A stretch of DNA of 25,128 bases from a virus, in the IMG/VR virus record IMGVR_UViG_3300032954_000066, positions 1-25,128 of that record; one strand, given 5' to 3'. The stretch's first letter is position 1, and each line of letters opens with the position of its first letter. A program made the position numbers and the translations under genes. The notes beneath the pieces are model-generated. The model saw only the letters and a program-made list of their open reading frames with translations. It ran no database searches and was not told the DNA's origin. Shown in pieces: positions 1 through 25,128 of the stretch.

Positions 1-193
1 AAAGCTGTCCGGCCTCAGCCCTTGCTGCAGCAATCGCCGCGAGCGCGATCGACCATTGTGTTGTCGCTGGCCACTTCGACACGGTTGGCCCGTACCGGAC
101 GACCATCTGCTGGTAGCTCGACGTCGTCTTCGCCAACGCTTTTACCGCGGCGTCGAGTTTCGCCTGGACATCGGCTGGGGACGGGGTGCTCAT
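1..193 (-). CDS. Hypothetical protein following the holin (cut by the window edge)
   Basis: The first 64 residues are present and the gene runs off the left edge. It begins MSTPSPADVQAKLDAAVKAL, a helical, alanine-rich start, and continues through SYQQMVVRYGP and a Trp-containing stretch. Its ATG overlaps the TGA of the holin gene (ATGA), so it is translationally coupled to the lysis genes. I recognise no domain. Small proteins of this helical type often follow lysis genes in actinobacteriophages, but that is a weak resemblance and gives no function. The reading frame stays open to the edge with normal high-GC codon use, so it is very likely a real gene. Confidence 0.6.
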   Translation of the reverse strand, partial: MSTPSPADVQAKLDAAVKALAKTTSSYQQMVVRYGPTVSKWPATTQWSIALAAIAAARAEAGQL

Positions 194-420
194 TTGGCTG
201 CTCTTGCTGCTTCCTTCTTCGCGTTCGTCCCGACCGCGTCGCTCACCGCATGAACCGCTGCGGTCGCGGCTGCAGACACGGCTGCGAGCAGGATGGCCTT
301 GGCGGCGTCGATGGACTGGACGTTCGCGATATTGCTCGCACCGAGGAAGACGACGAAGGTGCCGACGAAGGTGCGTGCGAAGGTGATGCCGAGCTTCTCG
401 AGGATCTTGTCGCTGAACAC
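190..420 (-). CDS. Probable holin
   Basis: This 76-residue protein probably forms lesions in the host inner membrane and releases the lytic enzymes encoded just before it. It has a short amphipathic start, a hydrophobic segment at about residues 14-32 (RTFVGTFVVFLGASNIANV), an alanine-rich second hydrophobic segment at about 39-65, and a lysine-containing tail ending KKEAARAAK. That size and layout are usual for two-segment phage holins. The GTG start follows directly after the previous stop codon and has a strong AAGGAGG ribosome site five bases upstream. Function is inferred from topology and from its place after two lysin candidates. Two other small membrane proteins (2094-2420 and 2417-2731) compete for the holin or antiholin role. 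Confidence 0.75.
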   Translation of the reverse strand: MFSDKILEKLGITFARTFVGTFVVFLGASNIANVQSIDAAKAILLAAVSAAATAAVHAVSDAVGTNAKKEAARAAK

Positions 421-603
421 TTACGCCTCCTTGGGGAGAAGTGGATTGGGCTGGAGGATGACGTGGGGGGCGTGGCCACACTTCGTCATCCTGGTTTTTC
501 CGTCTGCATTCATCGTGAATCCGGTGTATGGAGCACCACACTTTTTGCAGACGCCGATATGCGACGCGAACGTCTTGGTGTCGGGATGAGCGTAGGTGTG
601 CAT
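421..603 (-). CDS. Small Cys-rich protein in the lysis module
   Basis: This is a 60-residue protein. It has a CxxC pair in VCKKCGAPYTGF and a later Cys-Gly-His in MTKCGHAPHV, which could bind one zinc ion as a small ribbon. It begins MHTYAHPDTKTFASHIGV. An AGGAGA ribosome site lies about six bases before the ATG, which favours this start over upstream ones in the same frame. It sits between the NlpC/P60-like enzyme and the holin, so it is probably co-expressed with lysis. I do not recognise the family and cannot assign a function; a zinc-ribbon role is inferred from cysteine spacing only. Confidence 0.65.
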   Translation of the reverse strand: MHTYAHPDTKTFASHIGVCKKCGAPYTGFTMNADGKTRMTKCGHAPHVILQPNPLLPKEA

Positions 604-611
604 GTCGTCTC

Positions 612-1301
612 CTATTCGAAGAAGTCGAGGAACCGGACGCCGGGCTCCCCCCGTTCGCGGAAGTACTCTTCCGCGTCTGTCAGTTCGATCTCGTTCGGCT
701 GGGCCTGGTCGCCGAACTGGGTCAGATACCAGTGGCCGCCCTTCTTGTCGTGGCGGGTGAACATGCCGGTGTGGACGCCGCCACCGGGGCCGAACACGAC
801 CAGACGGGCGTATGCGGGACCCTGGACAGCCTTGCCTTTCTGGAGCAGCGTCCCGGTCGCGTCTTGGTCGTTCACATTGGAGATTCCCGCCCAGTGCATG
901 ATCGACGACACAAACTGGCTGCAATCGGCCCCCGCTCCGACGAAATCACCGGGTGGCCGGTTGAACAGTTCGGACCTTCCGGGACCTTCGGTGTAAACCA
1001 TTCGGCCCGCATACTTCAACGACTCGACCGCGTACTTGACCGCAACCTGACGCTTCGATGGTTTCGGTGGGGCGGTTTCTTTGCACCGGAACCCCTTCGC
1101 CGACGACCACGACAACACCACATCGCCAGCAGACTCTTTCAGCTTCTTTTTGGCGGTTGAGCCGACCCGGATCTGGCGTGGCCAGAACGGGCGCACGTTG
1201 GCGTAGAACTTGTGGTGGCTGTTCCAGCCCACATGGACGTGGGAGTGCTTCAACTTCTTCGCCCGCTTACGCGCGGCTGGGCTGATGACTAGTTTGCCCA
1301 T
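612..1301 (-). CDS. NlpC/P60-like peptidase, probable endolysin
   Basis: Enzymes of this family cut peptide bonds in the peptidoglycan stem or cross-bridge. In this 229-residue protein the catalytic cysteine is probably Cys127 in GADCSQFVSSIMHWAG, the histidine His177 in GGGVHTGMF, and the third polar residue His190 in GGHWYLTQFGD, in the order and spacing of the family. Residues 1-85 are basic, with a KRAKKLKHSHVHVGWNSHH stretch and no recognised fold; they could bind the cell wall. The ATG overlaps the preceding stop as TGATG; a GTG one codon upstream is also possible. The adjacent papain-like gene and nearby membrane proteins support a lysis role. It could instead be a tail-associated hydrolase. 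Confidence 0.8.
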   Translation of the reverse strand: MGKLVISPAARKRAKKLKHSHVHVGWNSHHKFYANVRPFWPRQIRVGSTAKKKLKESAGDVVLSWSSAKGFRCKETAPPKPSKRQVAVKYAVESLKYAGRMVYTEGPGRSELFNRPPGDFVGAGADCSQFVSSIMHWAGISNVNDQDATGTLLQKGKAVQGPAYARLVVFGPGGGVHTGMFTRHDKKGGHWYLTQFGDQAQPNEIELTDAEEYFRERGEPGVRFLDFFE

Positions 1302-2110
1302 CACTGCCTCGCTTTCGCGACCAATGTCAGGTACTTCTCGAGGTCCTGGTCAGAAAAGTGTTCGGCGGTTTCGCCGGTGACGCGGTTGTAGCGTTCGGGG
1401 TCGATCCACGCGAACGACTCGTCATTGAGTTGCGCGTAGAACGAGTGAGTGAACAGCTGTCGTTGCCCCCAAGTGACGAGAGCGCCGTAAGTTCCGTTCG
1501 GCTTTCCCATGACTTCGACCCAATGGCCGCCAACCTCCGGTGATCCGTTGACGTAGTTCCAGGGGAGCCCGCGGGCGAACTGGTCTTCCTGGGCTTCTTG
1601 GACGACGAACCCGATCCCGCAATCCTCGAACAGGTAGGCGGCCTCCCACAGCTCGGTCAGGTTGCCCGGTTCGAGCGCGACGACGTGGCCGATCTTGAAG
1701 ACGTTCCCGTCCGCGTCCTTCAAGCCCTTCTCTTGGCGCCACTCGAATACGTCCTGGGGGTCGCTGCCGTAGTCGTTCGCGCCGGTTTTGGGGTTGTAGC
1801 CCGAATACTCGGAGTACTGTTCGACGATGACTTTGCCGGTGAAGTTCGGTGCTGGCCGTTTCGCAGTCCGGGCGGCCTCCATCTCCGCATGACCCGGCCC
1901 GGCCCACGCACAATCCCCGCATCCCTCGAAGCCTTTGAACACGCTGTCGTCGGGGCCGTTGCCCAACATCAGCCAGTTCGTGAACGCGGTCGCGTGGCCG
2001 AAATGCGCTGGCATCTTCGGCAACACACCCGCCCGCTTCAACGGGGCGCGAAGCTCGCTATAGCGCGGAAATCTTGGTTCGGTGGCCGGCCGTTTACCCA
2101 GATGCAGCAT
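1301..2110 (-). CDS. Papain-like fold cysteine peptidase candidate
   Basis: This 269-residue protein has the outline of a C1/C39-type cysteine peptidase. The nucleophile candidate is Cys67 in GCGDCAWAGPGHAEM, the histidine is His196 in VGGHWVEVMG, and the core ends with LVTWGQRQ (residues 211-218), which resembles the papain Asn-Ser-Trp-Gly segment. The usual asparagine appears to be valine here, so the third catalytic residue is unclear. A strong GAGGAGG ribosome site precedes the ATG. Similar proteins recur next to lysis or tail-tip genes in actinobacteriophages. I infer a second lysin or peptidoglycan hydrolase acting with the NlpC/P60-like enzyme downstream; a non-catalytic role is possible. 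Confidence 0.7.
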   Translation of the reverse strand: MLHLGKRPATEPRFPRYSELRAPLKRAGVLPKMPAHFGHATAFTNWLMLGNGPDDSVFKGFEGCGDCAWAGPGHAEMEAARTAKRPAPNFTGKVIVEQYSEYSGYNPKTGANDYGSDPQDVFEWRQEKGLKDADGNVFKIGHVVALEPGNLTELWEAAYLFEDCGIGFVVQEAQEDQFARGLPWNYVNGSPEVGGHWVEVMGKPNGTYGALVTWGQRQLFTHSFYAQLNDESFAWIDPERYNRVTGETAEHFSDQDLEKYLTLVAKARQ

Positions 2111-2420
2111 TCGGTTCCTCCTCTAGTATCGGTAGCTTCTTCTCAAGCCACGCCTCCAGCCAGACACCGCTATGCGTCCCCAGCGCGGAACCGATAGCGA
2201 TCGCAACCGCGACGACCAGGAGCGTCTCTGTGCCGCCATGCCACGCCTCAGTGGCGCCCCCGCCGATCGAGATCAGGGTCGCCCAATCCCCAAGCACGTC
2301 ACAGGCTGCTGCGGGCCACCCTTTCCCATGAGCAATGAACGCCGTCGACGTGGTGTAGGCGATGTCGCGTGCGAACATGCTGACGCCGATCGCCAGACCC
2401 ACCAATAAGAGGTGGCTCAC
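2094..2420 (-). CDS. Small membrane protein, holin or antiholin candidate
   Basis: This 108-residue protein starts at a GTG that overlaps the stop of the preceding gene (GTGA). It has an N-terminal hydrophobic segment (LLLVGLAIGVSMFARDIAY), a moderately hydrophobic middle, and a clear membrane segment TETLLVVAVAIAIGSALG at about residues 67-84. The tail is charged and ends LEKKLPILEEEPNAASG. It lies between the coiled-coil membrane protein and the papain-like enzyme and overlaps the latter by 17 bases. Topology and position suggest a holin, antiholin or lysis accessory protein. There is no diagnostic motif. The upstream in-frame extension has no ribosome site and covers the neighbouring gene, so I chose the overlapping GTG. 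Confidence 0.65.
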   Translation of the reverse strand: MSHLLLVGLAIGVSMFARDIAYTTSTAFIAHGKGWPAAACDVLGDWATLISIGGGATEAWHGGTETLLVVAVAIAIGSALGTHSGVWLEAWLEKKLPILEEEPNAASG

Positions 2421-2731
2421 CCGTGGTTGATCCAGTAGTAGGTGAGCCAAGAAGTAAGAAACGCGATCACCAGCGGGAGGAGGCCGAGCGCAACCGTCAA
2501 CTGCCACCGCTTCAACACGGCGACAGCGTCACGATCCGACTGCCACTTCTCGACGCGTTCGAGACGCTGGGTGTTGTCGCGGCTCACCCGGCCATACTCA
2601 GCCAACTGGTCCCTGGTCCCGATTGCGCCTTCGCGGTCGATACGGTCGACCTTCGCGTCCAGGCTTTTCAGCGTGTCACGAATGTCGATCACGATCTCTT
2701 TGACCGTGAACCCGGCATCCCCTGTGTTCAT
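2417..2731 (-). CDS. Coiled-coil membrane protein, haemolysin XhlA-like
   Basis: This 104-residue protein has a helical, heptad-like region at about residues 10-70 (for example IRDTLKSLDAKVDRI and TQRLERVEKW) and one C-terminal membrane segment (ALGLLPLVIAFLTSWLTYYW). That arrangement is the one seen in the XhlA group of phage lysis accessory proteins, which anchor to the membrane and work with a holin and an endolysin. A GAGGGGG ribosome site lies just before the ATG. The next gene overlaps its stop by four bases and is also a membrane protein, so the two may act as a pair. The assignment rests on architecture, not on a conserved motif; it could also be a spanin-like or antiholin protein. 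Confidence 0.65.
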   Translation of the reverse strand: MNTGDAGFTVKEIVIDIRDTLKSLDAKVDRIDREGAIGTRDQLAEYGRVSRDNTQRLERVEKWQSDRDAVAVLKRWQLTVALGLLPLVIAFLTSWLTYYWINHG

Positions 2732-2740
2732 GTGACCCCC

Positions 2741-3436
2741 TCAGAACTTGACTGCGTAGCAGCCGCAAACGATCCACGGTGACAGATCCGTTGGCCGCGA
2801 CCCGCCGGGGCCGCCGGCCGGGGCTGTGGATCCGGTGTTGCCGCTCATACCGACCGTGACCCCAGTCGTAGCGGAGGCCGTCGCCGAAACACTGGATCGG
2901 GTTCCGGGGCCAGTCGGCACGTTGCCGCTGCCGCCAGAGGTCGTTACGACGCTCAAACTACTGGGAAAATCATGGGTATGGCCAGGGTCGGTGACGGTCG
3001 CGGTGAGACTCGATCCGGAGTGGTTGTGGGATGCGACGGTGGTGTTGTGTTTCGGCGTCCTCGAAGCCAATGTGACGCCGTCGTTGTCGCCGATCCCGTT
3101 CACATCCGCGTTCCCCGACGCAGCCATGTGATACAAGGCGCGACCACGCGTGTCGGGGAGGTTGAACGTCGTCGACCCGTCCCCGGAGCCGAACGGGTAG
3201 GACATCCCGGATAGGAGTGTGTTCAGGTTCGAATAGGTGGTCCTGGAGACTGCGACGCCGTTGGTTTCGAGGGCGAACCCGTTGATCTGGGTTTCCACCG
3301 ATGTCCCGTTCTGCATGAAGTAGTGGAGGCCGCCGATCGGGAACGCGGCGTTCATGTTGTCGCGCAGCTGCTGGTTCATGTCCGCGGCGGTTAGCACTTC
3401 GCCGCTTGTCCAGGTGACCGGGGCTGTCCAACTCAT
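2741..3436 (-). CDS. Tail fibre protein with phage tail collar domain
   Basis: This 231-residue protein is a probable short tail fibre subunit. The N-terminus, MSWTAPVTWTSGEVLTAADM followed by a QLRDNMNA stretch, is a common phage fibre start. A collar domain spans about residues 30-105 and shows the typical FGSGDGSTTFNLPDTRGRAL signature. Histidine-rich motifs follow (HNTTVASHNHSG and DPGHTHDF) and resemble metal-binding turns in trimeric fibres. The middle is Ser/Thr/Gly-rich, and the end, LSPWIVCGCYAVKF, resembles the closing strand of such fibres. The ATG overlaps the previous stop (ATGA); a longer in-frame start 14 codons upstream is less likely. It probably mediates host contact at the tail tip. 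Confidence 0.85.
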   Translation of the reverse strand: MSWTAPVTWTSGEVLTAADMNQQLRDNMNAAFPIGGLHYFMQNGTSVETQINGFALETNGVAVSRTTYSNLNTLLSGMSYPFGSGDGSTTFNLPDTRGRALYHMAASGNADVNGIGDNDGVTLASRTPKHNTTVASHNHSGSSLTATVTDPGHTHDFPSSLSVVTTSGGSGNVPTGPGTRSSVSATASATTGVTVGMSGNTGSTAPAGGPGGSRPTDLSPWIVCGCYAVKF

Positions 3437-3798
3437 ACCGTCCCGATTCCTTTCTCTACTAGGTCTTTGAGGGTCCATCCGACCAGGAACGTCTCGTTCT
3501 CACTGATGAGGGTGGCGACGGTTTCGGGGGGACGCCAGTTCCGGTTCGCCTTCGCCGGCCTGAGCGCGAGGATCTGTTCGATGTCCTGTTTGTCGTCGGG
3601 CCATTCGAGCTCGAACGCGAGCCCGCAACCCCGCTTATGGCGCAGATGCGGACGGCCGAGGACGCGGCCTGCGCCGCCGCGACACCGGATCTTCGCTATC
3701 TGTCTCCCGCCCCGGCCCAATGCCCGGTAGGCGTGGAAACAGTCGGGGTTGGGACAGTCGACGACCCAGCGGCCGTGGTTCACATAGACGACAGCCAC
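3433..3798 (-). CDS. Conserved Cys-rich tail-region protein
   Basis: This 121-residue protein starts at a GTG directly after the stop of the hub gene. It begins MAVVYVNHGRWVVDCPNPDC, contains further cysteines in KIRCRGGAG and KRGCGLAFELEW, and ends with the segments RPAKANRNWRPPET and ISENETFLVG. I recognise this pattern (a YVNHGRWV start, scattered cysteines, then NRNW and EN motifs) from unnamed proteins in actinobacteriophage tail regions. The cysteines probably hold a zinc ion. Its position between the hub and the collar fibre suggests a tail-tip or fibre assembly role, but no activity is known. The ribosome site is weak, so it may depend on translation of the gene before it. Confidence 0.8.
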   Translation of the reverse strand: MAVVYVNHGRWVVDCPNPDCFHAYRALGRGGRQIAKIRCRGGAGRVLGRPHLRHKRGCGLAFELEWPDDKQDIEQILALRPAKANRNWRPPETVATLISENETFLVGWTLKDLVEKGIGTV

Positions 3799-6666
3799 TT
3801 AGTCGACGAGGTATTCGACCGCGCCGGGCTGCATCAGGTAGGTGGCGCCGGTGACGCTGATGGTGCCGCTAGGCGTAAGAACCTCGACGGCCGCATGGTT
3901 CTGGTCGACGAACACCACGTTGGTGATCGAGGTGGGACCGGTTCCCGCCCCAAGGTAGATGCCGACCGTGTTGCCGCCGGACGGCCAACCCGTGGCGTCG
4001 ATGGTGCCGTTCTGGATGACGCAGTTGTTCGCGGCCTGGTTGCCGGGGGTGCCGTCGTCCCACTCGGCGGTGAACCCGAGACGGGTGCTCGTGAACGCGA
4101 AGTTCTGGAAGACGTTGTTGGTGGTGAAATGCTCCATGTAGACGCACGCGACGCCAGGGTAGATTCCTCCGTCGTCGAGGGTGAGATCCGAGAAGGTGGT
4201 GTCCCATGAGTTGCCGCCCGTCCAGATCCCCATCCAGGCACAGTTGCTGGTCTTGATCCGGTGGACACCGTTCGTAACCGGGTTACCGATCCACAATCCA
4301 GCCTCGGCTGTCCCGTCCCCGGAACCTGGCGGGTTGCGGGCGATCTTGTCCGCGACGATGTCGGTGATCGTGTTGATGGCCGGGGTTGAGGCGTGGTAGG
4401 CGACAGTAGTGCCGTCGAACGCGTAGAGCCCCACGTCGGTGTATTGCGTGAACGTGCACCGTTGCACGATCAGCCCGCTGGGCTGTAGCCCGTAGACGCC
4501 GAACGGCATCACAGCGTTCCCGTTGAAGGTGCAGTCGAGGACCGACAGGTTCGCGCCCGACGCTCCATAGTTCGTGAGGGTGCCAAACCCGTCGGTCTTG
4601 CTTTTGCTTGTGATGTTGAACGCGAGTCCCTGGATGACCGCGCCACCAGCACCGGAACCGCTGATCGACAGTCCAGCAGTCAACGTCGCACCACCCAAAT
4701 TCTGGGCGTACAGGCTAGACGAGTTCGGGTTCGCGAACGCGGTCGAGTTGTCGTACGTCCCGTCCGCCAGGACGATGTTCTGTTGTGCGCCGGCGAGCGC
4801 GGTGATCAGCTGCGCGCTCGTTGTCACCGTCGTGTAGACGCCAGGGAGCGAATAGCTGGTGGGTGGTAGCGGAGTCGCCACTCCGGCCCAGAGCGCGCTG
4901 GTGTCGAGAATGAACGCGCTGTAGTTCTCGTCCAGCAGCGCCCCAGTATCGCCACCGCCGCCGCCGCCACCACCGCCGCCTCCGGATCCTCCACCGGACG
5001 GGCTGGCGCTGATCTGGGTGAGCTGATAGGTGACCGTGTGCGGGATCCCCGCCACGATCGAATGCGAGATGTTCTCGACATAGCAGACATACGTGATGGT
5101 GACCCCGGTCGCGGGCGGGTTCGACACGACCGTCACCCGGTCGCCGATCTCGAGTTCGAGACACTGCAGCCATGCAGTCGACCCGTCGTCCATCGTCCTG
5201 AGGCTTGCGATGCGTGGGGCTGGCATCGACCGTGCCGCGACGATGTTGGTGGCGACACTGTTCGCGTCCGCGTCCTCGACCAGCTGGGTGGTCAGTTGGA
5301 GTTGCCGCGGGTCGGTCGACGCTACCGACACTTCCTGCGGGAACGCACCAGACGAGCCCGCGGTCACTCTTGCGTCGGTGACGACATGGTCAAGGCTGTA
5401 GTCGACCGTCAGGTTCTGGTAGGGGATGCCGCCCGATCCGGCGTCGGTGAACGTCAACTGCGAAATCTGGGAGCGCGACTGGGTGGCACGATGGTCGCCG
5501 TCATGGAACGTCGCGTTACCGGCGGCGTCCATGAACACGTACCCGATCTCCGAGGTCGACACGTCCTGGAGGTGTTGGAGGGCGCTCACCTGGTTCGCCG
5601 GCCCGAACACCTGGTCGATGACGTCATAGATGCCTGGGTCAATGTTGGTTCCTCCAGTCCAGTTGATGTTGTTCAAGACGCGGGTGATGCGGTCGCCGGT
5701 CAGTTCGATCGTCCAATCACCCCCGGTGAACGCTTGTGCTCCGGTGTCGCCGTTCGAGGGCGCCAACGCGGCCGTCCCGGTGTGGGAGACGGTGACAAGC
5801 TTCGACGCGATGCTGTCGCTGTTCACCAGCGAAGCCACAGTGGTGGGGGTGCTGTTGCAGACCCCGGACCCGTTGGTGGCGAGGTTGACCGTGATCTGGT
5901 AGCCGTCAACGACCACGTAGGCGGCCGCGGAAGCCTGGCCGGACGGGACGATCATCCGTACCGTCATCCCCACATCACCGTTCACCTTCGACGTGAACGT
6001 CAACGTGTCCGACGACGTGACCGGGTCGGTGTAGACGTAGGACTGTGCCCCGGTGACAAGGTTCGTGTTTGAGAACACGTCGAACGCGTCGACACCGTCA
6101 ACCTGGATGTTCGAGTAGCCGATGTTCGACCCGTCAGACGCGGTCGGGACGACATAGTCCGGGGTGATCCGTTCGACCAGGCCGTTCCACAACGGGTACT
6201 CAGTCGAGTTTGCGACACGGACGATCCGCATCGGCACCGTCGGCATGAACTTCGGGTAGTACGGGCTATTCACGTTCAACGGGTCCATCAGCCCGTCCGG
6301 GTTGCGGAACAGGACCGAACAGGTGCCTGGCTGGATCGTGTCGAGCTCGTACTGGCGGCCTCTCGAGATGCTGATCTGGCTGACCCTGAGCGGGGTCGCG
6401 GAATCCGAGAACTGGGTGAACTGGGCGTCGGAGAGAGTCGCCAAGATGGACGCGCCCAACGCGAACCCCACCCATGTCGCCGACGCGGACGCGGACATCG
6501 GGTAGCCCGTGATCGCAAACGATCCCGGGTAGACCGACATCAGGATCGGGGTCGGCGGTGCGGCCCCCGGACCCTTGTTGATATGGACGGGTGCAGCCCA
6601 GAACGGCCACGTCGGGTTGGGGTTTAGAAGCCCCGCTCCTGGGGGCTGTCCGGCCCGCTGCGGCAT
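3799..6666 (-). CDS. Tail hub protein fused to a beta-helix receptor-binding or depolymerase domain
   Basis: This 955-residue protein is the largest in the window. Residues 1 to about 550 look like a tail hub or baseplate protein: proline-rich start, a YELDTIQPGTCSVLFRNPDG segment typical of hub proteins, and later DRVTVVSNPP and HTVTYQLTQIS segments. Residues 555-573 are an almost pure glycine linker. Residues 600-955 have short repeated beta turns rich in Gly, Asn and Thr (QNIVLADGTYDNSTAF, LDCTFNGNAV, VQRCTFTQYTDVG), as in right-handed pectate-lyase-like beta-helices. Such domains bind or cut surface polysaccharides. The ATG has an AGGGGG site upstream. The hub role follows from order after the tape measure; enzymatic activity is not shown. 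Confidence 0.75.
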   Translation of the reverse strand: MPQRAGQPPGAGLLNPNPTWPFWAAPVHINKGPGAAPPTPILMSVYPGSFAITGYPMSASASATWVGFALGASILATLSDAQFTQFSDSATPLRVSQISISRGRQYELDTIQPGTCSVLFRNPDGLMDPLNVNSPYYPKFMPTVPMRIVRVANSTEYPLWNGLVERITPDYVVPTASDGSNIGYSNIQVDGVDAFDVFSNTNLVTGAQSYVYTDPVTSSDTLTFTSKVNGDVGMTVRMIVPSGQASAAAYVVVDGYQITVNLATNGSGVCNSTPTTVASLVNSDSIASKLVTVSHTGTAALAPSNGDTGAQAFTGGDWTIELTGDRITRVLNNINWTGGTNIDPGIYDVIDQVFGPANQVSALQHLQDVSTSEIGYVFMDAAGNATFHDGDHRATQSRSQISQLTFTDAGSGGIPYQNLTVDYSLDHVVTDARVTAGSSGAFPQEVSVASTDPRQLQLTTQLVEDADANSVATNIVAARSMPAPRIASLRTMDDGSTAWLQCLELEIGDRVTVVSNPPATGVTITYVCYVENISHSIVAGIPHTVTYQLTQISASPSGGGSGGGGGGGGGGGDTGALLDENYSAFILDTSALWAGVATPLPPTSYSLPGVYTTVTTSAQLITALAGAQQNIVLADGTYDNSTAFANPNSSSLYAQNLGGATLTAGLSISGSGAGGAVIQGLAFNITSKSKTDGFGTLTNYGASGANLSVLDCTFNGNAVMPFGVYGLQPSGLIVQRCTFTQYTDVGLYAFDGTTVAYHASTPAINTITDIVADKIARNPPGSGDGTAEAGLWIGNPVTNGVHRIKTSNCAWMGIWTGGNSWDTTFSDLTLDDGGIYPGVACVYMEHFTTNNVFQNFAFTSTRLGFTAEWDDGTPGNQAANNCVIQNGTIDATGWPSGGNTVGIYLGAGTGPTSITNVVFVDQNHAAVEVLTPSGTISVTGATYLMQPGAVEYLVD

Positions 6667-6686
6667 CTGACAAGCCCCCTAAAGGC

Positions 6687-7415
6687 TTAGAAGAGCGAAA
6701 TCCAGTGGACTTGGGTGACCGCGTAGGTGATCGTTGTCACCGTGTTCGCCATCCCCATCACGAACCCCGACGCCACCGACGCGTCAAACGACGCCTGGGT
6801 GTACCCGTAGATGTCGTTGATCGTCGCCGCGCCGGTGCCTGTGGAGGCTGGTTTGGCGGTGGTGATGAACGACCCGATCGCCTTTGAGTTCGCGCCCGGC
6901 AGACCGATCGACTGGACGGTGAGCCGTCCCGAGACGATCCAGTCGGTCGTGATCGACGCGGTCAACGTGATGGCGGCGTCTGCGCCCAGCGCGATGCCGC
7001 CGGTGCTCGACGAGCCGGCCGCGATCGACCCGACCCGCGGGTTCATCGTCAGGTTGCCCGGGGAGGTGGACGTGGTTGCTTGGAACGACGCGTACAGCTG
7101 CCACGCCGACGGCGCAACGAGGCTGTTCGCCAGCCACGGCGTATACAGGGAGGTCGTCCACAACGAGGCTTCACCGTTCAACGAGGCGACGTTCGCCAAC
7201 GTCCCGGATGGGGGGACGGCTGCGATGCCGGCGTAGGTGCCGTACGCGGTCGGATCCCCAGACCCCGCCAAACGCCCGTTAATGAGCCCCCACTGTTGGC
7301 GCTCGTGTTTCATCAGCCACTCGATCTCTTCGTCGCGGAGTGCGAGCTCGTCGCCTGTCAGCGGCTGGGTGTCCCAGATAGACGCCCCCGCCGTACTGTC
7401 CTGTCTGTAACTCAC
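6687..7415 (-). CDS. Minor tail protein
   Basis: This 242-residue protein has a charged helical start (GDELALRDEEIEWLMKHERQ) followed by a Ser/Thr/Ala/Gly-rich, beta-strand-rich body with few charges, such as NGEASLWTTSLYTPWL and TGGIALGADAAITLTASIT. It resembles a virion surface protein rather than an enzyme. The GTG start has a strong AAGGAG site seven bases upstream. It lies between the LamG-like tail protein and the hub protein, in the block that follows the tape measure, where tail-tip proteins are encoded. I do not recognise a named family, so the call rests on position and composition. Confidence 0.65.
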   Translation of the reverse strand: MSYRQDSTAGASIWDTQPLTGDELALRDEEIEWLMKHERQQWGLINGRLAGSGDPTAYGTYAGIAAVPPSGTLANVASLNGEASLWTTSLYTPWLANSLVAPSAWQLYASFQATTSTSPGNLTMNPRVGSIAAGSSSTGGIALGADAAITLTASITTDWIVSGRLTVQSIGLPGANSKAIGSFITTAKPASTGTGAATINDIYGYTQASFDASVASGFVMGMANTVTTITYAVTQVHWISLF

Positions 7416-7429
7416 TACGTTCTCCTTTT

Positions 7430-8014
7430 CTAGACTCCGAGAGGCATACGAGACGGGTGGTAAGACGACGCCTGGCTGAGAACAGGGGCACCGCCGCCGA
7501 AGTTGTTGAAGCCATCGCCGTTCGTGGCCCCAGTCGTCACAGCCATCGCCAAATATCCCGACGAATACGTCGAATCGACGACTTGGCCTGTCTGGGTGCC
7601 GTTGTAGTACGAAGTGATCACATGTCCGACAACGGAGAACCCGACAACATCGCCAGGGCTGATCGTGACGCCCGGTGTCGCATTAGCGAGGTAGCCGGCG
7701 TCGCTGTGGATCTCCGCGTTGCTCGTGCCGGCAGCCCACCACACCTCGTAGTAGTTGGTGGCGGCCGAGTTGGCGCGCGCGAACAGGTAGATGGTTGAGG
7801 CTGCGCCGACAACGGTCGCGTACACCTCGCAGTCGGTGAACTGTTGGACGTTCCAGTAGGCGGTCGCGAACGACCCAGATGTGGATGCGGCGGTCGCTGA
7901 GGTGCCAATGTCGCGGAGCTGTGACGACAGCCACGACGACCACGTCCCGCCGTTCGAGAGCGGCGTCTCGGTCCGGTTGCACGCGTCGAGGATCGCGGTG
8001 GTCGGGAAAGACAT
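7430..8014 (-). CDS. LamG/jellyroll-like minor tail protein
   Basis: This 194-residue beta-rich protein starts MSFPTTAILDACNRTETPL. It resembles the N-terminal 175 residues of the 435-residue protein encoded at 15534-16841. Both start MSFPTT, share AYWNVQQFTDCEVY / GYWDVGTFSATEVY, share a domain-ending YSSGYLAM / YSSGYIGL strand, and continue with NFGGG(A/T)PV. The strand pattern and the bound-ligand style loops (YYNGTQTGQVVD) are those of concanavalin-like lectin domains, so it may bind sugars. Its ATG overlaps the tape measure stop (TGATG). Position directly after the tape measure suggests a distal tail or adaptor-associated protein. Carbohydrate binding is inferred from the fold guess only. 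Confidence 0.7.
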   Translation of the reverse strand: MSFPTTAILDACNRTETPLSNGGTWSSWLSSQLRDIGTSATAASTSGSFATAYWNVQQFTDCEVYATVVGAASTIYLFARANSAATNYYEVWWAAGTSNAEIHSDAGYLANATPGVTISPGDVVGFSVVGHVITSYYNGTQTGQVVDSTYSSGYLAMAVTTGATNGDGFNNFGGGAPVLSQASSYHPSRMPLGV

Positions 8015-10089
8015 CAGCCGGGGAGGAGGACTTGGCCGCCGCGCAACTGCAACCGGAGCAGCTGCTGCTGGATCATGTTCGTCAACTCCTGCTTCGACCC
8101 CACATAGTTCGGGAAGCTGAAGTTGTAGGTCACACCGCCAGCACTCGCACCGACCGCAGCGCCACCACCGGCAACTGGAACTCCGTTGGCTGCACCAATG
8201 GTCGGGGTTTGCAGCACCCCGGAGAGGCTCGAGTTGACGGCTTTCCCGGCCTGGGAGATCCCGGCGGACAGGTAGCTCTCCCAGTTGATCGGGACCGAGA
8301 GCGGCCCCTCCTTCGCGGGCGAGTGCGGGAAGAGGCCGGCGATCTTGCCGGCGATCCCGGACACCACATCGAAGAGGTGTTTCGCCTCGCTGATGATCCC
8401 GCTTTCGAGGCCTTTGATCAGCGAGATGCCCGCGCTGACCAGGAGGTTGCCGAGGTTGCCGACCGCTGCCTTGAGCTTCCCCGGGAGCGTCCGGACGAAC
8501 GAGACAACAGTGTTCACCCCGGACTCAACAGCGTGTTCGATGTCGTGCCACGCGCCCGCGACGGCGCCTTTGATGGCGTCCCATGCGCTGGTGGCGTCGT
8601 TCCGGATGGTGCGCCAGTGTGTCGCGATCAACGCAACCAAGGCTCCCAACGGGCCGGTGGCGATCGCGGCGAGTGCGACCACGAAGTCTTTCCAGTGGGA
8701 CTTGACGAACTTGATGCCGTCGTCGAACAGGTTCTTGATGTCGTTCCAAGGGCCTTTCACCGCCGACAGGAGCGCGTCCCCGACCGCTTTCATCAGCGAC
8801 ACCAGCACCGCGGACGCAGCACGGAGTAGACCCTCGATTGCTTGGAGGGAGCCGCTGACGATGTCTTTCAGTCCGGTCCACACCTGGGACCAGTTTCCGT
8901 GGAGGAGCCCGTCGATCACGTCGAAGATGCCCTTGATGACGGTGAACGCGCCCTTGATCTCGTCGACGATCCCGTCGAATATCGCTTCGATGGTGGGGAG
9001 CAGCGCCTCCACCACCGCCTTGAAGTCCGTGAAGACGCCTTGAAGGTCGGTGACGATAGCCTTAGCGGTCCCCGCCGACACCCCCATTTTTTCGAGGGCG
9101 GCTTCGAACTTTTGGGGGGCGAGGACGGCAGCGGCGATTGCGCCGGCGAGGAGGGCGATACCGGCGACGAGGAGGACGATCGGGTTGGCTGCTACGAATG
9201 CGAGCGCCGTCCCGAACGCCGTCACCAACGGGATGATCGCGACCAGCGTCACCCCGAGCGCGGCGAGGCCCGCGACAAGGATCTTGGCGACGGTCTGGTG
9301 TTGCGCCAGCCAGCCCGCAACCTTGGCCAACACGCTGGCGAACGACTCGAGCGCCGGCAGAACCACCTGGCCGATGGACTCGCCGATGGATTCGAGTTGC
9401 GCCTTGAATGTCTGCATCTTCCCGGCGGCCGTCTCGGCGAACGCTTGCGCCTGTCCATGAACCTTGTCGGTGACTGCGGCGATGATCTCTTTCGCGGTTG
9501 CCTGCTTGTCGGCCAGTTCGGCGGTTGCCTTCGCCGCCTCGTAGGCGCGGCCAGTGTGAACCTTGAACTCTTGGTTGACCCTGTCCACCGCAGACGTGAC
9601 GGGGATGATGTTGAGGCCGAGCGCGTGGACGGCCTTCGTCGATCCGGCCATCGCTGTCGTCAACATCTTGGTCGAGTCAGTCAGGCCGATATGTTTGAAC
9701 CTCGCGAGATCCTCAGCAATGCCGAGATCTTTGAACGACTCCTTGCCGCTCTTGGTTGCGATCACCAGGCTGCCGAGACTCTCCCGCACATCGGAGTTCG
9801 CGAATCCCAGATTCCGCGCGGACTGTTCGGCATGGTCGATCTGGCCTGCGAACGTCTTCGCCGACAACCCCGACTGCTTAAACGCCTGGTCCATCCGCGC
9901 GGTCGACGTCTGAGCCTTGACGGCCGCTTCCACGGACTTGTCGAGCCCGTAGGCGAGCCCGCCGAGGAGCGCGGTGCCGGCGATCTTGGCGGCCTTCCCG
10001 AACTTCGCCGTGTTCGCGCCCGCCTCGTCCATGGACGCGGCGAACTCTTTCCCGTTGCCGAGAATCTCGACTATCAGGCTGTTAGGCAA
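8014..10089 (-). CDS. Tail tape measure protein
   Basis: This protein sets tail length and is ejected ahead of DNA. It has 691 residues. The N-terminal part is helical (GKEFAASMDEAGANTAKFGK, SVEAAVKAQTSTARMDQAFK). Residues about 270-340 hold strongly hydrophobic segments (LVAGLAALGVTLVAIIPLV, ANPIVLLVAGIALLAGAIAA). Repeated Trp-containing helices follow (HWKDFVVALAAIA, THWRTIRNDATSAWDAI). Near the C-terminus FPHSPAKEGPLS is a motif common in tape measures. Using the usual 0.15 nm per residue, the tail would be roughly 100 nm. The start is TTG with GGGAGTGAGG just upstream, overlapping the stop of the frameshifted chaperone by eight bases. Confidence 0.93.
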   Translation of the reverse strand: MPNSLIVEILGNGKEFAASMDEAGANTAKFGKAAKIAGTALLGGLAYGLDKSVEAAVKAQTSTARMDQAFKQSGLSAKTFAGQIDHAEQSARNLGFANSDVRESLGSLVIATKSGKESFKDLGIAEDLARFKHIGLTDSTKMLTTAMAGSTKAVHALGLNIIPVTSAVDRVNQEFKVHTGRAYEAAKATAELADKQATAKEIIAAVTDKVHGQAQAFAETAAGKMQTFKAQLESIGESIGQVVLPALESFASVLAKVAGWLAQHQTVAKILVAGLAALGVTLVAIIPLVTAFGTALAFVAANPIVLLVAGIALLAGAIAAAVLAPQKFEAALEKMGVSAGTAKAIVTDLQGVFTDFKAVVEALLPTIEAIFDGIVDEIKGAFTVIKGIFDVIDGLLHGNWSQVWTGLKDIVSGSLQAIEGLLRAASAVLVSLMKAVGDALLSAVKGPWNDIKNLFDDGIKFVKSHWKDFVVALAAIATGPLGALVALIATHWRTIRNDATSAWDAIKGAVAGAWHDIEHAVESGVNTVVSFVRTLPGKLKAAVGNLGNLLVSAGISLIKGLESGIISEAKHLFDVVSGIAGKIAGLFPHSPAKEGPLSVPINWESYLSAGISQAGKAVNSSLSGVLQTPTIGAANGVPVAGGGAAVGASAGGVTYNFSFPNYVGSKQELTNMIQQQLLRLQLRGGQVLLPG

Positions 10090-10629
10090 CGAACCTCACT
10101 CCCTGCTTCTCCGCATAGTCGCGGCACGCATCCAACTGTCTCGGCGTCAACGCCTCGAGGTCTTGAGGTCGGAGGCCGCACATGCCGCCAAGCCACGGCT
10201 GCCAATACGACTCCGGACGCGCCGACTGGGAACCCCACTTCCGTGACCAGGTCTTCCAGAACGCGGTCTCTCTCAGTTCTCGCTTTCGACGCCGTCGCTC
10301 GAGCTCTGCGAGCCACCAGGCGTCAGACTGTCCGGGGGGCGAACATCACCCTCCTCCGGGTCGTCTTCACCTATCACGTCGAATGCGTTCGGTGGCGCAT
10401 CCCACAACGTGTCGATCGGGACCCGGTGCCCGGCCCTTGTCAACAGGATCCACGCGAACGCGACGGTCAGGTCGCTGTCGCCGGCTTCCATTGCTGCGGT
10501 GAGTTCTCCGGCGCGGATCCCGGTGAACTCTTTGATCTTGTGGAGTTCGCCGTTCGTCAATCCCGCCGAGAAGTCCAGGGGATAGTCGCCGTCGAACGGC
10601 GGCACCCCTTTCACAACCAGAGACTTCAC
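10082..10629 (-). CDS. Tail assembly chaperone, long form made by -1 frameshift
   Basis: Reading the short chaperone frame to codon 99 and slipping back one base at 10333-10339 gives a 182-residue product. The shifted part is 83 residues, starts GQSDAWWLAELERRRRKREL, contains ESYWQPWLGGMCGLRPQDLE and ends RDYAEKQGVRFVA, with a TAA at 10082-10084 that overlaps the tape measure start. This extension is open, uses normal codons and fills the space before the tape measure, as expected for the lambda gpG/gpGT arrangement. Chaperones of this kind coat the tape measure and recruit tail tube subunits. The shift is read from the sequence and has not been demonstrated. The shifted frame has no good independent start. 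Confidence 0.85.
10273..10629 (-). CDS. Tail assembly chaperone, short form
   Basis: This is the unshifted 118-residue product. It begins MKSLVVKGVPPFDGDYPLDF and has a helical core (NGELHKIKEFTGIRAGELTA, DLTVAFAWILLTRAGH) that matches gpG-type chaperones in many siphophages. The acidic linker EDDPEEGDVRPP leads to the slippery site, after which the zero frame continues only 19 residues through a Ser-rich tail to a stop. In related phages the short form is made in excess over the long form. It follows the gp10-like gene with a 21-base gap and precedes the tape measure. Confidence 0.88.
   Translation of the reverse strand: MKSLVVKGVPPFDGDYPLDFSAGLTNGELHKIKEFTGIRAGELTAAMEAGDSDLTVAFAWILLTRAGHRVPIDTLWDAPPNAFDVIGEDDPEEGDVRPPDSLTPGGSQSSSDGVESEN
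10333..10339 (-). promoter_or_regulatory. Programmed -1 ribosomal frameshift site
   Basis: The minus strand reads C CCC CCG in the chaperone frame, with codons CGC CCC CCG. This fits the X XXY YYZ slippery pattern for tandem -1 slippage. After slipping, decoding continues with GGA and stays open for 83 codons up to the tape measure. The zero frame stops about 20 codons later. I did not identify a stimulatory pseudoknot or an upstream Shine-Dalgarno-like stimulator by eye. Confidence 0.85.
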
Positions 10630-10650
10630 AGAATCCCGTCCTTCCGTGGT

Positions 10651-11046
10651 TTAGAGGAACCCGTTCTTCAAGGAGACGCTGTCGATGAGCGCGTCCACGC
10701 GGGTGATGAACTCCGCGCCGTTCTTGTCGGCGGCCTCGTGCATCGCCGTCGACAACAGCCCGGCCAGGTTCGGCCTCGGCGAACCGCCCCGGTTTCTAGA
10801 GGAAGGGACGATGTACGCCATGACCGGGGTGACACCCATCCGCATCCGGTACCACTTCGGCCCGATGTTCGAAATCTCGGCGATTGCATTCGACTGGGCG
10901 TCCTTACGGACAAACGCGCCGATCGCCAAGATCTCTTTCTTCAGCCCTGCGAGAACTTCTTTCTTCTCGTTCTGGAACGCACGCTCGAGCTCTTTCTGGC
11001 CCTTGATCTTGATCTCATAGCCGGACCCGAGCGTGCTCTTCGGCAT
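10651..11046 (-). CDS. HK97 gp10-like tail completion protein
   Basis: This 131-residue protein belongs by appearance to the HK97 gp10-like group, which acts at the head-tail joint or top of the tail. It shows the usual order: an IKIKGQKELERAF start, a helical segment (EVLAGLKKEILAIGAFVRKD), a WYRMRMGVTPVMAYIVP strand, a basic SRNRGG loop, then RPNLAGLLSTAMHEA and a C-terminal helix. Its ATG overlaps the TAA of the preceding gene by one base (TAATG). In-frame sequence further upstream lies inside the neighbouring gene and is rejected as a start. It is followed by the chaperone genes, which is the normal order for these phages. Confidence 0.82.
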   Translation of the reverse strand: MPKSTLGSGYEIKIKGQKELERAFQNEKKEVLAGLKKEILAIGAFVRKDAQSNAIAEISNIGPKWYRMRMGVTPVMAYIVPSSRNRGGSPRPNLAGLLSTAMHEAADKNGAEFITRVDALIDSVSLKNGFL

Positions 11047-11384
11047 TAGGGCTGTTCCATGTTGATGACGGCGATCGTCAGCGACGACACACCCGAATAG
11101 GTGATCGCCGCGGTACCGCTTGAGCCCGCATAGACAGCGGGCGGGAACGGACCGAACGTCTTCTCCGAGCTGCCCGACACGGAGACGGCGAGGTTGGGGA
11201 GCGCGATGTCGTTGTAGACGGACGAGTTCGCCGCGACCGTGACGGTCTGGGCGGTCCCGCCGCCGTTCTTCACATACAGCATCGTCTGTGGCCCGGGGGT
11301 GAATGTGTCGCCGCCGCCGGCACACGACGAGAACGAGAGAGTGATTCCAGTCCGGTTGACGGTCTGGGTGGACAGAGCAGCCAT
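11046..11384 (-). CDS. Small beta-rich virion protein, decoration-like
   Basis: This 112-residue protein starts MAALSTQTVNRTGITLSFSS. It contains GGGDTFTPGPQTMLYVKNGG and TAQTVTVAANSSV, ends with SLTIAVINMEQP, and is rich in short beta strands with few charges. I recognise this layout (GDTFTP followed by LYVKNG) from small unnamed structural proteins in actinobacteriophage head-tail regions, probably a head or tail decoration protein. An AAAGGAACC site lies just before the ATG. It lies between the tail terminator and the gp10-like gene. Its location on the particle is not known. Confidence 0.75.
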   Translation of the reverse strand: MAALSTQTVNRTGITLSFSSCAGGGDTFTPGPQTMLYVKNGGGTAQTVTVAANSSVYNDIALPNLAVSVSGSSEKTFGPFPPAVYAGSSGTAAITYSGVSSLTIAVINMEQP

Positions 11385-11397
11385 GCTTGGTTCCTTT

Positions 11398-11835
11398 CTA
11401 GTCTGTGATGGGGTAGACCGCGACTTGCCATTCGCACCCGAACACCAGCGGCCCAGACTGGCGGGTGTACAACCGTGGTTCCGTCGACTGCGTGACACGC
11501 AGGTTCTGGACGACACCGCCAAGAGTCCTATCCGCCTCGACCAGTGCTTTCACCGACAGTGCGCCGTCCCCGTCTCTGAGTTCGTCGAGGGTGGCTTGTT
11601 GGCTGATGTCGACGTTGAACGGGAAGATGACGGTGACGGTGAACTCGGCCTCGTCCAGGCCGCGGTGCATGGCGCGGTCGTAGACGATCGGGCCGGCGCT
11701 GATATAGGCGCACGGCGGCGACGGGTTCGACATCACATAGGCGGTGATCTGGCCGAGCGGACCCCCGTTCGACACCAGGAGCGGTGCCAGGCTGGTCACG
11801 AACCCGTTGCGGATCAGTTCGGTGTTGCTGCTCAA
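11398..11835 (-). CDS. Tail terminator-like protein
   Basis: This 145-residue protein has the alpha/beta pattern of tail terminator proteins: an N-terminal helix (ELIRNGFVTSLAPLLV), a PPCAYISAGPIVYDRAMHRG loop, a central strand (EAEFTVTVIFPF), a helix (DGALSVKALVEADRTL), and C-terminal strands ending GPLVFGCEWQVAVYPITD. Such proteins cap the tail tube and join it to the head. The TTG start overlaps the preceding TGA (TTGA) and has only a weak ribosome site, so coupling to the connector gene is likely. An internal GTG about 13 codons in is an alternative. The call is based on order and strand pattern. Confidence 0.75.
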   Translation of the reverse strand: MSSNTELIRNGFVTSLAPLLVSNGGPLGQITAYVMSNPSPPCAYISAGPIVYDRAMHRGLDEAEFTVTVIFPFNVDISQQATLDELRDGDGALSVKALVEADRTLGGVVQNLRVTQSTEPRLYTRQSGPLVFGCEWQVAVYPITD

Positions 11836-12449
11836 GAGATCAGCGACCCACGCGAATACGGTTCGACAAGGTTCAACACGTCCGGGTCGACATCACCAAG
11901 CCGATAGGCGGCCGCCTCGTCGCCAAGGCTGCCAGACCCGTACGGGGATTGGCGGATTCGGTTGAACAACCTCGCTGCGAGCAGGGAGGCGGCGGTCTGG
12001 ATCGGTTCCGGGACGGAGGCGAACCCGAACGTGCCGGTGACGCTGATCCGGCCGTCGAACGCGGCCCAGCCGCCAGGCGAAATCTCGGCTTTCGTGAAAA
12101 TGAACGGCCTGGCGATAGTCCGGATCGCCGTGTACGGGATCCCGTCTGCGGCGGCGTTAATCGGCTCGAGGTAGAAGTCAGAGCCGAGCGTCCATGTGCT
12201 GTTCTGGGCGACCAGCGACGTGAAACTCGAGCAGTCGTAGATGATGCAGTACCCGTTGTTCTCCGGCAGGAACTGGAGGGTCCCCGTGTAGTACGGATAG
12301 AACGTCCTGCCGGGGCCGCCCAGCTGGTCGATCATCCGCGACGCCGCGGTGACACAAAGCGCGATGTCGGTGTCGAACGTCGTCTCGCTGATGTCGAGGG
12401 ACGCTTTGACGGAGGCTAGGGACGTGTAGTCGGAGTTCGTGTAGGGCAC
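11832..12449 (-). CDS. Head-tail connector protein, gp6/YqbG-like
   Basis: This 205-residue protein starts MPYTNSDYTSLASVKASLDI and continues with a DTDIALCVTAASRMIDQLGG helix and a TFYPYYTG strand, the pattern of HK97 gp6-type adaptor proteins that sit under the portal. It then has a beta-rich middle (LEPINAAADGIPYTAIRTIA) and a helical end with QTAASLLAARLFNRIRQSPY. The GTG start follows directly after the stop of the 42-residue gene and has GAGGAGGAG upstream. The following terminator overlaps it by four bases. Length and order are normal for the family, except that a tail-tube-like gene comes before it. Confidence 0.85.
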   Translation of the reverse strand: MPYTNSDYTSLASVKASLDISETTFDTDIALCVTAASRMIDQLGGPGRTFYPYYTGTLQFLPENNGYCIIYDCSSFTSLVAQNSTWTLGSDFYLEPINAAADGIPYTAIRTIARPFIFTKAEISPGGWAAFDGRISVTGTFGFASVPEPIQTAASLLAARLFNRIRQSPYGSGSLGDEAAAYRLGDVDPDVLNLVEPYSRGSLIS

Positions 12450-12578
12450 CTACTCCTCCTCGTCGTCCTCGTCGTCTGGCTCGTCGGCGCACACGATGCT
12501 CTGGTTGCGCCACCCCTCGACCTCCCATTCCCAAGAGATGCTTTCCGATGTGCGGGTGAGGTTCTCGACACGATCCAT
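12450..12578 (-). CDS. Very small acidic protein
   Basis: This 42-residue protein is supported by an ATG with a strong GGAGG ribosome site six bases upstream and by a stop codon that abuts the GTG of the connector gene. It reads MDRVENLTRTSESISWEWEV, then EGWRNQSIVC, and ends in a run of Asp and Glu. The acidic tail (DEPDDEDDEEE) also places GAG-rich bases as the connector's ribosome site. I recognise no family. It may be a small structural or assembly factor, or a leader that couples connector translation. A different frame over the same stretch gives a basic, arginine-rich peptide with no good start and is not believed. Confidence 0.65.
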   Translation of the reverse strand: MDRVENLTRTSESISWEWEVEGWRNQSIVCADEPDDEDDEEE

Positions 12579-12596
12579 TGGTGCCTCCAAAGGTTT

Positions 12597-12637
12597 GGGG
12601 GCCGGGCCATGCGCCCGTAGGCTGGGATCCGGCCCCC
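12597..12637 (-). terminator. GC-rich hairpin after the tail-tube-like gene
   Basis: On the minus strand GGGGGCCGG pairs with CCGGCCCCC, a perfect nine-base stem around a 23-base loop. It falls in the longest untranslated gap of the central region, after the tail-tube-like gene and before the 42-residue gene. No uridine run follows, so it is not a standard intrinsic terminator. It may be an attenuator, an RNA-stabilising structure protecting the abundant capsid and tube message, or chance in GC-rich DNA. Confidence 0.45.
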
Positions 12638-12649
12638 CGGTGGAACAGG

Positions 12650-13069
12650 TCAGCTCGTCTGGTACGTAAGACCCGACTGGCTGCCGTTGATGAACTCCGC
12701 GCTGATCTTCGAAGCGTCCCCGACCTTGCCGTCCAACGAGTTGAACGTCATCAGGTACGCCTGGAGGACCATTCCGGGGTTCGTCGCGCTCCGGGCCGCG
12801 TTCACGGGGCGCACCTCGATCTGGATGGTGGAGGTGTTCCCGATCAGCGGCTGGAGGGTGGCGTACGTCTTCCCGGCTGCGAAGTCCTGGAAGAACTCCA
12901 CGGTGATCTTCGCATCCCCGAGGCCCTTCGTGTACGCCTTGTTCGATGCGCCCATCGCGGTCACTTCGACCGAGTCACGCATGTCTTCCACGGTGACTTG
13001 GTCTACGTGGTCGCTGAGGTCTACGCCGTTGACGATGACCTGGGCGTTGGTGAGGACGGTGATAGCCAT
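12650..13069 (-). CDS. Major tail protein (tail tube)-like
   Basis: This 139-residue protein has the pattern of siphophage tail tube subunits: a VLTNAQVIVNGVDLSDHVDQ start, a strand with DSVEVTAMG, then LGDAKITVEFFQDFAAG, TYATLQPLIGN and a STIQIEVRPVN strand, ending with DASKISAEFING. No other tube candidate is present in the window. It is encoded directly after the capsid and before the connector, whereas tubes are usually encoded after the terminator. The ATG follows a GGGGG site. It could alternatively be a head decoration protein with the same beta-sandwich ancestry. Confidence 0.7.
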   Translation of the reverse strand: MAITVLTNAQVIVNGVDLSDHVDQVTVEDMRDSVEVTAMGASNKAYTKGLGDAKITVEFFQDFAAGKTYATLQPLIGNTSTIQIEVRPVNAARSATNPGMVLQAYLMTFNSLDGKVGDASKISAEFINGSQSGLTYQTS

Positions 13070-13088
13070 GGTTCAGCTACCCCCAGTC

Positions 13089-14432
13089 CTAGGTCAGGCC
13101 TGCGCCACTGATGACGCCGACCGCTGCCGGGTAGCGACCCGCCGTGAAGGCCGAGTAGCCGTAACACACCAGCTGCGTCTGCAAGCTGGTGCCGGCCTGC
13201 TGCTCGAACGCCAGCGTGACCGGATCATCTGCCCGCTCCCACAAGAGTGCGGCCTGGGACGCCATCACGATGATGTAGTCCTGGTTGGTGCCCGGGTTGG
13301 CGTAGGTGGTGCTGATGTTCGCGTCGATGTAGACGTCGAGGCCGGCGATGTGGCCGACCAGTCCGTACCCTGCGGCCTGTCCTTCGCCCATCGGGGCGTA
13401 GTTCGGCATCGAGTCGACCGCGAACAGCGGGCGGCTGTTCGAGTCGAGCAGGTTGAGGACTGCTCCCCAACGCCGCGGGTGCATGACGATCTTGTCGGCG
13501 AGAGCGCCCGTGGTGGGAACCCAGCTGTTGATCGCCTGGATGACGCCGGTTTCTCCTACGAGCGCGCTGTAGAAGTTGCCGACCGTCCACGACGACACGG
13601 TTGCCGTCGAGATCGACGCCGTGTAGAGGACGCCGAGATGCTGGCCGGAGGCCCCGGTCCCGGAGATGCACTGCGTGTCGAGGGCAGCGTTGTACCGGGC
13701 GATGAGGTCTTCGAACAGGATCTGCTCCGAGTAGGAGGCCCGCTCGAGCGTCTGCCTCGACACCGGGCTGTAGCCGGCGACGGTGCGGACGTTGACGGTC
13801 AGGTCCGTCTCGGTGACGTCCTGGGTGGACACCGTCGAAGATTCCGACGTCTGTACCGCGGCCGACAGGCCCTGGGTGAGACGCGGAACAACGAGCGACA
13901 TGCCCTCAGGCGGCAGCGGGACGCTGCGACACTGGTCTGCGAACACGCGGCCGTACCGTTGCGCCTTCGCGTACAGGTCGACGAGATACTGGGGCGGGAT
14001 GATGCCGCCGAGGGTGCCGGTGGCGATCGCGTACCGCTCCATCTCGTACGCCTGGTGCTTCCCGATCCGCTCGGTGGCGGCCGGGTCGTGCTTGATCTGC
14101 GAGAAGTACAGATCCTGGAGGAACTGGCCCGGGACGCCGCCGCGCGGCTTCTGGTACATGTCCGGTTCGCGGACGGTCAGGTCCAGTTTCTCGGCGTCTT
14201 CCTTGGCGAGCTCGACCTTGGCGTGCTTCTCGCGCGCCTTCTTCACGCTCTGGGCGTGGTCGAGTGCCTCTTTCGCCTCGTCGGCGACCTGGAGGGCGTC
14301 GTCGAGGTTCTTTTTCGCCGTTGTGACGGCGTCTTCGTCGGCGTCCTCCGCCAGTCCGTCCCACTCGGCCGAGAACTCTTCGACCTTGTCGACGGCGGCG
14401 TTGTACGCCTCGGACAAACCCTGAATATCCAT
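13089..14432 (-). CDS. Major capsid protein, HK97 fold
   Basis: This 447-residue protein makes the icosahedral shell. Residues 1 to about 85 are acidic and helical (AAVDKVEEFSAEWDGLAEDA, DALQVADEAKEALDHAQSV) and look like a built-in scaffolding delta domain, removed by the protease upstream. The body shows HK97-capsid features: GTLGGIIPPQYLVDLYAKAQ, a GMSLVVPRL strand, TVAGYSPVSRQTLERASYSE, the GQHLGVLY loop, DKIVMHPRRWGAVL and a C-terminal TLAFEQQAGTS strand region. Family capsids of this type run about 300-450 residues with the delta domain. No separate scaffold gene was found. It follows the protease after a 34-base gap. Confidence 0.93.
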   Translation of the reverse strand: MDIQGLSEAYNAAVDKVEEFSAEWDGLAEDADEDAVTTAKKNLDDALQVADEAKEALDHAQSVKKAREKHAKVELAKEDAEKLDLTVREPDMYQKPRGGVPGQFLQDLYFSQIKHDPAATERIGKHQAYEMERYAIATGTLGGIIPPQYLVDLYAKAQRYGRVFADQCRSVPLPPEGMSLVVPRLTQGLSAAVQTSESSTVSTQDVTETDLTVNVRTVAGYSPVSRQTLERASYSEQILFEDLIARYNAALDTQCISGTGASGQHLGVLYTASISTATVSSWTVGNFYSALVGETGVIQAINSWVPTTGALADKIVMHPRRWGAVLNLLDSNSRPLFAVDSMPNYAPMGEGQAAGYGLVGHIAGLDVYIDANISTTYANPGTNQDYIIVMASQAALLWERADDPVTLAFEQQAGTSLQTQLVCYGYSAFTAGRYPAAVGVISGAGLT

Positions 14433-14466
14433 CGGGTCAGTCCTGCCTTTCTTTGGTGACGTGCGT

Positions 14467-15516
14467 CTAGCGGCGTCTGAGGTGTCGCTTGATTCGCGAC
14501 AGTTCGTCTGCGCTGAGACGCGGCTTCACCATCCGACCCGACGGTTCGTCGCTGATCGGAATCTCGACCCCCATGGTGGGCTGATCGAGGCGGCCCCCGT
14601 ACAGGACGGGCTGACCGTACTTGAGTGCGTATGACTCAAGTCTTGAGGTTGTCTGCGGGAACACACCCTGCGGGGTGGCGCAGACGTCCATAAGCATGTT
14701 GATCTCGTTGATCTTGCGGAGATACGTGGTGTCGTCGACCTCCGAGTACTCGTTCCCGTCCGGGCTGGTGGCGAACGCCATCGACGCCTGCGCGATATAC
14801 CCGTCGCGCATCCCGACCGCCATCTTCTGCGCATCCGGATCGTCCCGACTGGTTTTGGCGAGGAACTTGAGGCCGTGCCTGTCCGTGTCCAAGATCAAAG
14901 ACCCTGGCTGGCCGGCGGGGACGTTCGTCGACGCCACGACCCGGTTCATGTCATGGCCCAGATTCAGGTGGACGACACCGTCCGGGGACGCCAACTGTTG
15001 CGTCTTCAGGACTTTGCGGAACGCTTTGGGGTCGATGGTGACGCGGAGCTCGTTGTCTCCGATCTTCCGGAGAACGGCCTCCTGGTTGAACACGGCGGCG
15101 TACCCGCTCATGGTCCAGGTGTTGTCGGGGTTCTGGGACGGATCCCGGATCTCCGTATGCGCCAACGGCGCGTCCAGGGCGAAGAACTCGTAGTTGTCCG
15201 TGGCGAGGCTCGAGGAGTTCGCGGAGGCGAGCAACTTCTTCGCCTTCGCCGTCGCCGCGTCTTTCACCGACTGTGGAAGGTTCGACTGCGGAATCCGCGC
15301 GAGCGCGTTCCGCAAATGGGCGAGGTCGACTTTGCCGGTGGCGTCCTTGTACGGGAAATGCCTGAGCGACCTCGGCTGGGTTTTTCCGTCCGAGTCTTTC
15401 TTGCCGCCCGGCTCGATGTAGAGGAACGCCGAGTCCGGGAGGTCGTTCATGTACGCCGTACTCCAGACGGCGAACTGTTCGGACGACCCCGCCGTCGTCG
15501 AGGTGATCTCCAACAT
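14467..15516 (-). CDS. Prohead protease with an added N-terminal domain
   Basis: This 349-residue protein matures the procapsid. The protease (about residues 130-300) shows SGYAAVFNQEAVL, the probable catalytic His188 in LNLGHDMNRVVAST, and the probable Ser245 in GYIAQASMAFA, followed by a NMLMDVCATPQGVFPQT strand. These match HK97-type (U35) prohead proteases. Residues 23-100 form a separate helical domain, DLPDSAFLYIEPGGKKD followed by RSLRHFPYKDA and ALARIPQSNLPQSVKDAATA, which I recognise as a module (DUF6582-like) found in other phage proteases. The C-terminus is basic (RIKRHLRRR). It lies just before the capsid gene, as expected. Confidence 0.9.
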   Translation of the reverse strand: MLEITSTTAGSSEQFAVWSTAYMNDLPDSAFLYIEPGGKKDSDGKTQPRSLRHFPYKDATGKVDLAHLRNALARIPQSNLPQSVKDAATAKAKKLLASANSSSLATDNYEFFALDAPLAHTEIRDPSQNPDNTWTMSGYAAVFNQEAVLRKIGDNELRVTIDPKAFRKVLKTQQLASPDGVVHLNLGHDMNRVVASTNVPAGQPGSLILDTDRHGLKFLAKTSRDDPDAQKMAVGMRDGYIAQASMAFATSPDGNEYSEVDDTTYLRKINEINMLMDVCATPQGVFPQTTSRLESYALKYGQPVLYGGRLDQPTMGVEIPISDEPSGRMVKPRLSADELSRIKRHLRRR

Positions 15517-15533
15517 CGTTTCCCTTTCTCTGG

Positions 15534-16841
15534 TTACAAGCCCGCTAGGACAGTGACTAGGTCGTCTTCTGCGCGGAGCCGGCTCACGTACTGGCTGATC
15601 CGTTGCTGTTCGACGGCACCGCCATCGGTGGGTGTCGCCCCGCCACCGCCGGCGGTCTGTTTCGTCAGGGTTGCTGCGTTACCCGAAACCGCCACAGACG
15701 CGGCCGTCGCGTTGAGCGTGTAGGCGTGGAGTCCGGAGAAGGTGACCGGGCTCCCGGTGATCACTACCGCACCAGCCGTCGCGGTAATGGCTACGGCTGG
15801 TGTGGCGGCGGTGCCGTTGATCGCGACAGATCCCGCCGACGCGGTGATCGCGACGTTCGGGGTCGCGTTGTCTCCGGTGATGGTGAAGGTGCCGGGTAGA
15901 GCGGAGAAGACCCTGTGGACTGCGAGCGTCGCCTGGAACCCCGTAGCAGCAACGCTGCCTGCGGTGGCGGTGATCTTCGGGGCCGGGGTGACTGGGCTCC
16001 CGTTGATTGTTACCGAACCAGCCGTCGCGGTGATCCCAACGTTGGGTGTCGCCGTGGCGCCTGTTACCGTCACAGACCCCGCGGTGGCGGAGAGTGTGCG
16101 GTGTATCGCGAACGTTGCCGCGGTCCCGTTGATCGCGGCAGACCCTGCTGTGGCGGTGATTCCGACGTTCGGTGTGGCCGACGCCCCGGTTACAGCGACC
16201 GAACCAGCGGTGGCGGAAAGCGTGTACGCGATCGTGAAGTTCTCGGTGACGAGCCTGTCGCCACCCTCGGTGTCGATGTAGTCGCCACCCTCGGTGAGGA
16301 TGTGCCCACCAGCAGCGACGGGGGTGCCACCGCCGAAGTTCGTCGCTCCCGGGCTGCTGCTGGCATCAACCTCTAGACCGATGTACCCGGACGAGTACGA
16401 CGCCTCCGTCCAGGTGTCTACCGAAGTCCCGTTGACGTAGAGAGTGTGCGTCGACCCGACGCTTGAGATCCCGACCTGGTCCCCCGACGAGAGCGCGGCA
16501 CCGAGGAAGGTGTCCTTCAGATAGGAGCTCTCGGTGTGCCAGGCGACATCGGTGCTGCCGATCCCGAACCTGATGAAGTAGCCCGTCCAGCCGGTACCGG
16601 GACTGTTGACGCGCCAGTAGAGGTTGAATGACTGCGTGCCGCCGACGGTGACGTAGACCTCGGTGGCCGAGAAGGTGCCTACATCCCAGTAGCCGGTCCC
16701 GTACCCCCCGTTGGCGAAGATGCTGGTGCCGTCACTCTTGAGATGGTTGGGGAGCGACGGGTCGACGTTCAGCCCCATGTCCGTGACGGGATCTTGGGTT
16801 AGTGCTCCTGAGACTAGGACGGAGGTGGTTGGGAAGCTCAC
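15534..16841 (-). CDS. LamG-like virion protein with nine C-terminal repeats
   Basis: This 435-residue protein has two parts. Residues 1-175 form a concanavalin/LamG-like beta domain, with GYWDVGTFSATEVYVTVGG and SYSSGYIGLEVDAS, clearly related to the 194-residue tail protein at 7430-8014. A linker with ILTEGGDYIDTEGGDRLVTE leads to nine beta-hairpin-like repeats at residues 206-394. The C-terminus returns to a charged helix (QQRISQYVSRLRAEDDLV). The GTG start has a GGGG-rich site. It is likely a virion surface protein, perhaps sugar-binding, and it is encoded in an unusual place between portal and protease. No enzymatic motif is visible. Confidence 0.7.
   Translation of the reverse strand: MSFPTTSVLVSGALTQDPVTDMGLNVDPSLPNHLKSDGTSIFANGGYGTGYWDVGTFSATEVYVTVGGTQSFNLYWRVNSPGTGWTGYFIRFGIGSTDVAWHTESSYLKDTFLGAALSSGDQVGISSVGSTHTLYVNGTSVDTWTEASYSSGYIGLEVDASSSPGATNFGGGTPVAAGGHILTEGGDYIDTEGGDRLVTENFTIAYTLSATAGSVAVTGASATPNVGITATAGSAAINGTAATFAIHRTLSATAGSVTVTGATATPNVGITATAGSVTINGSPVTPAPKITATAGSVAATGFQATLAVHRVFSALPGTFTITGDNATPNVAITASAGSVAINGTAATPAVAITATAGAVVITGSPVTFSGLHAYTLNATAASVAVSGNAATLTKQTAGGGGATPTDGGAVEQQRISQYVSRLRAEDDLVTVLAGL
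15660..16226 (-). repeat. Nine tandem protein repeats of about 20 codons
   Basis: Each unit follows the pattern ITATAGSVxxxGxxATPxxx, for example LSATAGSVAVTGASATPNVG and ITATAGSVAINGTAATPAVA. Units differ by substitutions and some have two or three added residues. The DNA repeats are less similar than the protein repeats, which suggests old duplication under selection rather than recent expansion. Confidence 0.85.
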
Positions 16842-16850
16842 GGCTTACCC

Positions 16851-17612
16851 CTACCCGGCGACGGCGACTTGTGCAGCCTCCATCGCAGTTCGCGTTTCTT
16901 CCCGTACCGGGCCGATCCGACCCTCAAGCAGATCGTCCGGGTCGATGTTCCAGCTCGTCAACACACCCATCATCTGTACGACCTTCTTCGGGACGGGTTC
17001 GGTGTAGATGTGCCACAGGTAGTCGCCGCCGTCGCCGATCGTCTGCTTGTACTCGTGGAACGTCTGGAACTTGAGCCCGTACTTGGCGATGTTCCGCGAC
17101 AGGGTGTAGTCGTCGATCAGGTGGCCCGGGTCCATCACGCCGCTCGCGGTCTCGCAGTGGGCGAGCGAGATGTTCTCGAGCGCCTCCTCATAGGTGAGGT
17201 CGTCGAGCGGCTTCCAGAGGTCGATACACCAGTCCGAGGCGATCGTGAACCAGTTACATGACCCGATATGCCGTCCGTCGCGACGGAAATACCGGTCGTA
17301 CCGCCAGCGGTTGCCGGCGATGTCACGGCCGTTGTGCATCACCGTGCCCTTGGACAGGTGGTCGGTCAGGTCGTACATGTCCGGGTGCACGAGCGCGTCC
17401 GAGTCGATGTAGATGTTCCAGTCGTTCCTGGCGCCGCGCTCATGGATCTGAAGCTTCTCGTAGACGACCGGCCAGTCCGGGTACCAGCGCTCGTCGATGA
17501 CCTGGAAGTCGGCGTCGATCTTGTCGGCGTAGTGACGCAACAACGGGTACGTCCACGCGCAGAGTTCGGGGGCGTAGTCGTCGATGTTGAGAGTCCAGAC
17601 GGTCTTCCTCAT
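16851..17612 (-). CDS. Glycosyltransferase, GT-A-like
   Basis: This 253-residue protein looks like a nucleotide-sugar glycosyltransferase. It starts MRKTVWTLNIDDYAPELCAW, followed by helix-strand alternation and a DWNIYIDSDALVHPDMYD segment whose Asp-Ser-Asp (residues 70-72) matches the metal-binding DxD motif. Later features include SCNWFTIASDWCIDLW and DPGHLIDDYTLSRNIAKYG, the latter with acidic residues that could serve catalysis. The ATG overlaps the stop of the polyglycine fibre gene (ATGA), so the two are coupled. A natural idea is that it glycosylates that fibre or a host glycan; no acceptor can be named from sequence. Confidence 0.75.
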   Translation of the reverse strand: MRKTVWTLNIDDYAPELCAWTYPLLRHYADKIDADFQVIDERWYPDWPVVYEKLQIHERGARNDWNIYIDSDALVHPDMYDLTDHLSKGTVMHNGRDIAGNRWRYDRYFRRDGRHIGSCNWFTIASDWCIDLWKPLDDLTYEEALENISLAHCETASGVMDPGHLIDDYTLSRNIAKYGLKFQTFHEYKQTIGDGGDYLWHIYTEPVPKKVVQMMGVLTSWNIDPDDLLEGRIGPVREETRTAMEAAQVAVAG

Positions 17613-18430
17613 CACTGGAATTCGTAGACGACGATGACGCCCTGGGCGCCTGCTGCTGCCGCGCTTGTGGCGTTGTTGTTGGAGCCGCTGCCGCCTCCGC
17701 CGCCGCCGTAGTTGCCTCCGGCGGTTGCGGCGTTCGCGCTTCCGCCTCCGCCCTGGCCGCCGCCGCCACCTCTTGCGGCAACGCCGCCGCCTCCGCCTGA
17801 TACGAGGCCCAAGACTGCTGCGTTGTTGCCGGCCTTCCAGCCGCCCTCTCCGTCGGCGCCGCGCATCAGCGCGATCCCAGTGTTCGGAGTTCCACCCGAG
17901 CCGCCAGCCGCGAACCCCGAAGCTGCGCCCGTCGCGTTGTTGAATCCGCCGCCGACACCGCCGCCGGCGTTCGCGTAGAAGCAGTTGTTGGAGGAGTTGC
18001 CGAAGATGGTGTTGCCGCCGTTGCCGCCGACCGTGTTGGCTGCCCCCACCGTGCCCCCGGTGCCGCACGAGTAGTAGTAGGTGCCGCCGATCGCGTTGTT
18101 GAAGTACCGGACGCACGCGCCGCCGCCGCCGCCGCCGCCGCAGCCTTTGTTGTTCGTGGACGCGGCACCCGGGGTGTTGCCGCCCGCACCCCCGCCACCA
18201 ATACACTCGACGAGGAACGAAGCCGTGCCCGCTGTGGGAGTGTAGGTCTGGTTCGCTGACGTGGAGGTCAACACCTGGACGTTCAACAGGCCCGGGAAGT
18301 TCGCTGCGACATAGGTGCCGAGCTGAGAAGCCGTGACACCGCGGGTTGTCCCGGACTGGTCGGCGGCCAGGATGTCGGTGCCTGCGGCCGAGGATGCGCT
18401 GGGGAGCGCCGAGATTTTGACGTCAGCCAT
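17612..18430 (-). CDS. Glycine-rich tail fibre or adhesin-like protein
   Basis: This 272-residue protein starts MADVKISALPSASSAAGTD, an N-terminus common in phage tail fibres, and has a short folded part to about residue 80 (VQVLTSTSANQTYTPTAG, ASFLVECIGGGG). The remainder is dominated by glycine runs separated by Asn- and Ala-rich stretches (GCGGGGGGGACVRYFNNAIG, SGGGGGVAARGGGGGQGGGG) and ends GAQGVIVVYEFQ. Such composition is known in phage adhesins that form polyglycine sandwich domains, as in the T4-like S16 gp38 tip, where variable loops bind the receptor. A strong AGGAGG site precedes the ATG. The role as receptor binder is inferred from composition. Confidence 0.75.
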   Translation of the reverse strand: MADVKISALPSASSAAGTDILAADQSGTTRGVTASQLGTYVAANFPGLLNVQVLTSTSANQTYTPTAGTASFLVECIGGGGAGGNTPGAASTNNKGCGGGGGGGACVRYFNNAIGGTYYYSCGTGGTVGAANTVGGNGGNTIFGNSSNNCFYANAGGGVGGGFNNATGAASGFAAGGSGGTPNTGIALMRGADGEGGWKAGNNAAVLGLVSGGGGGVAARGGGGGQGGGGSANAATAGGNYGGGGGGSGSNNNATSAAAAGAQGVIVVYEFQ

Positions 18431-18438
18431 CGGGCCTC

Positions 18439-18597
18439 CTAGAGGTCGGCGCCCTCACCGAACAGCTCGAACGCGTCCGCGTCGAGCTCGTAGTGTTTCG
18501 CGCCGCACACCACACACTCACGGACGCGCAGATCATCTCTGCCTGTGACGAGGTGCGGGTCGGTCAGGTTGGCTTCGTCGTGGCAGCAGTCGTTCAC
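18439..18597 (-). CDS. Short Cys-rich (zinc-ribbon-like) protein
   Basis: This 52-residue protein starts at a GTG overlapping the previous stop (GTGA). It reads MNDCCHDEANLTDPHLVTGR, then LRVRECVVCGAKHYEL, and ends ELFGEGADL. The N-terminal CCH and the later CxxC are spaced as in a small zinc ribbon. I recognise short proteins with a CCHDxANL start and a CxVCGxxHxEL end from phage structural regions, where they have no assigned role. Its stop codon region supplies the strong ribosome site for the polyglycine fibre gene next to it. Confidence 0.75.
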   Translation of the reverse strand: MNDCCHDEANLTDPHLVTGRDDLRVRECVVCGAKHYELDADAFELFGEGADL

Positions 18598-19028
18598 GCG
18601 ACCGTCAGCATCGTCCCCGAGCTCGCTCCGCCGTTAAATTGCACCGTGAACGAGTCTCCGGAGTTGAGGGTGAGTGCGGACCCGTAGTCCCAGTACCCGA
18701 TCAGCGGTTTCGTGTTCGGGCTGGTGGACGTGTTGTAGAGGATCACCCATTCGAACGGGCCGATCGTCCCACCCGACGCGGTCCAAGTGACGTTCGTCCC
18801 CGTAAGCGTGAATGTCCCCGACGCTGTCCCCCCGGATGCGCCCGTGGACGCCCCACCAGCCGAGTAGCCGTTGTGGGCGGTGATCTCGGTGATGTCACCC
18901 CACACCTTGTTCGAAGACGCGGTCGGGGCCGTGTTCGACAGTCCGACGTTGATCGTGTCGCTGTTGAGGTTGTGGACCTTCTCCGACAGGTCGTAGGCAA
19001 ATTGGTAAAATTTGACGAAGCTCGCCAT
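18594..19028 (-). CDS. Beta-rich virion protein following the portal
   Basis: This 144-residue protein starts MASFVKFYQFAYDLSEKVHN followed by LNSDTINVGLSNTAP. This start (a short helix, then a VHNL(N/G)SDTxxVxLxNTAP segment) is widespread in unnamed phage structural proteins. The rest is beta-rich with SGTFTLTGTNVTWTASGGTI and PFEWVILYNTST strands and a closing NSGDSFTVQFNGG strand, suggesting a jellyroll-like or decoration fold. It follows the portal immediately with an AAGGAG site before the ATG. Whether it coats the head or the tail is not known. Confidence 0.8.
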   Translation of the reverse strand: MASFVKFYQFAYDLSEKVHNLNSDTINVGLSNTAPTASSNKVWGDITEITAHNGYSAGGASTGASGGTASGTFTLTGTNVTWTASGGTIGPFEWVILYNTSTSPNTKPLIGYWDYGSALTLNSGDSFTVQFNGGASSGTMLTVA

Positions 19029-20693
19029 TTACTGCTCCTTCCTTTGGCGGCGAACACGGGTGATGAAGCCGCGCTTGTCGCGTTCGACTTCCATGTCTCC
19101 CTGCTCCGGAACGTTCACGTGGATGTCCGGCATCTGCTGCTCCGGCACGTTCACCTGGACCGGGGTGGGTTCGACGTTCACCGTCACCTGTGGTGCGGGC
19201 ACATGAACCTCCGGGGTCGGCAGCGTCGTCTCCGGAACATGCACGTTCACGATCGGCGGCACAGCCAACCTCTCAAGGGCGTCTTCGATCTGTTCGTCGC
19301 GGCGCATGAACGCCTCCGTCAGCGACGACCCGTCCATCCGGATCTCGTTCGGCACATGCACATGCACATCCGGGACACGTGCCGCCTGGATGTCGTCCGG
19401 GGTGTCCTTGGGCGCCTGCAACGGCGGGCCTGCATGCCCACTGGGGGCTGGCGGGGTTGCGTTCGGTGCTCCACCAACCGGGGTGATCTGCGGAATCTTG
19501 CCCGCACCATCCGGGAGTGGCGGGTAGCCCTTGATGTTGCGGGCCTCGTCGGGGAGCAGGATGCCTGCTTGTACGTCTGACACCAGGATCGTCGCCTCCG
19601 TGAGGTTGTCGCCGCGGACGAAGTCGTCGGTGTTGAACTTCGGGTAGATCCCCATCGACCCGACCACGTTCGACTGCAACCGTCCCATGAACCCGAACAG
19701 CTGCTCGTCCGCCTTCAAAGCCTCTTCGATGCGTTTCAGTTCGGGGCCGAGCCCGAACCGGAGCCACTCCATCAGGTCCTGTTCGAGGTTCGGCGTACCC
19801 TTCTGCTGGACGCTGACCCCGAGGAGGTTGGCGGGGACGCCCATGATCTGGGAGGCGTCCTGGGCGGTCAACACTTTCATCTCGACGAACTCGGCGTCCG
19901 CCGGCGTCAACCCGATCGGCTTGATCTCGGCGCCACCACCCATCACCAGGGTGGTTTCGCCCTCGGTCCCCTCATAGTTCGCGCGGTACGCTTCGCGCCA
20001 CTGGTCGGCCTGATCCTTGGAGATCCCCGCGGGGAACGTGACCGCCAACTGGCCTGCGACCCCTCTGCGCCACATGCGGGCTTCGTGGCGTTGCCGTCCG
20101 ACGGGGCCGGCCATCGCATCTCGGAACTGCTCCACCGGCGACGGCGCCAACAACTGTCCGCCCTGGCCGTGGCCGCGGATATGCAGGATCGTCGTGTTTG
20201 TCAGGCCGGGATAGTCGCCCGGGCCTTTCCCGGTCGGGTCGACATAGCCGGGGGCGACCTTCACCGAATAGGTGCCGTCGTTCTTTGGTGTCACCTGGTC
20301 CGGGTGGAGCGCCCACCACTCCACGATCCTCGACCCGGACGTGTTCTTCCAGATGAACGCGTTCCCGCGGTACGCCAACGATTCTTCGACAGTCTCCCAG
20401 AAATCGAACCGGGTTTGGCAGTCGTTGGGGCTGTTGTCGAACAGTTTGTCCTGCCAGCACGTCTCGACCTTGACCCGGTCCGGCCCCATGCCTTTCCAGA
20501 CGCCGAGGTCGAGGTTCGCGACGGCTTCGGCGCGGATCCTGGCGGCCCGCGCAATGGCGGGGACGCCGCGCATTTCGCGTTCGCCGAACCCGGACTGGAG
20601 CGTGCGAAGCTGGTTGTACCCCCACCGGACCATGTCGGTGAGGGCAAACGAGTAGAGTTCGACCTCGCGGCCGCCTTTTTCGCGAACAACCAA
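19029..20693 (-). CDS. Portal protein, HK97 type, with an extended C-terminal stalk
   Basis: This 554-residue protein forms the ring through which DNA enters the head. Typical portal segments are RGVPAIARAARIRAEAVANL, TVEESLAYRGNAFIWKN, WWALHPDQVTPKNDG, TTILHIRGHGQGGQL, LTPADAEFVEMKVLTAQDAS and IMGVPANLLGV. After residue 400 it becomes Pro-rich, and residues about 438-535 form a Val-X-Val-Pro repeat stalk before a basic end (DKRGFITRVRRQRKEQ). The TTG start has GAGGTGAT upstream and lies one base past the previous stop. Family members usually end near residue 400-450, so the stalk is extra. Confidence 0.9.
   Translation of the reverse strand: MVVREKGGREVELYSFALTDMVRWGYNQLRTLQSGFGEREMRGVPAIARAARIRAEAVANLDLGVWKGMGPDRVKVETCWQDKLFDNSPNDCQTRFDFWETVEESLAYRGNAFIWKNTSGSRIVEWWALHPDQVTPKNDGTYSVKVAPGYVDPTGKGPGDYPGLTNTTILHIRGHGQGGQLLAPSPVEQFRDAMAGPVGRQRHEARMWRRGVAGQLAVTFPAGISKDQADQWREAYRANYEGTEGETTLVMGGGAEIKPIGLTPADAEFVEMKVLTAQDASQIMGVPANLLGVSVQQKGTPNLEQDLMEWLRFGLGPELKRIEEALKADEQLFGFMGRLQSNVVGSMGIYPKFNTDDFVRGDNLTEATILVSDVQAGILLPDEARNIKGYPPLPDGAGKIPQITPVGGAPNATPPAPSGHAGPPLQAPKDTPDDIQAARVPDVHVHVPNEIRMDGSSLTEAFMRRDEQIEDALERLAVPPIVNVHVPETTLPTPEVHVPAPQVTVNVEPTPVQVNVPEQQMPDIHVNVPEQGDMEVERDKRGFITRVRRQRKEQ
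19090..19380 (-). repeat. Val-X-Val-Pro repeat stalk of the portal
   Basis: Short degenerate units recur: PDVHVHVPNE, PIVNVHVPETTLPTPEVHVP, PQVTVNVEPTPVQVNVPEQQ and PDIHVNVPEQ. Alternating beta residues with regular prolines suggest a trimeric or extended beta stalk. A final ERDKRGFITRV segment resembles the end motif of similar stalks in other phage proteins. Confidence 0.75.
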
Positions 20694-20694
20694 G

Positions 20695-20913
20695 CTAGAT
20701 CACCTCGTAGAAAGCGACACGATCCAGGGGGACGACCAGGAGCCTGGATTCGAGGATGGTTGGCTTGCCGCCCGCCGCAACAGCCTCCGAAATCAGTTCA
20801 GGAACACCCACCGCGAGTTCGCGGTGGCGTCTAGACAACAACAGGCCTTCCACTGAGGGTAGGTGGGGGTCTGTGAGGTGGATCCGGACGCGTTTAGCCT
20901 GCCGCAGCCGCAC
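20695..20913 (-). CDS. Small conserved protein before the portal
   Basis: This 72-residue protein starts at a GTG that lies inside the last 20 bases of the glycosyltransferase gene. It has strands KRVRIHLTDPHLPSVEGLLL and RLLVVPLDRVAFYEVI around a less ordered middle. Small beta proteins of this form (a coordinate strand pair, then a VPLDRVxFxEV ending) are common between terminase and portal genes in actinobacteriophages and are unnamed. The ending may resemble a small Sm-like barrel. Its last codons carry the ribosome site for the portal. Function is unknown. Confidence 0.7.
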   Translation of the reverse strand: MRLRQAKRVRIHLTDPHLPSVEGLLLSRRHRELAVGVPELISEAVAAGGKPTILESRLLVVPLDRVAFYEVI

Positions 20914-21709
20914 GTTCGGCCTCCGCCGCTTCGTCTTCGGCCTTGTACAGTTCTGTCACGTCCTCGATCGCCGCGTCATCCCGGGCTGCGTAGTAGCGTT
21001 TCGCAGCCTCCTGCCGCAACAGCGGACGCGCTCTGTTCCTGTGGACAACAACCAGCGAGCCGCGAAGGTCAAGACACGGGTCGGCGATCCGGCCCTTGTA
21101 GTCGGGGGCGACATGGCCCTTCGTCCCGAACCCCTTCACCCAGCGTTTCTTCCCGCCGTAGGTCCCGCTGATGGTGTAGTGGGCTGGCCCGTACTGGAGG
21201 TCTGGTGTCCACCGGTAGATGTCGCGGATCTCGTCGCGCCACTCCGTCTCGATCTGAGACTGGATCGCCGCCGCCGCAAACTCCGGCTGCGCCAACGGGT
21301 CCTGCTGGTCGACCAATGTGTAGGTGGCGACATTCAGGTCGGTCACCTCGAGCATCCCCCGCACGGTCGGCGGGTCACAGTTCGTGACGTGATAGTCACC
21401 ATCAGCGACCATCACCCAGTCCGGGTCATGGGCCGCCGCCAACTTCAGGGTCATGTTGCGTTTGTGGACTTCGTTGCCGTCCCACAAGAAGTTTGGCCGG
21501 TGGATCGTGCAGCCGATCCCGGCCGCTTCGGCGGTCTGCATGATCGCCTCCGCCTGCTCCGGATGCGACCTTGGTTTGCCCTGCGGAAAGAACGCGTAGG
21601 CGCCGTCAACAGCAACAACATGGTCGACCATCCTCCCGTAACCCGCCACAACCGTCGCGAGCCAGGCTGGCGACTCCTCATACCACGACAACAACAGGAC
21701 AAGATTCAT
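20894..21709 (-). CDS. Glycosyltransferase-like protein, GT-A fold
   Basis: This 271-residue protein starts MNLVLLLSWYEESPAWLATV and continues with VDHVVAVDGAY, as in family 2 glycosyltransferases. A second conserved segment, DPDWVMVADGDYHVTN, holds an Asp-Gly-Asp (residues 103-105) at the place of the metal-binding DxD motif. Further on are YRWTPDLQYGPAHYTISGTY and GFGTKGHVAPDYKGR, then a helical, Ala/Glu-rich end. The ATG overlaps the stop of the 51-residue gene (ATGA). It is probably a sugar transferase working with the ATP-grasp ligase encoded two genes upstream. The donor and acceptor are unknown. Confidence 0.75.
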   Translation of the reverse strand: MNLVLLLSWYEESPAWLATVVAGYGRMVDHVVAVDGAYAFFPQGKPRSHPEQAEAIMQTAEAAGIGCTIHRPNFLWDGNEVHKRNMTLKLAAAHDPDWVMVADGDYHVTNCDPPTVRGMLEVTDLNVATYTLVDQQDPLAQPEFAAAAIQSQIETEWRDEIRDIYRWTPDLQYGPAHYTISGTYGGKKRWVKGFGTKGHVAPDYKGRIADPCLDLRGSLVVVHRNRARPLLRQEAAKRYYAARDDAAIEDVTELYKAEDEAAEAERAAAAG

Positions 21710-21861
21710 TTCGGGTTCGCCCTGATGTGCAGCTCGCCAAGCCGCAACAACTCCTGCTGCAACTGTTCAGCGGTCTGGTGGAGGGCTTGGAGGATCGAGT
21801 TGCATTCGCACTGGTGCGAGTAGAGCTCGAACCCGGCGTCGTCTTCTACGGTGACTCTCAT
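21706..21861 (-). CDS. 51-residue helical protein between ATP-grasp and glycosyltransferase genes
   Basis: This small gene is joined at both ends by ATGA overlaps: its ATG overlaps the ATP-grasp stop and its TGA overlaps the glycosyltransferase start. It reads MRVTVEDDAGFELYSHQCEC, then a predicted amphipathic helix (SILQALHQTAEQLQQELLRL), and ends GELHIRANPK. The Cys-Glu-Cys pair and helix suggest a small partner or adaptor, possibly a coiled-coil dimer. It resembles no family I know. A substrate role for the ATP-grasp enzyme is conceivable but there is no core-peptide pattern to support it. Confidence 0.7.
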   Translation of the reverse strand: MRVTVEDDAGFELYSHQCECNSILQALHQTAEQLQQELLRLGELHIRANPK

Positions 21862-22823
21862 ACGAACACCGCGGCGCAGTCGATGTGGCGTCTCAACTCG
21901 AGTCCTTCCGGTAGCGCGTCACGTTGCGGAGCCTCCACCGTCTCGCCGACCGCCAGCCTGGCGTGAATGTCAGCGAAATTCACACTGTGGAGTGCCCACA
22001 ACCCCGTCGTTGTGCCGCCCCGGCCGGCGTTGATCTCTGTCACCACAGGAGTGTGGTGGCCGGATTCCCTCAGGTCGACCCCGTAGACACCGTTCGGCTT
22101 CTCGTCAACCGCCGCGACAGCCTCCTCGGCTGTCTGGTTGACAAGCGAGTCGTGGACGACCTGAGCCCTGGCCGGTGTCCCAGTGAGGCCGGATGGTGCG
22201 AGGTTCGGGTAGATGTACTCGAGCCGCACCCTCGCGAACGACGTCACGAGCTCGCCGTCCTTGTAGATCCCCGTCCAGGCATAGTCGCGGCCGGGCAGGT
22301 ACTCCTCGGCGATCCACTCCCACTCCATGCCCCTGGTTTCCCAGTAGCGGATCCAGTGGAACGCCGTCCTCAGGTCTTCGACGAGAGTCGCGCCCTTCGC
22401 GCCAGCCCCAATAGTCACGCGAAGCCAGAACGGGAGCCCGAACTTGTCCTTCGCCTGGTGGAGATGGTCGGGTAGCGGGTCTGTGATGAGGATGGCGCCG
22501 CTGCGGCAGCCTGCCTGCTCCAGTATCCGGATGGTGTCGAGCTTGTGCTGGCAGCGGCTAACAACTCTGAGGTCCGGGAGAAGCGTCGCGGGCAGGTAGG
22601 CGCCCACGTTCTTCCGCAACACAAGATCCCGGACAAGCGAATCGGGGACAGCATGGACGACGTCCGGCCCGAAAATCCCCGGGTCTTCCATCGTGTACGG
22701 CGCAGCCCAGACCAGGTGGGTTGGGTCGTCGTCTTCGGCGAACACTTCGTGGCCGGCCTTGTGCAGGGCGCGGCACCAGTTGACACCGGCGGGTCCGCCG
22801 GCACCCAGAACACGCACTCGCAT
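21858..22823 (-). CDS. ATP-grasp ligase
   Basis: This 321-residue protein probably joins a carboxylate to an amine or similar nucleophile using ATP. Residues 1-40 form a Rossmann-like start with MRVRVLGAGGPAGVNWCRAL, as in carbamoyl-phosphate-synthase-like ATP-grasp proteins. The ATP-binding part includes PFWLRVTIGAGAKGATLVED (glycine-rich loop, about 131-150) and the adenine-side segment EWIAEEYLPGRDYAWTGIY. Metal ligands are probably Asp250 in NGVYGVDLR and Glu263/Asn265 in VVTEINAGRGG. A GGGAGGGAAACC ribosome site precedes the ATG. It lies directly after the terminase, which is unusual for an enzyme. Substrate unknown; the fold call is firm. Confidence 0.85.
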   Translation of the reverse strand: MRVRVLGAGGPAGVNWCRALHKAGHEVFAEDDDPTHLVWAAPYTMEDPGIFGPDVVHAVPDSLVRDLVLRKNVGAYLPATLLPDLRVVSRCQHKLDTIRILEQAGCRSGAILITDPLPDHLHQAKDKFGLPFWLRVTIGAGAKGATLVEDLRTAFHWIRYWETRGMEWEWIAEEYLPGRDYAWTGIYKDGELVTSFARVRLEYIYPNLAPSGLTGTPARAQVVHDSLVNQTAEEAVAAVDEKPNGVYGVDLRESGHHTPVVTEINAGRGGTTTGLWALHSVNFADIHARLAVGETVEAPQRDALPEGLELRRHIDCAAVFV

Positions 22824-22842
22824 GGTTTCCCTCCCGTCAGGG

Positions 22843-24276
22843 CTACCAGTTACCTACCCAAACCTCCGCAGTCGCCTGCTCCAAACCCCAAAGAGCGAGC
22901 GTGCAGGCGACCAGGGGCGAAATGTCGGCGCTCGAGGGGTTTCTGGCCCACGCCCAAGCGTCTCCGAGCGGCCGTTTTTTCGCTCCGACCACCGCCGCCG
23001 ACAGAAGTGGGTCTCCGAGGTGGCGGATGGTGCCTTGAGAGACGGCGTCATACAGCATTCCGCACGCTTTGACGTGTTCCGGCGTCGAAACCGGCTCAAC
23101 CTGGACCCCGAAACGCTCCAAAGAAGGGATCAGCGACCCTGCCGGGCCCCTCGCGTCACAGATCACGCGCTGGCCTTGGCGTTCTGAGAGCCATTCTGCG
23201 ACCCAGCCAGTCCCGCGACGGTGTTCCGCCACCTCGACCTGTGCGAGGCCGTCAGAACGCTTCCCAGCGACGCACACGGACGCCCACGCGCGGTCCGGTG
23301 ACACGTCAAACGCGAAAACATGCTGCCCCGACACCTGTCCGTCAGGGTCAGCCAGTCTCTGCCAACTGTTGATGTTGATGACCGACCCCTCACCCTCAAG
23401 GTCGAACCAGTCACCAACCCCAAGTCTTTCGACGGCGAACGATCTGGGCTCCAGGGTGCGCTGCTCGTTCGCGATATGCGACATCGGAATCATCCGCGAA
23501 GGGTTCGCGGCCTTCCAAGACGCCGGATCCTTCGCGACCTCGTGCGGCACATCCTCGGGTTTCTCGTATTCGAGCGACCATTCGAAGTAGGCGAGCGACG
23601 GATCATCCGCCGCCAACCCCCGATCCCTGACCCTCGAGAGCACGCGGCCCTCTTCATGTACCAGCTGGTCGACCGCAGACCCCAAAAACCAGAGCTGCGG
23701 GTTCAAACTCCTCGAAACCACCGGGTAGATCGACCCCAACGACGCCTCAGGGAAGATCATCGCCTCGTCGAAGATCACACAGTCGACGCCGGCATACCCT
23801 CTACCGCCGCCCTTGGTTCGGGTTCGGAACCGGACACGCTGCCCAGACCTCAACTCGATCTGTTCTTTCCCGTTCGCGCGCCACACATGCTTCACCTCGC
23901 GCGCCAACCAATCCTGCGAATCGATCAAATCGATCAGCCGGCGAAACATCTCCAACGACGTGTCCGCCAGATGCGCCGTATAGATGATCAAGTTCTCGTC
24001 GAGAACGTAGAGGCCGGCCAGGATCCGGGCGATCGCGAGCTCCGACTTGCCGTTCTGGCGCGGGATCACCCCCGCCACCTCCGGCGCAGCCCACTTCCCG
24101 TCGCGCTCCAGCATCGACGACTCGAAAATCCACTGCTGCCACGGCTCAAGCTTGATCCCCGCAGCCGCGATCAGCTCCGAAGCAGCAACACCATCCGGGT
24201 GCGGCGAACCATCAGGAACCCACACCACCCGCGGCTCTTGCAAGCTTGGCCGCTCTGCGAGCGCGGATCTCGTCAA
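22843..24276 (-). CDS. Terminase large subunit
   Basis: This is the packaging motor and nuclease. With a TTG start at 24276 it has 477 residues; GGAGG lies nine bases upstream of that TTG, which decides this start over a longer TTG frame and a GTG at 24228. The ATPase shows a Walker A-like PRQNGKS (about residues 72-78), VDCVIFDEAM as Walker B (about 167-172), and a LIIYTAHLADTS segment. The nuclease shows VFAFDVSPDRAWAS, RVICDARGPAGS and SSADISPLVACTLALWG, each with a conserved Asp. The pattern is that of HK97/actinophage TerL proteins. It overlaps the small subunit gene by 65 bases. Confidence 0.92.
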   Translation of the reverse strand: MTRSALAERPSLQEPRVVWVPDGSPHPDGVAASELIAAAGIKLEPWQQWIFESSMLERDGKWAAPEVAGVIPRQNGKSELAIARILAGLYVLDENLIIYTAHLADTSLEMFRRLIDLIDSQDWLAREVKHVWRANGKEQIELRSGQRVRFRTRTKGGGRGYAGVDCVIFDEAMIFPEASLGSIYPVVSRSLNPQLWFLGSAVDQLVHEEGRVLSRVRDRGLAADDPSLAYFEWSLEYEKPEDVPHEVAKDPASWKAANPSRMIPMSHIANEQRTLEPRSFAVERLGVGDWFDLEGEGSVININSWQRLADPDGQVSGQHVFAFDVSPDRAWASVCVAGKRSDGLAQVEVAEHRRGTGWVAEWLSERQGQRVICDARGPAGSLIPSLERFGVQVEPVSTPEHVKACGMLYDAVSQGTIRHLGDPLLSAAVVGAKKRPLGDAWAWARNPSSADISPLVACTLALWGLEQATAEVWVGNW

Positions 24277-24496
24277 GAGGTGAATCCTCCAACTTCTCAG
24301 GCGGCAACTCGGCCACAAGCGCCTGCCGGATCGCCAACAGGCTGTTCCAACAGTTCGACAGCGCCGTCGGATGCGTCCCCGGATCGTCGCACGCCGCCGC
24401 CAACGACAAACACGCCGCCGCCAACAGCGAATCGCTCACACCAGGCTTCCGCTTCTCCCACTCCGCCAGATCACGCTCAACCGCCTCAGTCACCAT
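24212..24496 (-). CDS. Terminase small subunit-like protein
   Basis: This 94-residue protein starts at an ATG that overlaps the HNH stop by seven bases and has AGGAGG about a dozen bases upstream; a longer frame into the HNH gene is rejected. It is helical: TEAVERDLAEWEKRKPGV, SLLAAACLSLAAACDD, NSLLAIRQALVAELPPEK, and ends SPLDEIRARRAAKLARAAGG. The closing (S/D)PLDEIRARR segment is typical of small subunits next to actinobacteriophage terminases. It probably recognises the packaging site and recruits the large subunit. There is no visible DNA-binding motif, so the call relies on ending motif, size and place. Confidence 0.8.
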   Translation of the reverse strand: MVTEAVERDLAEWEKRKPGVSDSLLAAACLSLAAACDDPGTHPTALSNCWNSLLAIRQALVAELPPEKLEDSPLDEIRARRAAKLARAAGGVGS

Positions 24497-25101
24497 GCCC
24501 GCGAACTCCTCCTCGCCTGACGCTGCCAAGTCGCACGGTTGCACCGTCGATGCTCCGGACCAGTCCACCGCGAACGGTCGAGATCGTCGTGGCCGAGATC
24601 CCACGGCTCGAGCGGATCAATCAGCTTCCCGCACCGCGCACACTTCACCCGGCCCGTCGCCACCACCGGCTTCAACTGCTTCTTCAACCGCTGATGAGCA
24701 TTCCCATACCCGCGAGCTCGGTTGTTCGCCTTTCGCCGATCATCGCGCCATTTCGTGTCCCGGCACGCAGCACAGTACGGATGGCGGTTTGACATCGCCG
24801 GCACGCCGCACAACTTGCACAATCGAACCTTCGGCTTCGCCAACAACAACGAAGGCTTCCGGTGGCGCCGCGCCCGAGCAATCGCAACCTTGGCCGTCGC
24901 CGCGTACACACGCCTCCGCGCCTGCGCCAAAGTCTGCAACCTGACCCGTGCGGCCCTCTTGCGCGCTTCGCGTTCGGAGGCGAGACGATTGTCACACCCC
25001 CTACATCTAGACGCGAGCCCGGTTGACCTACTCGCATCACGCCTGAACTCCGAAAAGTCGAGCTGGCGCTTGCACACGTAGCAACTTTTTTTGCGACTCA
25101 T
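24490..25101 (-). CDS. HNH endonuclease with zinc-finger modules
   Basis: This 203-residue protein combines three cysteine clusters. The first is at Cys7/Cys10 and Cys33/Cys36 (SCYVCKRQLDFSEF, ASRCRGCD), the N-terminal finger often seen in phage HNH proteins. The second is RLCKLCGVPAMSNRHPYCAA. The HNH core follows: VKCARCGKLIDPLEPWDLGH with His171, then GPEHRRCNRATW with His184 and Cys187. The middle is strongly basic. HNH proteins beside terminases cooperate with TerL in cutting cohesive ends. No ribosome site is visible before the ATG, only an A-rich tract. The length exceeds the usual 100-150 residues because of the added fingers. Confidence 0.88.
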   Translation of the reverse strand: MSRKKSCYVCKRQLDFSEFRRDASRSTGLASRCRGCDNRLASEREARKRAARVRLQTLAQARRRVYAATAKVAIARARRHRKPSLLLAKPKVRLCKLCGVPAMSNRHPYCAACRDTKWRDDRRKANNRARGYGNAHQRLKKQLKPVVATGRVKCARCGKLIDPLEPWDLGHDDLDRSRWTGPEHRRCNRATWQRQARRSSRAW

Positions 25102-25128
25102 TTTTCGTGGGGGGATTTAGTTCGTACT

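Follow-up and report, generated by a model that had tools for sequence, protein, structure and literature searches.

Why would a phage carry an ATP-grasp ligase and a glycosyltransferase among the genes that build its virion, and do the two enzymes act together? The question is raised by a 25,128-nucleotide viral sequence (IMG/VR record IMGVR_UViG_3300032954_000066, positions 1 to 25,128; this whole stretch is called the window below), for which the first-pass annotation had proposed a joint system of three coupled genes between the terminase and portal genes. Analysis of the locus revealed that the late genes form an operon on the minus strand, in which an HNH gene, a 130-aa gene and the gene of the terminase large subunit TerL (22843..24318; phrog_9, E 1.4e-64) come first. 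These are followed by the gene of the 321-aa ATP-grasp ligase (21858..22823), a small CxC-containing ORF of 51 aa (21706..21861), the gene of the 271-aa glycosyltransferase (GT; 20894..21709) and a 72-aa gene, g72 (20695..20913), which lies directly before the portal gene (19029..20693; PF04860, E 6e-58). Further structural genes, a second putative GT gene, a protease gene, the major capsid gene and tail genes come after the portal gene. An ATGA overlap was found both at the junction of the ATP-grasp gene with the 51-aa ORF and at that of the 51-aa ORF with the GT gene. Coordinates and both junctions thus agree with the earlier description of three overlapping ORFs between terminase and portal, except that the 72-aa gene also separates the GT gene from the portal gene.

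The same three genes are present in a sister contig, L002 (IMGVR 3300032770_000054), with identities to the window of 97% for the ATP-grasp, 100% for the 51-aa ORF and 99.6% for the GT. Because nonsynonymous change between the two phages is rare (pN/pS of about 0.13 for the ATP-grasp and 0.02 for the GT), this comparison clearly points to purifying selection maintaining at least the ATP-grasp and GT genes in the pair. In L002, but not in the window, the 72-aa gene is separated from the portal gene by about 200 additional bases (L002 8127-8328) that contain a 68-aa ORF.

When queried alone, the 321-aa protein matched NCBIfam PRK12767 with an E-value of 4e-5, which falls short of the Pfam and NCBIfam cut-offs. 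A profile of 23 homologues matched the carbamoyl-phosphate-synthase-like structure 2pn1 (7.6e-9), as well as the carbamoyl-phosphate synthase large chain 1a9x and RimK/LysX and D-Ala-D-Ala ligase structures, and members of the alignment matched ATP-grasp_3 and PylC-like_N. Residues K93, W132, R134, G138, G140, D249, E262, N264 and R267 were invariant in the 23 homologues; these include the ATP/metal residues (K93, G138-x-G140, D249, E262 and N264), in line with the earlier claim that the glycine loop and the metal-binding residues are intact. The AlphaFold2 model, made from a two-sequence alignment only, had a pLDDT of 31.6. The profile matches and the invariant residues identify the protein, at the level of sequence, as an ATP-grasp ligase of the PRK12767 / PylC-like class with intact ATP/metal residues. 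Few substrates of PRK12767-like enzymes have been characterised, and the window enzyme is predicted to act on a sugar or amino-sugar, to which it likely joins an acyl group through an amide or comparable bond.

Direct searches found no relative of the window ATP-grasp in any phage record, and searches of viral contigs (by single sequence or motif) and of genome contigs returned the sister phage only. The family was reached only through a profile built with cellular relatives, which detected ATP-grasps in 30 viral loci. Homologues were found in 8 of 396 genomes from the phylum of a GT-carrying Mycolicibacterium, and cellular homologues shared up to about 45% identity with the window enzyme. Where their flanks were read, the cellular genes mostly lay in surface-glycan clusters, beside genes for HAD hydrolase, FdtA, DegT aminotransferase, flippase, sulfotransferase, oxidoreductase and WecB-like proteins. 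In the surface-glycan clusters of the actinobacterial genomes L109, L110 and L112, an HAD hydrolase gene adjoins the ATP-grasp gene or lies near it. The bacterial PRK12767-type surface-glycan enzymes are homologous to the window ATP-grasp, share its invariant residues and have a sugar-pathway context, and they are often paired with HAD hydrolases. The phage copies of the window clade, by contrast, make up a group of their own with full support in the tree; they have no HAD partner, and their coupling is with a single GT. Of the 51 proteins neighbouring viral ATP-grasps, the most numerous were sugar-related enzymes, namely Epimerase (8), GT2 (6), methyltransferase (5) and DegT (3) members. In another phage type (L133 2764-9041, and L134), an ATP-grasp relative adjoins a large portal-like gene, with glycosyltransferase-like and methyltransferase-like genes close by.

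The 271-aa protein was assigned to phrog_7009 (E 1e-32), and gp19 of phage Thibault is a homologue of it (35% identity, 86% coverage). It had no Pfam match alone, and 9 of the 34 members of its family alignment matched Glyco_tranf_2_4. The AlphaFold2 model built from these 34 sequences reached a pLDDT of 90.3 and gave 91 matches in the PDB at E<=0.001, with glycosyltransferases on top; the best structural matches were ThuS (Z 17.6), SunS (15.8), TarS (14.6) and WrtF (14.6). The two aspartates of the DGD motif (D103-G-D105) were invariant in the 34 homologues, so that the motif is intact as previously noted. Taken together, the model and the conserved residues characterise the protein as a GT2-like GT-A glycosyltransferase with an intact metal-binding DxD site.

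The glycocin S-glycosyltransferases SunS/ThuS are the closest solved fold (Z 17.6, rmsd 3.0 over 196 residues) at about 10% sequence identity, and they act on small peptides. A precursor role for the 51-aa protein was considered, in which the GT would glycosylate its Cys residues, as SunS does in glycocins, the ATP-grasp would add a further bond, and the modified peptide would be carried by the phage or released with it. The structural match, the CxC in the small protein and the exact ATGA coupling at both its ends are what such a role would call for. However, the peptide occurs in two sister phages only and both enzymes occur elsewhere without it; the phage GT has no accompanying conserved Cys peptide. 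Furthermore, a double glycine is missing from the 51-aa sequence, the scan of the window genes (several of which have no family match) revealed neither a transporter nor a peptidase, and the ThuS match is only modestly above that of other GT2 enzymes (Z 17.6 vs 14.6). We regard this reading as highly improbable.

The 51-aa ORF itself is probably translated, as suggested by its two exact overlaps, its GC3 of 0.81 and the fact that both substitutions between window and sister are synonymous (0 nonsynonymous, 2 synonymous). Taken by itself the open frame says little, since a 50-codon frame would stay open by chance with a probability of 0.38 at this composition. The first-pass annotation had treated the small protein as a fixed third member and raised the question of whether it always sits between the two enzymes. 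It was found in the window and L002 only and was absent from the other loci with the enzymes, where its place is taken by a methyltransferase gene of about 155 aa or is empty. The 51-aa protein is consequently a lineage-specific accessory and no shared component of the cassette, and for the same reason it is unlikely to be a common substrate of the enzymes. A methyltransferase remnant was also considered, and comparison of the sequences by eye gave no support for it.

The pair of enzymes, on the other hand, was found to recur. The order ATP-grasp-methyltransferase-GT-g72-portal was observed in L117, L118 and L121, with TerL upstream in L118 and L121 and the contig end at that point in L117. 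L129 and L138 have ATP-grasp-GT-g72-portal, with a TerL-like gene upstream in L129, and L144 has TerL-ATP-grasp-...-GT17-epimerase (SDR)-GT-g72-portal. L130 contains oxidoreductase-ATP-grasp-GT, and in L119 and L120 the ATP-grasp and methyltransferase genes lie downstream of the capsid gene. In a maximum-likelihood tree, the window ATP-grasp was one of ten rows that made up a phage clade with full support, the ATP-grasps of L129/L138/L130 and of L144 fell outside this clade, and that of L144 grouped with enzymes from cellular glycan clusters. A tree constrained to hold the TerL-portal ATP-grasps in one clade was rejected with a p-AU of 4.8e-79, a value that is indicative, as the slot grouping was made after the loci had been seen; the separation of the lineages rests on well-supported branches. 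By this phylogeny, at least three separate ATP-grasp lineages have entered the slot TerL-[...]-GT-g72-portal. The best argument for joint action of the two enzymes is that different ATP-grasps were recruited to the same GT. As for the proposed three-gene system, the ATP-grasp/GT pair is real, recurrent in phage late operons and apparently linked, and the 51-aa protein drops out.

The opposite reading takes the two genes as independent morons without a joint function, which share a permissive TerL-portal insertion site. The GT family was detected in 49 Omegavirus (cluster J) records and 144 viral contigs, and most loci carrying the GT lack the ATP-grasp. Out of the 144 contigs, 80 GT loci were fetched. 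Among the loci in which it was recovered, over 80 in all, the GT gene immediately preceded the portal gene in 29, followed the major capsid gene in 43 and was elsewhere or unplaceable in 12; it was unrecovered in 5 loci. These counts include near-copies and a few genome loci. Genes were called with a simple caller (plus strand, GC-position score), so that small ORF calls are approximate in high-GC loci. The frequent occurrence of the GT alone, together with the many different genes that occupy the site in relatives, speaks for independent insertion. Against it stand the gene overlaps that couple ATP-grasp and GT, the placement of at least three separate ATP-grasp lineages with this GT, and the nature of the other cargo, which is largely sugar chemistry and would not be expected of a merely permissive site. 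We therefore consider independent insertion improbable. The question of whether the homologues occur mostly apart has a divided answer, as the GT mostly stands without an ATP-grasp, yet ATP-grasps were recruited beside it in at least three lineages.

In relatives, the slot between TerL and portal contains an NAD-dependent epimerase gene (L086), genes for a methyltransferase, a WbqC-like protein and a GT (L081), a GT and a GT17-like gene (L084), or GT, GT17 and epimerase genes (L061). The repeated recruitment of varied tailoring enzymes beside one conserved GT suggests that the slot holds an exchangeable sugar-tailoring module that decorates glycans. The 72-aa gene was rejected as a member of the cassette, since in L016, L020, L027 and L087 a profile detected the order TerL-g72-portal with no intervening GT, which assigns g72 to the phage core. 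Its family has the motif RVRxHL...SxEG...IPxxxVxFxEV and neither a Pfam nor a PHROG match, which suggests a core head gene that has no name so far. The second putative GT of the window (16851..17627, minus strand; Pfam Glyco_transf_21, E 0.11) contains a DSD motif within IYIDSDALV and is preceded by a glycine-rich tail-fibre-like gene. A homologue with 53% identity lies two genes after the ATP-grasp in L139, and another with 37% occurs in the marine virus AG-345-E08; the protein is possibly another enzyme of the same decoration pathway. Between this gene and the protease gene, the window encodes on the minus strand (15534-16841) a 435-aa protein with repeated ITATAGSVAVTG-like units and no PHROG match.

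On balance we favour, with some reserve, a late-expressed cassette that decorates glycans, likeliest those of virion proteins, with the ATP-grasp attaching a group to a sugar by an amide link. For its donor, acceptor and target we infer the following scheme. From its insertion point after TerL and before g72 and portal, the cassette would be expressed late in infection. The GT would transfer a sugar, probably from a host nucleotide-sugar, to a virion protein, which may be a capsid, portal-proximal or tail protein, and the ATP-grasp would spend ATP to join a carboxylate, from an amino acid or a small acid, to an amine of the sugar or its precursor. The surface glycan would thereby bear an amide-linked group, and the methyltransferase, epimerase, GT17 or WbqC-like genes of relatives would play comparable decorating roles. 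A virion target is suggested by the position of the genes and by the capsid and tail-tube glycosylation reported in other mycobacteriophages; placement beside virion genes could instead reflect a tolerant insertion site rather than mark a virion target.

The main rival to a virion target is a host-surface one. The cassette would then alter a cell-wall or capsule sugar of the host, late in infection or during lysogeny, so that receptors are changed and superinfection is blocked. Phage-encoded GTs that alter the O-antigen are known, the cellular ATP-grasp homologues lie in surface-polysaccharide clusters, and the GT fold resembles the wall-teichoic-acid enzymes TarS/TarP/RmlT. This is countered by the location of the GT genes in the structural operon, where they use one or the other of two sites, each adjoining virion genes; the window genes scanned included no recognisable flippase or polymerase. 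A host-surface target is accordingly a minority reading, with perhaps a modest chance of being right. Phage DNA is a third conceivable target, which the two enzymes would hypermodify for protection against restriction. Sugar-bearing DNA bases are known in phages, for example in Shewanella phage Thanatos (PMC12838424). However, none of the loci read had replication or nucleotide genes close to either enzyme gene, and the GT-A fold best matches GTs acting on proteins and polysaccharides, which leaves DNA hypermodification a very slim prospect.

With respect to known systems, glycosyltransferase and methyltransferase genes that interrupt the structural genes of cluster J (Omegavirus) phages were described in 2013, with their target left open (PMC3706429). 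These phages, including Thibault with its gp19, have a GT of the same family as that of the window, and GT and methyltransferase genes lie within their virion operon (PMC3706429). They differ in that their genes lie between the capsid and head-tail connector genes, whereas the window uses the TerL-portal slot, and in that a relative of the window ATP-grasp was found in no phage record. In Che8, Corndog and Myrna, phage-encoded GTs are reported to glycosylate capsid and tail-tube proteins (Freeman 2023, as cited in PMC12363180). The Che8 gp110 and Corndog gp38 enzymes resemble the proposed cassette in being phage-encoded GTs that place sugars on capsid and tail-tube proteins (PMC12363180). As far as compared by sequence, Che8 gp110 does not clearly belong to the family of the window GT, whose profile gave it a score of only 6 bits (E 0.003 among 7 sequences); the Che8 GT genes lie at the genome end, and no ATP-grasp is annotated in the stretch of Che8 read. 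No description of an ATP-grasp paired with phage glycosylation was found in the literature searched, which consisted mainly of papers outside subscription. The initial statement that no named phage system has this layout therefore stands for that literature, although interruptions by GT and methyltransferase genes have been known since 2013 (PMC3706429). Within the literature searched, the ATP-grasp version, the TerL-portal slot and the repeated recruitment were not encountered, and the GT/methyltransferase insertions of cluster J are known.

Virion glycans reportedly protect phages against antibodies (work cited in PMC12363180), and an amide-linked decoration of virion glycans would be a type of modification without earlier description. 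It is conceivable, though on present evidence we hold it only tentatively, that ATP-grasp ligases from bacteria were taken up by several phage lineages on separate occasions and that the virion glycans of these phages bear amide-linked aminoacyl or similar groups. For the cluster J phages it is a long-standing question whether sugar enzymes encoded in structural operons have the virion or the host as their target (PMC3706429), and the cultured Omegavirus relatives of the GT make this question of target directly testable.
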